Shown here: piece by piece, positions 1 to 64,000 of the stretch
How the letters are laid out: each line of letters opens with the position of its first letter
How positions within the stretch are numbered: position 1 is the stretch's first letter
NCBI GenBank assembly: GCA_947173495.1
Contig: CAMWFQ010000015.1
Coordinates: 62,001-126,000, forward strand
Direction: 5' to 3'
Length of the DNA stretch: 64,000 nucleotides
Origin: an uncultured Lachnospiraceae bacterium
GTDB taxonomy: Bacteria > Bacillota > Clostridia > Lachnospirales > Lachnospiraceae
The notes under the pieces: generated by a model
The model's input: only the letters and a program-made list of their open reading frames with translations
Told to the model about the DNA's origin: nothing
The model's database searches: none
Translations under genes and position numbers: made by a program

Positions 1-214
1 TTGCGCCGGCTCCGCTGCCTGTTTAAAATCTCCTGCTATTTTCTATGTTATTTGGAAAATAAGCATACGATTACCGGATAAACTCCGATAATAACAGATT
101 TTTAATCAGACGGGAAAGCGCGTTTCCAAAAACAATAAGAATTGATTTACAGATTTCATCTCTATATGCTTAAATTGATAATGCCATAGTACCATAGAAA
201 GAAATGTTTTTCAA
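1..214 (-). promoter_or_regulatory. Promoter and structured leader of an off-window gene (leader copy 1)
   Basis: Read on the minus strand, this is a third copy of the promoter plus leader that precedes the Rpn-family genes at 23780 and 31672. It has a -35 TTGAAA (209-214), a 17 bp spacer and a -10 TACTAT (186-191). Then come TAAGCATA (165-172) and its complement TATGCTTA (60-67). A hairpin lies between CCGATAAT (85-92) and ATTACCGG (70-77), with one U-G pair in the RNA. The later part of the leader and the gene itself lie beyond the left edge. An Rpn-family gene there is an inference from the other two copies. Confidence 0.65.
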
Positions 215-347
215 TGGTATTCCGAATTTTTTAAAAAGTTTGTGACGTTCATGGTTACTGTTCATGTTCTTCAGAGTTGCCACCATTTATATTTTGAGCC
301 TGCATGAAAACGAGAATGCCATCGCCTATGTTGACCGGGGCGGGGCC

Positions 348-944
348 TTAAATCTCCTGACTTTTAATGATCTGCCGTACCGCCTCGAACAGATGAGGCT
401 TCAGGCTTTCGATATCCACAGGCTCGCCGTACAGAATGGAGCTGTAGCAGGTGGAGCTGATAAATTCCACGATCATAAACAATAAAATCTCAGGGCTTTT
501 AAAAGCCCTGGGAGAATTCTCAAAAATTCTGTAGATGTTATAAAAATCCACATCCGAGTCCTCGCCCGAGGAAATCAGTTCATTCTTAAAAATACCCCAG
601 CTCAGGTTTTTGGAGATAAAGGTCAGAAGCGACTTATCGGCGTTGAACTGCTCAATGATATGATCGGCAATAAAAATAATCCGCTCGTCCAGCTCCGTAA
701 GCTCCGTATGGGACAGGGCTTCGTCGGCAAGGGAAAAGATCCGGCTGGCCTTGTGGGCGATCAGTTTGTTGCGGATGTCATATTTGTCCTTAAAATACAG
801 ATAGAAGGTTCCCTTGGCCACTCCGGCGGCTTCCGCAATGTTGTTGATGGTAGTTTTGTTAAGCCCCTGTGTTGTAAACAGCTCAAAGGCCGTATTCAGC
901 AGGGCTTCTTTTTTCTGCCTTTTGTTCAGGTCTATTTTTCCCAT
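348..944 (-). CDS. TetR/AcrR family transcriptional regulator
   Basis: A 198-residue TetR-type repressor. Residues about 10-58 form the usual N-terminal three-helix DNA-binding domain, with the signature TINNIAEAAGVAKGTFYLYFKDK. The rest is the helical ligand-binding and dimerisation domain, with no recognisable ligand class. An AAGGAAAA ribosome site precedes the ATG. The gene diverges from the MMPL transporter at 1230. The intergenic region carries two TGACC-N3-GGTCA palindromes, so it probably represses the transporter operon, possibly in response to a lipophilic compound. The repression and the ligand are inferences; the family assignment is secure. Confidence 0.92.
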   Translation of the reverse strand: MGKIDLNKRQKKEALLNTAFELFTTQGLNKTTINNIAEAAGVAKGTFYLYFKDKYDIRNKLIAHKASRIFSLADEALSHTELTELDERIIFIADHIIEQFNADKSLLTFISKNLSWGIFKNELISSGEDSDVDFYNIYRIFENSPRAFKSPEILLFMIVEFISSTCYSSILYGEPVDIESLKPHLFEAVRQIIKSQEI

Positions 945-1121
945 TTTTCCTTCGGCTTTCCGCAGACAACTGACTGAATCATTACAGGAAACGACATGAG
1001 TTGTTTTTGTCCGCTATAGCATTCATTATAAGGAAAAGGGCGGGGAAGTCAAGGCGGCAGACGATGACCGGAAAATAAAATTTTTGTTTATATTTTTTAT
1101 GGATTCTTCATATTTAAAAGA

Positions 1122-1177
1122 TTGACCAAAGGTCATTTTTGTGACATAATACTGAATATAGAAATGACCAACGGTCA
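1122..1177 (+). promoter_or_regulatory. Promoter of MMPL operon with two TetR-type operators
   Basis: The -35 TTGACC (1122-1127), a 17 bp spacer and the -10 CATAAT (1145-1150) form a good sigma-A promoter. The perfect palindrome TGACCAAAGGTCA (1123-1135) covers the -35. A second, TGACCAACGGTCA (1165-1177), lies just past the start-site region. Their centres are 42 bp apart, about four helical turns, so bound dimers would sit on the same DNA face. The adjacent TetR gene is the obvious candidate binder. Confidence 0.8.
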
Positions 1178-1229
1178 TAATTCGTGCACGAGATCTATTT
1201 TCCGTGCAAAGTAAGAATGGAGGGATTTT

Positions 1230-3323
1230 ATGGAAAAATTCGGAAGAGGAGTAGTGAAGCTGAGAATACCGATTCTGGTGATAAGTCTGGCGCTTCTGGC
1301 GCCCGCCTTTCTGGGATATGTGAATACCAGAGTGAATTACGATATTCTCTCTTACCTGCCGGAAGGAATTGAAACTATGACCGGGCAGGACATACTGGTA
1401 GAGGAATTTGGGACAGGGGCCTTTTCCATGTTTGTGGCGGAGGGGATGGCGCCGAAGGATGTGAGCAGGCTGCGGCAGGAGATCGAACAGGTGGAGCATG
1501 TGGAGAAGGTTATCTGGTATGACTCCGTGATGGATCTTTCCCTGCCAATGGAAATGCTGCCGGATGAAGTGTACGAGGCTTTCAACAGCGGAGACGCCAC
1601 CATGATGGCGATCATTTTTGACGAGACTACGTCGGCGGACGGAACCATGGAGGCCATCGAAAATATACGGAGGATAGCCGACAAAAACTGCTTTTTAAGC
1701 GGGATGTCAGCGGTGGTGATGGACACGAAAAATCTGTCCGAGAAGGAGGCGCCCATTTACGTATGCATAGCGGTGCTGCTTTCCTGTCTGGTACTGTCCG
1801 TCACCATGGATTCCTTTTTGATCCCCTTTCTGTTTCTGTTAAGCATTGGAATGGCGATCCTGTATAACCTGGGAAGCAATGTGTTCATGGGAGAGATCTC
1901 CTATATTACCAAGGCTCTGAGCGCCGTTCTGCAGCTGGGGGTCACCATGGATTATTCCATTTTCCTCTGGCACAGCTATCAGGATAAGAAGGCCGGAACG
2001 GCGGACAAAGAGGAGGCCATGGCGAAGGCCATCGCGGAGACCATTACCTCTGTGGTGAGCAGCTCCATGACCACGGTGGCGGGCTTTGTTGCTCTCTGTT
2101 TTATGAGCTTTACCCTGGGAATGGATTTAGGAATTGTCATGGCAAAGGGCGTGGTCTTCGGAGTGATCTGCTGCGTTACGGTGCTGCCCTCCATGGTTCT
2201 GGTATTTGACAGGGCGCTGGAGAAAACGTCGCACAGGGCGCTTCTCCCTGATATGAAGGGCGTGGGAAGCTTTGTGACGGAACACTTTAAGGTGTTTGTG
2301 CTCCTGTTTGCCCTGCTGCTTCCGGCCATATATGGCTACCGGAATACAGGCGTCTACTACAATCTGGACGAAACCCTGCCCAGGGATCTTCCAAGCATTG
2401 TGGCAAATGATAAGCTGAATGAAAGCTTTGATATGAACGCCACCCACATGCTGCTGCTTCCGGCGGATCTGCCCGCGAAGGATGTCAGGCATATGACGGA
2501 GGAGGTAAAACAGGTGGAGGGCGTCAACTGGGTGCTGGGGCTGAACGCCCTGAAGGGGGCTTCCCTTCCGGACGAAATGATTCCCGCGGATCTGACGGAG
2601 GCGTTTATGAACGAGAACTGGCAGCTTTTGCTGGTCGGCTCCCAGTACAAGGTGGCTTCCGACGAGGTCAACAGCCAGTGCGAACAGATCAATGCGGTCT
2701 GTAAGTCCTATGACAGAAGAAGTATGCTGGTAGGGGAAGCGCCCTGCACCAAGGATCTGATCGAGATTACCGATCAGGATTTTAAGACGGTCAGCGTGGT
2801 ATCCATAGGCGTTATCTTCGTCATAATCCTGCTGGTATTTAAATCGGTATCTCTCCCGGTGATCCTGGTGTCGGTCATCGAGATGGCCATCTTTGTAAAT
2901 ATGGGAATTCCTTTCTATACCGGGACGGAAATACCTTTCATCGCATCGGTGGTGATCGGAACCATTCAGCTGGGGGCCACTGTGGACTACGCTATTTTAA
3001 TGACCACCAGATACCGCAGGGAACGCTTTGCCGGGATGGAAAAGAAAGAGGCAGTCTCCATTGCCTGCCAGACGAGCGTAAAGTCCATTGTGGTCAGCGC
3101 GCTGTCCTTTTTTGCAGCCACCTTCGGCGTAGGGCTGTATTCCAATATCGACATGATCAGCTCTCTGTGTACCCTGATGGCGCGGGGGGCGCTGATCAGC
3201 ATGGTATCCGTGATTTTCATACTGCCATCCATGTTTATGGTATTTGATTCTATTATAATGAAAAGCTTCGCGGAAAATAAGAAAAACAGAAAAAGTAAAA
3301 TCGGACGGGAGGTTGTTTTATGA
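1230..3323 (+). CDS. MMPL/RND family membrane transporter
   Basis: A 697-residue integral membrane protein of the MMPL branch of the RND superfamily. It shows the two-fold internal repeat of the family: a TM helix, an extracellular domain and a five-helix bundle, repeated at about residues 10-330 and 350-690. The paired motifs are LGVTMDYSIFLWH in the first half and LGATVDYAILMTTRYR in the second; both carry the Asp usual for proton coupling. The Shine-Dalgarno GGAGGG precedes the ATG. The stop overlaps the next start by 4 bp, so it is translationally coupled to the repeat lipoprotein at 3320. Likely role: export of a lipid or hydrophobic molecule. The substrate is unknown. Confidence 0.9.
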   Translation: MEKFGRGVVKLRIPILVISLALLAPAFLGYVNTRVNYDILSYLPEGIETMTGQDILVEEFGTGAFSMFVAEGMAPKDVSRLRQEIEQVEHVEKVIWYDSVMDLSLPMEMLPDEVYEAFNSGDATMMAIIFDETTSADGTMEAIENIRRIADKNCFLSGMSAVVMDTKNLSEKEAPIYVCIAVLLSCLVLSVTMDSFLIPFLFLLSIGMAILYNLGSNVFMGEISYITKALSAVLQLGVTMDYSIFLWHSYQDKKAGTADKEEAMAKAIAETITSVVSSSMTTVAGFVALCFMSFTLGMDLGIVMAKGVVFGVICCVTVLPSMVLVFDRALEKTSHRALLPDMKGVGSFVTEHFKVFVLLFALLLPAIYGYRNTGVYYNLDETLPRDLPSIVANDKLNESFDMNATHMLLLPADLPAKDVRHMTEEVKQVEGVNWVLGLNALKGASLPDEMIPADLTEAFMNENWQLLLVGSQYKVASDEVNSQCEQINAVCKSYDRRSMLVGEAPCTKDLIEITDQDFKTVSVVSIGVIFVIILLVFKSVSLPVILVSVIEMAIFVNMGIPFYTGTEIPFIASVVIGTIQLGATVDYAILMTTRYRRERFAGMEKKEAVSIACQTSVKSIVVSALSFFAATFGVGLYSNIDMISSLCTLMARGALISMVSVIFILPSMFMVFDSIIMKSFAENKKNRKSKIGREVVL

Positions 3324-6001
3324 GAAAGAAAAATAAAAATCATTCCTGCAAAAGGTATTACGGAAGATATAGCGGAAGAGGGGCAAGGACGATCAGCCTG
3401 ACGGTAAGTCTTGCGCTGGCGGTGAGCCTGGCGGGCTGCGGAAAGACGGAGGCGGAGCAGGCCTCTGTGGCGGAAGAAGGCTATCAGGAAAATGTGCTGC
3501 GGGAGGTTCTGAATGCGCAGATCGATCCGAGCCACAGCAGCGAGGCGGGAAAGGAAGAGACGGTTTATATATTGGCCGACGCCAAAGGAAGCGCCCATCA
3601 GGTGATCGTCAGTGAATGGCTGAAAAACGGAAACGGCGATTCGCAGCTTAAGGACCGCACGAGCCTTAAGGACATTCAGAATGTAAAAGGGTATGAGAAA
3701 TTTGAGACGGATGAGGACGGAAATCTGATCTGGCAGGCCGACGGGGCGGATATTTACTATCAGGGCACGGCCGACCGGGAGGTCCCCGTAGAGGTAAAGC
3801 TTTCCTATCGGCTGGATGGCAAAGAAATAGAGCCGGAAGAACTGGCAGGCAAAAGCGGAAAAGTAACCATCCGGATGGATTACGAAAACAGAGAGACGAA
3901 GCAGGTGCTGGTGGGAGAAAAGGAAGAGGAGATCAGGGTGCCTTTTGCCATGATATCCGGAATGATTCTGCCGCAGGATACCTTCTCCAATATCCAGGTG
4001 ACAAACGGAAGGCTGCTTTCGGAAGGCAACAACAGCGTAGTGATAGGCGTGGCCTTCCCCGGACTTAAGGAGAGCATCAGGCTGGAGGATCTGAAGGAAA
4101 AGGCTTCGGATAAGACAAAAGAAAACGATCTGGATGATCTGGAGATCCCGGATTATATCGAAGTGACGGCGGACGCGGAGGATTTCCGGCTGGGAATGAC
4201 CATGACGGTCGCCATGAGCGATATCCTCTCCAGCATTAATCTTACGGATTCCATTGATCTGTCGGAATTAAACGATTCCATGGACGATCTGCGGGATGCC
4301 ACAGATCAGCTCAAAGACGGAACCACAGATCTTAAGGATGGAACATTGCAGTTAAAGGATGGAGCAGTAGAGCTTGCAGATGGCACGGGCGAGCTGGACA
4401 AAGGCGTGCTGGAATTAAAGGACGGCACACGGGAGCTGTTCGAGAAGTCGGGAGATCTGGACGAAGGAGCAGGCAAATTAAGCGATGGCGTACTGACCCT
4501 CTACGATGGAGCGCAGGAGCTGGACAGCGGCGCTTCGGAGCTGAAAGCGGGGGCAGGAGAGCTGTGGAACGGTTCTCTGAAGCTGGCGGACGGGACCGGC
4601 AGCCTTGTGAGCGGGGCAAAGGCCTTAAACAGCGGCGCGGAACAGGTCAGCAGCGGCGTAAACAGTCTGGCCGCAAAGATCAGTGAGCTGAAGGCGGGAA
4701 TCGGTACGCCGGTAACAGGCGAGGTGAAGAATCCCACAACTATTTTAGAGCTTACGCATCTGCTGAACAACTCACTGGTGGGAGCCGCCGGCGGAGAGGA
4801 GGCTTACAAAGCGATTCTGGCGTTCCTTCAGACGCAGAGCGCACAGGCTCAGTCGAAGCAGGCCGCCGCCGCTGAAAATCTCTCCGCCGCACAGAGCCGG
4901 TCAGCGCAGGCCCTTTCCCAGCTGCAGGAGGCATGTCAGGTCAATACGCAGGAAATGACGGTGGTAACGGATGTCTATACGGAAACGGAAAGCCGTGAGG
5001 TGACGGTGGAAGCCCCCGTTTATTATACCACCAGGACAATCACGGAAGTGATAAACGACGACGGGGATTCCGATGAAGAGGAGTCCGGAGGAGAAGTGAG
5101 CGTGGACGAATCTGTCAGCCAGGACAGTCAGACCTTCACGGAGACGGTAGAGTTTGAAAAGCCGGTGGTGGAGACAGAGACCGTTGAAATTCAGTCCGTG
5201 GATGTGGAAAACCTTCAGGAGAAGATAAACGCCTATCAGGATTCCCTGGAAGAGGTGGCAGTGTGCGAGGCGGAAATGAGAGGATATGCTATGCAGGCGC
5301 AGGCCATCGAGGAGGAGATCGTGCAGGTACAGGCATATGCGGATGCCCAGGCAAGCCAGCAGATGGCCCTGGTACAGGCAGTGGGGTATGGACTGGCGCT
5401 GGAGCAAAACCTGACGGGAATATCCAATTCCCTGAATGATCCGAATACGGCAGGAAAGATAGCCGATCTGGTAAAAGGGGCCGGGGATCTGGCGAATGGC
5501 ACCCAGAGCGCGCTGACCGGGGCGGAGGAATTAAACAGCGGCGCTATTCAGCTGAAGGAAGGTCTGGGAACCTTAAACAATGGCGCCGGCCGGCTGGCGG
5601 ATGGCACAGGAAGCCTCAAAGACGGCGCAATACAGCTCAAAGACGGTGCGGCGGAGCTCAAGAGCGGTACGGAAAAGCTGGTGGAGGGAACCGGAGAGCT
5701 GGACGACGGCGCGGCAGAGCTCAGAGACGGGGTATCCGACCTGTTGGAAGGCGTGCTTACCCTCAGGGACGGCGCCGGGGATCTGGACAGCGGCGCATTG
5801 GAGCTCATGGATGGTATGTTTGAATTTGACGAGGAAGGGATCAGTAAGCTTACGGATCTTTTCGGCGACGACGTGCAGGATGTAACCGACAGACTCAGGG
5901 CCGTGTCGGACGCAGGCAAAGCCTACACCACCTTCACGGAGCTCCCCGAGGGAGTGGAGGGAAGCGTCAAATTCGTCATCAAAACCGATGCGGTAAAATA
6001 G
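3320..6001 (+). CDS. Large lipoprotein with X3-Leu-X2-Gly heptad repeats (YhgE/Pip-like)
   Basis: An 893-residue predicted lipoprotein. A basic N-terminus and hydrophobic segment end in the lipobox SLAGC, with Cys40 as the anchor. Residues about 70-310 form a non-repetitive domain. Two blocks of LKDGTxxLxDGAxEL-type heptads follow, at about 320-460 and 720-840. They flank a Gln/Ala-rich, coiled-coil-like insert and an acidic stretch near residue 580. Such heptads are known in YhgE/Pip and RND-associated envelope proteins. Unlike full YhgE proteins, no C-terminal membrane bundle is visible. The 4 bp overlap with the MMPL gene suggests it serves as the extracellular partner or scaffold of that exporter. 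The exact function is unknown. Confidence 0.8.
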   Translation: MRKKNKNHSCKRYYGRYSGRGARTISLTVSLALAVSLAGCGKTEAEQASVAEEGYQENVLREVLNAQIDPSHSSEAGKEETVYILADAKGSAHQVIVSEWLKNGNGDSQLKDRTSLKDIQNVKGYEKFETDEDGNLIWQADGADIYYQGTADREVPVEVKLSYRLDGKEIEPEELAGKSGKVTIRMDYENRETKQVLVGEKEEEIRVPFAMISGMILPQDTFSNIQVTNGRLLSEGNNSVVIGVAFPGLKESIRLEDLKEKASDKTKENDLDDLEIPDYIEVTADAEDFRLGMTMTVAMSDILSSINLTDSIDLSELNDSMDDLRDATDQLKDGTTDLKDGTLQLKDGAVELADGTGELDKGVLELKDGTRELFEKSGDLDEGAGKLSDGVLTLYDGAQELDSGASELKAGAGELWNGSLKLADGTGSLVSGAKALNSGAEQVSSGVNSLAAKISELKAGIGTPVTGEVKNPTTILELTHLLNNSLVGAAGGEEAYKAILAFLQTQSAQAQSKQAAAAENLSAAQSRSAQALSQLQEACQVNTQEMTVVTDVYTETESREVTVEAPVYYTTRTITEVINDDGDSDEEESGGEVSVDESVSQDSQTFTETVEFEKPVVETETVEIQSVDVENLQEKINAYQDSLEEVAVCEAEMRGYAMQAQAIEEEIVQVQAYADAQASQQMALVQAVGYGLALEQNLTGISNSLNDPNTAGKIADLVKGAGDLANGTQSALTGAEELNSGAIQLKEGLGTLNNGAGRLADGTGSLKDGAIQLKDGAAELKSGTEKLVEGTGELDDGAAELRDGVSDLLEGVLTLRDGAGDLDSGALELMDGMFEFDEEGISKLTDLFGDDVQDVTDRLRAVSDAGKAYTTFTELPEGVEGSVKFVIKTDAVK

Positions 6002-6433
6002 ATAGTTTCCGTGACGGTCCCGGGCTGTTTCCTTCTGAGCACGGCAAGCTGGGGGGAATCAGACCCGGGATTGACATTTCCGAAATCATGTTTTCACAAA
6101 TTTCATCCAGGCACATCTGAATCCGCTCGTTGAGATCATTATCCATGCTCAGTAGCAGGGAAATATCATCTACACAGGCATTTTTTGCGAATATAGCAGG
6201 GTCATAGGACCATACTTCAAAGACAGATCCGCCGAAATCTCCAAAATACTGTTCAGTACAAATAGCATCTGCTGCAGCGCAGTTAAATTTCCCAGCCCCA
6301 GTGCACATGGAATTGGACAAAGTTCCTGAAACTTCTTTAGCTGTTTCTTTAATGCAGGCAGCCGCCAGGAATACCATTGCAAGTGAAACACATCAAGTAA
6401 CCATGAAACAAACTCCATTTCGTTCAGTTCCAT
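5979..6433 (-). pseudogene. Degenerate regulator remnant (possibly AraC-type N-terminus)
   Basis: An ATG at 6433 on the minus strand has a proper ribosome site (AGAAAGGAG). It opens a frame beginning MELNEMEFVSWLLDVFHLQW that stops at 6170. A second minus frame overlapping it runs on to 5979 and looks protein-like (DPAIFAKNACVDDISLLL). Together they resemble the N-terminal sensing part of an AraC-type regulator broken by a frameshift near 6240 and missing its HTH. The family call is a weak impression. It sits divergent to the ABC operon at 6651, a normal place for such a regulator. Confidence 0.35.
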
Positions 6434-6590
6434 GTGAATCTCCTTTCTCCTGACTCCTGAAAATAGGCAGTGCCGGCCCATTACGATGAGCATGGGATCC
6501 TGACCTTAAATATCTATGATTTTCTGCTCGATCGCAGGCCCGCACAGGTGGATGAAAAATGTCTGTTTTAGACAAGTCATTAAGCGGATA

Positions 6591-6644
6591 ATTCCATGGA
6601 ATGAACTGCTAAAATCATTATAATAAAACAAAAAAGTAAGGGGG
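6591..6644 (+). promoter_or_regulatory. Probable promoter region of first ABC operon
   Basis: The palindrome ATTCCATGGAAT (6591-6602) lies just upstream of a consensus -10 TATAAT (6619-6624), with no clear -35. The ribosome site AAGGGGG follows at 6638-6644. A strong -10 without a -35 fits an activator-dependent promoter. An inverted repeat TGTCT-N5-AGACA (6560-6574) lies further up. Which regulator binds is unknown; the YesN-type regulator at 12220 is a candidate. Confidence 0.4.
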
Positions 6645-6650
6645 TTGCTT

Positions 6651-7601
6651 ATGAAAAAAGCAAAGACGGTTTCTGCGGTAAAGAATACGCAGAACAGGCA
6701 AAGCATTAAAAGCTACTTAAAGAACAACTGGCAGCTTTATGTCATGATTCTTCCGGCAGTCATTTATTTCTTTATCTTTAATTATCTGCCAATGTACGGG
6801 ATTCAGATTGCCTTTAAGGACTATAAGGCAGTGATGGGTATTAATGGAAGTCCGTGGGTGGGGTTTAAACATTTCACCAATTTTTTTAACGCGTATTATT
6901 TTAAGCGGCTGTTGGCTAATACGCTGATATTAAATGTCGAGAATCTTCTCATCAGCTTCCCGATCCCCATCATTATGGCGATCATGCTGAACCAGATCAA
7001 AAGCGACAAAATAAAGCGGGGCGTCCAGACCAGTATTTATGTCCCGTATTTCATTTCAACGGTAGTACTTGCCGGTATGCTCTATATTTTCCTCTCGCCT
7101 ACCAGCGGCATCTTCAACACCATGCGCGGGTGGTTCGGCCTTGGGGCAGTCGATTATATGTCCAGCGCGTCGGCATTCCGCCCGCTCTACATCATATCAG
7201 GTATCTGGCAGGGCGCAGGCTACAGCACGATTTTGTTTATAGCGGCTCTGGCAGGGGTTGATCAGTCGCTTTATGAGGCAGCGGAGATCGACGGCGCCAG
7301 TATCTGGCAGAAAATCCGGTACATAGATCTGCCCAGCCTGCTGCCTACGATCATGATGGTCTTTGTGCTGGACTGTGGGAAGCTCTTAAGCAGTAACACG
7401 GACAAGGCGCTGGTTATGCAGACGGCCGGGAATATCCCCACATCCGATATCATCGGCGTCTATGTTTACAATGTAGGCTTAGGAAGCGGGCAGTTTTCCT
7501 ATACGGCTGCCATCGGACTTTTCATCAACATTATTAACTTTATCCTGATCATCACTGTTAACAAAATCTCGCAGAAGACAACAGAAGTTGGATTGTTTTA
7601 A
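6651..7601 (+). CDS. ABC sugar transporter permease, LplB type
   Basis: A binding-protein-dependent permease of the LplB/UgpA type (316 residues) with about six membrane helices. The conserved cytoplasmic EAA loop is seen as YEAAEIDGASIWQKIRYIDLP, at about residues 207-227. It contacts the shared ATPase, which is not encoded in this window, so a housekeeping MsmK-like ATPase is likely used. The ATG at 6651 is preferred over an upstream in-frame TTG because AAGGGGG lies about 7 bp before it. It is the first gene of the permease-permease-binding protein operon (6651-10310). The substrate is probably an oligosaccharide, inferred from the neighbouring glycosidases. Confidence 0.92.
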   Translation: MKKAKTVSAVKNTQNRQSIKSYLKNNWQLYVMILPAVIYFFIFNYLPMYGIQIAFKDYKAVMGINGSPWVGFKHFTNFFNAYYFKRLLANTLILNVENLLISFPIPIIMAIMLNQIKSDKIKRGVQTSIYVPYFISTVVLAGMLYIFLSPTSGIFNTMRGWFGLGAVDYMSSASAFRPLYIISGIWQGAGYSTILFIAALAGVDQSLYEAAEIDGASIWQKIRYIDLPSLLPTIMMVFVLDCGKLLSSNTDKALVMQTAGNIPTSDIIGVYVYNVGLGSGQFSYTAAIGLFINIINFILIITVNKISQKTTEVGLF

Positions 7602-7646
7602 GAACGCGGCAGGACGATACGGAAATTTATTTGAGGAGGAATCGTT

Positions 7647-8582
7647 ATGGCAAGTAACGCTGCACCCGGAAAGACGGGTAAAAGGAAACTCAGCAGAAGC
7701 AACCGGGTTTTCCAGATTGTAAACACGGTATTCTGGATCATGATTATGTTTATTATTCTCTATCCACTTTATCTGGTGGTGATTGCTTCTGTTTCCGATC
7801 CGGACGCCATCATCCGCGGGGAGGTGGTATGGCATCCGGTGGGAATTTCAATGAGAGGTTATCAGGCGATTTTTAAATATAAAGAAATGCTCCGGTCTTA
7901 CGGAAATTCCATTTTGTATACTTTTTCAAGCGTTGTGATCAGTATCATGATCACTCTGCTGGGGGCTTATGTGCTTTCAAGGCCAAAGTTCAAAGGGAAA
8001 GCGCTGTTTAATATGTTTTTTGTGTTCACCATGTTTTTTGGCGGCGGGCTGATTCCCACGTTCCTAGTCATGAGGGATTTGAGACTTTACAATACGCCAT
8101 GGGTGATTATCCTAATGGGGAGCGTAAACGTATGGAACCTGATGGTGGCCAGAACCTTTATTCAGACAAGCATTCCCCATGAACTTTATGAGGCGTCAAT
8201 GATAGACGGAGCGACTCATTTTGACTATTTTGGCAGGGTAGTACTGCCCCTTAGCAAGACAATTATTGCGGTGCTGGCCGTTTATTACGGGGTGGCGAAA
8301 TGGAACGATTATTTTACAGGTCTCGTTTATTTGCGGGATCGGTCCTTATATCCTCTGCAGACTGTCCTTCGGGAAATCCTGGCGACCCTGCAGGTGGATA
8401 TGTCGGGGGATTACATGATCAGTATGGCCGACGATATGTCCTCCATGATAGAGGCTACCAAGGTGGCCCAGGTAGCGAAATACTGCATCATCGTTGTGGC
8501 CACGGGACCGGTGGTTATTTTATACGGATTTATGCAGAAGTACTTTGAAAAGGGTGTTATGATCGGTTCCCTTAAGGGCTGA
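7647..8582 (+). CDS. ABC sugar transporter permease, YtcP type
   Basis: The second permease of the pair (311 residues), of the YtcP/UgpE type with six predicted helices. The EAA loop reads YEASMIDGATHFDYFGRVVLP, at about residues 178-198. The C-terminal ending FEKGVMIGSLKG is typical of this family. The ribosome site GAGGAGG precedes the ATG. It lies 45 bp downstream of the first permease and 39 bp upstream of the binding protein, so it is clearly co-transcribed. It forms the membrane channel together with the LplB-type partner. Confidence 0.92.
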   Translation: MASNAAPGKTGKRKLSRSNRVFQIVNTVFWIMIMFIILYPLYLVVIASVSDPDAIIRGEVVWHPVGISMRGYQAIFKYKEMLRSYGNSILYTFSSVVISIMITLLGAYVLSRPKFKGKALFNMFFVFTMFFGGGLIPTFLVMRDLRLYNTPWVIILMGSVNVWNLMVARTFIQTSIPHELYEASMIDGATHFDYFGRVVLPLSKTIIAVLAVYYGVAKWNDYFTGLVYLRDRSLYPLQTVLREILATLQVDMSGDYMISMADDMSSMIEATKVAQVAKYCIIVVATGPVVILYGFMQKYFEKGVMIGSLKG

Positions 8583-8621
8583 TTAACATACAAATTTAAT
8601 GTTGAAAAAGGAGGTTTTTTC

Positions 8622-10310
8622 ATGAAAAAGAAAATGGTTGCTGTTCTGCTGTCGGCTGCAATGACGGCGTCGCTGCTGGCAGGATGCGGAAATTCCGGGA
8701 CGTCTTCATCGGACGGTACGGGAGAAGGGACATCCGGCGAAGGGGCGTCTGCGGAGAGCGGGGCTGCCGGGGAGGTATCAACGGACGGCGCGGCAGGAGG
8801 AGAGACAGAGAATTTTAACGAGACAGGGTATCCGATTGTGAACGAGCCGATTACCTTAAAGATTATGCAGGGCGTCCGCGACGTGGATTCGGTGATAGAC
8901 CCTTCCGATATGCCCGCAATCCAGCGTCTGGAGGAACAGACCGGAATCAAACTGGAGTGGGATGTGGTAAAGAGCACGGACTGGCCCACCAAACTGAACC
9001 TGATGTTCGCCTCAGGAGAATATCCTGATATCATCATTACGCCGAATACGGACGTTGACCAGGAGGAATACGGGGTATCGCAGCAGATACTGATTCCCTT
9101 AAATGACGACCTTACCAGTAAGTATATGCCGAATTATACGGAGAGAAGGGCGGCGGAGGATTCCGACCCCTGCGAGACTCTGGCGGCTTCCGACGGGAAC
9201 AAGTATTCTATCGGATATATGGTTGGCCAGTACATCAATACTCCTGCTCACTTCTTTATCAATCAGCAGTGGCTGGATAATTTAAGCCTTGAGACGCCCA
9301 AAAATGTGGACGAGCTGACAGAGGTGCTGCGCGCATTCAAGGCTCAGGACGCAAACGGCAACGGGGATGCTTCCGACGAGGTGCCTCTGGAGATGAGTCT
9401 GGATAACGGTTTCTACGGTGTGCGTTACATGCTGCCCATGTTCGGGATTCCTTCCGGCGGTTATGAATGGCTTTATCTTGACAATGACAGGAAGGTACAG
9501 TTTGCTCCCACACAGGACGGGTTCCGCGAATGTCTGGAATGGCTTCATACCTGCTACAGCGAAGGCCTGCTTGACGCGGAGATGATTTCTCAGGACACGA
9601 ACACTGTCGAGTCAAAATTTGCGGAGGGCAATGTGGGATTCTTTACCGCGTGGAGGCTGAAAGCCATGGGCTTTGACGACGGCGTGATGAAGACCTGCGT
9701 CCTGTACACTCCGGAAGACGAGGGAACCTGCATGTACCGCTCCATCGAGAAGGCAAAGCCGGGCGCATATATCACCACCACAAACCAGTATGTTCCGCAA
9801 AGCCTGCGGCTTTTAGACGCCATGATGGAGACGGAGATGATGTACTCTCTGTACTACGGCGAGAAGGACGCTACGGATGGTTCAGGCTGGGAGTATACGG
9901 AGGATAACAAGATTAACCCGATTATGAACGGGGATATCGACCCGATAACATGGCTTGACTGCAACACACTGTTCTTCGGACCCGGCAAATATATTGACTC
10001 TGTTTTTGAGTGGCCGGAGCAGAGGGTTGAAAAGACCCAGTACTGCCAGATATATGATGATGCAGGGCTTCTGCAGACCTATTCCAACGATTATATCGCT
10101 ACCGCCCCTCTCACTTCAGAGCAGATGCAGGCGAATACATTGACGGAAACGGATATTAATAATGCTGTGAAAGAATATATGGCGACCTTTATTATGGAAG
10201 GCGTGACGGATGACAGCTGGAATTCCTTTGTTTCCATGTTCGACGGTATGAATATTGAGAATTACATAAGCGTATTCCAGACGGCAGTCGATTCCATGGA
10301 ATTTAATTAA
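8622..10310 (+). CDS. Extracellular sugar-binding lipoprotein, LplA type
   Basis: A 562-residue solute-binding protein. The signal peptide ends in the lipobox LLAGC, with Cys22 as the lipid anchor. A Gly/Ser/Glu-rich linker (about residues 25-65) precedes the two-lobed binding domain of the large LplA-like class. AAAGGAGG precedes the ATG. It is the last gene of the permease operon and is followed by a strong terminator hairpin at 10329. It captures the oligosaccharide for the 6651/7647 permeases. The exact sugar cannot be read from sequence; the nearby GH115 and GH43-like enzymes suggest a glucuronic-acid- or arabinose-decorated glycan. Confidence 0.9.
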   Translation: MKKKMVAVLLSAAMTASLLAGCGNSGTSSSDGTGEGTSGEGASAESGAAGEVSTDGAAGGETENFNETGYPIVNEPITLKIMQGVRDVDSVIDPSDMPAIQRLEEQTGIKLEWDVVKSTDWPTKLNLMFASGEYPDIIITPNTDVDQEEYGVSQQILIPLNDDLTSKYMPNYTERRAAEDSDPCETLAASDGNKYSIGYMVGQYINTPAHFFINQQWLDNLSLETPKNVDELTEVLRAFKAQDANGNGDASDEVPLEMSLDNGFYGVRYMLPMFGIPSGGYEWLYLDNDRKVQFAPTQDGFRECLEWLHTCYSEGLLDAEMISQDTNTVESKFAEGNVGFFTAWRLKAMGFDDGVMKTCVLYTPEDEGTCMYRSIEKAKPGAYITTTNQYVPQSLRLLDAMMETEMMYSLYYGEKDATDGSGWEYTEDNKINPIMNGDIDPITWLDCNTLFFGPGKYIDSVFEWPEQRVEKTQYCQIYDDAGLLQTYSNDYIATAPLTSEQMQANTLTETDINNAVKEYMATFIMEGVTDDSWNSFVSMFDGMNIENYISVFQTAVDSMEFN

Positions 10311-10328
10311 AAAGATATCTGCATTTTA

Positions 10329-10366
10329 CCCCGGGGCTGCCGTAGCTGGCGGCTCCGGGGATTTTT
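10329..10366 (+). terminator. Rho-independent terminator after first binding-protein gene
   Basis: A near-perfect 13 bp stem (10329-10341 with 10348-10360, two G-U pairs) has a 6-base loop and is followed by ATTTTTA. It separates the transport operon from the sensor operon that starts at 10470. A consensus-like -10 (TATAAT, 10415-10420) follows for the sensor genes. Confidence 0.85.
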
Positions 10367-10469
10367 ACGCAGAAGAGAATAAGGAAATCCACTCGATTTT
10401 TTCTGTCACTCTGGTATAATTTGTATGCAGGAATAAAACGGGCGGCGCTGCGGAAAGGAAAGGCAGGAC

Positions 10470-12227
10470 ATGGGGCAGATGGAAAAACTCAGGCAGAGAT
10501 ATTACGACATACCGCTTTCGGGAAAGGTAATGCTGGTGTTTACCGTTTTTTTGCTGATTTTTTGTCTGGTCACTCAGGTTGCCCTGCAGCTGAGCCTTTC
10601 GGTTTATGACGGAAAGCTGTATGAAAAGTCCCTGCAGGAATTGGATTATTTTTCCCAGGGGGTAAACCGTTCTGTGGAAGAATTCAAAGCGCTTAGCGCC
10701 GAGATTGCCATGGACGACGACATACAGGAGCTGCTCGTGGAATTGCGGGATATGGACGGTGGCGGCGCGGCCTATTCGCTGGGCATACTGGAACTGAGGG
10801 AGCTGATTGCGGCTAAGACGAATACCAACCTGGATGTAAGGAGCGCGGTCTTTTATGACGGCGGCATAACGGATATTCTTGTGGGAACGGGAATGAAGAC
10901 GGTTCCGGAGAAAATCAGGCAGGTTATGGAAAAACCGGTTTTAGAGGCAAGAGGCGGGAGCGTGGTAAGGGAGCCGGACGAGCAGTGGCCTTATTTTCTG
11001 GTGGGAAGAAATATACTGGAAAAGGAAAACGCACGGTTTACTTATCTGGGGACGCTGCTTCTTTGCTGTGATATGACGGGGGTAATCCGGAAGAATGCCC
11101 GCAGCCTGGAGGCGGAACATGCCAGTCTGTGTGTGTACACGGATAAATTTATGGTTTATCAGGACGACGCAATAGAAGGGATTTCTTTTCCGGCCTGTGA
11201 GGAAGGGAAAGGATATGAAATTGTCAGGGTGGGAAAAGAGCGGTATTTCATGTGCTATTTATATTCCACAGAGACCGGCTGGATGTACGCAAACGTATTT
11301 CCCTATACGGAGATTTACGGGCAGGTTCGGGCAATCAGAATGATATTGGTGGCAGCCATTGTGCTGATGGCGCTGGTATTTATGGCAGGGATGACCGGCC
11401 TTGTGAGGACAATTACACGGCCTTTGAATGAACTGGTCAGGTCTATGCGGATTGTGGAAACCGGAGATTTTCAGGGAGCGAGGGAAGAATTGACACTGGA
11501 AGAGAGGGGCGATGAGACCGGGCAGCTGCAAAAGGAATTTGATACCATGCTGGGGCGTATCAATGAACTGATTGTGGAAAACTATGAGAAGCAGCTTTTG
11601 TTAAAGGACACAAGCTACCGGATGCTGCGGGCCCAGATTAACCCTCATTTTATTTATAACACGCTCAATACGATAAACTGGATGGTGAAATGGAAGAAAA
11701 ATGAAGAGGTCAGTAAGCTGATTGTGGAATTCGGGAATATGCTTCGCAACTCTTTTGCGGAAGACCCGTTTTCAACGGTGGAGGAAGAGACGGCATCGGT
11801 GGAGGGGTATATGGCGATTCAGTCCTACCGTTATCAGAGCCGGGCGGATTTTCTGGTGGAAAAGGAGGGAGAACTGGAAAAATATCTGACCCCCAGGATG
11901 ATTTTACAGCCTCTTGTTGAAAATGCAATTTACCATGGAATCGAAAATTCCCTGGAAAAATGCACGGTGCGGGTATCCGTAAAAGAAATGGAGGACTATA
12001 TCTGGTATGAGGTGGCGGACGACGGGCCGGGGATGGACGAAGAAACTTTGAAGGCGGTAAGGAACGGAACTGCCAAATCCAAAGGGAACGGGATTGGACT
12101 TGCCAATATCCGGGAAAGAATAAGGCTTATATTTGAAGACGGAGAATTTATGATAGACAGCGTTTCCGGAGTAGGGACAAGAGTGGATATCCGGATACCG
12201 AAAAAGGAGGTGGGACGGGATGTATAA
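10470..12227 (+). CDS. YesM-type sensor histidine kinase
   Basis: A 585-residue membrane sensor kinase. It has a TM helix at about residues 17-37, an extracellular sensing domain (about 38-285), a second TM (about 290-312) and a HAMP linker. The His_kinase domain has the phosphoacceptor in INPHFIYNTLN (His393). The HATPase domain carries NAIYHG, DDGPGMDE and GIGLANIRERI. AAAGGAAAGG precedes the ATG. The 3' end overlaps the response regulator by 8 bp. With the stand-alone binding lipoprotein at 13740 it probably forms a sugar-sensing relay that controls the neighbouring transport and hydrolase genes. Confidence 0.92.
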   Translation: MGQMEKLRQRYYDIPLSGKVMLVFTVFLLIFCLVTQVALQLSLSVYDGKLYEKSLQELDYFSQGVNRSVEEFKALSAEIAMDDDIQELLVELRDMDGGGAAYSLGILELRELIAAKTNTNLDVRSAVFYDGGITDILVGTGMKTVPEKIRQVMEKPVLEARGGSVVREPDEQWPYFLVGRNILEKENARFTYLGTLLLCCDMTGVIRKNARSLEAEHASLCVYTDKFMVYQDDAIEGISFPACEEGKGYEIVRVGKERYFMCYLYSTETGWMYANVFPYTEIYGQVRAIRMILVAAIVLMALVFMAGMTGLVRTITRPLNELVRSMRIVETGDFQGAREELTLEERGDETGQLQKEFDTMLGRINELIVENYEKQLLLKDTSYRMLRAQINPHFIYNTLNTINWMVKWKKNEEVSKLIVEFGNMLRNSFAEDPFSTVEEETASVEGYMAIQSYRYQSRADFLVEKEGELEKYLTPRMILQPLVENAIYHGIENSLEKCTVRVSVKEMEDYIWYEVADDGPGMDEETLKAVRNGTAKSKGNGIGLANIRERIRLIFEDGEFMIDSVSGVGTRVDIRIPKKEVGRDV

Positions 12228-13743
12228 GCTTTTGATTGTGGATGATGAAGATTTTGAGCGCGAAGGGATGGCTCACCTGATTGACTGGGGCAAATATGAA
12301 ATAGAAATGGTGGGTACAGCATGGAACGGAGTGGACGCTTTTCAACAAATAGAAAAGCTGCATCCCGATATGGTCCTGACGGATATCAAAATGCCGGTCA
12401 TGAATGGAATCGAGCTGATACAAAAGGTCAGGGAAACATATCCCGATATAGAGTTTGCTGTTCTCTCCGGCTATGGCGAGTATGAGTTTACGTCAAAGGC
12501 CATGGAGCAGGGCGTAAGGCATTATGTGTTAAAGCCCTGCGATGAGGATAAAGTCCTGGAAGTGATGGGCAAGGTCAAGAAGGATGTGGACGCAAGAAGG
12601 AAGCGGATATGCAGGGAGGAGGAATACCGGAACCGAATCATGCCCAAAGCCAGGCAGCAGCTTTTCCGGAACATTCTGCTGGAGAGGGAGGATGTGCGTG
12701 CGGACAGGCTTTTTACACAGCAGGAAGAAGCGGAAGGCCTGCCCGGCAGGGTCCGGCTTCTGGTATTCCGGGGTGAGGAGTCCTTTGACGAATTGGAGGA
12801 ATTTGCACTTGGCAATATACTGGGAGAGCTGATGGGGGAGCAGAGGATGAAGACCTATGTCTCCACAGTGGTAAAAAACGATGCGGTAATGCTGGTCACG
12901 GATACAGAGCCGGAGAAGCTTGTTCCCATCGTGTGCAGGCTCAGGAGGGAGTTTGGGAAAATCAGGAAAGAGCCTGTCCGCGCGGCGTTAAGCGGCAGTG
13001 GGGATATGGGAAGCCTTGCGGCCCTGTACAGGCAGACGCAGGAACTGTTCAACAGTTCTGACGGGCTGGAGAAGGAGGCGCTGCTGCATGATGGTCTGTT
13101 TGACGGCAAGAAGCAAAATACGGATTTTCTGGTGGATTTTGCCGTCATAGGAAAAACCTGTAATTATGCGGAATTGCTGCAGGCTTTGCAGCTGGCGTTC
13201 CTTAGGATGCAGTACCGCAGCTTCTCCTTTTCGGATAAAAGGGATATGATGAACAGGGTTCTGCGCATTACCTGTCTGGAAAGCCTCAGGGAGGAAGAAA
13301 GTCCCGTCGATGAAAATGCGCAGGATTTGATGATAACGGCGGCAAGACAGATTTTCCGGCGCTCGGAAAGGAGGGAGGCTGACAATAAAGAAAGTATCCG
13401 TTACAGGCAGATATTAGAAGAAATATACCGCCATTTTCAGGACCAGGAATTCTGTCTTCATTATCTGGCGGCGGAGATTTTATATATGAATGAGAATTAT
13501 TGCGGGAAACTATTCCTGAAAATGTGTGGGAAGAAGTTCACAAAATTTTTACTGGATGCAAGGATAGCCGCAGCGGAACAGCTCATGAGGCTGGAGCCGG
13601 ATATTATGGTTGGGCGGGTGTCTGAAATGGTGGGATTTGCATCGGACGGGCAGTATTTTTCCAAGGCTTTTAAGAAAAGCAAGGGTATGGCGCCAAGTGA
13701 ATACCGCGAAAAAATACGATTGGGGGGCAGCGGAATAGCATGA
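12220..13743 (+). CDS. YesN-type response regulator, AraC-like output
   Basis: A 507-residue regulator. The receiver domain (residues 1-120) carries acidic DDE residues, the phosphoacceptor Asp55 in LTDIKMPVMNG, and a Lys in LKPC. A long linker of low conservation follows. The C-terminal AraC-type double HTH (about 405-500) includes VGFASDGQYFSKAFKKSKGMAPSEYR. Its start overlaps the kinase and its stop overlaps the next gene (ATGA at 13740), so kinase, regulator and binding protein are one translation-coupled unit. It likely activates the ABC and hydrolase genes around it. Confidence 0.92.
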   Translation: MYKLLIVDDEDFEREGMAHLIDWGKYEIEMVGTAWNGVDAFQQIEKLHPDMVLTDIKMPVMNGIELIQKVRETYPDIEFAVLSGYGEYEFTSKAMEQGVRHYVLKPCDEDKVLEVMGKVKKDVDARRKRICREEEYRNRIMPKARQQLFRNILLEREDVRADRLFTQQEEAEGLPGRVRLLVFRGEESFDELEEFALGNILGELMGEQRMKTYVSTVVKNDAVMLVTDTEPEKLVPIVCRLRREFGKIRKEPVRAALSGSGDMGSLAALYRQTQELFNSSDGLEKEALLHDGLFDGKKQNTDFLVDFAVIGKTCNYAELLQALQLAFLRMQYRSFSFSDKRDMMNRVLRITCLESLREEESPVDENAQDLMITAARQIFRRSERREADNKESIRYRQILEEIYRHFQDQEFCLHYLAAEILYMNENYCGKLFLKMCGKKFTKFLLDARIAAAEQLMRLEPDIMVGRVSEMVGFASDGQYFSKAFKKSKGMAPSEYREKIRLGGSGIA

Positions 13744-15074
13744 GGAAAAGGGTTACCGGATATGCAGCAGTTTTTCTACTGCTTTTTGCCTTTGTTATGG
13801 TATGCAGCTGCGGAACCACTGCGGTACATGAGGAATTAAGCGACAGGGGAGAGGAACAGAGGGTTATACGGATTGCCTGGTGGGGCGGGGAAGAGAGGAA
13901 TGAGAAGACGAATCAGGTTCTGGAGCTTTATAGCCAAATCCATCCGGAGATACGGTTTGAGACTGTGGCTTTGGAATGGGAAGATTATTTTAATAAGATT
14001 GAGCAGGAAACCGCCGTGGGAAATATGCCGGACATCATACAGATGGATTACCAGTATATCACCACCTATTCGGAAAACGGTTCTCTGGCAGATTTGACGT
14101 CCTTTGTGGAGGACGGGACCATTCGGATACAGGATATGGAGGAACATTTTTTTAACTGCGGCGTGGTTGACGGCAGGGTGCAGGGGATTGTGCTGACAAG
14201 CTCCGTGCTGGCCATGGTGTACAATCCGGAGGTTTTTGACAGAGCCGGCATCCCTTATCCACAGCCGGACTGGTCATGGGATGATTTTGCGGATATTTGC
14301 CTGCGGCTGGAGGAGGGGATGAACGGGTACGGCGTCCAGATGACGCCCATTCTGGATATGAATCTCTACCATTATTGGGTGAGGCAGCAGGGGGAAGAGT
14401 TATTTTCGGCAGACCAGAGAACCCTAGGCTATAGCGACGATTCCGTGTATACAGGTTATGTGAGTCTGTTCAAATCACTGATTGATGCGGGGGCAATTCC
14501 CAGTTCGGATGCCTGGGCGGAGATTAACGTACAGGGCCAGGAGAAGCTTCCTGTGGTTACGGGCGAGTGCGGCATGATGCCGGAATGGAGTAATTTTGTT
14601 GTCAAAGTGGGGCAGGCCAATGAGAATCTGAAACTGGTGACGCTGCCTTTGGCAGTATCGCTCCCGGCAGGAGAAAATATGGGGTTGTGGCATAAACCCG
14701 GCATGTTCTTTTCAGTGGCCGAAACTTCCGACGTCAAGGAAGAATGCGCGCAGTTTATAGACTGGTTTGTAAATTCAGAAGAGGCGAATGATATTTTGAA
14801 GGGGGAAAGGGGAATTCCGGCTTCGGAAAAAATCAGGGAGCGCCTGCTCCGGGACGAGACCCTGCCACGGGTACAAAGAGAAATGTTTGCATATGTGGAG
14901 GAGGCAATGGCGTTTTGCGGAGAGATTCCTCCGCCGGAACCGGCAGGGATTGAAGGCCTGAACAATGCTTTTGCGGAGACGGCCAATATGTATTTTTACG
15001 GAGTAAAAACGGCTGAGGAAGCGGCGGCGGAATTTCGCCGCCGGGTGGATGAAATTCTTTCCGAAGCAAAATAG
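13740..15074 (+). CDS. Stand-alone sugar-binding lipoprotein, possible sensor partner
   Basis: A 444-residue family 1 solute-binding protein. The N-terminal hydrophobic segment ends near VCSCG, with Cys24 the likely lipid anchor (Cys22 also possible). The mature part starts IRIAWWGG and carries the family motif GERGIPASEKIRE. No permeases are next to it. Instead it overlaps the response regulator by 4 bp (ATGA). It resembles the first half of the fused binding protein at 44506, which is also tied to a kinase/regulator pair. By analogy with the AraP-AraS-AraT system of Geobacillus, it may be the ligand-sensing part of a three-component system. That role is inference. Confidence 0.85.
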   Translation: MRKRVTGYAAVFLLLFAFVMVCSCGTTAVHEELSDRGEEQRVIRIAWWGGEERNEKTNQVLELYSQIHPEIRFETVALEWEDYFNKIEQETAVGNMPDIIQMDYQYITTYSENGSLADLTSFVEDGTIRIQDMEEHFFNCGVVDGRVQGIVLTSSVLAMVYNPEVFDRAGIPYPQPDWSWDDFADICLRLEEGMNGYGVQMTPILDMNLYHYWVRQQGEELFSADQRTLGYSDDSVYTGYVSLFKSLIDAGAIPSSDAWAEINVQGQEKLPVVTGECGMMPEWSNFVVKVGQANENLKLVTLPLAVSLPAGENMGLWHKPGMFFSVAETSDVKEECAQFIDWFVNSEEANDILKGERGIPASEKIRERLLRDETLPRVQREMFAYVEEAMAFCGEIPPPEPAGIEGLNNAFAETANMYFYGVKTAEEAAAEFRRRVDEILSEAK

Positions 15075-15139
15075 GACGAAAGTAACAGTGAAGCCGATGA
15101 CTGAACTGTTACAACAGAAATGACAGGAGAGAAAGCAAA

Positions 15140-18100
15140 ATGAGAATCGGGCGGTACGACTATTTACAGGCTGTTTATGAAGAAAAGGAAACGGAGGCAG
15201 TGAAGATTGCGGTCCGGAATCTGGAACGGGATTTCAGACGTGTACTGGACTGTAACACGCAGCCGCCAAAGAGCGCGGTCCCTTGCCGGATCGTGGTGGG
15301 AACGCTTGGCGTATCGGAAGAAATCGGACGGAAGGCGAGGACGGAGCTGCTGCGAAAGAAGGACGGCGCGCCTTATAAGGAGGCGTTTCTGATTCAGGAA
15401 AAAGAGGGGGAGCTTTTGATTGCGGGCAGCGACAGGCGGGGAACCGTGTACGGCGTTTATGAGGTGTGCGGCGCGTGGCTGGGCGTATCGCCCTGGTATT
15501 TCTTTGCGGATGTACCGGTGCGTCAGAAGGAGGAGGTCTGTTTTGAGGAAGGGCTTATAAAAACAGAGCGTCCGGGCGTGGAGTATCGCGGCATCTTTAT
15601 CAATGACGAGGAGGAATTGGAGCACTGGGTACAGCGGTACATGGGTGAAGATACTATCGGCGTTAAGACTTATGAAAAAATTTTTGAACTCATGCTGCGC
15701 CTTAAGCTGAATTACATATGGCCGGCCATGCATGTGAATTCTTTTAATATGAAGCGGGAAAACGGAGCCCTCGCCGACCGTATGGGAATCGTGGTGGGGA
15801 CTTCCCACTGCGACATGCTCATGCGCAGCAACAACCGGGAGTGGAGGCCATGGCTTGCAAAAAAGGGATATACGGATGTAGAATATGACTTTTCCATTCC
15901 GGGCAGGAACCGGGAAATACTGAAGGAATACTGGCGGGAGAGCGTGGAGCAGAACCGGGATTTTGAGGTGAGCTATACGCTGGGAATGCGCGGCATCCAT
16001 GACAGCGGTTTTTCGGTCAAAACCCTGGCAGGACTGGAAGGGGAGGAGCTCCTTGCGGCAAAGCGGCAGCTCCTTGCATCTGTCATGGAAGCGCAGAGGG
16101 AGATATTGTCAGATGTGCTTCCCGGAGAGACGCTCAAAACCTTTGTGCCCTATAAGGAAGTGTTGGAACTCTACGACAACGGACTGGAAGTGCCGGAGGA
16201 TATGACGCTGATCTGGGTCAATGACAATTACGGCTATGTACGGCGCTATCCGTCGCAGAAGGAGAAAGAACGCAGCGGCGGGAACGGAATCTACTACCAT
16301 AACTCCTACTGGGCGCCGCCGGGAGGCTCCTATCTTTTTATCTGCTCTATTCCCCTTGCCCACACAAGGAATGAGCTGCTGAAGGCTTACGAAGAAGGAA
16401 TCCGTAAGATATGGGTAACGAATTTCGGCGCGGTCAAGCCCCTGGAACAGCAGCTTTCTTTCTATGCCGCTCTGGCGTGGGACGCGGGGAAGGAGAATGC
16501 GCTGACGGACAGGGAAGAGGCGTTTCTGGAAAAATGGATTGACAGTATGTTCAGCGGCGGATATGGGAAGGAGCTGGCGGGGTATCTCACGGAGTTTGAC
16601 CAGCTGACCAATGCCAGGAAGGTGGAGCAGATGGATGCGGACGCCTTTTCGCAGACGGCTTACGGGGATGAGGCGGCTGCGCGCATCCACCGCTATGAAA
16701 GGCTGTTTGAATCGGTGAACCGTATCTGGAAGGAACTTCCGGAGCAGGAGCAGGATGCCTTTTTCCAGATGATAGCCATGAAAATACACGCGGGATATTT
16801 TACAAATCTGATGTATTATTATGCGGACAGAAGCGTCCTTTGCATGAAACAGAGGAAATACGGACCGGCCCGGGAATACACAGAGCGCAGCAAAGCGATT
16901 GACCGGGCGCGAAGGAGTATGCTCTATTATTATAACCATGTGATGGCAAACGGAAAATGGAACGGGATTCTCACGCCGGAGGACTTCCCGCCGCCGAGAA
17001 CCGCCATGCACCCGGCGTGTATGATGCCGTTGGGTGGGGAGAGCGGCGCAGCGGCAGGAACAGCAACAGACATTGCGGCAGGCTTTGCAGGCGCGGCAAC
17101 AGAGGGCGGAAGTGAAGGATATGGCAAAGAGCTGGTGGTGACGCTGTGGAATGAGGAACCGGAGATTGTATTTACGAAACAGACCGTGAAGTGGATAGAG
17201 ATAGCCAATGAAAGCGATACGGCACTGACCGGCTGTATGAGGGGGCCGGATTGGATTCGCTTTACGGACAGCGGAACCTGTGTCATGGAAATAAACGTCT
17301 GTCCGGGCAGGGAGGAGAGGATTCTTTTCGAGGCAGACTGGAAAAGGCTTTCCATGGATATGACCGAAAACGAAGTTCCCCAAAAGCGGCAGGGGTATCT
17401 GGCAATCGAAGATGCGGACACAAGGGTGTTCCGGAAAATTCCGGTTTCCGTGGTATGCTGGCGGAAAGCTGCGGCAGGCTCTGCAGGCGCAGGTGAAGGA
17501 GCTTTTGCAGGTGTGGAGGACGACGGGCGCGTCTGTGTGGAGGCGGTATCCGGAGAGCACGACGGCGGATGGAAGGCGATAGAAAATCTTGGAAGGGATT
17601 CCTCCGCCCTTTTAGAGGCGCAGCTTGCCGGGGCAGCGGCGGCATACCCGGTCAGGATTTTTGGCGAAGGAAATTTTCTTCTGGAAATACACCGTTTTCC
17701 ATCCCTCAATTCCATAGGGGAAATCTGTGTTGGTATCTCTGTGGACGGCGGAAAGGTGCATGTTGTAAAGTCGGATTCAAATGATGAATACTGCGGCACA
17801 TGGAAAGAGAACGTAAGAAACAATGTGGACAAAATCTGTCTGGAACTTCCTTTTATGGAAGCGGGGGAACATATCATCAGGTTTCATGCAATCAGCAGAT
17901 ACTTTGCATTTACCCGGTTTGTGCTCTATACAGGGGAGCGGAAGGAAAATGCGCTGGGGAAAGAAGGAGGCTGCCAGAGACTGCCGGAAGCGTTTGACGC
18001 GGAGGATTTTGCCAGACGCTTTTACGGGGAAGAGGCAGTATGTCTTCTGCCGAGGCCGGTTCTTTATCTGCCAACCTCTGCGTCGGGAGACAGCCTGGCT

Positions 18101-18676
18101 ATGGAAGATAAGAGTGTGCAGCTTTCCCGTTACGGCGAACCTGTTGCGCCGGAGCAGATTGTGGAGAGCGGACGCACTATGGCGGAGGAAAAAGACGGCG
18201 TGCTGCGCATAGAGACGGCGTCCGCCCTTGCACAGAGCGAGTATGCCTATACCGTGAACGGGAACTGGCACTGGTGCAACAGCCCTTCTCATGGGGAAAC
18301 AGGGCTTGCCATGTATATCCGGAAAATGGATCCGGCCTGTGGGAATGAGGGGAAAGCGCCCGCCCTGTGTTATTGGCTGCGGGCATCAGGCGGCAGATAC
18401 CGTATATGGATTCGTATGCTGATGTGGGGAGACGATACCTCTCATTTGGCGCTGGCAATCGACGGAAAACAGATTCCGGAGAAGGAACTCTGCGGCGGAC
18501 ATTCCATATGGAGATATTCCAACGAGCAGGTATGGAAGTGGTTTCCCGTGTTGGAAGTGTCTCTGGCGAAAGGAGAGCACCTGCTGCAGCTCGCGGCGCT
18601 TTCCCCCATGCTGCGGTTTGAACAGATTTATATGACAACGGGGGAGGAGTATCCTCCGGCAGAGGAAAGCGTATAA
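15140..18676 (+). CDS. GH115 family alpha-glucuronidase
   Basis: An 1178-residue protein. Residues about 1-150 form the N-terminal domain and about 150-620 the GH115 catalytic TIM barrel, with motifs GVEYRGIFINDEEE, LKLNYIWPAMH, GIVVGTSHCDMLMRSNNREW and LGMRGIHDSG. GH115 enzymes remove (4-O-methyl-)glucuronic acid from xylan or arabinogalactan. No signal peptide is seen, so it should act on imported fragments. A Gly/Ala-rich insertion near residues 633-660 and another Ala/Gly stretch near 780 look like linkers to C-terminal beta-sandwich domains. AGGAGAG precedes the ATG. The SGNH hydrolase follows after 16 bp. Confidence 0.88.
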   Translation: MRIGRYDYLQAVYEEKETEAVKIAVRNLERDFRRVLDCNTQPPKSAVPCRIVVGTLGVSEEIGRKARTELLRKKDGAPYKEAFLIQEKEGELLIAGSDRRGTVYGVYEVCGAWLGVSPWYFFADVPVRQKEEVCFEEGLIKTERPGVEYRGIFINDEEELEHWVQRYMGEDTIGVKTYEKIFELMLRLKLNYIWPAMHVNSFNMKRENGALADRMGIVVGTSHCDMLMRSNNREWRPWLAKKGYTDVEYDFSIPGRNREILKEYWRESVEQNRDFEVSYTLGMRGIHDSGFSVKTLAGLEGEELLAAKRQLLASVMEAQREILSDVLPGETLKTFVPYKEVLELYDNGLEVPEDMTLIWVNDNYGYVRRYPSQKEKERSGGNGIYYHNSYWAPPGGSYLFICSIPLAHTRNELLKAYEEGIRKIWVTNFGAVKPLEQQLSFYAALAWDAGKENALTDREEAFLEKWIDSMFSGGYGKELAGYLTEFDQLTNARKVEQMDADAFSQTAYGDEAAARIHRYERLFESVNRIWKELPEQEQDAFFQMIAMKIHAGYFTNLMYYYADRSVLCMKQRKYGPAREYTERSKAIDRARRSMLYYYNHVMANGKWNGILTPEDFPPPRTAMHPACMMPLGGESGAAAGTATDIAAGFAGAATEGGSEGYGKELVVTLWNEEPEIVFTKQTVKWIEIANESDTALTGCMRGPDWIRFTDSGTCVMEINVCPGREERILFEADWKRLSMDMTENEVPQKRQGYLAIEDADTRVFRKIPVSVVCWRKAAAGSAGAGEGAFAGVEDDGRVCVEAVSGEHDGGWKAIENLGRDSSALLEAQLAGAAAAYPVRIFGEGNFLLEIHRFPSLNSIGEICVGISVDGGKVHVVKSDSNDEYCGTWKENVRNNVDKICLELPFMEAGEHIIRFHAISRYFAFTRFVLYTGERKENALGKEGGCQRLPEAFDAEDFARRFYGEEAVCLLPRPVLYLPTSASGDSLAMEDKSVQLSRYGEPVAPEQIVESGRTMAEEKDGVLRIETASALAQSEYAYTVNGNWHWCNSPSHGETGLAMYIRKMDPACGNEGKAPALCYWLRASGGRYRIWIRMLMWGDDTSHLALAIDGKQIPEKELCGGHSIWRYSNEQVWKWFPVLEVSLAKGEHLLQLAALSPMLRFEQIYMTTGEEYPPAEESV

Positions 18677-18692
18677 GGGAGGGAACAGGAAA

Positions 18693-19403
18693 ATGACGGA
18701 TGAACTGAAAGGAAGCCTTCGGGGCAAAACAATGTATGCCTTCGGGGACAGCATTGTGGACGGACACCAATACAGGAAAGCAAGTTTTGTAACCTTTGTG
18801 GCGGAGAGGGAAGGGATGGAACTGCAAAAGCTCGCCGAAAACGGCTCGACCATTATTGACGGAGCTGCCAGTATGGGCACGACGGTATACAGGCAGCTTG
18901 TGAATGCGCCGGACAAAGAGCCTGATTTTGTCCTTTTTAATGGAGGAACCAATGACGCAATGTATCTTGTGGATAATGGCATTGAGGATTACGGACAGGT
19001 GAGGGAAGGGCAGTATGGCGGGTTTGACAATACTTTCGCAGGGGCGTTTGAGGAAACCATACGCCGTATGCGCAGGAAATGGCCCAATGCCGGAATCATT
19101 TATGTGGCCGCCCATAAGCTGGACCGGGATGAGAAGGTGCAGCAGGCATTGCATGGACTGGAAATGGAAGCATGCAGAAAATGGGGCGTGACGGTAGCCA
19201 ATGTCTATGAGGATGCGCCTCTGGATACGAAAAATAATCTTGAGCAGCGGGCGGCTTACTCCTTTGATGAGGTAAATCCGTCGGACGGCCTGCCGGGAAC
19301 AGGGGGCACGGGAACTCATCCTAATTTTGCCTGCATGGAGGAGTTTTATGTTCCCATTGTGCGGCAGGCTTTAAGAAAGGCTGCCGGAGATGACCGGGCA
19401 TAA
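18693..19403 (+). CDS. SGNH/GDSL-type hydrolase (probable carbohydrate esterase)
   Basis: A 236-residue cytoplasmic SGNH-fold hydrolase. Block I is FGDSIVDG with nucleophile Ser20, block III is GGTNDA, and the catalytic His lies in GTHPN near the C-terminus. GGGAGGGAACAGG precedes the ATG. It sits between GH115 and the GH43-like gene with almost no spacing, so it probably removes acetyl or another ester group from the same oligosaccharide. The substrate is inferred from context only. Confidence 0.88.
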   Translation: MTDELKGSLRGKTMYAFGDSIVDGHQYRKASFVTFVAEREGMELQKLAENGSTIIDGAASMGTTVYRQLVNAPDKEPDFVLFNGGTNDAMYLVDNGIEDYGQVREGQYGGFDNTFAGAFEETIRRMRRKWPNAGIIYVAAHKLDRDEKVQQALHGLEMEACRKWGVTVANVYEDAPLDTKNNLEQRAAYSFDEVNPSDGLPGTGGTGTHPNFACMEEFYVPIVRQALRKAAGDDRA

Positions 19404-19423
19404 TGAAAAAAGAAGGAGCAGAG

Positions 19424-20683
19424 ATGGAAAAAAGAATTTTTAACGGAATCCCATGGTATGACAAGGACGGGAACACGGTAAATGCCCATGGAGCCTGTAT
19501 TGTGCAGGAAGAGGGAAAGTATTATCTTTTTGGTGAGTATAAGACGGACGATGTCAATAAGTATATCGGATTTTCCTGTTATTCTACGGAGAATTTTACA
19601 GACTGGCAGTTTGAAGGCTTTGCCCTGCCGCCCTTAAAAGAAGGCATTCTGGGGCCGGGGCGTATCGGGGAACGGGTAAAGGTGGTAAAGAGTAAGGCGG
19701 ACGGAACTTATGTCATGCTGATGCATACGGACGACCTGAAATATTGCGATCCCTGTATCGGGCTGGCAATGGGGCGGAGGCTCGATGAGGAGTTTACGTT
19801 CCGGGGGCCGCTCCTTTTCAAAGGAGAGCCGATCAGGTTCTGGGATATGGGGACCTTTACGGACGAGGACGGCACGGTTTATCTGCTGACCCATGAGGGA
19901 AATATTTACAGGCTGAACGAGACCTGCACGGAGGCGGAGGAGCTGGTAGCGGAGGGGATCGCCCCGGGCGGGGAGTCCCCCGCCATGTTAAAAAAAGATG
20001 GGATTTATTATTGGATGCTTTCCAATAAGACCTCATGGGAGCGGAATGACAATTATTATTTTACAGCCGCCGACCTGCACGGCCCGTGGGAGTATCGGGG
20101 ACTGTTCTGTCCGGAGGGGAGCCTGACCTATAACAGCCAGTGCTCCTTTGTATTTGAATATCAGGGGGAACAGGGAAAGGTCCCGGTCTACATGGGCGAC
20201 CGCTGGTCTTATCCCCGGCAGGCCTCTGCGGCGACGCTGGTACTTCTGCCCCTTGAAATAGCGGGGCGGACAATGAGGATATCGCAGTATCGTCCGGTGT
20301 GGTCTCCCGATACGCTGGAAACATACGGGATGGAGGCGGAGAATTCCGCCCGGTTTTGTTCCAATGTCAAAGGGGAGAGTATCCGGATCGATTTTGAGGG
20401 GACGCAGATCGCTCTGTTCGGAAGCGCGGACAGCCATGGCGGGTATGGAGATCTTGAGATTGCAGATGAGAAAGGGCGGTGTGTACATAAGACCAGTCTT
20501 GATTTTTACAGCGGCGTTTTGGACGAGGGGCTGCGGTATCTTTCTCCGGTTTTGACCGCCGGAAAATATCGGGTGAAGCTTACCGTATCCGGAGCAAACA
20601 GCGTATGCGTTACCAAGAACGGAACGAGATACGGAAGCGATGATTGTTATGTGTATATCAGCGGATGGAGCAGTGTGGGCTGA
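19424..20683 (+). CDS. GH43-like five-bladed propeller glycosidase (copy A)
   Basis: A 419-residue enzyme. The N-terminal propeller starts IFNGIPWYDKDGNTVNAHGAC. It has a WDMGTF segment (Asp141, probable pKa modulator) and GGESPAM (Glu184, probable general acid), like GH43 clan F enzymes. Residues about 300-419 form a C-terminal beta-sandwich resembling a carbohydrate-binding module. ATG at 19424 is preferred (AGAAGGAG 6 bp before it); an ATG at 19403 overlaps the previous stop. A close paralogue is at 53464. The start resembles galactan-type GH43 subfamilies, but substrate and subfamily are uncertain. No signal peptide. Confidence 0.82.
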   Translation: MEKRIFNGIPWYDKDGNTVNAHGACIVQEEGKYYLFGEYKTDDVNKYIGFSCYSTENFTDWQFEGFALPPLKEGILGPGRIGERVKVVKSKADGTYVMLMHTDDLKYCDPCIGLAMGRRLDEEFTFRGPLLFKGEPIRFWDMGTFTDEDGTVYLLTHEGNIYRLNETCTEAEELVAEGIAPGGESPAMLKKDGIYYWMLSNKTSWERNDNYYFTAADLHGPWEYRGLFCPEGSLTYNSQCSFVFEYQGEQGKVPVYMGDRWSYPRQASAATLVLLPLEIAGRTMRISQYRPVWSPDTLETYGMEAENSARFCSNVKGESIRIDFEGTQIALFGSADSHGGYGDLEIADEKGRCVHKTSLDFYSGVLDEGLRYLSPVLTAGKYRVKLTVSGANSVCVTKNGTRYGSDDCYVYISGWSSVG

Positions 20684-20696
20684 GGAGTTACTTTTT

Positions 20697-20950
20697 TATG
20701 CGCGGGGGGGGCGCAAGGTAAATTGCTGTTACGCAGCACGCGCCCCGCGCGCGAGTAGGGAGAAAACCTTCCCTACTCGATTAAATACGGATTTGGTAAC
20801 CACTTGAAAGCCGCGCGGAAAAGGAGTAAGATTGAAAATTAGAATTTTCAATCGCGAGATTTGTGTCTGCGCGCTGCCTGCCACAAACTCGTTAATCCAT
20901 TTTGGATTTAGCCATATCATGGCTTTGCGCAGCAAAGCAGCGCAGAAATG
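20697..20950 (+). repeat. Multi-hairpin intergenic repeat, copy A (both halves)
   Basis: This 254 bp gap is almost all inverted repeats. The left half has a GC-rich stem (about 20700-20751), then a perfect 10 bp stem CGAGTAGGGA/TCCCTACTCG (20752-20761, 20770-20779). The right half has GATTGAAAATT/AATTTTCAATC (20830-20840, 20843-20853) and CGAGATTTGTG/CACAAACTCG (20855-20865, 20882-20891). Three short perfect hairpins follow at 20894-20908, 20910-20924 and 20922-20938. The right half recurs at 22521 and partly at 36805; the left half recurs at 60013. It ends just before the GH51 start. Confidence 0.8.
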
Positions 20951-20959
20951 GGGATAAAA

Positions 20960-22456
20960 ATGACAAAATTATATGTAAACACACAGAAAGAAAAAGGAAA
21001 GATCAATAAGGAAATCTACGGACATTTTTCGGAGCATCTGGGCAGATGCATTTATGAGGGAATCTTCGTGGGCGAGGATTCGCCCATCCCCAATACGAAT
21101 GGAATGAGAAACGATGTGGTTGCAGCTCTGAAGGAAATACGGGTTCCGGTTCTCAGATGGCCCGGCGGATGCTTTGCAGATGAATACCATTGGAAAGATG
21201 GGATCGGGGAGAAAGCAAAAAGAAAGAAAATGGTCAATACCCACTGGGGTGGCGTGGTGGAGGATAACAGCTTTGGAACCCACGAATTTATGGAGCTGTG
21301 CCGACAGCTGGGATGCGAGAGCTATATCAACGGAAATGTGGGAAGCGGAACCGTGCAGGAAATGTCGGAGTGGGTGGAGTATATGACATTTGACGGAATA
21401 TCCCCAATGGCAGATCTCAGGAAAGAGAACGGACATAAGGAGCCCTGGCAGGTTCACTACTTCGGCGTGGGCAATGAAAGCTGGGGATGCGGCGGGAATA
21501 TGCTCCCGGAATACTATGCAAACGAGTACCGCAGATATCAGACCTATGTGAGGGAATATCAGCAGAACAAAATCTATAAGATTGCCTGCGGTCCCAGCGA
21601 GGGAGACTATGAATGGACGGAAAAGCTGATGCAGATGGCCGGCAAATTTATGAACGGACTTTCTCTTCATTACTACACACTCCCCACAGGAAACTGGCAG
21701 CAAAAAGGAAGCGCCACGGAATTCGATACCGAAACATACTATATCACCCTGAAAAAGACATTTTTCATGGAAGAATTAATACGGAAGCACAGTGCCATTA
21801 TGGACAGATATGATCCCGAAAAGAAGGTAGGGCTGATCGTTGACGAATGGGGGACCTGGTATGATGTGGAGCCGGGAACCAATCCGGGATTTCTGTACCA
21901 GCAGAATACCATGAGAGATGCAATGGTAGCCGCCGTGAACTTAAATTTGTTTAACTTAAACTGTGAGCGCGTCCAAATGGCAAACATTGCGCAGATGGTC
22001 AATGTACTGCAGGCAGTGATTTTGACGGAAGGCGAAAGAATGGTGAAAACACCTACCTATTACGCGTTTGATCTGTTTAAGCACCATCAGGATGCCGAAC
22101 TGCTGGAAAGCAGCCTTTTCGGATGCGGCGAAATCGAAACGCCGGAAGGCAGTGTTCCCCAGATCACACAGTCGGTCTCCAGTGATAAAGAAGGGAAAAT
22201 CCATATGACCATTGCGAATTTGTCTGCGGACCAGAGCTGTCATATGGAAAGCATCTTATCGCAGGGAAAAATCAGAGAAGTGGAAGCGGAAATTTTGAGT
22301 GGGGATATCCACGATAAAAATACCTTTGATCAGCCGGAAAAAGTAAAAAAGAAAGCCTTTGAGATCCGGGAAGCTGACAATGATACCATCCGGTTTGAAA
22401 TTCCGCCCTGCAGTCTGGTTCATTTGGCGCTGGCCTGTGACCAGGGGAATATGTGA
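20960..22456 (+). CDS. GH51 alpha-L-arabinofuranosidase (copy A)
   Basis: A 498-residue GH51 enzyme that releases terminal L-arabinofuranose from arabinan, arabinoxylan or arabinogalactan fragments. The acid/base Glu173 is in [10 protein letters not shown] and the nucleophile Glu296 is in [25 protein letters not shown] and [16 protein letters not shown] are hallmark motifs. A beta-sandwich domain ends the protein. There is no signal peptide, so it is cytoplasmic. ATG 20960 is chosen because GGGGA lies 6 bp before it; an in-frame ATG at 20948 lies inside the hairpin repeat. A paralogue is at 50365. Confidence 0.93.
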
Positions 22457-22520
22457 GCAGAGAATTACCACTAAGTTAAAGACCTTGCCGAGGTCACCTG
22501 GCTCGCTGCTTGCGGGATAA

Positions 22521-22645
22521 GATTGAAAATTAAAATTTTCAATCGCGAGATTTGTGTCTGCGCGTTGCTTGCCACAAACTCGTTAAGCCATTTTATGGAT
22601 TTAGCCATATCATGGCTTTGCGCAACAAAGGAGCGCAGAAATGGA
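22521..22645 (+). repeat. Multi-hairpin intergenic repeat, copy B (right half)
   Basis: This is closely similar to the right half of copy A. It has the perfect stem GATTGAAAATT/AATTTTCAATC (22521-22531, 22534-22544), then CGAG-A-TTTGTG/CACAAACTCG, then the AGCCAT/ATGGCT hairpin and a weakened GCTTTGC stem. As in copy A, it ends a few bases before the ribosome site of the next gene. The 22488-22520 stretch upstream is unrelated to the left half of copy A. Confidence 0.78.
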
Positions 22646-22671
22646 GTAAAATAGGAAAGGAACAAAAACAA

Positions 22672-22944
22672 ATGACACAGCGGTTTTGCAGAAAATGCAT
22701 GATACCGGATTATGTGGAGGATAAGGAAGAATTTATCTCAGTTTACCTGGACCAAATCCCTCCGCAAGACAGAACAGAGGAAGCCGTTTATGACAGCAGA
22801 CTGAAAGCCTGCAGTATCTGTGAATACTATCTGAACGGAATGTGCCGGCTGTGCGGCTGTTTTGTGTCCATAAGGGCAGCGCATAAGGGGCAGCGCTGCC
22901 CGGGGGATTTCGGGGGCACGACTGGGAGGTGGGAGACAGGATGA
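22672..22944 (+). CDS. Small cysteine-rich protein, DUF6171-like
   Basis: A 90-residue protein with paired cysteines: CRKC near the start, then CSICEYYLNGMCRLCGCF, and a further Cys in QRCPGD. This is the pattern of the DUF6171 family, common in Lachnospiraceae and probably metal-binding. The function of the family is not known to me. ATG 22672 follows AGGAAAGGA; a longer open frame upstream runs back through the hairpin repeat and is not believable as coding. It lies downstream of GH51 but shows no link to sugar use. Confidence 0.75.
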   Translation: MTQRFCRKCMIPDYVEDKEEFISVYLDQIPPQDRTEEAVYDSRLKACSICEYYLNGMCRLCGCFVSIRAAHKGQRCPGDFGGTTGRWETG

Positions 22945-23027
22945 TTGAATGATGAAATCCGACAGATGAGGAGTTCCACAAATGGAATATGTCTGGATAA
23001 GAGTATGTGGCAGAAAGCTTTACTATT

Positions 23028-23311
23028 AATAGAATGTTCATCAAATTTACCAATATTTTTGGCTTCTTGTATATTATAGAATCAATTCGCAATTCTTATT
23101 ATTTCTGTATGAATATTCCCCATTTCAAAACTTTTTGAGGTACATTATCCATGTACGGGTTTTTGACCAGGATTTGCATCGAGATCTCGGAGAAATACAT
23201 ATAGACAGGGTATCTAATTTGACCGATGAGGAAGTCAGACAGGATACAATACGCATTAATAAATTGGATATTAGCGGAATATATAACAAAATATATAATT
23301 ACTGCATTTGA
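23028..23311 (+). pseudogene. AT-rich gene remnant, unassigned
   Basis: An open frame of about 94 codons without a usable start ends in TGA at 23309-23311. The last 40 residues look protein-like (GEIHIDRVSNLTDEEVRQDT), unlike typical non-coding reading. No family is recognised. It may be the 3' end of a lost gene at the edge of the accessory island. The rest of 22945-23446 shows no other feature. Confidence 0.25.
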
Positions 23312-23446
23312 ATATTCTTCCAAAGGTCACAAATGATTTTGTAAAACGGTAAATGCGTTGTGGTGTAGAAAGAAAAGATCAAATACAGGATAAAAAAGAG
23401 AGTTTTTCAGAGGATCAAAAGTGTTTTGATAAAATGCGAAATATCA

Positions 23447-23779
23447 TTGAAAAATATTTCACTCCATGTTATCATGGTAACATCAAATTAAGCATATAGA
23501 GATGTAATCTGAGAATCAATTCTTATTACAATAAGCAGGTTCGCGAAGCTGGCAGTGCTTGTTGTTTATGGGAAAGTCTTTTCCTGTCTGATTAAAAATC
23601 TGTAATTACCGTATCTCATCCGGTAATCGTATGCTTATTTTCCAAAGAACATAGAAAATAGCAGAAGATTTTAAACAGACAATGAGGGCGGATGGGTTTT
23701 TATGGAAATAACCGACTTATAAGTGGGGAAGCGTTTGTTGTCCTTTATGATCTTCTGCAGATAGGAGGATGAAGGGACA
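23447..23779 (+). promoter_or_regulatory. Promoter and structured leader (copy 2) before Rpn pseudogene
   Basis: The promoter is TTGAAA (23447-23452), 17 bp spacer, TATCAT (23470-23475). The leader has TAAGCATA (23489-23496) able to pair with TATGCTTA (23630-23637), and an internal hairpin ATTACCG/CGGTAAT (23605-23611, 23621-23627). Just before the start, GTCCTTT (23740-23746) pairs with AAGGGAC (23772-23778) and ATCTTCT (23750-23756) pairs with GGAGGAT (23764-23770), burying the Shine-Dalgarno. The same parts occur in copy 3 at 31303-31671. Confidence 0.72.
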
Positions 23780-24371
23780 ATGGACGGAGCGGAAGAAAAA
23801 AAGGACATTGTTGGGAACGAGCGGAAAAAGGAATGTGGAAAGGAATATAGGACATGGACTGAAAAAGACATTGCTGAAAAGACTTTGGAGGCTCATAATG
23901 ACGTATTTGCGGACATAGTCAATGTATTGCTGTTCCAGGGGCTGCATTTTGTGAAAGAAGATGAGCTGGAGGAAGAAAGCCCGAATTCCAGTTATAAAGC
24001 GGATGGCAAATTACATGCCCAGGAGCGGGATGTTGCGAAATACTGGAGGAAACAGAAGTTATGCGGCATCAGAGACTACAATAAGGCATGTACACGAACT
24101 GCTGCAGTTAATGGCAGTTATGACGCATGACAACCGTTTTGAAAATGTATACAGTCCTGATATGGAAAGGAGAACGATGACGATGTGTGAAGTATTGGAT
24201 CGCGTGGAGAACAGGGGGATTCAGAAAGGAATAATTCAGGGAGAAGATACTATTCTTTCATTGATGAATTACCTGTTGAGTAATAATCGAACCGAGGATG
24301 CGAAAAAAGCGACAGAAGACAGGACTTATAGAAATAAGCTGCTTACAGAAGTTCTTGGAAAAAAACGGTAA
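23780..24371 (+). pseudogene. Internally deleted Rpn-family PD-(D/E)XK gene
   Basis: The first frame (23780-24130) starts like Rpn-family recombination-promoting nuclease/putative transposase proteins: residues 32-93 include ADIVNVLLFQG and ERDVAKYW. It then runs into the wrong frame. The C-terminal part (ASETTIRHVHELLQLM, then MCEVLDRVENRGIQKGI) continues in a second frame to 24371. The middle of the family, about 120 residues with the catalytic core, is missing at a junction near 24060, and the frame is shifted there. Both gene ends, the full leader and the terminator remain. It cannot give an active nuclease. Confidence 0.72.
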
Positions 24372-24382
24372 GATTTCCCGAA

Positions 24383-24432
24383 ACAGCCGTCTGGTCATTT
24401 CATTATGAAGTGATCAGGACGGCTGTTCCTTT
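24383..24432 (+). terminator. Terminator after Rpn pseudogene
   Basis: ACAGCCGTC... pairs with ...GACGGCTGT around a TGAT/ATCA-type inner stem, followed by TCCTTTTCTGTTT. The same terminator core (AGCCGTCC/GGACGGCT) follows the second Rpn gene at 32668, so it belongs to the repeated Rpn module. Confidence 0.75.
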
Positions 24433-24516
24433 TCTGTTTCCAGCCTTCTGCTGTCTGATACCGATGAACAAAATCACCTGCTTTGTGAACAAAACGGACA
24501 GCTTCGGCATGTTTTC

Positions 24517-24546
24517 TTGCGGTTTATCATAAGAAAATGGTATAAT
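24517..24546 (+). promoter_or_regulatory. Probable promoter of STAND/ligase operon
   Basis: TTGCGG (24517-24522), an 18 bp spacer and TATAAT (24541-24546). The segment 24445-24550 is similar to 32740-32840, which ends in an equivalent promoter after the other Rpn gene. Confidence 0.55.
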
Positions 24547-24602
24547 TTCCAGAAAATGACGGGATATCTTTACCCGAAACCATAAAAAGGGCGGATGAAA
24601 GT

Positions 24603-27086
24603 GTGAAGAAGGATATTCTATCTCTGAAAAGTATTTATCAATTTCTTGTGATCAGTGATTATCCTATATTTTGTACGGGAATCATCTCAAAGAGCAATCA
24701 TAGAGGACTTACATTGACTAAATTCTGGCAGGATAATATTCTGGTTGAATTTCGCAGTCATAAATACGGCAGGCAGATCTGGCGCGCAGAGGGCGGACGT
24801 AACCGTTATCTTTCCGAAATCTGCAACAGAAGCGAAAGACTGGGCTTCTACGGTGCCTATGCAGAGGAAGTATATGATGCGGCGGATCAGGAGACAGTGC
24901 TTCGCCAGATCAGGCAGTTCATGAGCTTTCTTCTGGAAAGGCAGTTTCAGTACAATGCTTTTATGCAAAAGCTCCCGGCCTACATAGAGCTGCTTTCCGT
25001 TCAGGATGAATTCTTTTCCGAAGAAGCCGGGACATTTTTCAGGAGAGCGCTGGATGAAAGACATGATTTTGACGGACGGGGAAGCACCGGTCAGGCATTT
25101 TACTGCGGATGGCTCTTGACATTTCTTATGTTTCATGCGCTTGCGGGAAATGGCGAAGGGGAAGCTCTGCTGTGCAGACTGCGGGAAGATAGAGCGCTGT
25201 CTCTGAAAGAGATGGGCAGGATCTGTCTGGGGGATTCCGCGCAGAAAGGGACGAAGGCTGTATTTCTGACCGGACGGAACACGGAACTCTGTTCGGCTCC
25301 GCTGAAAGCGGGGCATTTCTTTGGCAGGGAGGAGGAGCTGTTCGAACTGCGGGAGATGCTTGCGCAGGGCGGCAGATATCTGATCAGCGGTATTGGAGGC
25401 ATCGGCAAGACGGAGCTGATGCGGCAGTTTTTGAAATGCTGCCAGGAGGAGTCTCTGGCGGAGTACATCTGTGTTGTTCAGTATGAGAAGTCTCTGGCGG
25501 ACAGTCTGGTGCGGGCCTTCCCCGAAATACGGGGTGCGGACAGAGAGAAGAACTTCAGGGAAGCGCTGGCCAGGATCTGCATGCATGCCGGGAAGAGGAT
25601 CCTGATGGTGATCGATAACATGAACCGCAGTCGGGAGGAGGACCCGGATATCGGGATGCTCTGCAAGCTTCCGGGTACCATTTTTGTCACTTCCCGTTAT
25701 CAGGAGCTGAACGGATTTGAAACTTACCGGATTCATGCCATCGGAAAGGAAGCCGGAAGCCTGATCTTCAGGGATCATTACGAAAAAAAGCTGACAGGCA
25801 GTGACAAAGAGGCATTGGATTTCATTTTAAATGAGGAAGCCTGGTGTCATACCCTGACTCTGCGCCTTTTGGGCTGTGCGGCCAGGACAAGAAGCTGGTC
25901 GGTACATGAGCTGCTGGAGAGGCTGCAAAAGGGGGAGATGCCCGTTTCTCTGAAAGAGCAGGAAGGGTATGCAGGTTTAAAACAGCTTTACCGCAGGATG
26001 TATGAGGGTTCAGGGCCGAAAAGAAACAGAAACGGACTTCTTCATGTTTTTGCGGCGCTGCCTTATGAGAGTTACAGCATAGCCTTTGCGAAACGGTACC
26101 TGGCAGACTATGCAGACGAGGGTATGGATATCGCGACAGGCCTTGACAAGCTGTGGATGAGTGGATGGCTGGAGAAGCGGGAAGAGGGATATTCCATGCA
26201 CCCCTTTATCGCAGAGTGTATTCTGGAAAAATCATTGGGCGAAAAGGAACTGGCGCCGTTTTTTGCACGTATCATTGCGGACTGGGAGGATGCGGCCGGA
26301 GGATTCCGGATAGAGAGCATACGGGAGATACGATACAGATGGTATGAGGACTGGGAAGATTCCCGGCAGCTGCTGGTGGAGGCGACCCTGCTGGCCTTCT
26401 CCGCGGCGGAGAAGCTGGCGGGCAGACTGAGTGAGCGACTGCTCCAGTTACTGCTCCTGGCTGCAGAAATAGAGAGCGTCAGATATGGCGCTTCCAGAGA
26501 GAAGCTGGACTTCCTGGTGGGCCTGCGGGCAAGGTGCAGGGAGATTTCAGAGGGCACAGGAATCTATCTGAATATGCTGCTGTGCAGTTACGGATATGAG
26601 GATATCCGGGAACTGGAGAGGGAATACAGTGAGCAGATCAATAATCCGGAGATATCTCAGAAGCTGAAATATGCCTGTGCCTATGAGCTTGGCAAAGTGT
26701 ATGCAAAAAACAGTGAACTTAAGCGGATGGTGGAGCTGGCAGATGATCTGTGGAATAACAGTGCCGACGCCGATATCCGGATGGAAGCCTGCATTTTGAA
26801 AGCAGATTTTGCACTGAGGGAAAAGGGCGATTTTGGCCTGTACGAGGAGTGGCTGGAAAGAGGGCTGGAAAGGAAGGCGGCAGAGAAAAGAGCAGAGATA
26901 TGGAAGATATTATGTGTGAGCTATGCGGTATATATCTGCCTCTGCGGAAATTTGACAAAGCAGAAAAACTGCTGCAGGAAATGGAGATGCTGCTGCACGG
27001 GGAAAGGACATATTTTCTGCAATGGAAGATTCTGTTTTATAAAGGTGCACTGGATACGTACCGGGAGCAGAAGGGATATGGGATAG
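24603..27086 (+). CDS. NB-ARC (STAND) ATPase, frame broken near the 3' end
   Basis: GTG start; 827 codons in this frame. Residues about 1-235 form a helical N-terminal region of unknown function. The NB-ARC domain follows, with Walker A GIGGIGKTE (about 262-270) and Walker B RILMVIDN (about 332-339), then a winged-helix-like segment and helical repeats. After about residue 763 (AAEKRAE) the frame turns into nonsense, while a second frame (26849-27568) continues with good TPR sequence. One missing A near 26892-26898 would restore a protein of about 987 residues. STAND proteins are signal-sensing switches, often in defence or regulation. The role here is unknown. Confidence 0.75.
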   Translation: MKKDILSLKSIYQFLVISDYPIFCTGIISKSNHRGLTLTKFWQDNILVEFRSHKYGRQIWRAEGGRNRYLSEICNRSERLGFYGAYAEEVYDAADQETVLRQIRQFMSFLLERQFQYNAFMQKLPAYIELLSVQDEFFSEEAGTFFRRALDERHDFDGRGSTGQAFYCGWLLTFLMFHALAGNGEGEALLCRLREDRALSLKEMGRICLGDSAQKGTKAVFLTGRNTELCSAPLKAGHFFGREEELFELREMLAQGGRYLISGIGGIGKTELMRQFLKCCQEESLAEYICVVQYEKSLADSLVRAFPEIRGADREKNFREALARICMHAGKRILMVIDNMNRSREEDPDIGMLCKLPGTIFVTSRYQELNGFETYRIHAIGKEAGSLIFRDHYEKKLTGSDKEALDFILNEEAWCHTLTLRLLGCAARTRSWSVHELLERLQKGEMPVSLKEQEGYAGLKQLYRRMYEGSGPKRNRNGLLHVFAALPYESYSIAFAKRYLADYADEGMDIATGLDKLWMSGWLEKREEGYSMHPFIAECILEKSLGEKELAPFFARIIADWEDAAGGFRIESIREIRYRWYEDWEDSRQLLVEATLLAFSAAEKLAGRLSERLLQLLLLAAEIESVRYGASREKLDFLVGLRARCREISEGTGIYLNMLLCSYGYEDIRELEREYSEQINNPEISQKLKYACAYELGKVYAKNSELKRMVELADDLWNNSADADIRMEACILKADFALREKGDFGLYEEWLERGLERKAAEKRAEIWKILCVSYAVYICLCGNLTKQKNCCRKWRCCCTGKGHIFCNGRFCFIKVHWIRTGSRRDMG

Positions 27087-27568
27087 AGAATCTGACGGAG
27101 GCATGCCGGATTGCGGAATCTCTTTTCGGCGGCAGAGAGGACGATCTTTATGCAGACAGCCTTGCCGAGCTGGCCATGGCATGCAACAAGGCGGGACGCC
27201 GGGAAGAAGCCTGTGTGCAATATAAAAAGGCGCTGGCTCTTTATGACAGGTTGCCAGAGAACACCTTCCAGAAGTATCGTATTTTAAACAATATGAGCGT
27301 TCTGTTTCTGGATTGGGGAAAGGCTGAGGAAGCGCTTACGTATCTGACCCAGGCCCGCCCGCTGGGGAAGGCCCTTGGCGGCCTTTCGGAAGCAGAGTCC
27401 GACAACAACTTCTCGAGAGCATGGCGTATGCTGGGAGAGAGGGAGAAGGAGCTTGCCTGCTTAAAGAAGGCGGTACCGGTGCTGGAACAGAATTACGGCA
27501 GTGAGCATCCGAAGGTGGTTGAGGCAAAGAGGCGGCTGCTTGCAGCGAGTGAAGGACGGGGGATATAG
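26849..27568 (+). pseudogene. TPR C-terminal part of the frameshifted STAND protein
   Basis: From about 26897 this frame continues the STAND protein: about 223 residues of tetratricopeptide-like helices. Examples are DKAEKLLQEMEMLL, DSLAELAMACNKAGRREEACVQYKKALALYD, and NNMSVLFLDWGKAEEALTYLTQARPL. It ends 58 bp before the ligase start at 27627. It has no good start of its own, so it is the severed C-terminus. Programmed -1 slippage at the nearby A-rich run cannot be excluded. Confidence 0.65.
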
Positions 27569-27626
27569 GTGAAAACATTATATGAAAACATTATATAAAA
27601 GAGAAATGAAACAGGAGGCAGGAGAT

Positions 27627-29366
27627 GTGGAAACACATAAATGGACGGGCTTTCCTTCGACAGATAAGCCGTGGCTGAAATACTACTCTGAGGAAGCGGT
27701 CAGAGGCAAGCTGCCAGCGTGCAGCGCCTATGAACTGTTGTACAGGAATAATAAAAACTGTTTGAGCGATACGGCACTGAACTATTACGGACGTAAGATT
27801 ACCTACGGGAAGCTTTTTGAAGAAATTCAGAAAACCGCTTGTGCCTTTGCGGCTATCGGCGTCGGAGAGGGCGATACCGTAGTCCTCTGCACGGTCAATG
27901 TGCCTGAGACGGTGTATGCTCTCTACGCGCTCAACCGTCTGGGCGCTATCGCTAATCTGGTAGACCCGCGAACAAGCGAAGATGGACTGCGGTGCTATTT
28001 CAATGAGAGTGCCGCCAGGGTAGTGCTGACTGTTGATCTGGCCTGTCCCATGATTCAGAAAGCCATTCGGGGTACGGCGGTACGGTGCATTATATTGGTA
28101 TCTCCTGCTGACTCACTGCCTGTGGGAAAGCAGTTTGCCTGTCGGTTGAAGCGGAAACCTGCAGCATTATCCCAGGAGGTTCTGTCCTGGCGGGCCTTTA
28201 CCAATGGCGGTGCCAGTGCCAGTGTTAAATATGCCGACTACCGGCCGGCGAGGTGCTTTGTGATGGCTCACACCGGCGGCACTACCGGTACGCCCAAGAG
28301 CGTTATGCTCTCAGATGACAATTTGAACAGTGTCACTTACGCCTATGATTACATAGGAATTCCTTTTCAGCGCGGGCACCGGTATTTCAATGATTTGCCC
28401 CCTTTCATTATTTATGGGCTCTCCCTGGCCGTGCACACCACACTATGCCACGGATTGGAGGTCATTCTGTATCCTGTTTTTGACTCCAGGGAGTTCCCAA
28501 AGCTCTTTGCAAGGTATAAGCCTCATCACTTTTCCGCTTTGTCCGATCATCTGTATTACCTGTCAACCTCCCCGGCTACACGGAAGATGGATTTGTCCTT
28601 TCTTGTCACCGCTGCTATGGGCGGCGACTCTCTGAATGTGGAGCTGGAAAAATCCGTAAACCGTTATCTGGCTGACCACGGCTGTAAGTACGAAGTGGCA
28701 AAGGGTTACGGCATGACCGAGCTGGCGGCCACAGCCATCCTCTCTTTCCCAGGCGCCAATAAGACAGGGAGCATCGGGGTGCCTCTGGTGATCAATACGG
28801 TGAAGATCGTGGATCCGGAGACCGGGAAGGAACTGGGTTACAACGAGACAGGGGAACTTTGGATATCCGGGCCGTCTGTTATGTTGGGCTATTACGAAAA
28901 TCCTCAGGCTGACGCCGAAACGCTGGTGACCGACGGGCAGGGCCGCTGTTGGATTAAAACGGGCGACCTGGCTCATGTGGACGAGGACGGACTGGTATTT
29001 CACGATGGGCGCATCCGGCGAATCTACCTGACCGTTTCCAAAGGGCAGCCGGCCAAAATCTTCCCCACACTGGTGGAACAGACGATTCTGGAATGTGAGG
29101 GTGTGGACGACTGCATGGTGGTGGGACGTTTTATGAAGGACAGCGCTTACTACGAGCCTGTAGCGTTTGTAGTCGCGCATCAGGGCAACGCTTTGCAGGA
29201 TACACTGGCTGCCAGGTGCCGGATAGCGCTGCCCGATTATATGTGGCCGGCAGAGTACCGTTTCGTAGACGCCATACCGCTGACACCTGTTGGAAAGAAG
29301 GATTACCGCACATTGGAGGCAGAGGTTGGAAAATATTTGAGAGAAGGCGCGGGGGAATATCACTGA
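27627..29366 (+). CDS. Class I adenylate-forming enzyme (acyl-CoA synthetase/ligase-like), copy 1
   Basis: A 579-residue ligase. Core motifs are visible: HTGGTTGTPKSVMLS (phosphate-binding loop), GYGMTELA, TGDLAHVDEDG, GRIRRI, and the C-terminal catalytic Lys in TPVGKKDYR (about residue 558). The enzyme should activate a carboxylic acid as acyl-AMP and pass it to CoA, a carrier protein or another acceptor. GTG 27627 is chosen: AGGAGG lies 9 bp before it, and the protein then starts METHKWTGFPSTDKPWLKYYS, matching copy 2. It is 43 bp from copy 2 and follows the STAND gene closely, so one operon is likely. The acid is unknown. Confidence 0.88.
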   Translation: METHKWTGFPSTDKPWLKYYSEEAVRGKLPACSAYELLYRNNKNCLSDTALNYYGRKITYGKLFEEIQKTACAFAAIGVGEGDTVVLCTVNVPETVYALYALNRLGAIANLVDPRTSEDGLRCYFNESAARVVLTVDLACPMIQKAIRGTAVRCIILVSPADSLPVGKQFACRLKRKPAALSQEVLSWRAFTNGGASASVKYADYRPARCFVMAHTGGTTGTPKSVMLSDDNLNSVTYAYDYIGIPFQRGHRYFNDLPPFIIYGLSLAVHTTLCHGLEVILYPVFDSREFPKLFARYKPHHFSALSDHLYYLSTSPATRKMDLSFLVTAAMGGDSLNVELEKSVNRYLADHGCKYEVAKGYGMTELAATAILSFPGANKTGSIGVPLVINTVKIVDPETGKELGYNETGELWISGPSVMLGYYENPQADAETLVTDGQGRCWIKTGDLAHVDEDGLVFHDGRIRRIYLTVSKGQPAKIFPTLVEQTILECEGVDDCMVVGRFMKDSAYYEPVAFVVAHQGNALQDTLAARCRIALPDYMWPAEYRFVDAIPLTPVGKKDYRTLEAEVGKYLREGAGEYH

Positions 29367-29409
29367 AAATCAGGTTGTAATGAAAGAATGGAAGGAGAAA
29401 ATCAGAACA

Positions 29410-31200
29410 ATGCAGCAAAAGCAAACAGGCTGCCCGTCCGTTGACAGACCCTGGCTGAAATACTACAGCAAGGAGGCTGTCAGCGCGCCACGTCCTGAAG
29501 AAACAGTATATGAGTATTTGTATCAGCACAACAAAGACTATTTCACGCAGACAGCACTGGAATATTTCGGTACAAAAATCAGTTTCAAAAAGTTATTTCA
29601 TCAGATTGAGCTGTGCGCAAAAGCGTTAAGGGCAAACGGAATAAGCGCCGGCAGTATAGTGAATATTTGTTCGTCTGTAACTCCCGAAATTACATACCTT
29701 GTGTTTGCCTGCAGTAAAATCGGCGCTTTGGCCAACTTTATTAATCCTCTTTTTGAAACACAACAAAAGATTGACAGAATGAACGATACCAATTCCGATA
29801 CGCTTTTTGTGATGGATAAAATGTATTTTTATATGAAGGATGTTATTCCCAAAACTTGTTTGAAGAAGGTCATAATCATGCCTGCAACGAATTCATTGCC
29901 TGTGGCAATGCGGGCGTTTGCCCATTTGAAAGAGAAGCCTGATGAGGATATGGAAACTGCGCTTAAAAACGGAGAATATATTTTCTGGAACGACTATATA
30001 AAAAGTGTTTGTAAGAATTATGATTTTGCAGAAGAGCAGTTTAAGAAAGACATGCCGTTGGTCATGGTATATTCATCAGGAACAACAGGCGCATCAAAGG
30101 GCATTGTACTTACGAATAACGGTATCAACGCGACAACATTGCAATATGAGATGACTTTACCTTTCAATGAAAAAAGAGAGAACAGATTTTTAAGTAATGT
30201 TCCAGTATGGTTTTCAACAGGGATAGTTGTATCGCTGCTCACACCTTTATGTCTGGGAGCAACTTGTATTTTAGAGCCTGTATTCAGTTCGGAAAGTTTT
30301 TTAAGGGATATTATTAAGTATAAGCCTAATTATACTCTGGTGGCAACAAGCCTGTGGATATATGCAGCGAATCATCTTCAGGAAGATTTTGACCTTTCAT
30401 TCCTGAAACATCCGATAGCTGGCGGAGAGCAATTGTTAAGCGAAACAGAAACATTTCTTAATAAATTTCTGAAAAGCCATAATTGCCATCTGGAGTTACA
30501 AAAGGGTTGGGGTATGTGTGAATTGGGTGCAACCGCGGCTACAACAAGCTGCTGTGCCGGAGCGAACAAGCTCGGATCGGTGGGGATTCCCATGCCATTT
30601 GTCACTATAAGTTCATTCGACGTTGATAGCGGCATGGAGCTAAAATACAATGAGCGGGGCGAAATATGTGTTCAAACGCCCTGTAAAATGAAGGAATACT
30701 ATAACAATCCTGCTGCAACGGAAGAATTTTTCCATATCGACATAAATGGTAAAGTATGGGGCCGGACAGGAGATATTGGTTATGTGGATGAGGAGGGATT
30801 TGTCTTCATCCTGGGCAGGGCAAACGATTTTTTTATTTCTCCGGATGGCAGGAGACAATATTTGTTTGATGCTGAGAATGTAATACTGGAAAATGATTTT
30901 GTAGATTTGTGTGAAGTGATTTCTATTAAGAGTGAGCAGTTTGGAAGGAGCATTTCGCTGGCGCATATTGTTTTAAAGAAAGAATTTAACGGAAATATAA
31001 ACGATCTTATTTGTGATGTTGACAGGTTATGCAGGGAAAGACTTTCTGAATATGCTGTTCCACTGGGCTATAAAATCCGCGAGGGATTTGCAACTAAGCC
31101 GAGTGGAAAACGTGATACGCTGTCGCTGGAGAAGGAGCTTGATGGATTTATGTGTGTTGTCGATGGAAATATTCTTCCTTGCGGCTCGCTAAAATTTTAA
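29410..31200 (+). CDS. Class I adenylate-forming enzyme, copy 2
   Basis: A 596-residue relative of copy 1, starting MQQKQTGCPSVDRPWLKYYS. Motifs: VYSSGTTGASKGIVLT, GWGMCELGATAA, TGDIGYVDEEG, GRANDFF, and the C-terminal KPSGKRD with the catalytic Lys. ATG 29410 follows GGAAGGAGAAAA; an ATG at 29380 lacks a ribosome site. Copy 2 is visibly more AT-rich than copy 1, which suggests a different history. Its first 87 bp region (29382-29468) recurs with three mismatches at 33341-33427, in front of an internally deleted third ligase. Neighbouring PlsC-like genes suggest acyl activation for lipid acylation, as in split versions of Aas. That link is inference. Confidence 0.88.
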   Translation: MQQKQTGCPSVDRPWLKYYSKEAVSAPRPEETVYEYLYQHNKDYFTQTALEYFGTKISFKKLFHQIELCAKALRANGISAGSIVNICSSVTPEITYLVFACSKIGALANFINPLFETQQKIDRMNDTNSDTLFVMDKMYFYMKDVIPKTCLKKVIIMPATNSLPVAMRAFAHLKEKPDEDMETALKNGEYIFWNDYIKSVCKNYDFAEEQFKKDMPLVMVYSSGTTGASKGIVLTNNGINATTLQYEMTLPFNEKRENRFLSNVPVWFSTGIVVSLLTPLCLGATCILEPVFSSESFLRDIIKYKPNYTLVATSLWIYAANHLQEDFDLSFLKHPIAGGEQLLSETETFLNKFLKSHNCHLELQKGWGMCELGATAATTSCCAGANKLGSVGIPMPFVTISSFDVDSGMELKYNERGEICVQTPCKMKEYYNNPAATEEFFHIDINGKVWGRTGDIGYVDEEGFVFILGRANDFFISPDGRRQYLFDAENVILENDFVDLCEVISIKSEQFGRSISLAHIVLKKEFNGNINDLICDVDRLCRERLSEYAVPLGYKIREGFATKPSGKRDTLSLEKELDGFMCVVDGNILPCGSLKF

Positions 31201-31302
31201 AAAGTATGGTGATGATATAAAAAATCAATAATGCGTCCGGATAAGTGGAAGATATTAAACCTTTCGGATTTTCATTCTTTTTAATAAAAAAGCGAAATAC
31301 CA

Positions 31303-31671
31303 TTGAAAAATGTTTTGCTCTGTGATATTATGATGTTATCAAATTAAGCATATAGAGATGTAATCTGTGAATCAAATCTTATTACAATAAGCCGGCCTGT
31401 GAAGCGTGGCAGTGTTTGTTGGTTGTGGGAAAACACTTTCCTGTCTGATTAAAAATCTGTAATTACCGGAGTTCATCTGGTAATCGTATGCTTATTTTCC
31501 AAAAAATATTCCGCCGAATCAACTGGCGGACAAACAGAAAATGGCAGAAGATTTTAAACAGACAATGTGGTGCCGGCACAGACGGGTTTTCCTTATAATA
31601 AGCCGGCTAGAAAGTGTAGCGGCGTTTGTTGTCCTTTATGATCTTCTGAGGATAAGGAGGATGAAAGGACG
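31303..31671 (+). promoter_or_regulatory. Promoter and structured leader (copy 3) before Rpn-family gene
   Basis: The promoter is TTGAAA (31303-31308), 17 bp spacer, TATTAT (31326-31331). The leader has TAAGCATA (31345-31352) with TATGCTTA (31487-31494), and hairpin ATTACCGG/CTGGTAAT (31462-31469, 31477-31484). GTCTGATTAAAAATCT (31443-31458) can pair with AGATTTTAAACAGAC (31549-31563), which excludes the TAAGCATA pairing in a simple fold. A CCGCC/GGCGG hairpin (31511-31529) is unique to this copy. The terminal hairpin pairs GTCCTTT (31631-31637) with AAAGGAC (31664-31670) and ATCTTCT (31641-31647) with GGAGGAT (31656-31662), covering the Shine-Dalgarno. Confidence 0.75.
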
Positions 31672-32628
31672 ATGAACCAAAGGGAAGAAAAAAGGGATAC
31701 CGTCGAGAAGGAGTTTATCGCATTTCCTGATATAGCGGCGGATACCCTCAATGCGTTGTTGTATCAGGGACAGGCACTGGCAGATGCGGGGAGTCTGTGG
31801 CCGGGGCCGACGGAGACAATCTATCAGGGAAGAGAGACGCTCAGGGATCAGTACGAAGACTTATCCAAATATGAACTGATTGACGGGCGGATCAGGGTGA
31901 TGTACCTGATTGCGAACCAAACCGGAGTGGATAGTAAGATGTTGCTTCGGAAGGCCGGATATACGGGAGGCATTTACAGGGAGCAGTATGAGGGAAAGAT
32001 ACAGGATATCTTTCCCGTGATCGAGTTAATACTGTACTGGGGGAAGCCTAGGTGGAAGAGCAGCCGAGATATCCGCTGCCTGTTTGCAAAACGGAGGCTT
32101 CCCGACGGAATGTGGAAATACATAGACGGGATAAAGCTCCACATATACGAAATGAGGTATTTGCCGGAGGAGACCAGAGAGCTATTTCAAAGCGATATGC
32201 GCATCGTGGTTGATTATCTGGCAGAGGGAGAAAGCTACCGTTCAGAGAGAAAGATCATGCACAAGGCGGCTTTGATTAAAATGATCAGAGTGCTTTCGGG
32301 AGAAACGGATACAGATGACGTGGAGGAATGGCTTACAAATCAGGGAATTAGAGAGGAGGACGAGATCAGCATGTGCGAATTATTTGACCAGTATGAAAGA
32401 AAAGGCCGGGAAGAAGGAAAGAAAGCGGGTATTGTAGCAGGCCGGAAGGAAGGCCTGATTGAAGGGAAAAAGGAGGGCATCGCAACCGGAATAAAATGCG
32501 GCGAGGCCAGACGTCTTGTGACAGATATTGAGAATGTTATGAGATTCTTCCAGGTAACGCTGGAGAAGGCATGCGAAGGTCTGGGAACCACTGTGGGAAG
32601 ATATGAGGAAGCAAAGAAGCTGCTGTGA
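31672..32628 (+). CDS. Rpn-family PD-(D/E)XK protein, likely inactive site
   Basis: A 318-residue member of the Rpn recombination-promoting nuclease/putative transposase family. The N-terminus (ADTLNALLYQGQ), central core (about 55-235) and C-terminal basic/acidic tail rich in EEGKK/KEG repeats (about 255-283) fit the family. In relatives the core carries an Glu-Asn-Gln-Thr motif; here residues 81-84 read ANQT. The catalytic Glu is replaced by Ala (GCG where GAG would be expected), so nuclease activity is doubtful. Translation starts inside a hairpin that hides its own ribosome site. Family call is fairly sure; loss of activity is inference. Confidence 0.78.
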   Translation: MNQREEKRDTVEKEFIAFPDIAADTLNALLYQGQALADAGSLWPGPTETIYQGRETLRDQYEDLSKYELIDGRIRVMYLIANQTGVDSKMLLRKAGYTGGIYREQYEGKIQDIFPVIELILYWGKPRWKSSRDIRCLFAKRRLPDGMWKYIDGIKLHIYEMRYLPEETRELFQSDMRIVVDYLAEGESYRSERKIMHKAALIKMIRVLSGETDTDDVEEWLTNQGIREEDEISMCELFDQYERKGREEGKKAGIVAGRKEGLIEGKKEGIATGIKCGEARRLVTDIENVMRFFQVTLEKACEGLGTTVGRYEEAKKLL

Positions 32629-32667
32629 TTCACATGCTCAGTAAAAAATGATCATATTTGGGGGAAT

Positions 32668-32707
32668 AGCCGTCCGTTTATTGCGAAGTAATCGGGACGG
32701 CTTTTTT
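32668..32707 (+). terminator. Terminator after second Rpn-family gene
   Basis: AGCCGTCC (32668-32675) pairs with GGACGGCT, followed by six T residues (32702-32707). A clear Rho-independent terminator and the counterpart of the one at 24383. Confidence 0.85.
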
Positions 32708-32748
32708 GCATGAAAGTTTACTTCCTGTTTCTGGCTGCTACTGTCTGA

Positions 32749-32836
32749 CACCGATGAACAAAATCGCCTGTTTTGTGAACAGAACAGGCGAAATCGGTGT
32801 GTTTTATTGTAGCCCATTAAAAGGAAATGATATAAT
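32749..32836 (+). promoter_or_regulatory. Long inverted repeat followed by promoter
   Basis: CACCGAT (32749-32755) pairs with ATCGGTG (32793-32799), and inside it CGCCTGTT (32765-32772) pairs with AACAGGCG (32783-32790). A promoter follows: TTGTAG (32807-32812), 18 bp, TATAAT (32831-32836). The matching segment at 24450-24546 keeps the order and promoter, but its stem is largely eroded. The promoter now leads into the acyltransferase pseudogene. Confidence 0.55.
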
Positions 32837-32930
32837 TTTGAAAATTTTTAATGGAAATATTGCCAGGCTGTCGAATAGAAGTCTTATGGATTATGGAGAG
32901 AAATTTAAGAAAGAAGATAATAGTAAGAGT

Positions 32931-33322
32931 ATGAAAAGAAAAAATTTAATTCAACGTTTCAATATGTCGCTTCCGGAATTGGAGCGATTAGCGGAAGTAA
33001 TTGGTATTCGGGACAGGAACAGATGTTAACAGATTATCTGAGGGATACCATGGCTGCTTTGAAGTGGGAAATTTATGAAAAGCAACCCATTACAAAACGG
33101 AAATCCATTTCTGAAAATGCAGGCGAAGTATTTAGACAATTTTTTATTGATCAGGCAAAAGGTTTATTTACCTGGCAGGATTTTGTTTCTGCTGCATTTA
33201 AACCACGTAATATTGTTGCACCAGAGGAGGCGTTTGCCTTTTATCGTAATTTGAAACTATGTAAGGAAAATGCGTTTTTGATAAAGAGTAAAGCAAGATA
33301 TAAGGAACGTTGTATTCAGTGA
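32931..33322 (+). pseudogene. Internally deleted PlsC-like acyltransferase
   Basis: The N-terminal piece MKRKNLIQRFNMSLPELERLAE matches the start of the acyltransferase at 33565 (MDKKSLLQKMKIPLSELEEY). It runs out at TAA near 33029. The C-terminal piece, in another frame, continues to 33322 and matches the end of that protein: YLRDTMAALKWEIYEK, then PEEAFAFYRNLKLCKENAFL. The middle, with the HX4D and PEG catalytic motifs, is gone and the frame shifts near 33000. Confidence 0.75.
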
Positions 33323-33365
33323 GATGCTACAGGCTCATAAAGAATGGAAGGAGAAAATCAGAACA

Positions 33366-33575
33366 ATGCAGCAAAAGCAAACAGGCTACCCGTCCGTTGA
33401 CAGACCCTGGCTGAAATTCTATAGCACAGAGGCTTTACATACTTCGTTGCCGGAATGCTCCGTTTATCAGTTCTTTTATCAAAATAACAGAGAACGCAGA
33501 GACGCTGACGCCATTGAATATTTTGGAAGGAACTTTAAGACGTTGGAAAAGATGGCGGAAGAAGATGAAAGATAA
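33366..33575 (+). pseudogene. Internally deleted third ligase copy (70 codons left)
   Basis: The frame opens with MQQKQTGYPSVDRPWLKFYS, almost the same as ligase copy 2. It diverges mildly to about residue 57 (AIEYFGRN), then jumps to FKTLEKMAEEDER and stops. That tail resembles a ligase C-terminus (compare DYRTLEAEVGKYL in copy 1), so about 500 codons seem to have been removed in frame. The ribosome site and spacing are intact, so a 69-residue product could still be made, though no function is expected. It overlaps the next acyltransferase start by 11 bp. Confidence 0.65.
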
Positions 33576-34500
33576 AAAAATGGACAAGAAGAGCCTGCTG
33601 CAAAAAATGAAAATACCTCTATCTGAATTGGAAGAGTACCACCGCGCACAGAGAGCAGCTGCCTGCGAAAAGAATGAACCCATCAGGGGGATCAGGTGGC
33701 GGCAGAGGCTCCATTTTTTGTTGATCTGGGGGCTTGGTTTAAGCAGGGTCCTTTCGCGGGAAAAGCTGTGTATCGTACAGGATAAGCATGTTGATACGGG
33801 CAAGCCGCTTATTTATGCAGCTACGCACATCGGATGGCATGATGTGGAAATGACCGTTGCCTCGATAAAAGCCCATGCATATATATTTTGGGGCGATCCG
33901 GGAGAAATGTACAGGAGGATAGAGATGCTCCTGTTTGGCTTTAATGGGGCGGTATGCTGTGATTCCGCTTACCGGGACGACTGCCGCATTGCGAAGGAGA
34001 CCTGTATCCGCCTGCTCAGACAGGGCGGGAGCTTGCTGATCTATCCGGAAGGGGCATGGAATATTATTGAGAACCAGGTTGTAATGCCGCTGTATCCCGG
34101 GACGGCCGAAATGGCGCTCCGCAGCGGCTGTGAAATTGTTCCGGTGGCGATTGAACAGTATGACAGGCGTTATTATGTAAATATAGGTGAGAACATTAAC
34201 TTAGACGGATACGAAATTTCACAGAAAAAAGAGGCTGCGGAGTATTTAAGGGAAATATTGTGCACCCTGAAATGGGAGATATGGGAAAAGTATGGAAACG
34301 CGTTGAGAAAAGATATTCCGGAAGGATACTCGGAAACATTCCTGGCGCAATATGAGGCCCAGACAGATGAAGCCTATACATTAGAGGATATCCGCAATAC
34401 GCGTTACCATCCGAAAGCTGTATCCCCGGAGGAGGCATTCCGCTTTATGCAGGATTTGAAGCCTTGCAGGGAGAATGCGTTTTTATTTCGAATTCATTAA
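33565..34500 (+). CDS. PlsC-like lysophospholipid acyltransferase, copy 1
   Basis: A 311-residue acyltransferase of the PlsC/LPLAT superfamily. The catalytic HX4D is in THIGWHDVE (His88). The acceptor-site motif is YPEGAWN (about residue 161). One hydrophobic segment near residues 50-65 suggests membrane contact. It should move an acyl chain from acyl-ACP, acyl-phosphate or acyl-CoA to a lysophospholipid or similar acceptor. ATG 33565 is chosen over the longer frame from 33514; GCGGAAGAAG lies before it. It overlaps the end of the ligase remnant, which suggests the original order was ligase then acyltransferase. Confidence 0.85.
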   Translation: MKDKKMDKKSLLQKMKIPLSELEEYHRAQRAAACEKNEPIRGIRWRQRLHFLLIWGLGLSRVLSREKLCIVQDKHVDTGKPLIYAATHIGWHDVEMTVASIKAHAYIFWGDPGEMYRRIEMLLFGFNGAVCCDSAYRDDCRIAKETCIRLLRQGGSLLIYPEGAWNIIENQVVMPLYPGTAEMALRSGCEIVPVAIEQYDRRYYVNIGENINLDGYEISQKKEAAEYLREILCTLKWEIWEKYGNALRKDIPEGYSETFLAQYEAQTDEAYTLEDIRNTRYHPKAVSPEEAFRFMQDLKPCRENAFLFRIH

Positions 34501-34580
34501 TTGCAAAGAGATTTAACTGGCGAGTGTAGATCTCTTATGGAACCAACAGAACGCAGGAAATGTGAGAGGAAGTTATAGAA

Positions 34581-35687
34581 ATGTTGTTAAAACAGCGAAA
34601 AATAGAGTCAATTCTAAAAAAGTATAACGGAATGATTACAGGACTAAATGATTTGACAGCCGGCGATACACCATCTGCAATTTTTTATTTGCTGGCAGAT
34701 AAACTGAGTTATCTTTTATGTTCAGACGAAGAAACTGCAATAAGCCAAAAAGGCGTAGAACGTCGTCGAAAAATCAATCCGATTATAAGGGCGCTCGGTC
34801 CGTATTTCCTAAATAATCCACAGGTTTTTGAAAACCGAAACTTTCTGCGTAATCCGGATTGCCCTGACACGCCCCCAGATTCGAAAATAACTTTGCCAAG
34901 TGAACCTGTGATTTGGGTTTCAAATCATGGCTTTAAAGATGATGCACTTGGTGCTGTTTTAGCTGCCCAACGTCATGCCTACATCTTATTTGGCAGCTTG
35001 CCTCAGTTTTATAATACGCTTGACGGTGTGACTGCCTGGCTGGTTGGTGTGGTTATGGCAAATCGCAAAATTCCTGCGAGTAAAAAGACGGCTGTTCCAA
35101 AGGCAGTGAGAGTTATCAATTATGGAGCTGATCTTCTTATGTACCCGGAAGGTGTTTGGAATATATCTCCAAACGCTTTAGTGCTTGATTTGTGGCCGGG
35201 TGTTTATCGTATTGCATGTGAAACAGGAGCAAAGGTAGTCCCTATAGTTCATTATCTTCGTGACAACAATACTTCCAAAGACAATCCCATTCACACAGTG
35301 GTCGATAATCCAGTTCGAATTGATGACTTGACTGAGCAACAGGCATTAAGATATATCCGCGATATTTTTGCTTCATGGTACTATTTAATGATGGAAGCCT
35401 ATGGCAAATCTACACGGAACGAGGTATTAGGAGAATCTTCTTTTGTCGAGGTATGGCAGAAACAAATAGAGGAACGAGCAAGTTTTGCTGCACGTTGGGA
35501 CGAGGAAATTGAATCAAGGGCAGATTATCGGCTGAAAGAAAAAGTCCCGCCAAAGGAAGTTTGGCAGGCAATTGCGGATGTGTCGAATATAACACCTCAA
35601 AATGTCAGCCATGTTCTTTATGCCAGACAGTTAGAGGCACAGTATATGGATGAAGATTTTCAACATAAATTACGAAAATGGCGATAG
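34581..35687 (+). CDS. PlsC-like acyltransferase, copy 2 (divergent)
   Basis: A 368-residue member of the same superfamily but clearly divergent. HX4D is in SNHGFKDDA (His116) and the acceptor motif is YPEGVWN (about residue 195). The N-terminal 100 residues and the long helical C-terminus differ from copies 1 and 3. GAGAGGAAG precedes the ATG. It is notably AT-rich and lies 80 bp after copy 1, so co-transcription is likely. The specific acceptor is unknown. Confidence 0.82.
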   Translation: MLLKQRKIESILKKYNGMITGLNDLTAGDTPSAIFYLLADKLSYLLCSDEETAISQKGVERRRKINPIIRALGPYFLNNPQVFENRNFLRNPDCPDTPPDSKITLPSEPVIWVSNHGFKDDALGAVLAAQRHAYILFGSLPQFYNTLDGVTAWLVGVVMANRKIPASKKTAVPKAVRVINYGADLLMYPEGVWNISPNALVLDLWPGVYRIACETGAKVVPIVHYLRDNNTSKDNPIHTVVDNPVRIDDLTEQQALRYIRDIFASWYYLMMEAYGKSTRNEVLGESSFVEVWQKQIEERASFAARWDEEIESRADYRLKEKVPPKEVWQAIADVSNITPQNVSHVLYARQLEAQYMDEDFQHKLRKWR

Positions 35688-35745
35688 GTAATGATAAACT
35701 GGCAGGCGGATTGCCCGATCATTCCGGTGTGCATGGTTTCATTAA

Positions 35746-35775
35746 ATTAAGCATATAGAGATGTAATCTGCTATG
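35746..35775 (+). repeat. Truncated copy of the Rpn leader
   Basis: This stretch contains TAAGCATATAGAGATGTAAT followed by CTG, as in leader copies 2 and 3. The sequence then departs completely: no TATGCTTA partner and no start-site hairpin follow before the acyltransferase at 35861. It marks a recombination breakpoint or a decayed leader. Confidence 0.6.
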
Positions 35776-35860
35776 ATTTATCTGCGCAGTAAAACTGAGA
35801 TGTGATGCGGAATTAATCAATTCTGATCTAAAATACTCAGATACAAGGAAAGAGGTGCCA

Positions 35861-36817
35861 ATGAGAAACATTACAGGAACGGAATCATATAATGGATACG
35901 GGCACAGGCATAAGCGGAAGGACAGAGAGATGGAAAGCTTTGCGCGATATAAAAGGAAGAAAGAGCTGATACTGAAAGGCCGGAAGAACCCCCCGGGCAA
36001 TATTGGGAGGAAATTATTCCGTCCGCTGTTCCGCCTGTGTTTATGGATTCAGCGGAAGGCAAACGGATTTTTAGTGGAGAGAATAAATGAAATAAAAATT
36101 CCTGAAGGACGCTCGGTTATTTTTGCCGTCACGCATATAGGGAAGTGGGATTTTGAAATTGTGAATGAACAGATCAGGGAACAGTTTTTTATAGTTGCCG
36201 CTGATTTCGTGCATATGCATGGTACGGTCAGCGGTTTTTTTATGAACCTGAACGGCGTTATCTATGTAGATGAGGAGGACAGAGAGGATAAGGCAAATAC
36301 AAAGAACCTTATGATAAAACTACTTTTATCCGGAAAAAACGTAATGATTTTCCCGGAAGGGACATGGAATTTATCGGAAAATGAGATAATACGGGATATT
36401 GCGTACGGCACTGCCGACGCTGCTGTTTCCGCGGACGCAATAATCGTACCCATTGCCATAGAGCAATATGATAAACGTTTTGTAATATGCCAGGGTGAGA
36501 TGCTGGAACCTGCTGTATTTCAGGCAGACAAACAAAAGCTCACGATTGCCCTGCGGGATGAATTTGCGGCTTTAAAGTGGCAAATCTGGGAAAGAAATGG
36601 GATGTGTCAGCGGAATAGTCTGGCCTGTGATTACTGGGATAAATTTATCCAAAGCCGCCGTATGGAGTGGAAAGAATATTCTATGAGAGAGCAGGTGATT
36701 AATACCTATACCCCCCCCGGGAAATGGGAGTATTGGCAGCTACAAAAAGATTTAGACACAGGTAAAATCCCGTTATGGTACCGGATCTTACTTGCGGAAG
36801 AGAAGATTGAGAAGTAA
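35861..36817 (+). CDS. PlsC-like acyltransferase, copy 3
   Basis: A 318-residue acyltransferase. HX4D is in THIGKWDFE (His92) and the acceptor motif is FPEGTWN (about residue 166). A basic N-terminus (KRKDREMESFARYKRKKEL) is followed by a short hydrophobic region. It resembles copy 1 through the shared ALKWQIWE segment near residue 238. ATG 35861 is chosen: AAGGAAAGAGG precedes it, and a GTG at 35855 is too close to that site. The last codons (KIEK and stop) lie within hairpin repeat copy C, so the original C-terminus may have been replaced when the repeat arrived. Confidence 0.84.
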   Translation: MRNITGTESYNGYGHRHKRKDREMESFARYKRKKELILKGRKNPPGNIGRKLFRPLFRLCLWIQRKANGFLVERINEIKIPEGRSVIFAVTHIGKWDFEIVNEQIREQFFIVAADFVHMHGTVSGFFMNLNGVIYVDEEDREDKANTKNLMIKLLLSGKNVMIFPEGTWNLSENEIIRDIAYGTADAAVSADAIIVPIAIEQYDKRFVICQGEMLEPAVFQADKQKLTIALRDEFAALKWQIWERNGMCQRNSLACDYWDKFIQSRRMEWKEYSMREQVINTYTPPGKWEYWQLQKDLDTGKIPLWYRILLAEEKIEK

Positions 36818-36868
36818 AATTTTTAATCGCGGGATTTGTGTCTGTGTGCTGCCCGCCGCAAACTCGTC
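36805..36868 (+). repeat. Partial hairpin repeat, copy C
   Basis: This is similar to the first two hairpins of the right half of copies A and B. It starts GATTGAGAAG, continues through AATCGCGGGATTTGTG, and ends near CGCAAACTCG. The second stem keeps pairing through G-U pairs despite several changes. It begins inside the 3' end of the acyltransferase CDS. Confidence 0.65.
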
Positions 36869-36895
36869 ATGGCGATATATAAATTTTGGCATATT

Positions 36896-36928
36896 CACAG
36901 GCAGGTGGAAGCAATACACCTGCCTGTG
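36896..36928 (+). terminator. Strong hairpin after acyltransferase copy 3
   Basis: CACAGGCAGGTG (36896-36907) and CACCTGCCTGTG (36917-36928) form a perfect 12 bp stem with a 9-base loop. The next T-run (CTTTTTA) is about 16 bases on, so this is a likely but not classic terminator. It closes the island. Confidence 0.5.
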
Positions 36929-37071
36929 GCATTGCAAGCCGCCCTTTTTACGGTATTGCAAAGAAGTCTCTTGTTGTTACAGCAATAATTTCGTATAATG
37001 GGAAGAGCGGGAAAAAATAAATTCGACAGATGGGGAGGAAACCGGCCGGCAGACGCGGTCGGGTAAGATAC

Positions 37072-38475
37072 ATGGAAGAGAAAGAGTTAAGCTGTAAAAA
37101 AGGATATACAATACTGATCTGGGGAATTACGGCTGTTTTTACAGGTCTTTACCTGTCGCTGGCTTTCAGCCACAATGTATGGACAGACGAAGCCTTTTCG
37201 CTGCAATTACTCAGGGGAAATGTGCGCGACATCATCATCGGTACTGCAAATGATGTACATCCGCCCTTTTATTATTTATACGCAAAGCTGTTCAAGGTGA
37301 TCTTCGGCGATTCTTTTCTGGTACAGAAGATAGCGGTGGTGATTCCTATGGCGGCGACGCTCATCGTTGGGGCGACGCTGGTCCGCAGGGATTTTGGCGA
37401 CAGGGCTTCGCTGTTGTCTTTGCTCTTTTTGACCTGCATGCCCTGTACCATGCAGTTTTCGGTGGAGCTCAGGATGTATTCCCTGGCATTGCTGTTTGTC
37501 ACGCTGTGCGGGCTGTTCGCATTCCGCGCTTTTAGATCCGGGAAAAAACGGGATTTCCTGATCTTTGGATTAAACGGAGTTCTGGCGGCATATACCCATT
37601 ACTTTGCATTCGTGTCTGTCATCATAATCGCCGGTTTTTTGTTTCTGGCAATTCTGATCTGGAAAAGGGAAAGGGCCGCAGCATGGGTGGTGTCTATTGT
37701 ATGTATGATAATAGGGTATCTGCCCTGGCTTCCGTATTTTATAAAGCAGGTGGCCAGCGTGGAGCAGGGGTTTTGGATTCCGGAGATTACGGCGCAGACA
37801 GTCTGGGAATATTTCCTGTGGACCTTTGAGCTGGAACTGATCCCGGGGCTGGTATTTGTTTTTCTGATCCTGCTGAAAGGGGCAAGTCTGTACAATATCA
37901 TAACAATCGCAATGCATAAAGGGGAACAGGAAATTTATGCATTGCTGTGTATGCTGGTCCCGGCCCTGACAACGATAGGCGGAGTTGTAATTTCCGCTCT
38001 GAAAACGCCGGTCTATGCGGACAGATATATTGTCCCGGCCCTTGGCATGCTGGCGCTTTTCTTTGGAATTTCCATGAGGAGGGCAAAGAAGATCATAGTA
38101 GTTCCCATTTGCATATTTCTTCTGCTGACAGGCGCAGTGCAGTATAAGGAGTGCTTCTGGCAGGAATACCAGAGCAGTTATGTGCCGCAGACGGAAGCGT
38201 TCTTTGAAGAAAATCTGGAAGAGGGAGACTATGTGATCTATAACTGGGAAGCATTTGGATTTATCTACGAATGCTACTTTGAAGAAGAAAAGCTGTCATT
38301 TGTAGGGGAGTTTGATTTCTCTCAGGATTTTGGCAATGTGTGGTTTCTGCATACGCCATGGGAACCCGAAATTTCCCCTGAAGTAATGGAGGCAAACGGA
38401 CTTGCAATAGATAACATGGGACATTATGGAATAGAACACAATGAGTTTGATATCTACAGAGTGTACAGGAAATGA
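37072..38475 (+). CDS. GT39-like membrane glycosyltransferase (GT-C fold)
   Basis: A 467-residue polytopic membrane protein with about ten hydrophobic segments. The first extracellular loop carries NVWTDEAFS, the acidic motif of GT-C enzymes such as ArnT and PMT-type transferases, and HPPFYYLY follows, also typical. A soluble C-terminal tail of about 100 residues ends the protein. Such enzymes use polyprenyl-phosphate sugars outside the membrane. ATG 37072 is preferred over 37030, whose extra 14 residues are basic and unlike the family, but neither has a strong ribosome site. No partner gene for sugar-lipid supply is seen nearby. Confidence 0.75.
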   Translation: MEEKELSCKKGYTILIWGITAVFTGLYLSLAFSHNVWTDEAFSLQLLRGNVRDIIIGTANDVHPPFYYLYAKLFKVIFGDSFLVQKIAVVIPMAATLIVGATLVRRDFGDRASLLSLLFLTCMPCTMQFSVELRMYSLALLFVTLCGLFAFRAFRSGKKRDFLIFGLNGVLAAYTHYFAFVSVIIIAGFLFLAILIWKRERAAAWVVSIVCMIIGYLPWLPYFIKQVASVEQGFWIPEITAQTVWEYFLWTFELELIPGLVFVFLILLKGASLYNIITIAMHKGEQEIYALLCMLVPALTTIGGVVISALKTPVYADRYIVPALGMLALFFGISMRRAKKIIVVPICIFLLLTGAVQYKECFWQEYQSSYVPQTEAFFEENLEEGDYVIYNWEAFGFIYECYFEEEKLSFVGEFDFSQDFGNVWFLHTPWEPEISPEVMEANGLAIDNMGHYGIEHNEFDIYRVYRK

Positions 38476-38641
38476 TCATTTTAGAATCAAATGATTAATA
38501 TTGGTTTATTTGATATCTGTTTCTGCGTCTGCCCGGATATGACGGAGCAGATAAGGGAATGCGGCAGCAGAATCTAGGCGGTACACAGTCCCCCCCATAT
38601 CAGCATTACAGATACCACCATGAATGAAAGGGGTTTCGCGC

Positions 38642-38665
38642 AGTTCAGCGCCGGAGCGCTGAACT
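38642..38665 (+). other. Perfect 10 bp hairpin upstream of GH43-like gene
   Basis: AGTTCAGCGC (38642-38651), a CGGA tetraloop and GCGCTGAACT (38656-38665), followed by TTTC. It could be a terminator or a leader stem for the gene at 38702, whose ribosome site TAGGAGGG lies 30 bp further on. Confidence 0.55.
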
Positions 38666-38701
38666 TTCAAAGTGAGGAAACAGTTAGGAGGGTGATTATC
38701 A

Positions 38702-39616
38702 ATGGGAGTATTAAAGAACGGAACCTTATGGAAAGACGTAAGCGGCGCACCGCTTCATGCGCACGGCGGTTATATCATTTTTTATGAAGGATATTATTAC
38801 TGGTACGGAGAGGACCGGAGAGAAAACTATTATGTGAGCTGCTATCGCTCCGAAAATCTGACGGACTGGGAATTTCGCAATCATGTTCTTACCACCGCTT
38901 CTGAGACATCGGAGTATCGGGTGAGAACGAAAATATTGTTAGTGAATGAAGATGGAAGCAAGGTGAATCTGGAACGGCCCAAGGTGCTGTATAACGAGAA
39001 AACAGGGAAGTTTGTCATGTGGATTCACTTTGAAAACGGAAAAGATTACAAAGATGCGGCAGTGGGAATCGCTACATGTGATATGCCGGACGGCGATTTT
39101 GTGTATCATGGACATTTTAATCCCTATGGCTATATGTCGCGGGACTGCACCCTTTTCAGGGATGATAACGGAACCGCTTACTTCATCTCAGCAGCGCGGG
39201 ATAATGCGGATTTGCATGTTTACCGCCTTACGGATGATTATATGAATGTTGATGCCCTGGTACATAAGTTGTGGCAGGGAGAATACCGCGAGGCGCCGGC
39301 GGTGGTTAAAATCAACGGTAAATACTATATGCTCACTTCATTCTGTACTGGCTGGGCGCCTAATCAGGGTAAATATGCAGTGGCTGATTCTATGGAGGGC
39401 AGATGGAGCACGCTGAAAGAAATCGGTGACGAGACCACGTACCGGAGCCAGCCGGCATTTATTCTCCACAAAGATGGCCGTGTTCTTTATTTCGGAGACC
39501 GATGGGGCGGAGAAGGAGAGAAGTATTTTGAATCCGGATATGTCGTTTATCTCCTGAAAGAAGAAGGAGAAAACCGACTTGTCATGGAATATGCGGACGA
39601 GTTTGCCGCAGATTAG
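38702..39616 (+). CDS. GH43-like propeller glycosidase (galactanase-type start)
   Basis: A 304-residue single-domain five-bladed propeller enzyme. The opening KDVSGAPLHAHGGYIIFYEGYYYWYGED closely resembles exo-beta-1,3-galactanases of GH43 subfamily 24, where the usual catalytic-base Asp is absent. SRDCTLF (pKa modulator) and REAPAV (general acid Glu) are visible. There is no signal peptide and no binding module, unlike the paralogues at 19424 and 53464. TAGGAGGG precedes the ATG. It is convergent with the SDR gene, overlapping it by 4 bp. Substrate: probably beta-1,3-galactan or arabinogalactan pieces. Confidence 0.8.
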   Translation: MGVLKNGTLWKDVSGAPLHAHGGYIIFYEGYYYWYGEDRRENYYVSCYRSENLTDWEFRNHVLTTASETSEYRVRTKILLVNEDGSKVNLERPKVLYNEKTGKFVMWIHFENGKDYKDAAVGIATCDMPDGDFVYHGHFNPYGYMSRDCTLFRDDNGTAYFISAARDNADLHVYRLTDDYMNVDALVHKLWQGEYREAPAVVKINGKYYMLTSFCTGWAPNQGKYAVADSMEGRWSTLKEIGDETTYRSQPAFILHKDGRVLYFGDRWGGEGEKYFESGYVVYLLKEEGENRLVMEYADEFAAD

Positions 39617-40368
39617 TTAAAATATCTTTTTACGATTTTCACCATCAGACTGGAAGGAGCCAGTTTTCCGGTGACACGGTAAAGCTTATAGAATGCGCCG
39701 GGCGTATAGACGGCGCTTCCTCTGGCTGCCTTTTTCAGCGCTTTGAGGGTTATTTTTTTCATATCCAGAAAAGGCAGTCCGCCTGCTTTACCGTCCTGTC
39801 CTTTGGGGTTCATCTCCGTATTCATATTTCCGGGGCATAAAAGCAGTATGTTTATGTCCTTTCCTATTAATTCTTCACGCAGGGCTTTCCCCCAATAATA
39901 TACATACTTTTTGGATGCGCTGTATATTGCCTGATTTGGTACCGGAACAAAGGATGATACGGAGCAGGTAATAACGGTAAAGCTTCCGGCTCTCATATAT
40001 GGCAGGCATATTTTTTGAATCATGGTCATCCCTTTTATGTTGACGGAAATCATATTGAGAATATCAGAGCTTTCCATTTGGGAAAATGCGCCTGATTTCG
40101 CATATCCGGCGTTGTTTATCAGCACTTTAATGACAGGATGAGCCTGCTTAAGCAGTTCTGCGATTCCTTTATAGGATTCCATATCCGACAAATCCGCCGT
40201 AACAGGAACAATTCTTTTCGTTTTGTATTTTTGCGCCAGTTTTTCAAGACGGTCTTTCCGCCTCGCAATAATCCAATATTCATCAAGATTCGGATATTCA
40301 TTTATGACTGTATTCAGAAATTCCGCGCCAAGGCCTGACGATGCGCCTGTTATAACGGCAATCTTCAT
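39613..40368 (-). CDS. Short-chain dehydrogenase/reductase
   Basis: A 251-residue SDR. The cofactor motif TGASSGLG (residues 7-14), NNAGY (about 87-91) and the active-site YSASKKY (about 149-155) with the matching upstream Ser are all present. The form fits NADP-type classical SDRs. It converges with the GH43-like gene and diverges from the ABC operon at 40621. The substrate is unknown; the C-terminal region (YTPGAFYKLYRVTGKLAPSS) resembles DltE-like SDRs. Confidence 0.85.
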   Translation of the reverse strand: MKIAVITGASSGLGAEFLNTVINEYPNLDEYWIIARRKDRLEKLAQKYKTKRIVPVTADLSDMESYKGIAELLKQAHPVIKVLINNAGYAKSGAFSQMESSDILNMISVNIKGMTMIQKICLPYMRAGSFTVITCSVSSFVPVPNQAIYSASKKYVYYWGKALREELIGKDINILLLCPGNMNTEMNPKGQDGKAGGLPFLDMKKITLKALKKAARGSAVYTPGAFYKLYRVTGKLAPSSLMVKIVKRYFN

Positions 40369-40511
40369 TATGATATCTCCCTTCTAAGTTTATTCCCGAT
40401 TTGCGTGTTGTCCTTGCTGCAACAAATTCCGGCAGCTTTTTATCGATGCAATTTCCCTTAACCTTTTAAATAAAGTATATCAATTTAATCATGGAATGCA
40501 AACAGTATTAT

Positions 40512-40578
40512 CTCCTAATAAATTTCCTTTTTACTCCTAAAAAAATTTCTATTTTCTTATTTCCTTTTTCAGTAGGAT
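40512..40578 (+). promoter_or_regulatory. Direct repeats and promoter of second ABC operon
   Basis: CTCCTAATAAATTTC (40512-40526) and CTCCTAAAAAAATTTC (40534-40549) are direct repeats 22 bp apart. The second one abuts the expected -35 position of a promoter with -10 TAGGAT (40573-40578). This is the layout of an AraC-type activator site. A very similar pair precedes the GH51 gene at 50365. Confidence 0.55.
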
Positions 40579-40620
40579 AAAGACAGATAAAAGAAAATGC
40601 AGGAAGAGGAGGTATCTTGA

Positions 40621-41535
40621 ATGGGAACAAAGAAAAAGCAGTGGAACCGGTTTAAAGTGTTTCTCTATGCTTTGCCCGCCATTGCGTTAGTATTTATTTT
40701 TCACTATATGCCCCTGTGGGGGTGGTCATTTGCATTTTTCCAATATAAACCGGGGAAGAGCCTGTTTGACTGTGCGTTTGTGGGCTGGGATAACTTCACC
40801 ACATTATTTGGTAACGTAGTGATGAGGAAGAACCTGCTGCGTGTGCTGCTCAATACCTTTGGCATTCATTTTCTGGGATATCTGTTTTCCCCGCTGCCCC
40901 TTTTATTTGCGGTATTTTTAAGTGAAATGCATAATAAAAAATTTCAGAAATTTGTCCAGTCAGTGACAACGCTGCCGAACTTTATCGGGTGGGTCATTAT
41001 TTATTCTCTGGTGAACAGCTTTTTTTCCACCAGCGGTCTGGTGAACAATCTGCTGATGGGGCTGGGGATCACGTCGGAACCGTTTAACCTGATGACCTCC
41101 GGAGATCATGTCTGGATACGTATGGTGCTTTTGCAGCAATGGAAAAACCTGGGGTGGAGCGCCATTGTATACTTTGCATCCATTGCGGGGATTGATCAGG
41201 AGATGTTTGAGGCGGCCATGGTGGACGGAGCTAACCGGATGCAGAGAATCCGTTACATATCGATTCCCATGCTGATACCGACTTTCTTTGTACTTCTGAT
41301 CATGAGTATCGGAAATTTTTTAAATACCGGGGTTGACCAGTACCTTGCCTTTGGCAATGCGCTGAATAAGGAGACCATTGAGGTTCTGGATTTATATGTT
41401 TATAATCTGGGGATCGGAAGCGGGCAGATTTCCTTCTCGGTAGCGGTAGGTATCATGAAATCGGCTGTGGCTCTGGTGCTTTTCGGCATGGCGAATTTTG
41501 CGTCGAAGAAGATCAGGGGAACCAGTGTATTTTAA
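40621..41535 (+). CDS. ABC sugar transporter permease, LplB type (second locus)
   Basis: A 304-residue permease with six predicted helices. The EAA loop is FEAAMVDGANRMQRIRYISIP, at about residues 199-219. GAGGAGG precedes the ATG. It is the first gene of a permease-permease-binding protein operon (40621-44343), with 17 bp to the next gene. No ATPase gene is present in the locus. The substrate is probably an arabinose- or galacturonate-containing oligosaccharide, judged from GH51, GH28 and GH43-like genes downstream. Confidence 0.92.
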   Translation: MGTKKKQWNRFKVFLYALPAIALVFIFHYMPLWGWSFAFFQYKPGKSLFDCAFVGWDNFTTLFGNVVMRKNLLRVLLNTFGIHFLGYLFSPLPLLFAVFLSEMHNKKFQKFVQSVTTLPNFIGWVIIYSLVNSFFSTSGLVNNLLMGLGITSEPFNLMTSGDHVWIRMVLLQQWKNLGWSAIVYFASIAGIDQEMFEAAMVDGANRMQRIRYISIPMLIPTFFVLLIMSIGNFLNTGVDQYLAFGNALNKETIEVLDLYVYNLGIGSGQISFSVAVGIMKSAVALVLFGMANFASKKIRGTSVF

Positions 41536-41552
41536 GAAAGGAGATATTGAAA

Positions 41553-42446
41553 ATGGGGAAAAAAATGTCGGCAGCGGACATTACTTATAACGTTTTGTGC
41601 GGAATCGTATTTGCAGTGTTTTCCATTATCTGCATATTTCCGTTTTATTATCTGTTTATCTGCACCATCAGTGACCCATCTCTGGTGGAGGTTGGCAAGA
41701 TCGTCTTTTTGCCAAAGGGATTGACTCTGAAAAATTATAGGGAGGTTTTGAGGCTTCCGAATCTGGGAAATTCAGCCCTGGTTACACTGGGGAGGACGGT
41801 TCTGGGGACAGCGTCCAGTCTTTTTGTGACATCTTATCTGGCGTATTTTTTTACCAGAACAGAAATGTGGGGCAGAAAATTCTGGTATCGGGCAGTGGTA
41901 GCCACTATGTATTTCAGTGCGGGAATGATTCCGGTTTATCTGAATAATAAAATGCTGGGGCTCTTAAACAGCTTCTGGATTTACATTGTTCCGGGGCTGG
42001 TGGGCGTCTACAATATGATTCTGGTGAAAACCTCCATGGAATCCGTACCGGCGGAGCTGGAGGAATCGGCGGTTCTGGATGGGGCGGGGTATCTTACCAG
42101 ATTTACCAAAATTATTCTTCCCTTACAGAAACCGATTCTTGCAACAGTGGGGCTGTTTACCGCAGTGGGGCACTGGAACGATTTCTTTACCACCCAGTTG
42201 TATATCACAAAGCCCAAATTGTATACCCTGCAGTTTTTGCTCTATGAGTTTCAAAATCAGGTCAAAAATGCGGCAAGCCAGATCAACAGCGCCAGTGAAG
42301 CGGCAGGCGTGGGAGGCAGCAATATTCAGCCTACGGGCATCCGTCTGACGCTGACGGCGATTGTGATTATTCCGATTATGCTGGTCTATCCCTTCATCCA
42401 GAAATATTATGTGAAGGGCGTCATGATTGGCGCGGTCAAAGGATGA
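41553..42446 (+). CDS. ABC sugar transporter permease, YtcP type (second locus)
   Basis: A 297-residue partner permease with the EAA loop LEESAVLDGAGYLTRFTKIILP and the family ending YVKGVMIGAVKG. ATG 41553 is chosen: AAAGGAG lies about 9 bp before it, and the TTG at 41547 is too close. It pairs with the 40621 permease. The following gap contains the palindrome CCTGAATTCAGG (42471-42482), whose role is unclear. Confidence 0.92.
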   Translation: MGKKMSAADITYNVLCGIVFAVFSIICIFPFYYLFICTISDPSLVEVGKIVFLPKGLTLKNYREVLRLPNLGNSALVTLGRTVLGTASSLFVTSYLAYFFTRTEMWGRKFWYRAVVATMYFSAGMIPVYLNNKMLGLLNSFWIYIVPGLVGVYNMILVKTSMESVPAELEESAVLDGAGYLTRFTKIILPLQKPILATVGLFTAVGHWNDFFTTQLYITKPKLYTLQFLLYEFQNQVKNAASQINSASEAAGVGGSNIQPTGIRLTLTAIVIIPIMLVYPFIQKYYVKGVMIGAVKG

Positions 42447-42513
42447 GAGAACAGGAATAAAGGATAACAGCCTGAATTCAGGTATATCAATAAAACATTA
42501 CAGGAGGAAAAAA

Positions 42514-44343
42514 ATGAGGAAGAAAGCAGTATCAAAACTATTGGCGCTCGGGTTATCGGCAGCAATGATGGTGTCGCTGGCGGCCTGCGGAGGTAAGAAT
42601 GAGTCTGGCGGGGAATCGTCAGGGAGCGCCGCGCAGGAAGAGAGCGGACAGGAGACGGACAGCCAGGAAGAGGCCGGCCAGACCGGGGAGAATGTGCAGG
42701 CGGATTCGGGGGAGGCCGAAATCGCGCCCTATCCGGATGAACAGACATGGGATCATCTGGATAGGGTGACCCTTTATCCCTTTGACACCAACACCACCAG
42801 CGGTCTGGTGACAGGATATAAGGCGGACGTGCTGGCAAAGCGCGGGCTGGAAATGGAAGTATGGGCGTATTCGGATGAGAAGACCAATGCCATTCTGGCA
42901 AGCGGCGATCTGCCGGATATCATGTTTGTAAAATATGATAACCTGAAGACCATGATTGAGGGCGGACTGGTCTTAAACCTGGAAGAGTATCTGAACCAGA
43001 TGCCTCATATAGCAGAGAATGAGCAGATTCAGACGGCGCTGAACTATACAAGGACTTACAGGAGTGCGGATACGGGGGAGGTTTACGGGATACCTATTCA
43101 GATCGGCGTTGAGGAGGAAGCGGAGGATACCGGTCGTAACGCGGTGAAGGTCAACTGGAAGGCCTATTATGCAGCGGGCTGCCCGGAGATCAAGTCCGTT
43201 GACGACCTGATTCCCGCCATGAAGAAGATGCTGGAGGTCATGCCGGAATCAGAAGAAGACGGGACAAAGTGCTGGGGAACTATCTTAAATGCAGGAAGCG
43301 ACGACCAGTACTGGGGCAATATGCAGCTCTGGTACAAATGGTTCGGGTATGAGCCTGACAGTCTTCCTTATCTGGTGGAGACGGATATGATCAAAGGGGA
43401 ACACCACAGCATTCTGGAAGAAAACAGGGACAGCCTGTATTATAAAGGGCTTAAGTGGTACAATGAATGCCTGAGAGAGGGTGTTATGGACCCTGACAGT
43501 ATCAACAACGAAAGACAGGTACAGAAAGCGAAGGTAGAGACCAGCCTGGCATGTATGATTCCCAGCGGTACCTGCGCCGGATGGGCGGGCTACAGACCGA
43601 TCTATATTCCGGGAATGAGCCTGTATCAGGAAAACTGGGCGAAGCCTTACGGTGCGGATACTTATGTGGTCATAAGCGCCAACACGGAAAATGTGGAAGC
43701 GGCGCTGCGGGCAGTGGATATGATGGCGGATTTCGACGCTTATTTTGAAATCTGGTGCGGCCCGGAAGGAGATTTGTGGGAGTACGGGGAAGACGGTCTG
43801 GTATATCCGACGGAATTCGGCATCAAGAGCGCGCTGGGAGAGGAAACAACCGTTTTTGAAAGCACCGGTGAGGAGCGTGTGCTGTGGCTTGATAACTTTA
43901 TTATCAAGAGGAACTTTACGGATTCTTACATAGGGCCGGATGGTCCCAGGCACGCAAGAGGCCTTGCGGAATGGCCGGAGGTAAAGGAGATTTCGAACCA
44001 GCAGGATGAGATCGTTCAGTGGAGGGAAACCTTCGGGTATGACACTTTCGTGGAGCAGTTAAAGGCGGATAACGCTTATGTACTGCGCAGCCCGCTGGAT
44101 AACGTGGTGAGCTTCTGTCCGGACCCGGACGATGCCATGAAGCTTACGGTGGATGCCGTGAAAGATACCGTTGTGGAAGCAAGCTGGAAGATGGTGTATG
44201 CGAAAAACGATGAGGAATTTGAAGGCCTTTGGGATCAGATGATAAAAGACTGTATTGACCTGGGAGCGGAGGATATCGTTTCCTGGAGACTGGATGAATT
44301 AAGCAAAGCAAAGGAGACCAGAGATTCGCTGGAAGCGGAGTAG
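42514..44343 (+). CDS. Extracellular sugar-binding lipoprotein (second locus)
   Basis: A 609-residue LplA-type solute-binding protein. Signal peptide with lipobox SLAAC and anchor Cys25, then a Glu/Gln/Ser-rich linker to about residue 70, then the two-lobed domain starting near DHLDRVTLYPFDTNTT. AGGAGG 6 bp before ATG 42514 decides the start. It is the last gene of the transport operon, closed by the terminator at 44371. Confidence 0.9.
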   Translation: MRKKAVSKLLALGLSAAMMVSLAACGGKNESGGESSGSAAQEESGQETDSQEEAGQTGENVQADSGEAEIAPYPDEQTWDHLDRVTLYPFDTNTTSGLVTGYKADVLAKRGLEMEVWAYSDEKTNAILASGDLPDIMFVKYDNLKTMIEGGLVLNLEEYLNQMPHIAENEQIQTALNYTRTYRSADTGEVYGIPIQIGVEEEAEDTGRNAVKVNWKAYYAAGCPEIKSVDDLIPAMKKMLEVMPESEEDGTKCWGTILNAGSDDQYWGNMQLWYKWFGYEPDSLPYLVETDMIKGEHHSILEENRDSLYYKGLKWYNECLREGVMDPDSINNERQVQKAKVETSLACMIPSGTCAGWAGYRPIYIPGMSLYQENWAKPYGADTYVVISANTENVEAALRAVDMMADFDAYFEIWCGPEGDLWEYGEDGLVYPTEFGIKSALGEETTVFESTGEERVLWLDNFIIKRNFTDSYIGPDGPRHARGLAEWPEVKEISNQQDEIVQWRETFGYDTFVEQLKADNAYVLRSPLDNVVSFCPDPDDAMKLTVDAVKDTVVEASWKMVYAKNDEEFEGLWDQMIKDCIDLGAEDIVSWRLDELSKAKETRDSLEAE

Positions 44344-44370
44344 GCCTGTCTGCATGAAAGCGAGAATTAT

Positions 44371-44415
44371 AAAAGGAGTTGTGAGCCGGAAACAGCCACG
44401 GCTCCTTTTATCATC
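44371..44415 (+). terminator. Terminator after second binding-protein gene
   Basis: AAAAGGAG pairs with CTCCTTTT, with a CCG/CGG inner stem, ending in TTTTATCATCTTT. It separates the transporter from the sensor genes. Confidence 0.7.
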
Positions 44416-44430
44416 TTTATCATTTTCTTA

Positions 44431-44460
44431 TTGTATTTCCAAAAAGAAATCCGGTAAGAT
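44431..44460 (+). promoter_or_regulatory. Promoter of the double binding protein/sensor operon
   Basis: TTGTAT (44431-44436), 18 bp spacer and TAAGAT (44455-44460), then AGGGGAAGGA before the start at 44506. Confidence 0.55.
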
Positions 44461-44505
44461 AGCTTATAAGAAGGTCACTATGTTTTAATAAGGGGAAGGA
44501 TGCAC

Positions 44506-47052
44506 ATGAAAAGATGGAAGAGAATGCTGATTGCCTTCATGACAGCTGTTTTGGTGTCCGGGTGCGGGGCAGGCAGCGGAGAAGACGTTATTTCCTCAGC
44601 AAATGGAGCGGAAGCGAATGGAGACGTGAATGGGGAAGTTACCATTCGATTTGCCTGGTGGGGAAATAAGGACAGGGCAGAGAAAACGGTTCAGGCCGTG
44701 CGGCTGTTTGAAGAAAAAAATCCGGGAATCCATGTGAAGACCAGTTACTTTGACTTTGATTCCTATGGAGAAAATATGCGGATAGCTGCCAGCACAGGAA
44801 ATCTTCCGGATGTGTTTCAGGGATATGTGGGGGCGGATAACGATTATATTGCGGCAAACATGGTGGAATGCCTGGAACCGTATATTGAAAGCGGGCTGAT
44901 TCATATTGATGACATTTCAGAGCAGCTGCTTGACACAGGGAAGATAGAGGATAAGACGTACGGAATTTCTCTTGGCTGCAATGTAAAGTGTCTTGCGCTG
45001 GATGTGGAGGCATACAGGAAAGCAGGGCTTGCTGTTCCGGAAACAGGATATCCTTCCTGGGATGCATTGAAGGAAGACTTGCGTCAGCTTAAGCAGGTAA
45101 CCGGAAAATACGGTGCGGACGATTTGTTTGACAGAGGATTTATGCTCAGGTATTACATACGGCAGCAGGGAGAAAGCTTCTATTCGGACCGGCCGAACCA
45201 GATTGGGTTTTCGGAAAAAACCTATGAAGAGTTTTATACCATGCGGAAGAATTGGATACAGGAAGGGCTGATACCGCCTTATGAAGAATCCATGGACGGA
45301 GAATCCTTTGCCGATTCGCCCATGGTTTTGGGGCAGGCGGCAGTGCGCTCCTGCTATTCCAATCAGCTCTCAGAGCTTGTGGAGCTTTCCGGTAAACAGC
45401 TGAAATTGATTCTGCTGCCCGGACCGAATACGGAACTGGGAATGGATATCCGTCCGGGAGCGCATATCTGCATGTCATCCCGGTCGCAGCAAAAGGAAGC
45501 GGCGGCAAGGCTGATTGACTTTATGATTAATGATGTGGATGCGAACCGTATTCTGAATGCGGAAAGAGGGATACCGGCTTCGGAAAAGGTCAGGGAAGAG
45601 GTGGCGGCTGATTTTGACGAACTTCACCAGGAGATGCTTCGTATCGTGGCTTTGGCGGAAGACCACAGTTCCCCGGCAGACCCAATGGCTACATGGAACA
45701 CCTACGCTTTTGACGCATTTCTGGCGGAAGTGGAAGAGGAAGTTATGTTTGGGCAGATCAGCGAGAGACAGGCTTTCGAAAAAATAAAAAACTACGACAG
45801 CGTGGCGGATAAAGGAAGCATCGAGTATGCGGAAGCGTCTTACAGTTCTTTGGACAGCGAGGGCCGGGAGGGGGAGAATGCGGTCATTTTAGAGGTTTAT
45901 GCCTGGCAGGATGAAGAGGATAATGTGAAGGCGCTTGCCGAAAAATATATGGCGCAGAATGAAAATGTGGTCATCCACACCAACTTTGTTCCTGTATCGG
46001 AGTATGTCCAGAAGATGATGAGCCTGAGAAATGGAGCCGGACAGGCAGACTGTATTTTCTTCCCGACGCCTGCCGAGGGGAGCGTGTGGCAGAATAAGGG
46101 TCTGCTGAAAAGCCTGAGCAGCTGGCTGGAGGAAGAGGACATGGAGGAGAATTATGGAACCTGGTATCAGGAGGGGGAGGAGGAGAGCAGGCTTTATATG
46201 ATTCCCTACAGGATGAGCCGTTGGGCGGTTTATTATAATAAAGACCTGTTTGACCGCAGGGGAGTTCTTTACCCGGAAGAAGACTGGACATGGGAAGAAT
46301 ATGCGCAGACTGCCGTAAGGCTTACCAAGAGAGCAGGGGAGGATAAAAGCTACGGGTCTCTCAGCTTTGAGCCCACCAATATCTGGTGGCGTGTTCCGGC
46401 AAGGACTATGGGAGCTGGTGACCCCCTGAAAACGGAAGATTTGGATGCTTTCCGGAAAGCGGCAAAATGGTGCTACGAGCTGACCTATGAGCTGGGGGCG
46501 CAGATGCCTTATACGGAACAGGTTGGCAGGGCCGGGAACAGCTATGACGCAAATTTTCTGGAAGGAGATATCGGCATGTTTTTCAGCGGGGACTGGTCGG
46601 TGGCATCCTTAAATAAAATGATAGAGCAGGAGGGGCTTTCGATTCATTATGATATTGCGCCAATGCCTCACTGGGAAGGGGAAGAAGGCTGGGCAATCTC
46701 AGATGCGGCAGTGGTATCCATGATGGAGATGAGCAGATATCCGGAGGAGACATGGGACTTTATCCGTTTTGTAACAGGGGAAGAGGGTGCGGGCGTTCTG
46801 GCGCAAAGGGGCATTATTCCGGCCTATTGCCCGGATGAGATACGACAGCTCTATCTGTCTTCGGAGGAGTATCCGGAACATCGGGAGTATTTTTTTACAG
46901 AAGGGAAGATTTCCTGTACGCCGGTAAGCGGCCGTTATGTGGAAGCCATGGAGACTGTGAAGGAGGAAGTGGCGCATTATCTTTTGAAGGAACAGGATTT
47001 GGAGCAGACATTTAAAGTGATTGAAGAAGAATTGGAGCAGATTCGGCCATGA
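44506..47052 (+). CDS. Tandem fusion of two sugar-binding domains, lipoprotein
   Basis: An 848-residue lipoprotein (lipobox LVSGC, Cys20). It holds two complete family 1 solute-binding domains in one chain. The first (about residues 45-420) starts TIRFAWWGNKDRAEKT and carries AERGIPASEKVRE. The second (about 460-845) starts LEVYAWQDEEDNVKAL and carries LAQRGIIPAYCPDE. Each normal family member has only one such domain. No permease is adjacent; the stop overlaps the histidine kinase start by 4 bp (ATGA). It is probably the ligand-binding partner of that kinase rather than a transport component. ATG 44506 is preferred over 44500, which overlaps the ribosome site AGGGGAAGGA. Confidence 0.85.
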   Translation: MKRWKRMLIAFMTAVLVSGCGAGSGEDVISSANGAEANGDVNGEVTIRFAWWGNKDRAEKTVQAVRLFEEKNPGIHVKTSYFDFDSYGENMRIAASTGNLPDVFQGYVGADNDYIAANMVECLEPYIESGLIHIDDISEQLLDTGKIEDKTYGISLGCNVKCLALDVEAYRKAGLAVPETGYPSWDALKEDLRQLKQVTGKYGADDLFDRGFMLRYYIRQQGESFYSDRPNQIGFSEKTYEEFYTMRKNWIQEGLIPPYEESMDGESFADSPMVLGQAAVRSCYSNQLSELVELSGKQLKLILLPGPNTELGMDIRPGAHICMSSRSQQKEAAARLIDFMINDVDANRILNAERGIPASEKVREEVAADFDELHQEMLRIVALAEDHSSPADPMATWNTYAFDAFLAEVEEEVMFGQISERQAFEKIKNYDSVADKGSIEYAEASYSSLDSEGREGENAVILEVYAWQDEEDNVKALAEKYMAQNENVVIHTNFVPVSEYVQKMMSLRNGAGQADCIFFPTPAEGSVWQNKGLLKSLSSWLEEEDMEENYGTWYQEGEEESRLYMIPYRMSRWAVYYNKDLFDRRGVLYPEEDWTWEEYAQTAVRLTKRAGEDKSYGSLSFEPTNIWWRVPARTMGAGDPLKTEDLDAFRKAAKWCYELTYELGAQMPYTEQVGRAGNSYDANFLEGDIGMFFSGDWSVASLNKMIEQEGLSIHYDIAPMPHWEGEEGWAISDAAVVSMMEMSRYPEETWDFIRFVTGEEGAGVLAQRGIIPAYCPDEIRQLYLSSEEYPEHREYFFTEGKISCTPVSGRYVEAMETVKEEVAHYLLKEQDLEQTFKVIEEELEQIRP

Positions 47053-48803
47053 AGCGGAAAAAAACTCTGACAGGAAGGTTTTTGAAATATCTGCTTTCCA
47101 TTATCCTGCTATCGAATGTTCTTGTTTTTGCCTGTATTTACAATATTACAGGCAAAAATATGACAAGGCAGGCGCTGGACAGAAGCAGAAACCTGATGGA
47201 ATCAAATTTAAATATCATGGAACAGTATTTTCAGGGTATCGATAAGCTTGCCTGGTCTGTGATCTATAATAAGGATGTTATCCGGTTTATGAAAAGCAGG
47301 ACGGACAAAATATCGGATCTGGAGCTTTTGTACAGTGTAGAAAGCCTGTATTACAATTCCAGACCTGACCTCCGCCTTACTTTTTATAAGGAGAATCATT
47401 ACATGAACAGCTATTCGATTATGGAAGGGGAGCGGGCGGCTTCTGTCACGGATTATCGTTACACGGACTGGTATCAGGAGATTATCTGGGCGGATGAGGA
47501 TAAAGTCCTTTTGACAGATAACGGTGACAGGGATGATTCCGGCTTTATTTATTCCGTGGTCTACCGGATTGAGGATGTCTATGAGGATAAGACGGTGGGA
47601 TATTTAAAGGTAGATATGGATTTAAACGCGTTAAAGGAAAGATTTCTGCACAGCTACACCAATGTTGCAGGAGTAACTATTTCCGATGGAGAAGGGAATC
47701 TTCTGTTCTGGGAAGGGGAGGCTTTAAGTGCGCCGGACGAAATCTACCGCAAAGGGGAAATCCTTACCTATGAGACCGGAGAGTATATCATGTCCTGCAG
47801 CATTTCCGAGAGTACCGGGTGGAAGCTTTGCGTGGCCATGTCAAAGGATGAAATTTTTGCCGGACAGCGCACCATGGTCTGGATGCTGATTGGAATTCTT
47901 GTAGTGATCATATTCTTTACCATTTTGATATCGGGAAAGTGCTTTTCTATCATTACGGTGAACTTTAAGCGCCTGGTGGAAGGAATGGAGCTGGTAAAGA
48001 AGGGGAATCTGCATGCCCATGTGGAGGCGGACACGGCTGACGAAATCAGCGTCCTGATTCATGAGTTCAATGAAATGGTCGGACGGGTGGAAGAACTGGT
48101 GCAGACGGTGGAAGCAAAACAGATTCTTTTGAAGGAGGCGGAAATAAAGGCGCTCCAGCAGCAGATTAATCCGCATTTTATGAACAATATCATGGAGACC
48201 ATCATGGGGTTGGCCAGCGAGGGGATGGATGACGAAGTGATTCAGGTCAGCGAGTGCATGAGCGATATGCTCCGCTACAATACCAGATTTGAAAACAGCA
48301 CGACGCTGCGGGATGAGCTGGAACAGGTTAAAAATTATGTCAATGTGCTGAAGATACGGTTTGAGGGACGGTTTGAAGCATATTATGACGTGGATGAGGA
48401 ATGTATGTCCTGCTGCATGGTGAAATTTACCCTGCAGCCTTTGGTGGAAAATGCCATATCCCACGGCCTTTCAGAAGTAGAAAAGGGCGGAATGATACGT
48501 ATCCGTGTAAAAAAGGAGAAAGAGCAGATATCCATTATGATTTTTGATAACGGGGCGGGAATGCCCGAAGAAGTGAGAAGGGAGCTGGAACAGAGACTGA
48601 TTCAGACGGCGGAGAGGCCGCTTGAGTATATCGACCAATATAAAAGCCTTGGGATTTTAAATGTCCATCTGCGTCTGCGGATGTATTACGGGGAAGATTA
48701 TTCCATTGAATTGTTTTCACAAGAAGGAAAAGGAACCTGTTTTTCTATAAAAATTCCGTTTATAAAGGAAGGTGAAGCAAATGTACCGGATTCTGATAGT
48801 TGA
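47049..48803 (+). CDS. YesM-type sensor histidine kinase (second locus)
   Basis: A 584-residue kinase. TM helices lie at about residues 12-33 and 278-298 around an extracellular Cache-like domain. A HAMP linker, the phosphoacceptor box INPHFMNNIMETI (His376), NAISHG, DNGAGMPEE and the G2-like GILNVHLRLRMYYG follow. The His box deviates slightly from the usual NPHFLYNTL. It overlaps both neighbours, so binding protein, kinase and regulator are made together. Confidence 0.92.
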   Translation: MKRKKTLTGRFLKYLLSIILLSNVLVFACIYNITGKNMTRQALDRSRNLMESNLNIMEQYFQGIDKLAWSVIYNKDVIRFMKSRTDKISDLELLYSVESLYYNSRPDLRLTFYKENHYMNSYSIMEGERAASVTDYRYTDWYQEIIWADEDKVLLTDNGDRDDSGFIYSVVYRIEDVYEDKTVGYLKVDMDLNALKERFLHSYTNVAGVTISDGEGNLLFWEGEALSAPDEIYRKGEILTYETGEYIMSCSISESTGWKLCVAMSKDEIFAGQRTMVWMLIGILVVIIFFTILISGKCFSIITVNFKRLVEGMELVKKGNLHAHVEADTADEISVLIHEFNEMVGRVEELVQTVEAKQILLKEAEIKALQQQINPHFMNNIMETIMGLASEGMDDEVIQVSECMSDMLRYNTRFENSTTLRDELEQVKNYVNVLKIRFEGRFEAYYDVDEECMSCCMVKFTLQPLVENAISHGLSEVEKGGMIRIRVKKEKEQISIMIFDNGAGMPEEVRRELEQRLIQTAERPLEYIDQYKSLGILNVHLRLRMYYGEDYSIELFSQEGKGTCFSIKIPFIKEGEANVPDSDS

Positions 48804-50265
48804 TGATGAAAAATTTATCAGAAGAAGTATCTGTAACAGAATGCAGTGGGAACAGTTTGGCGTAGAAGTGGCCGGGGAAGCCGCAAACGGACAGGAGGCT
48901 CTTGAGCTGATCGGACAGTTACGTCCCCAGATTGTGCTGGTGGATATCCGCATGCCGGTGATGGACGGCATAGCATTTATCAGCGAGGCGAAGAGACGCT
49001 ATCCACAGATCTATTACATAATTATGAGCGCCTACAATGATTTTGAATATGCCAAAAAAGCGATTCAGCTTGGAGTGGAAGACTATATTTTAAAGCCGGT
49101 GAAAATTTCGGAGTTAGAAGCGGTGCTTGGAAGGATTGTCCATGAGCTGAATCAGAAGCGTCTGACCAGCCATTTGCTCAGAGCCGAAGCGGGCGGGCAG
49201 GAGCAGCCTTCCTTTTTAGGGGATCAGATAGAGGTTTTAGCCTTTTACGTGGATTGCGGGGAAGAAACCGGACGGCGCATGGAGGAGGCCATGCAGGAGG
49301 CGCTGGGGAAGACGGATGATAAGGTGATTCTTTATCATCTGGAAAATTATTCTATGGGCGATTGCTGTATTTTCCTGATAAATGGAAATCACCTGAAGGA
49401 GGAAATCGGCAGGAATCTGGTGGAAGCAGTCTGGGATTGTCTTGGGGATATAGAGGGAGTGGCAGCCTTAAGCGAGATTATGGAGAAAGACAGGCTGCGG
49501 CAGGCGGTCACATCCGGTATCCGTCTTTTGACACGCAAGCTGTTCTACCCGGAAAGAAAAATCCTGACAGTCAGGCAGAGAGCGGATGAAGTGAAGGATA
49601 AAAAGCACCGGCAGCAGCTCAGGGAGGAAATGAACTATCTGCACAGGCAGAATGTAACAGAGAGCGCTGCACAAATGGAAAACGGGCTTCTGCATGTTGT
49701 GGAACTGCTCGTAAACCGGGAGAACAGTATATGGACAGTTGAAAAATTTATTGCTGAGATTCTGATACTGCTTAAGAAGGTCAGCGAAGGAGCAGTGGAT
49801 GATGAGGATTATTTTATCCTTTACCATGGCGTGCAGGGAAGGGATTATCTTCTCCGCTATCAGACAGAGAAGGAATTGAAATGCCGTCTGGAAGAGGTTA
49901 TCCGTAATTGTTTCGGGATGATTTCGCAGCATGAGGATGAAGATGCCGTTACGTCAATCAGGCAGTATATCAGGGAAAATTATCAGTCGGATTTAAACGC
50001 GGCTCAGATTGCCCGGAAATTTTACTTAAATGCCAGCTATCTGTCCACTTTGTTTAAAGAGAAAACGGGGATGAATATGGGGGCATATATTGAAGGCGTG
50101 AGGATGGAGAAGGCGAAGGAATTTCTTAAGGATACAGAATGGCCGGTAACGGATATCGCAACGCGGTGCGGCTATTCGGATTCCAACTATTTTACGAAAG
50201 TATTCAAAAAGTATACCGGGGCCACGCCAAGACAGTTCAGGGAAAAGGACGGTTGCATTTCCTGA
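48781..50265 (+). CDS. YesN-type response regulator, AraC-like output (second locus)
   Basis: A 494-residue regulator with receiver Asp55 in LVDIRMPVMDG and Lys in LKPVK. The C-terminal AraC domain includes NLNAAQ-type helix 1 (AAQIARKFYLNASYLSTLFKEKTGMN) and CGYSDSNYFTKVFKKYTGATPRQFR. ATG 48781 is chosen because AAGGAAGG lies upstream; GTG 48772 overlaps that site. It overlaps the kinase by 23 bp. It is the best candidate to bind the matching direct repeats at 40512 and 50259. Confidence 0.92.
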   Translation: MYRILIVDDEKFIRRSICNRMQWEQFGVEVAGEAANGQEALELIGQLRPQIVLVDIRMPVMDGIAFISEAKRRYPQIYYIIMSAYNDFEYAKKAIQLGVEDYILKPVKISELEAVLGRIVHELNQKRLTSHLLRAEAGGQEQPSFLGDQIEVLAFYVDCGEETGRRMEEAMQEALGKTDDKVILYHLENYSMGDCCIFLINGNHLKEEIGRNLVEAVWDCLGDIEGVAALSEIMEKDRLRQAVTSGIRLLTRKLFYPERKILTVRQRADEVKDKKHRQQLREEMNYLHRQNVTESAAQMENGLLHVVELLVNRENSIWTVEKFIAEILILLKKVSEGAVDDEDYFILYHGVQGRDYLLRYQTEKELKCRLEEVIRNCFGMISQHEDEDAVTSIRQYIRENYQSDLNAAQIARKFYLNASYLSTLFKEKTGMNMGAYIEGVRMEKAKEFLKDTEWPVTDIATRCGYSDSNYFTKVFKKYTGATPRQFREKDGCIS

Positions 50266-50325
50266 AAATATTCCCCCTTTTTTCCTGAAATATTTCTATT
50301 TCCGAAAAAAGCGAGGTGGTAAGCT
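50259..50325 (+). promoter_or_regulatory. Direct repeats and promoter before GH51 copy B
   Basis: TTCCTGAAAATATTCC (50259-50274) and TTCCTGAAATATTTC (50282-50296) are direct repeats 23 bp apart. The first overlaps the stop region of the regulator gene. The second half-site with its downstream TATTTCC closely matches the one at 40534. A weak -10 TAAGCT (50320-50325) sits at the same relative distance as in the ABC promoter. Confidence 0.5.
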
Positions 50326-50364
50326 TACGGGAGTATGAAAGGCGCAGAAAGAAGGAGAAAAGAA

Positions 50365-51885
50365 ATGGTGAAAATGGTAATTAACCCGGCCCGCAGAACG
50401 GGGCACATCTGTCCGGAGGTGCAGGGACACTTTGCGGAGCATCTGGGCAGATGTATTTATAACGGAATTTATGTGGGGGAGAAGTCGCATATTCCCAATG
50501 TGAACGGGATGCGCAGCGACGTGGTGGAGGCGCTGAAGGAAATTCATGTTCCTGTGCTGCGCTGGCCAGGCGGATGCTTTGCGGATGAGTATCACTGGAA
50601 GGACGGGATCGGACCTAAGGAAAAGAGAAAAAGAACCATCAACACCCACTGGGGCGGCGAGGTGGAGGATAACAGTTTCGGAACCCACGAGTTCATGGAG
50701 CTATGCAGGCAGCTTGGCTGCAAAACCTATATCAACGGCAATCTGGGGAGCGGCACCATAGAGGAGATGGCACAGTGGGTAGAGTACATGACCTTTGAAG
50801 GGCATTCTTCCATGGCTGACCTTCGAAGAGAGAACGGCAGGCAGGAGCCGTGGAATGTGGATTACTTCGGCATCGGCAATGAGAACTGGGGCTGCGGCGG
50901 AAACATGAGGCCCGAATATTACGGCGATCTGTACCGGCAGTGCCAGACCTTTATCCGCAGCTACCGGCGGTCACATCCGGTGCGGAAGATTGCCTGCGGG
51001 GCCAATGGGGAAGATTATCAGTGGACGGAAAAGGTGCTGGAGACGGCCTTTGACCACGGTTACGGTTATATGAACGGATTATCCCTGCACTTTTATACGG
51101 TTCCCTCCGGAAAGTGGGGAAGAAGGGGATTTGCCCTTGATTTTACGGAGCAGCAGTATTATCAGACATTGAGGGAAGCTCTGAAAATGGAGGAACTGAT
51201 TCTTGGCCATGGGGCAATCATGGACCGCTATGACCCGGAGAAGAAGATTGGGATGATTGTCGACGAGTGGGGAACCTGGTTTGAGGCAGAGCCCGGCACC
51301 AACCCGGGATTTTTGTTTCAGCAGAATACCATGCGCGACGCACTGGTTGCCGGAATTCATTTAAATATTTTCAATAAGCACTGCGACCGGGTAAAAATGG
51401 CCAACCTTGCCCAGGTGGTGAATGTGCTTCAGGCAGTCATCCTTACAGAAGGGGAGAGGATGCTGAAGACGCCTACCTGGTATGTGTTCCATATGTACCG
51501 GTATCATCAGGACGGAGAGCTTCTGGAATCCTTTCTGGAAACCGGGGAGACCGGCATGGAGGACTGCAGAATACCGGATATGACAGAGTCGGTTTCGGAA
51601 GACAGAGAAGGAAAGATACAGATCACCATAACCAACGCTTCTCTATCTGAAAGTAAGGCGGTGGAAGCGGCGCTTACAGGCAGAAGGGTCAAAGCGGTAA
51701 AGGGCACGGCGCTTGCGGCGGATATGGGCGGCCACAATACCTTTGACGAACCGGAGCGGGTAAAAGAAAGGGAATATCAGGCTGACAGGATTGCGGGGGA
51801 AGAGGGAAAGATATTTTTCACGGTTCCGCCATGCAGTGTCCTGCACCTGGAGGTGGAGACGGAAAGCACCACAGACAAAGAATGA
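50365..51885 (+). CDS. GH51 alpha-L-arabinofuranosidase (copy B)
   Basis: A 506-residue GH51 enzyme, a close paralogue of the one at 20960. Acid/base Glu173 is in [10 protein letters not shown] and nucleophile Glu301 is in [10 protein letters not shown]. There is no signal peptide. ATG 50365 is chosen from AGAAGGAG 7 bp upstream; the ATG at 50335 has none. GH28 follows with 47 bp spacing. It removes terminal arabinofuranose from the imported glycan of the second locus. Confidence 0.93.
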
Positions 51886-51932
51886 AAAACAGGACTGCGA
51901 GGCTTGGCCTGCGTCAGGAAGGAGTATCGGAA

Positions 51933-53417
51933 ATGGAGTATATCGTAACAGAAGATTCACTCACGGTGTATTGGGAACGGACGAAGGAGATGGCGACAGG
52001 AGAATCATTCCGGGTGTTTCTGGATGGGAAGGAAGCGGCCCGCACGGAGAAAACCCACTGTACACTGTCAGGGCTGTTTCCGGAACAGGTCTATACGGTC
52101 AGGGCGGCAGGCGCTTTCTGGGAATCGGAAGAGCTGTCTGTCAGGACGCTGAAAAAGAAACGGCGGATTGACATTACGAAACATCCTTATGAGGCTGTGG
52201 GGGATGGGGAGAAGATAAATACGGAAAGCATCCAGAAGGCTATTGACGACTGTGGAGAAGGGGAGGCGGTTTATATTCCCGAGGGAATTTTTATGACGGG
52301 AGCCCTGCGGCTTCACAGCGATATGGAGCTGTATCTGGAAAAAGGAGCCGTTCTGCAGGGTATGGCGGAGGTGTCCGACTATCAGCCTAAGATTAAAAGC
52401 AGGTTTGAGGGAATCGAGATGGACTGCTACAGCAGTGTGCTGAACCTGGGCTTTTTGGATGCAGGGGAAGACTTTGGCTGTAAAAATGTAGTGATCCGGG
52501 GGCATGGAACTGTTGCCAGCGGCGGGCAGCTGTTGGCGCAGCGGGTGATTGCGGCGGAAAGCGCAGAGCTGGCAAAAGAACTGGAGCAGCATCCGGAGCT
52601 TGTGGCAGAGTGTGAGAAGCCGGAAACTATTCCGGGCAGGGTGCGCCCAAGGCTGGTGAACATCAGCCGATGTGAGAACATTTTGCTGGAAGGTATCACG
52701 TTTCAGAACGGGGCAAGCTGGAATGTCCACATGATTTATTCCAGGCATATTATCACCCATGACTGTACTTTCATTTCCCAGGAGGTGTGGAACGGGGACG
52801 GGTGGGATCCGGATTCCTCCGAAGATTGTACCATTTTCGACTGCCGGTTCTTTACGGGCGATGATGGGATTGCGGTAAAGTCGGGAAAAAATCCGGAAGG
52901 AAACAGAATCGCCGTACCCTGCCGGAAAATCCGGATTTTTGACTGTAAATCCGCTTTCGGACATGGAATTACCATTGGAAGCGAGATGTCCGGCGGCGTG
53001 GAGGACGTGGCCATCTGGGATTGTGACCTTAGCCGGTCGATCTACGGGATGGAGATCAAGGGAACCTGGAAGCGGGGCGGCTATGTGAAAGATATCCGCA
53101 TGGACAACTGTGTGATCCCAAGACTGCTGTTCCATGAAGTGGATTACAACAATGACGGAGAACCGGCGGAAGATATACCGTTCTTTTCGGACTGTGAGTT
53201 TAACCGGCTGCATATCCTTGGCGAATACTACAGCAGACAGAGGGAGTGGACGCCCTGCGATGCCATAGAATTGTGTGGGTTTGACAGTCCGGGGCATGAG
53301 GTGTCAAATATCCGTTTGAAGGACGTGGTGATCGGGCGGGAAGGGAGCGGAGCAAAAAGATCTCTGACCTTAAACAGATGCAAGGGGATCTGCATTGAGA
53401 ATCTGACGGTATTGTAG
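51933..53417 (+). CDS. GH28 polygalacturonase-type glycosidase
   Basis: A 494-residue protein. A short N-terminal fibronectin-III-like domain (about 1-75) precedes a right-handed beta-helix. GH28 motifs occur in order: NGDGWDPDSS (about 287), TGDDGIAVKSG (about 308), FGHGITIGSE (about 341), and MEIKGT in place of the usual RIK. The catalytic Asp triad and His are present. GH28 enzymes cut galacturonic acid or rhamnogalacturonan linkages; many bacterial ones with an FN3 domain are exo-acting. AGGAAGGAG precedes ATG 51933. There is no signal peptide, so it acts on imported oligosaccharide. Confidence 0.9.
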   Translation: MEYIVTEDSLTVYWERTKEMATGESFRVFLDGKEAARTEKTHCTLSGLFPEQVYTVRAAGAFWESEELSVRTLKKKRRIDITKHPYEAVGDGEKINTESIQKAIDDCGEGEAVYIPEGIFMTGALRLHSDMELYLEKGAVLQGMAEVSDYQPKIKSRFEGIEMDCYSSVLNLGFLDAGEDFGCKNVVIRGHGTVASGGQLLAQRVIAAESAELAKELEQHPELVAECEKPETIPGRVRPRLVNISRCENILLEGITFQNGASWNVHMIYSRHIITHDCTFISQEVWNGDGWDPDSSEDCTIFDCRFFTGDDGIAVKSGKNPEGNRIAVPCRKIRIFDCKSAFGHGITIGSEMSGGVEDVAIWDCDLSRSIYGMEIKGTWKRGGYVKDIRMDNCVIPRLLFHEVDYNNDGEPAEDIPFFSDCEFNRLHILGEYYSRQREWTPCDAIELCGFDSPGHEVSNIRLKDVVIGREGSGAKRSLTLNRCKGICIENLTVL

Positions 53418-53463
53418 GCATGGCATGAGGAAAATGCTGAAATGAGGATAAGGAGAAGCGGTG

Positions 53464-54720
53464 ATGAAGAAAATGATCTATAACGGAATCCCCTGGTATG
53501 ACCAGAACGGGAACCCGGTAAACGCCCACGGGGCATGTATCCTTCAGGAAGGGGAAAGGTATTATCTGTTCGGCGAATACAAGACGGATGATGTCAATCA
53601 GTACAGGGGCTTTTCCTGCTACTCGACGGAAAATTTTACGGACTGGAAATTCGAGGGGCTTGCCCTGCCGCCCCTGAAAAAAGGGCTGCTCGGGCCGGGC
53701 AGGATCGGGGAGCGGGTCAAAGTCCTGAAAAGTAAGCGGACGGGCAGATACAGTATGCTGATGCACACGGATGACGAAAGATACTGTGATCCCTGTATCG
53801 GACTTGCGGTGGGGGAGCGTTTGGATCAGGAGTTTTCGTTTCAGGGCCCGCTTCTTTTTGAAGGAGAGCCCATCCGGTTTTGGGATATGGGAACTTTCGT
53901 GGATGAGGACGGCACCGCTTATCTTCTGACCCACGAGGGGAATATCTACCGGCTGGACGAGTTGTGTACCGGGGCGGTGGAGCTGGTGGCCAGGAATATC
54001 GCTCCGGGCGGGGAATCCCCGGCCATGTTCAAAAAGGACGGGATATACTACCTGATGCTTTCCAATAAGACAAGCTGGGAGCGGAACGACAATTATTATT
54101 TTACGGCGGACGACCTGCACGGACCATGGACGTACAGGGGGTTGTTCTGCCCGGAGGGGAGCCTGACGTACAATACCCAGTGCTCTTTTGTGTTCCGGTA
54201 TGAGAGAGGAAATGAGAGTATACCTGTTTATGTGGGAGACCGCTGGTCCTTTCCCAGGCAGGCATCTGCGGCCACATTGGTGCTTCTGCCGATAGAGGCA
54301 GAAAAAAGCGGGATGAAGATCTCAGAGTATCTGCCCGTGTGGTCGCCAGATACGCTGGAGGGAGAGAAACTTGTGCCGGAGCATTCGCTGGACTTTCGCT
54401 CCAATGTCCGGAATGAGGAAACAAGCGTCCGTTTTCAGGGTAGCCGGATTACTCTTTTTGGAAACACGGACTGTCACGGAGGATACGGGAATATCTGTAT
54501 TTATGATGAAAAGGGGGCCTGCGTGCATAAAACCAGCATTGATTTCTACAGCGGTGTCCCGGAAGGCGGGATGCGGTACCGCTCCCCGCTTCTGGCACAG
54601 GGAACCTACAGGGTGAGGATTGCGGTAGCGGGAGAAAACAGCGTGTGTGCTACCAAGAGCGGAAAGCGGTACGGGAGCGACGATTACTATATCCATATCA
54701 CGGGCTGGACGGCCGAGTGA
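53464..54720 (+). CDS. GH43-like five-bladed propeller glycosidase (copy B)
   Basis: A 418-residue paralogue of the enzyme at 19424, very similar across its whole length. It has IYNGIPWYDQNGNPVNAHGAC, RFWDMGTF and GGESPAM (probable general acid), and the same C-terminal beta-sandwich ending in YGSDDYYIHITGW. ATG 53464 follows AAGGAG. It closes the GH51-GH28-GH43 enzyme operon; a convergent terminator lies directly after the stop. Both glycan loci thus carry a GH51 plus this enzyme, suggesting a shared arabinose-capped structure. Confidence 0.82.
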   Translation: MKKMIYNGIPWYDQNGNPVNAHGACILQEGERYYLFGEYKTDDVNQYRGFSCYSTENFTDWKFEGLALPPLKKGLLGPGRIGERVKVLKSKRTGRYSMLMHTDDERYCDPCIGLAVGERLDQEFSFQGPLLFEGEPIRFWDMGTFVDEDGTAYLLTHEGNIYRLDELCTGAVELVARNIAPGGESPAMFKKDGIYYLMLSNKTSWERNDNYYFTADDLHGPWTYRGLFCPEGSLTYNTQCSFVFRYERGNESIPVYVGDRWSFPRQASAATLVLLPIEAEKSGMKISEYLPVWSPDTLEGEKLVPEHSLDFRSNVRNEETSVRFQGSRITLFGNTDCHGGYGNICIYDEKGACVHKTSIDFYSGVPEGGMRYRSPLLAQGTYRVRIAVAGENSVCATKSGKRYGSDDYYIHITGWTAE

Positions 54721-54751
54721 GAAAGGGCTGCAGTTTATTTGCAGCCCTTTC
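54721..54751. terminator. Bidirectional terminator between convergent operons
   Basis: GAAAGGGCTGCA (54721-54732) and TGCAGCCCTTTC (54740-54751) form a perfect 12 bp stem with a 7-base loop, starting right after the GH43 stop. Its right arm codes for the last residues of the minus-strand regulator. Confidence 0.8.
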
Positions 54752-56123
54752 TGTAATCGCTGGGAACCAGTCCTGTCAGTTTTTTAAAAGTCCGGCTGAA
54801 ATATTTTTCATCATTGTATCCCACACTGAAAGCAATTTCCTGAATGGATTTATCCGTGTTTTCAAGATACTGCTTTGCGTGTTCAATCCGCACCTGGGTG
54901 CAGTAATCAATGAAGGATACGCCCACGATATCGTGAAAGCAGCGGCTGAAATATCCATAGCTCATCTGCGCATTCCTGGCGGCCTCTGTGGTATCTACCG
55001 TTTCGCTGTAATGAGTATCAACATAGCTTTTTACATTCAGGATGCTGCGTATGATATTGGAGGAATACTTTGCCTGAGACTGAAAGAAGTCGGTTCTCTT
55101 GTAGACCTGGATCAGCCAGTCTTCCACTTCCTGCCAGTTATGAAAAACCGGGGGAAGGGAGAGCGTTTGTCCGGTAAGTTCCGAATAGGCGCTGTTCCAG
55201 ACGGATTCCAGCGCAAGCAGCAGATGATACAGAGTAGAGGTTTTCAGCCTGCTGTTTTTCAGATCAAAGGTAATTCTATCAAAAAGCTCGTTTTCATATA
55301 CCCAGTTTAAGGACAGCCATTCCTTTTTCAGCCGTTCGAGAGTTTCTGTATTCTGGATCTCCTCCTCTTCATGCAGTTCATAGGCATGTTTGACGTGGAC
55401 TGTTTTACCGGGATGATACTCATAAAAAAAGCTGTCGTTCATGAACCGGCGAAGCAGTTTTCCAAGCTGCGCGAAGGTCATATCGGAGACATCCAGGATA
55501 CGCAGCAGCATGGTACCCGGAAAACTGTCCGGGAAGACAAAAGATTCCTTCTGATGCGTAAATACCCATACACCGCCCAGGAGTTCATAGATATCTTTTC
55601 TTCCGGAAAGAGAATTTTGCTCCCAGAATTCAAAAATATGCTGGTCCGTTTCCAGTTCCACAGTGACGAGAGCGTAGATAGAGGGGTACAAAATCCTGCT
55701 TTCCTTCCATTTCATACCGGAGGAACCGGCAAGGGCGGAAGTTTTCCGGATAATATTGGCATGGATGCGCTCCAGTATCTGGTCAAAGTTTTCTTTATCA
55801 AACTGTGTCTTTGCAATGTAATCGATGGCGCCGCTGCGCAGGGCATTTTGTATATATTCAAATTCCGTATGGATGGTCAGCACCACGTAGTTTAATTCCG
55901 GATATAATTCGGAGGCAGCCCTGATAAAAGTCATGCCGTCCATGACAGGCATGTCGAGATCCACAAGAACCAGGTCCACATCGTGTTCCTGCAGAAAAGC
56001 CAGGGCTTCTTTTCCGTTTGCGCTTTCTCCTATGATCTCCATATGGTGTTTGGCCCAGGGCATGAGCATCCGGATTCCCTTCCGGGTCAAGGCGTCATCA
56101 TCAACGATCAGTATTTTTAACAT
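54735..56123 (-). CDS. YesN-type response regulator, AraC-like output (third locus)
   Basis: A 462-residue regulator. The receiver has DDD and phosphoacceptor Asp55 in LVDLDMPVMDG. The C-terminal AraC domain (about 360-460) includes TEAARNAQMSYGYFSRCFHDIVG and IAFSVGYNDEKYFSRTFKKLTGLVPSDYRKG. Translation most likely starts at ATG 56123, with GAAAGGA upstream. The start lies inside the kinase gene (stop at 56101), so the two are coupled. Its last codons overlap the terminator stem. It probably activates the divergent operon at 58157 through the 21 bp spaced repeats there. Confidence 0.92.
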   Translation of the reverse strand: MLKILIVDDDALTRKGIRMLMPWAKHHMEIIGESANGKEALAFLQEHDVDLVLVDLDMPVMDGMTFIRAASELYPELNYVVLTIHTEFEYIQNALRSGAIDYIAKTQFDKENFDQILERIHANIIRKTSALAGSSGMKWKESRILYPSIYALVTVELETDQHIFEFWEQNSLSGRKDIYELLGGVWVFTHQKESFVFPDSFPGTMLLRILDVSDMTFAQLGKLLRRFMNDSFFYEYHPGKTVHVKHAYELHEEEEIQNTETLERLKKEWLSLNWVYENELFDRITFDLKNSRLKTSTLYHLLLALESVWNSAYSELTGQTLSLPPVFHNWQEVEDWLIQVYKRTDFFQSQAKYSSNIIRSILNVKSYVDTHYSETVDTTEAARNAQMSYGYFSRCFHDIVGVSFIDYCTQVRIEHAKQYLENTDKSIQEIAFSVGYNDEKYFSRTFKKLTGLVPSDYRKGCK

Positions 56124-57852
56124 GAGAACCATTTCCTTTCAGTTTTGGGAAATCTATGGTGACTACTGTTCCGTGGTTTTGAGAGCTTTCTATATGAAAA
56201 TGAAAACTTCCTGAGAAGAAATCGCGCAGGCTGTTTACTACATAGGCAAGCCCGATTCCAAATCGGGGAATTTTATTTCCTGTGTCGGAGTCCGCCAGGT
56301 CTGCCTGCGGCGCAGATGGCGGATAAAGGCTGTTTATTTTTGCCAGGATCCCGGCATCCATGCCCGTACCGGTATCCGATATGATCAGATGGATGACATC
56401 GTCAACCTGTATACGGATGAGAAGATCCATGCCTGGCTGATAGCCGTGGGCCAGCGCGTTTTCAACCAGCGGCTGTAATAAAAATTTGGGACAGGGATAA
56501 CTTAAGTCGTTTGATGCGGGTCTTTCTATGCGGAACTGAAAATCATAGCGTACTTTCTGGAGCTGGACATATTCGGTCAGGGCGCTGAGCTCTTTCTCAA
56601 GGTTGGTGGCAACGCTTTCCTTATCCAGGTTATAGCTGAGCAGGTGGGATAAGGACTGGGTGATAGCGTCGATATCATCCTGCCCGTTCATCAGAGCCAT
56701 CCAGTGAACGGTATTCAGTGTGTTTAACAGGAAATGAGGATTGATTTGCGCCCGGAGTTTTTCAATCTGTATTTTTGTATTGGTCTTTTCCTGCTGTACC
56801 ATCCGGCGGATCATTTCCTGGATCTGTCTTTGCATCAATACAATTTTATGCAGAAGGTAGTCATACTCCGGGATGGAGGAATGGGTCTGCGTATTGCTGC
56901 TTTCCTCGGAAAGCAGAAGTTCTAGCTGGCGGTCGAACAGCCGCAGCGGGGAATAAACGCTTTTCCAGAAATAGACTGCAACCAGAGCCACAAAGGCGGC
57001 AATGATCAGGATGCAGATCAGGATATCGGCAAGCGACTGGTAATAATCAGTAATATAGATGTGTTCCGGAATAATGATATGGACCCCCCATCCCTGGGAC
57101 ATGGACTTGGACATGGAACGGTAGCTGCGGCTCTTTCCCTCCAGAATATCAATGACCCCTGTGCCGGCTTCTTCAAATGTCGTATAGACCGGTTCCCCGG
57201 ATGAATTTGTGATGGCAAGAAAAGCGGATTTGCGTTCCAAAAGGCGCAGAGGTGCAAGCAGGGAATAAAAACCGGATTCTATGGACAGGACAACCGACTT
57301 CCCGTTTGGCAGCGTTTCCGTCCGGTTGAGAATCAACACGGGATTTCCGTTGTAGCTGCTCTGGCTGTTGCATGGCCCGCAGAAAGAGAAAGCGGTATTC
57401 TGGTAAAGGACAGGAGAGCGCCCGAACTGTTTCCTGCTGACCGGAAAACTGCTGAAAATGAAATCCTGCGCCTCGTTATCATAAAGATAAAGCAGGGAAA
57501 TATCGGTGTTGGCAAGTGTCAGTATGGAGACAGAATCAAGGAGGGCGGCATAATGTGTCTGCCTTTCATAGGGAGAGAGACTGTCCTGATAAAGCATCAG
57601 TGTATTCTGTATCTCTTCATTATCCAGGATTTGTCCGGATGTGAGGGTGAGATTCCAGAGCAGATTTTCCATGGTATCACAGGCTTCGGTCAGAATACTG
57701 TCATAATCTTCGTTCAGCTGTGTTTCGGTAAAACGGGTGATAAAGCGGCTGATGGTAAAAAAGCAGGAGGCGGCCATCAGCAGAAGGATGCTGAAAAAGG
57801 ATATAAAAATTCTGGATTTTAACGATATATTTTTTAAATTGGATATATGCAT
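56101..57852 (-). CDS. YesM-type sensor histidine kinase (third locus)
   Basis: A 583-residue kinase. TM segments lie at about residues 14-35 and 275-297 around an extracellular Cache-like domain. The His box is INPHFLLNTLNTVHWM (His373). The ATPase motifs are NALAHG, DTGTGMDAG and FGIGLAYVV. It is transcribed away from the binding-protein operon at 58157 from a consensus promoter at 57914-57943. Unlike the other two sensor pairs here, no extra binding lipoprotein is linked. Confidence 0.92.
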   Translation of the reverse strand: MHISNLKNISLKSRIFISFFSILLLMAASCFFTISRFITRFTETQLNEDYDSILTEACDTMENLLWNLTLTSGQILDNEEIQNTLMLYQDSLSPYERQTHYAALLDSVSILTLANTDISLLYLYDNEAQDFIFSSFPVSRKQFGRSPVLYQNTAFSFCGPCNSQSSYNGNPVLILNRTETLPNGKSVVLSIESGFYSLLAPLRLLERKSAFLAITNSSGEPVYTTFEEAGTGVIDILEGKSRSYRSMSKSMSQGWGVHIIIPEHIYITDYYQSLADILICILIIAAFVALVAVYFWKSVYSPLRLFDRQLELLLSEESSNTQTHSSIPEYDYLLHKIVLMQRQIQEMIRRMVQQEKTNTKIQIEKLRAQINPHFLLNTLNTVHWMALMNGQDDIDAITQSLSHLLSYNLDKESVATNLEKELSALTEYVQLQKVRYDFQFRIERPASNDLSYPCPKFLLQPLVENALAHGYQPGMDLLIRIQVDDVIHLIISDTGTGMDAGILAKINSLYPPSAPQADLADSDTGNKIPRFGIGLAYVVNSLRDFFSGSFHFHIESSQNHGTVVTIDFPKLKGNGSHVKNTDR

Positions 57853-57891
57853 AAAAACAACCCCGCATTGAATAACTTCTGACAGTTCGTA

Positions 57892-57943
57892 AACGAGCTA
57901 TGCTCGTTATTTTATTATAGATTTTGGCCGGAAGTCTTGTCAA
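57892..57943 (-). promoter_or_regulatory. Consensus promoter of the third sensor operon
   Basis: On the minus strand: TTGACA (57938-57943), 18 bp spacer, TATAAT (57914-57919). The palindrome AACGAGC-N3-GCTCGTT (57892-57908) begins about at the start site. It could be an operator or the first hairpin of the transcript. Confidence 0.75.
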
Positions 57944-57961
57944 TATTACGGGTATTGCCTG

Positions 57962-58080
57962 AAGGTGGACAATCTTGCGAAAAAGGTGGACAATTATGAT
58001 ATGGGTAATCTCATACAGCAGAATAATCCACTGATACATGAGAATAATCAGTCCAACTCACTAAGGGGAACCGATATAAT
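57962..58080 (+). promoter_or_regulatory. Activator-type promoter with two pairs of 21 bp spaced direct repeats
   Basis: AAGGTGGACAAT occurs at 57962-57973 and 57983-57994, exactly 21 bp apart. GAATAATC occurs at 58021-58028 and 58042-58049, again exactly 21 bp apart. The last half-site touches the -35 position (58052, no consensus) of a promoter with -10 TATAAT (58075-58080). This is the classic geometry for AraC-type activators. The YesN regulator encoded divergently is the obvious candidate. Confidence 0.65.
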
Positions 58081-58156
58081 CAATTTAACAGCAGACGGAT
58101 AACGCAGACGGCAGAGTATCCGGATGTTAAAAAACAGAAAGGGAGAGAATGGAAGT

Positions 58157-59917
58157 ATGAAGAAGAAACGAATTTTAAGCCTGTTTCTGGCATGTGGGCT
58201 GACCATAGGGATGCTGGCAGGATGCGGCAATTCCGGGGGCGGCGCCAAGGGAGACGAAGCAGGCGTATCAGAGGGAAACGAGAACGCCGAAAACAGCAGT
58301 ACGGATGCCGGGCAGGCCGAAGGGGGAGATAATCTACCCGTGGACGAAAACGGCAATCCTTCTCCATTTGGAAAATACGCAGAGCCGGTAACGGTTGAGA
58401 TCGTCCAGTCTATCAACCCTACAATTACCATGCCTGAGGGAGATACGGCCACAGATAACTATTATACAAGATTTATCAAAGAAAATCTGAACGTGGATAT
58501 TTCTGTAAAATGGTCATCGGCCTCTTCTGATTTCAACGAAAAGATGAATCTGGCGATCGCGTCCAACGACCTGCCGGACATCCTTGTGGTAAATGAACAG
58601 CAGTTTCGTAAGCTGGCTCAGTCAGATATGCTGGAAGATTTGACGCCATATTATGATACCTATGCCTGCGATATCATCAAGCAGAATGTGGATTCAACGG
58701 GCGGCAAGGCAATCGAAAATGCGTCCTATGATGGAAAACTGCTGGGACTGCCGAATGTTCAGGTGGAAGCGGACGGATATGCCCTGATGTGGATCAGACA
58801 GGACTGGCTGGATGCTCTGAACCTGGAAGCACCCACAACCATTGAAGAGCTGGAAACAGTGGCGAAGGCGTTCGTCGATAACAATATGGGCGGTGAGAAT
58901 ACCATCGGTATCGTAGGACCGACTGTGAACGGAAAGGTATATAATACCTTCCTTTCCATCAACAACCTGAACAATCTGGACGGCATTTTCCAGGCGTTCC
59001 AGTCTTATCCGGGTTTCTGGATTCAGGGAGAGGACGGAAAGGTCGTGTATGGTTCCACAACGGCACAGACAAAAGAGGCTCTTGCGGAGCTGAACAAGAT
59101 GTACCAGGAGGGTTACCTTGATCAGGAACTGGGGGTTCGGAAAGATGCGGATGAAGCATGGAAGAGCGGCAAGGTCGGAATCCTTTTCTCCCCCTGGTGG
59201 CATGGATATAACGTGAAAGACGGTATTGCAAACGACCCGGCCATGGAATGGAAAGCGTATGCTGCCCCCCTGGCTGCGGATGGGCAGTGGTACCCGAAGC
59301 TGGGAGGCGTAGGCGGTTCTTACTGTGCGGTACGCAAAGGGTATGAGCATCCGGAAGTTGCGATTTTGCTGAATAATTATCTGAGAGTAAACGAGGGCAA
59401 GTTCCAGGAGGAGACAACGCTGGATGCCGGCTATTATCCGGGCCGTGTGGTGATCACCCCGCTTGATGAGAATTCTGTTTCCGTTCGTGCGCTGCGGGCG
59501 GAAATGAACGGGGAAGAAGTGGAGGATTTTGATCCTGTCAACTATAAGCTCCTGGAAAGCGATTTGAGTTCGGTAAGCCAGTGCCTGGAAGCGCCCTATG
59601 ATGATATGGGTATCGAAAAATGGGATGTGGAGCATACGGTATTCGGCAGAGTATACTCCCTGCTGATGGGTTCCGCTGCGGTGGAGGATGCCGCAGATGC
59701 AGGCATTGTGAATAAGATTTACAGCGTGACCTATACACAGACAGAAACCATGGAAAAGAAGTGGACGAATCTGGAGAAAAAAGAGAATGAAATCTTTTTA
59801 AAGATTATCATTGGTGAAGAGCCTATAGACGCTTTTGATACTTTTGTGGAAGAATGGAAAGCAGAAGGCGGAGACGAGATTACGGCAGAGGTACAGGCGA
59901 TTGCGGACGGCAAATAA
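58157..59917 (+). CDS. Extracellular sugar-binding lipoprotein (third locus)
   Basis: A 586-residue LplA-type binding protein with lipobox MLAGC (Cys23) and a Gly/Glu/Asn-rich linker to about residue 60. The motif PVTVEIVQSINPTITMPEGD opens the first lobe. ATG 58157 follows GGGAGAGAATGGAAG. Here the binding protein comes first in the operon, before the permeases, and is separated from them by two strong hairpin elements (59972-60096). Confidence 0.9.
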   Translation: MKKKRILSLFLACGLTIGMLAGCGNSGGGAKGDEAGVSEGNENAENSSTDAGQAEGGDNLPVDENGNPSPFGKYAEPVTVEIVQSINPTITMPEGDTATDNYYTRFIKENLNVDISVKWSSASSDFNEKMNLAIASNDLPDILVVNEQQFRKLAQSDMLEDLTPYYDTYACDIIKQNVDSTGGKAIENASYDGKLLGLPNVQVEADGYALMWIRQDWLDALNLEAPTTIEELETVAKAFVDNNMGGENTIGIVGPTVNGKVYNTFLSINNLNNLDGIFQAFQSYPGFWIQGEDGKVVYGSTTAQTKEALAELNKMYQEGYLDQELGVRKDADEAWKSGKVGILFSPWWHGYNVKDGIANDPAMEWKAYAAPLAADGQWYPKLGGVGGSYCAVRKGYEHPEVAILLNNYLRVNEGKFQEETTLDAGYYPGRVVITPLDENSVSVRALRAEMNGEEVEDFDPVNYKLLESDLSSVSQCLEAPYDDMGIEKWDVEHTVFGRVYSLLMGSAAVEDAADAGIVNKIYSVTYTQTETMEKKWTNLEKKENEIFLKIIIGEEPIDAFDTFVEEWKAEGGDEITAEVQAIADGK

Positions 59918-59971
59918 TAAATGGTAGAAATACGTTTGTAAACTCCTTAGGCTGCCATGACCTGGATTACG

Positions 59972-60007
59972 GGGTGTCTGGAATGTCTGAAAGCATTTCA
60001 GACACCC
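59972..60007 (+). terminator. Attenuator-like hairpin between binding protein and permease
   Basis: GGGTGTCTGGAATG (59972-59985) pairs with CATTTCAGACACCC (59994-60007), 14 bp with one G-U pair. There is no strong T-run after it. It may protect or end the binding-protein mRNA so that binding protein exceeds permease. Confidence 0.6.
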
Positions 60008-60012
60008 TGCTT

Positions 60013-60096
60013 TATGCGCAGGCCCGCATAAGGAAATTTGCTGCTAACGCAGCATGCGGGCCGCGCGCGGGCAGGGAGAAAATCTTCCCTGCTCGA
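60013..60096 (+). repeat. Multi-hairpin intergenic repeat, copy D (left half)
   Basis: This matches the left half of copy A. The outer stem is GGCCCGCAT/ATGCGGGCC with an inner GCTGC/GCAGC hairpin. The second stem is CGGGCAGGGA/TCCCTGCTCG (60068-60077, 60086-60095). Compared with copy A, one T-A pair has become C-G in the second stem, and the outer stem has different bases but still pairs. Confidence 0.72.
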
Positions 60097-60120
60097 TTAT
60101 AATACAAGGAGGAATGGAAA

Positions 60121-61026
60121 GTGGGTAAGAAGGTAAATATTCTACATTCAAGAGCGGGGGCATACTGGATTATGGTACTGCCGGCACTGCTCTGGATGGT
60201 ACTGATCAATATTGTTCCCATGTTTGGGATTGTCATGGCCTTTCAGGATTTTAATCCCGGTAAGGGGATGCTTCGTTCCGAATTTGTGGGGCTTGAAAAT
60301 TTTGAGTATATGTTTCAGATGAAGGATGTTTCCCAGATTTTTACAAATACCATTGTGATTGCGGTGGGAAAACTTCTTTTGAATGTTTTTGTACCGGTAG
60401 TTTTTGCGCTGCTGCTCAATGAAATTAAAAATGTATTTTTCAAGAGATGTGTGCAGACCATTGTGTATCTTCCGCACTTCATTTCATGGGTAATCATGGG
60501 CGGTATTTTACTGGATGTGTTTGGTCTGTACGGGCCGGTCAATATGATGCTTTCCGCATTTGGAGCGGAACGGATTGCCTTTTTCAGGATCTCCTCTCTG
60601 TTCCGCACCCTGGCAATCGGTACGGATGTGTGGAAAGAATTTGGATTTAATGCAGTGGTCTATCTGGCGGCTCTGACGGGAATCAGTCCTTCCCTGTATG
60701 AGGCGGCGGCTATTGACGGCGCTAGCCGCTGGCAGCGGATGTGGCATATCACGCTGCCGGGATTAAAGCCCATTATCGTCCTGATGACGATTCTTGCCCT
60801 TGGCAATATCCTGAACGCAGGGTTTGACCAGATTTACAATATCTATAATCAGGCGGTTTATTCTACAGGGGATATTATCGACACATGGGTATACCGGGTA
60901 GGCTTGAATGATCTGCAGTATTCACTGGCAACGGCAGTGGGGCTCTTAAAATCAGTGGTGGGATTTTTGCTGATATCCCTGTCCTATACAATTGCTTATA
61001 AGAAGGCGAATTACAGGATTTTTTAA
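60121..61026 (+). CDS. ABC sugar transporter permease, LplB type (third locus)
   Basis: A 301-residue permease with GTG start (AAGGAGG about 9 bp upstream; a nearby ATG at 60113 runs straight into a stop). Six predicted helices; the EAA loop is YEAAAIDGASRWQRMWHITLP, at about residues 194-214. It is co-transcribed with the 61051 permease and downstream enzymes. Confidence 0.92.
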   Translation: MGKKVNILHSRAGAYWIMVLPALLWMVLINIVPMFGIVMAFQDFNPGKGMLRSEFVGLENFEYMFQMKDVSQIFTNTIVIAVGKLLLNVFVPVVFALLLNEIKNVFFKRCVQTIVYLPHFISWVIMGGILLDVFGLYGPVNMMLSAFGAERIAFFRISSLFRTLAIGTDVWKEFGFNAVVYLAALTGISPSLYEAAAIDGASRWQRMWHITLPGLKPIIVLMTILALGNILNAGFDQIYNIYNQAVYSTGDIIDTWVYRVGLNDLQYSLATAVGLLKSVVGFLLISLSYTIAYKKANYRIF

Positions 61027-61050
61027 TCAGGAAGATGAGGTGAAAAAATT

Positions 61051-61935
61051 ATGGTAGAGAAAAAAACAGCCGGACATATAGCGGTGCAGGCGATTTTTGT
61101 GGTAATTCTTGTCCTGTTGGCCCTGAGCTGTCTGCTCCCCCTTTTATATAATCTGGCGGTGTCTTTCAGTTCAAAGGAGGCGGCGGAGGCAGGATTGGTA
61201 TCCTTCTGGCCCATAGGATTTACATTAAAGGCATATCAGGAGATCATGGGGGAGAGCGCATTCTTTGTATCCTTCTTTGTGTCTGTGAAACGTGTTGCCG
61301 TTGCGCTTTTGATTACGATTCCGACCCTGACAATGGCGGCATACCCGCTTGCCAAAAGCAGGCAGGAATTTGCCCCCAGGAATATTATTCTGTGGATATT
61401 TGTATTCTGCATGCTGTTTTCCGGCGGCACGATTCCATGGTATATGGTTATGAAAAACTATGGGCTGATCAACAACATTGTAGGATTGGCAGTCTGCGGC
61501 GGAATTCCGGTGTTTAACCTGATCCTGATGGTGAATTTTTTTCAGGATATCCCCAAGGAACTGGAAGAGGCGGCCATGGTGGACGGAGCGGGGGCATGGT
61601 ATATCCTGACACATATTATTGTACCCTTGTCAAAGCCTGTCATTGCCACAATCGCCTTGTTTACCATTGTGACGCACTGGAATGATTTCTTTCAGGGGCT
61701 GGTTTTGTCCACCGGGGAGAAATATTATCCCCTGCAGACTTACATCAAGCAGTTGATTTTCCAGGTAGATACGTCTACAATGACTGCAGAGCAGATCAAG
61801 CAGGCGTCCATGATGTCGAATACCACTATGAATGCGGCAAAGATTTTTATCTCCATGATTCCGGTATTGTGTATTTATCCGTTTCTGCAGAAATATTTTG
61901 TGACGGGGATTACACTTGGCGGGGTAAAAGAGTAG
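61051..61935 (+). CDS. ABC sugar transporter permease, YtcP type (third locus)
   Basis: A 294-residue partner permease. The EAA loop is LEEAAMVDGAGAWYILTHIIVP and the ending FVTGITLGGVKE is a variant of the family C-terminus. GATGAGGTG precedes the ATG. Together with 58157 and 60121 it makes the third oligosaccharide importer of the window, again without its own ATPase. Confidence 0.92.
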   Translation: MVEKKTAGHIAVQAIFVVILVLLALSCLLPLLYNLAVSFSSKEAAEAGLVSFWPIGFTLKAYQEIMGESAFFVSFFVSVKRVAVALLITIPTLTMAAYPLAKSRQEFAPRNIILWIFVFCMLFSGGTIPWYMVMKNYGLINNIVGLAVCGGIPVFNLILMVNFFQDIPKELEEAAMVDGAGAWYILTHIIVPLSKPVIATIALFTIVTHWNDFFQGLVLSTGEKYYPLQTYIKQLIFQVDTSTMTAEQIKQASMMSNTTMNAAKIFISMIPVLCIYPFLQKYFVTGITLGGVKE

Positions 61936-62021
61936 AAGAAACAGGTCAGGCATTTTATAATGGTTGTGAACAGGCGCGGATTTCGCATTGCGTTGCCGGA
62001 AAACAGGGAAGGGTGGTTAAA

Positions 62022-63872
62022 GTGAGAGAATTAATATTTAGCAATGACCCATATGGGATGAACTGGCTGAGGGAAGATTTTGCATACGGAGAGGTGAAGT
62101 GCCCGAAGGAGTTATGCGGCTCGGCAACAAGCAAAAAAGACGGGGATAAGGTTTATACAAAGATTACGATTTCCAATCCCGGGCGAAAGCCCTATTTTAC
62201 CGATAAGACTTCGATCAGTATTGCGTTTCCGCTGGCGGACAAATATGAGGGCAGCAAAATATGCATGGAGCAGCGCTGCCATACCCACATTTTCTGCGGC
62301 GGGGATATCAGCTATATCTGTGCCCTGCGCATGGGCGGGGAAGCGCCTCATCTGGGGATGGTGCTTACGAAGGGAAGCCTTTCAGGCTACAGCATAGAGC
62401 GCAATCTTGTAAGCCGGAGCAACGACAGGGGGTGTTTTCTCCTTCACCCGTCGCCAATGGAAATTAAGGCGGGGGAGAGTGTGACGCTTGAGTGGATGAT
62501 TTTCCGTCATGAGGGGAAAGAGGATTTTTTCAGGAAGCTTTCGCAGTACTGCCCGCATTTTGTCACAGTGCGGGCTGACCGGTATGTGCTGTTTCCCGGT
62601 GAAAAAAATGTGCTCCGTGTATGTCCGGCGTTTGCGGCAGGCCAGGTTACAGTGGACGGAAGAAAGTTGCCGGAAGTAAACGGGGAATACCGGCTGGAAT
62701 ATACGGCGCAGGAGATTGGAGAAAAGGTATTTGAGATTCAGGCGGATGGTGTAAGGACATGGTGCAGGACCTATGTACAGGAGAGCGTGGAGAAACTGGC
62801 AGGGAAACGCTGTATATTTCTGGCGGAGCATCAGCAGTACCATGGCGGTACCAGGGAACTGGAGGGCGCTTATCTGGCTTATGATAATGAGGAAGAGATG
62901 TGTATCTACAGGCCGGAGAATGATTATAACGGCGGCAGGGAGCGCATAGGTATGGGGGTTTTACTCACCCGTTATCTGTCCGGCCGGAGCGGAAAAGAAA
63001 ATCCATTGCTTCGGGACAGTCTTGATACATACAGGGAGTATGTGTTGCGGGAGCTGGTGGATTCGGACACCGGAAAGGTTTATAACGATATGGGCAGGGA
63101 CGACAGCTATCAGCGTCTGTACAACGCGCCCTGGGCAGCCACGTTCTTTACAGAGCAGTACAGACTGCGGAAGGACGAGGAAGATTTGCTGTGTGCCTGC
63201 CGGATAATGAAGCGGTTTTATGAGGAGGGCGGAAAAGACTTTTACCCCATAGACCTGCCAATCCTGCTGCTGGATGGGGAACTTGCCCATGCAGGAATGG
63301 AAGCGGAAAGGGAGGAACTGTGTATTCTTTACAGGGAACATGCTGACAGGATCTGTGAGCGGGATACCGGCTATCCGGCAAGCGAAGTCAATTATGAGCA
63401 GAGCATTGTTGCGCCTGCGGCGGATATTCTCTTGTCCGTGTATGCGCTGACAGAGGAAGAGAAATATTTAACGGCGGCAGAGCGTCAGATACAGGTTCTG
63501 GAGCTTTTTAACGGGATGCAGCCGGATTATCACCTTTATGAAGCGGCAATCCGGCATTGGGATGGGTACTGGTTTGGCAAAAGGAGATATTTCGGGGATA
63601 CTTTCCCCCATTATTGGAGCGCGCTTACCGGAAACGTGTTTGAACGGTACGGAAGGCTTACCGGAAACAGCCGCTGTCTGGAAAGGGCGGAGAATGCGAG
63701 AAGGGCGGTACTGCCGATGATATTTGCGGACGGAAGGGCGTCCTGCGCGTATATTTATCCGTTTAAAATCAATGGAAGGGAAGGAGAATTTTACGATCCC
63801 TATGCCAATGACCAGGATTGGGGATTGTATTTTTACCTGAAAAATAAGGAGGAAAAGAGTGAAAAAATTTAA
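62022..63872 (+). CDS. Unclassified large protein, probable six-hairpin-type glycan enzyme
   Basis: A 616-residue protein that I cannot assign to a named family. Residues about 1-270 look like beta-sandwich domains (repeated SVTLEW and VTVDGRKLPEV patterns). Residues about 290-610 are helix-rich with aromatic and acidic pairs (NDMGRDDSYQRLYNAPW, YPASEVNYEQSIVAPAADILLS, HWDGYWFGKRRYFGDTFPHYWSALTG). This is like (alpha/alpha)6 glycosidases or lyases. GTG 62022 follows GGGAAGGGTGG; the open frame upstream overlaps the permease and is not used. No signal peptide. It lies between an importer and a GH42 gene, overlapping the latter by 14 bp. Confidence 0.7.
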   Translation: MRELIFSNDPYGMNWLREDFAYGEVKCPKELCGSATSKKDGDKVYTKITISNPGRKPYFTDKTSISIAFPLADKYEGSKICMEQRCHTHIFCGGDISYICALRMGGEAPHLGMVLTKGSLSGYSIERNLVSRSNDRGCFLLHPSPMEIKAGESVTLEWMIFRHEGKEDFFRKLSQYCPHFVTVRADRYVLFPGEKNVLRVCPAFAAGQVTVDGRKLPEVNGEYRLEYTAQEIGEKVFEIQADGVRTWCRTYVQESVEKLAGKRCIFLAEHQQYHGGTRELEGAYLAYDNEEEMCIYRPENDYNGGRERIGMGVLLTRYLSGRSGKENPLLRDSLDTYREYVLRELVDSDTGKVYNDMGRDDSYQRLYNAPWAATFFTEQYRLRKDEEDLLCACRIMKRFYEEGGKDFYPIDLPILLLDGELAHAGMEAEREELCILYREHADRICERDTGYPASEVNYEQSIVAPAADILLSVYALTEEEKYLTAAERQIQVLELFNGMQPDYHLYEAAIRHWDGYWFGKRRYFGDTFPHYWSALTGNVFERYGRLTGNSRCLERAENARRAVLPMIFADGRASCAYIYPFKINGREGEFYDPYANDQDWGLYFYLKNKEEKSEKI

Positions 63873-64000
63873 CAGAATTTTATATGGAGGGGATTACAAC
63901 CCGAATCAATGGCCCAGGGAAATCTGGAAAGAAGATATGAGGATGTTCCGGGACGCGCACATCAACAGCGCAACGGTCAATGTATTTTCATGGGCAAAGC
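63859..64000 (+). CDS. GH42 beta-galactosidase, N-terminal part (runs off window)
   Basis: GTG start with AAGGAGG 6 bp upstream; 47 residues are visible. The beginning VKKFNRILYGGDYNPNQWP, continuing DMRMFRDAHINSATVNVFSWAK, is the typical start of GH42 beta-galactosidases. The start overlaps the previous gene by 14 bp, so the two are coupled. It likely frees galactose from imported galactan or arabinogalactan pieces. The catalytic Glu residues lie beyond the right edge. Confidence 0.85.
   Translation, partial: MKKFNRILYGGDYNPNQWPREIWKEDMRMFRDAHINSATVNVFSWAK

Follow-up and report, generated by a model that had tools for sequence, protein, structure and literature searches.

A conserved, structured 5′ leader with a predicted ribosome-site hairpin on Rpn-family nuclease genes of Lachnospiraceae

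Genes for Rpn-family nucleases in an uncultured Lachnospiraceae bacterium and its relatives are preceded by a conserved structured domain that displays compensatory change in helix P3 in one kind of leader (type I) and in helices P1b and H in another (type II). The leader is probably a cis-acting RNA that controls translation of the nuclease gene downstream, in which the choice of pairing partner made by one strand, termed X, would set translation. According to two reports, Rpn proteins include toxic DNases linked to phage defence (PMC5350276, PMC10327210), and RpnL:RpnS ratios vary between native and foreign promoters, which is said to suggest additional regulation (PMC10327210). A conserved leader of this kind, hiding the ribosome sites of rpn genes by the dozen, would give a handle on the timing of Rpn production, and this RNA class is one that is backed by covariation, has a defined gene partner and is built of testable helices.

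Results

Architecture of the leader and its copies in the window

The window, by which is meant the whole 64,000-nt stretch of DNA that was analysed, contains a complete leader on the plus strand that opens with a sigma-70-type promoter (31303..31331), its -35 element TTGAAA (31303-31308) and -10 element TATTAT (31326-31331) being separated by a 17-nt spacer. Close to the predicted 5′ end of the RNA is the 5′ arm of helix P1 (TAAGCATA, 31345..31352), the 3′ arm of which (TATGCTTA) resides at 31487..31494. Four elements lie between these arms: a dispersed intergenic repeat of ~37 nt (31379..31421) that is frequent elsewhere in the genus and is missing from L003, L008, L009 and L013; a weak hairpin, P2 (GGGAAA/TTTCC, 31427..31441), in which 90% of alignment cells are paired and one of five pairs has changed on both sides; the U strand (GTCTGATTAAAAATCT, 31443..31458), a probable partner of X by own-partner permutations; and hairpin P3 (ATTACCGG/CTGGTAAT, 31462..31484), which shows two-sided changes at four of its eight pairs and is absent from four of 17 type I leaders (L046, L080, L058 and L111). 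Downstream of P1 are an optional hairpin aligned by eye, P4 (CCGCC/GGCGG, 31511..31529), and the X strand (31544..31563), within which the potential partner of strand D, X′ (GCAGAAGAT), overlaps the potential partner of U (AGATTTTAAACAGAC). A second copy of the dispersed repeat (31597..31631; parts of query positions 276-334 also match repeat places in relatives) then leads into the ribosome-site hairpin (31631..31670), which is clamped by GTCCTTT/AAAGGAC and contains both D (GATCTTCTG, 31640-31648), in its loop, and the Shine-Dalgarno sequence (AAGGAGGAT, 31654-31662). Predicted leader folds are strong (z of -4.33 and -6.26), and for the RNA at 31340-31690, with the former value, none of 100 shuffles folded equally well.

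An earlier, sequence-only reading had placed promoter-leaders at 31303-31671, at 23447-23779 and, on the minus strand, at 214-1, and the sequence confirms all three. Each begins with TTGAAA (31303-31308, 23447-23452 and 214-209 on the minus strand), followed 17 nt later by TATTAT, TATCAT and TACTAT, respectively, and all share the order P1, U, P3, P1 3′ arm, X and Shine-Dalgarno hairpin; P4 is missing from the second and third. The second copy (23447..23779, plus strand) has its parts in the same order throughout, and the third (1..214, minus strand) is cut by the window edge and is whole in L003, so that its gene start was taken from the contig. The P1 arms TAAGCATA and TATGCTTA are found at 31345-31352/31487-31494, 23489-23496/23630-23637 and 172-165/67-60. 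The gap between them, which had been put at 97-139 nt, indeed starts at 97 nt, although its upper end does not reach 139 nt, the three gaps being 97, 133 and 134 nt; the two longer ones contain the dispersed repeat (31379-31421 and 23523-23564), which copy 214-1 lacks. U (GTCTGATTAAAAATCT) faces X as AGATTTTAAACAGAC, or as AGATTTTAAACAGGC in copy 214-1, and the proposed topological overlap with P1 holds, since U is enclosed by the P1 arms whereas X follows after both of them, so that the helices cross. Also present as described is the hairpin over the ribosome site, with GTCCTTT/AAAGGAC at 31631-31637/31664-31670 and GTCCTTT/AAGGGAC at 23740-23746/23772-23778. A fourth, truncated copy had been listed at 35746; leader-derived sequence does occur there, but as a 38-nt match only (35733..35770, plus strand), a remnant ahead of an acyltransferase ORF (PF01553) rather than an rpn gene, and TGCTTA was not seen within 120 nt from its start.

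Promoter spacing points to the position of the RNA 5′ end. The -10 element ends 12 nt before TTAAGCAT in 16 of 17 type I leaders and 5-6 nt before P1 in 53 of 61 type II leaders. Thus, P1 would be formed by, or near, the RNA's own 5′ end, with transcription likely starting at P1 or a few nucleotides before it. This spacing and the downstream gene identify the element as an mRNA 5′ leader with a predicted start site.

Distribution of leader types

The covariance-model search of relatives that had been proposed along with the first description reveals leaders beyond the window, more widely distributed than originally reported. In a DNA search of 98 genomes, including the source genome, few full leaders were found, most matches corresponding to the ~37-nt repeat (query ~77-118). 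A covariance model built from six leaders (R1) located relatives of the window's three leaders, which are of type I, at 12 places in five of 37 genomes of the genus, again including the source genome; across 299 genomes of the family, the source genome was the sole match under strict filters. When 48 regions upstream of Rpn homologues were read, 13 proved to carry type I leaders and 23 type II leaders, whose parts follow one another in the order seen in type I; one of the 48 regions has almost no upstream sequence, and two of the type II leaders (L062 and L109) contain unread bases. The type II model (R2), built from an alignment (A5) of 16 sequences, three of them from other genera, located 55 places in 25 of the 37 genus genomes and seven more, three of which are model members, in six of 397 family genomes representing five other genera. 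Under strict filters R2 had no match in 392 genomes of the order, an empty result that says little, and the E-values of both models rest on short calibrations.

The two types have little 5′-domain sequence in common. At E<=0.05 R2 misses L046, L080, L058 and L111, four divergent leaders of type I, so that the argument for a shared ancestor of the two types comes solely from their layout. Within types, core identity falls to 45% (type I) and 41% (type II). By eye, two further leader types occur ahead of Rpn homologues, type III and type IV (L078, L097 and L059; L089, L090, L110 and L096), with an apparent closing helix behind the promoter.

Association with Rpn-family genes

The type II leaders are tied almost exclusively to one kind of gene. 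From the 62 R2 places (55 and seven), 61 were examined downstream (G019:C44 was omitted) and three of these are cut by a contig end, leaving 58 testable. A same-strand Rpn/PD-(D/E)XK nuclease gene or fragment, taken as a match of at least 37 bits starting within 320 nt, follows 55 of the 58; the exceptions are a weak match (L178, 14.5 bits) and two leaders with none (L182 and L163), in both of which the P1 3′ arm appears damaged by eye. Because the 16 model members and ten other places had originally been located through Rpn similarity, the 35 places not previously inspected were also counted separately: 32 are testable, with 29 followed by such a gene, one by a weak match and two by none. Many rpn paralogues carry leaders of their own.

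In the window, the gene behind the first leader, P0001 (31672..32628, plus strand; 318 aa), matches PF04754 (Transposase_31) at 27.3 bits against a cut-off of 21. Behind the second leader is a decayed Rpn gene of another lineage (23780..24371, plus strand; ORFs 23780-24130 and 23961-24371), recognised by its similarity to L176 (69% identity over 64 residues). P0001 also contains a candidate internal start (GAGAGGAGG, then ATG TGC GAA) that, by analogy with the description of RpnS, might yield a C-terminal RpnS-like product of residues 234-318 (32371..32625, plus strand) (PMC10327210). Membership in PF04754, variable C-terminal tails and this candidate start are the features that the system shares with the RpnL/RpnS toxin-antitoxin pair (PMC10327210, PMC5350276). 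In another genome, a type I leader (L036:544-667, minus strand) runs straight into a fragment from the C-terminal part of an Rpn gene, as though it drove an RpnS-like piece alone.

The nuclease genes downstream of the leaders fall into two very different subfamilies. A BLASTP comparison of P0001 with the protein at L161 aligned only the C-terminal module (55% over 51 residues), hhalign relates the two subfamily alignments at 81.5%, and the one subfamily 2 protein scored lies below the PF04754 gathering score (13.8 bits against 21). The leaders do not follow this division, median identity across subfamilies being 0.68 (best 0.86), about the same as within a subfamily (0.70), which implies that the leader has been retained or swapped independently of the nuclease domain. 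Conversely, one protein lineage bears two leader types. Two kinds of C-terminal tail also seem to stand behind both subfamilies (alignments A8 and A9; L188 and L144), as if exchanged, the sharing being evident by BLASTP for one kind and by eye for the other. The shared leader and shared C-terminal modules suggest a regulatory head and an antitoxin-like tail that are both exchangeable. Subfamily 1 proteins of the genus (A8) have IANQ at a site that reads LENE and FENE in two relatives from other genera and YEHQ in subfamily 2 (A9); this is presumably the acidic residue of the ExK/ExQ nuclease motif, replaced by alanine in IANQ.

Covariation in the helices

Compensatory change was counted in two alignments, one of 17 type I cores fitted to the model (A4) and one of 60 type II places with 58 distinct cores (A6); both are fitted to their own structures and hold related sequences, which inflates shuffle tests. 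Type I shows 20 double-change cells, where shuffles give 8.4 and slid controls 0-9, while the number of double-change pairs (reached in 184 of 500 shuffles) and of pair types (480 of 500) is not above shuffles. Type II shows 89 such cells against 27.4 in shuffles and 11-41 in slid controls, and its double-change pair count is reached by 19 of 500 shuffles. These changes are concentrated in hairpin H, where all six pairs have changed on both sides, and in the inner helix P1b (three of seven); P1 itself (one of six) would gain little support from them. In type I, seven of the eight P1 pairs are unvarying in 17 leaders, so that covariation lends no support to this helix. Hence the main helix of the sequence-only reading has its arms where expected but lacks covariation backing in type I. 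The ribosome-site stem was followed in a plain alignment of 17 of the 20 subfamily 2 leaders (A7, from which L179 and then the poorly aligning L165, L166 and L173 were omitted); 84% of its cells are paired, compared with 40-56% in slid controls, and three pairs have changed on both sides, a modest number matched by 77 of 500 shuffles.

G-U cells exceed A-C cells by 23:5 in type I and 52:18 in type II, an excess that points to an RNA of this strand. The rejected reading of the leader as a recent repeat without covariation, named at the outset as the outcome that would count against a structured RNA, is at odds with cores that are as little as 45% and 41% identical and still pair with compensatory change.

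Long-range pairings

Where alignment was uncertain, the pairing energy of a strand with its own partner was compared with that of the same strand with the partners in other leaders. In type I, U-X pairing gives -13.6 kcal/mol with the own partner and -11.3 with others, a preference reached in 0 of 2000 permutations (N=12) and in 0 of 5000 for eight hand-picked divergent leaders; X-D pairing gives -13.6 versus -11.1 kcal/mol (0/2000 and, for the divergent eight, 84/5000). The clamp gives 36/5000 (N=12) and, among the divergent leaders, 517/5000, which is not significant. The set of 12 comprises all but one of the 13 type I leaders, truncated L058 being omitted, with the 23447 copy and the further copies in L036 and L044 lying outside it. 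The best complement of U falls at X in 11 of the 13, the exceptions being L085 and L058.

For type II, 48 rows with a start codon were reduced to 42 (no N, GCAGG-type anchor) and, after those more than 90% alike were merged, to 31; the first of these steps drops L174-L177 of other genera. In this set X′-D reaches 0/5000 and the ribosome-site stem 4/5000; split by subfamily (N=18 and N=13), the values are 20/5000 and 410/5000 for X′-D and 29/5000 and 140/5000 for the stem. A U-X pairing in the style of type I found no support in type II, U against the strand after X′ giving 410/5000 (N=31), and was rejected. The 3′ strand of P1 instead finds its best downstream complement on X in 29 of the 31 leaders; over all 31 its energies run from -12.6 to -19.1 kcal/mol, whereas pairing with the 5′ arm of P1 gives -4.8 to -6.7. 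P1′-X shows no covariation (1479 of 5000 permutations) and a mean z against shuffles of only -1.4, so that the evidence for it is solely complementarity, whereas X′-D and the type I U-X pairing are backed by own-partner preference. The corresponding P1′-X pairing was rejected for type I, as the best complement of P1′ falls on X in only six of 12 leaders.

Discussion

A leader that may switch translation

The following model accommodates both leader types. The 5′ domain would be closed by P1 and bear peripheral hairpins, and a downstream hairpin would cover the Shine-Dalgarno sequence and start region while presenting strand D in its loop. X, situated between the two domains, could pair with D, which would lay a pseudoknot across the ribosome site. 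Alternatively, X could pair with a partner in the 5′ domain, namely U in type I and, in type II, the 3′ strand of P1. Because X cannot fully pair with both partners, the arrangement resembles a translational switch in which the partner choice of X would set translation through an interchange of states. X′-D is taken as the putative OFF state on the expectation that it locks the hairpin. By eye, D of type I is also complementary to the Shine-Dalgarno sequence itself, and X′-D might there open the inner D-SD helix, reversing the sign. The signal would presumably act on the 5′ domain; one could guess at the Rpn product itself, in its L or S form, or at a phage- or stress-linked molecule.

Set against the original interpretation, the cis-regulatory structured leader with a covered ribosome site stands, with compensatory change in several helices and no Rfam match, whereas its thermosensor has little support, and folds that switch are only plausible. 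It seems rather doubtful, if conceivable, that the leader is a new class of sensor-switch RNA gating anti-phage toxin nucleases, in which a specific infection or stress signal would free translation, a single architecture would serve dozens of paralogous, partly swapped rpn genes, and the RNA 5′ end would compete with an internal strand.

Several other explanations draw on the same observations. The tie to a single protein family, nearly exclusive and maintained over very different subfamilies, and the numerous paralogues each with a leader are what would be expected if the Rpn protein itself, or RpnS as its C-terminal product, bound the leader and set its own translation; such autogenous control can be put forward tentatively, as leader likeness is independent of protein subfamily and one protein lineage has two leader types. 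A metabolite riboswitch, in which the 5′ domain would be an aptamer and ligand would stabilise P1, the contest of P1 plus X′-D with P1′-X deciding translation, fits the hidden ribosome site, the conserved unpaired stretches in the 5′ domain and the type II topology, where, as is usual, the 3′ strand of the closing helix can also pair with a downstream strand. It is rather unlikely, given that 55 of 58 testable type II leaders precede Rpn genes with no metabolic gene set seen, and that the scant 5′-domain sequence common to the two types is unlike a single ligand pocket. Static repression, with the leader merely holding translation of a toxic nuclease low, would require no switching at all and agrees with the stable folds and with the ribosome-site hairpin and pseudoknot being the supported 3′ parts; it too appears unlikely, as a conserved 5′ domain and a second partner for X are needless in a simple hairpin, and U-X has a strong own-partner preference in type I.

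Two further possibilities are much less probable. Control by an RNA thermometer or a leader peptide could account for a Shine-Dalgarno sequence hidden by a hairpin, or for the ATG behind X′ in some leaders. However, the ribosome-site stems span -3.8 to -22.6 kcal/mol in duplex energy with no common melting element or short metastable hairpin seen, and only ten of 31 type II leaders carry an ATG 8-24 nt downstream of the point where the GCAGG motif begins, three of these ATGs being in frame with rpn, no conserved short ORF behind X′ being found among the 31; control of this kind is improbable. More improbable still is a DNA element, such as the ends of a transposon-like unit or target repeats handled by the Rpn "transposase". 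Several copies per genome adjoining nuclease genes do match a pattern classed under mobile or repeat candidates in PMC11109978, and yet the orientation is constant (55 of 58 with Rpn downstream on the same strand), the spacing to promoter and start codon is narrow, and G-U cells are in excess. The cis-acting leader that controls translation continues to be the preferred reading, and it is filed here as a new class among translation-controlling leaders, not as a riboswitch.

Relationship to known RNAs

The leader had been described as belonging to no recognised class, and Rfam 15 agrees: no family exceeds its gathering cut-off in the window or at 14 loci, and weak-match searches gave nothing credible on the leader. 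Identity with an Rfam family was rejected, as none was found on it; the matches obtained were an RNase P at another place in L160 and weak ones attributable to chance. Literature searches, which did not extend to the 2017 list of 224 motifs, turned up no account of an RNA leader ahead of rpn genes, nor did term look-ups in the accessible text of three motif-discovery papers (PMC8632094, PMC2864571, PMC11109978). The accessible portion of PMC10327210 has no mention of "UTR", "leader" or "riboswitch", and that of PMC5350276 none of "UTR" or "leader".

Comparisons can nonetheless be drawn at the level of architecture. Translational riboswitches with pseudoknots at the ribosome site include preQ1 and SAM-II, and the rpn leader resembles these in its location at the RNA 5′ end, its closing helix, the proposed strand exchange and the predicted pseudoknot over the Shine-Dalgarno sequence; it differs in having no known ligand, metabolic gene set or Rfam match, and in a 5′ domain that depends on leader type. 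Autogenous mRNA pseudoknots are found in E. coli rpsO, the alpha operon and phage T4 gene 32, which likewise place a start-site pseudoknot on the gene for a nucleic-acid-binding protein; unlike them, the rpn leader RNA begins directly with a long 5′ domain, and protein binding is in this case hypothetical. The mobile or repeat candidates of PMC11109978 also have several copies per genome and nuclease neighbours, whereas the rpn leader keeps its orientation, spacing and gene partner constant. The "Transposase-resistance" motif is a candidate RNA without an accession, named with reference to transposases and marked as probably cis-regulatory; it is listed for several phyla and has no Rfam number in the table concerned (PMC2864571), and it is set beside the leader by description only.

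Repeats near the leaders

The ~37-nt dispersed repeat (TTATTACAATAAGCYGGCYCGCGAAGCGTGGCAGCGTTTGTT-like) found in the window at 31379-31421, 31597-31631 and 23523-23564 recurs in many of L005-L035. It turns up throughout the genus, in places as tandem copies with a 37-nt period, and has invaded several rpn leaders, among them, as read by eye, L111 and L113. Behind the rpn gene is a strong inverted repeat (fold z -4.0; regions 32748-32800 and 24438-24548), and this stretch has a 76% copy behind the decayed rpn gene. Another dispersed repeat, of ~77 nt, occurs at 20827-20903, 22518-22594 and 36802-36878 (78-95% alike), and a 96-nt stretch is duplicated at 95% identity at 29383-29478 and 33339-33434.
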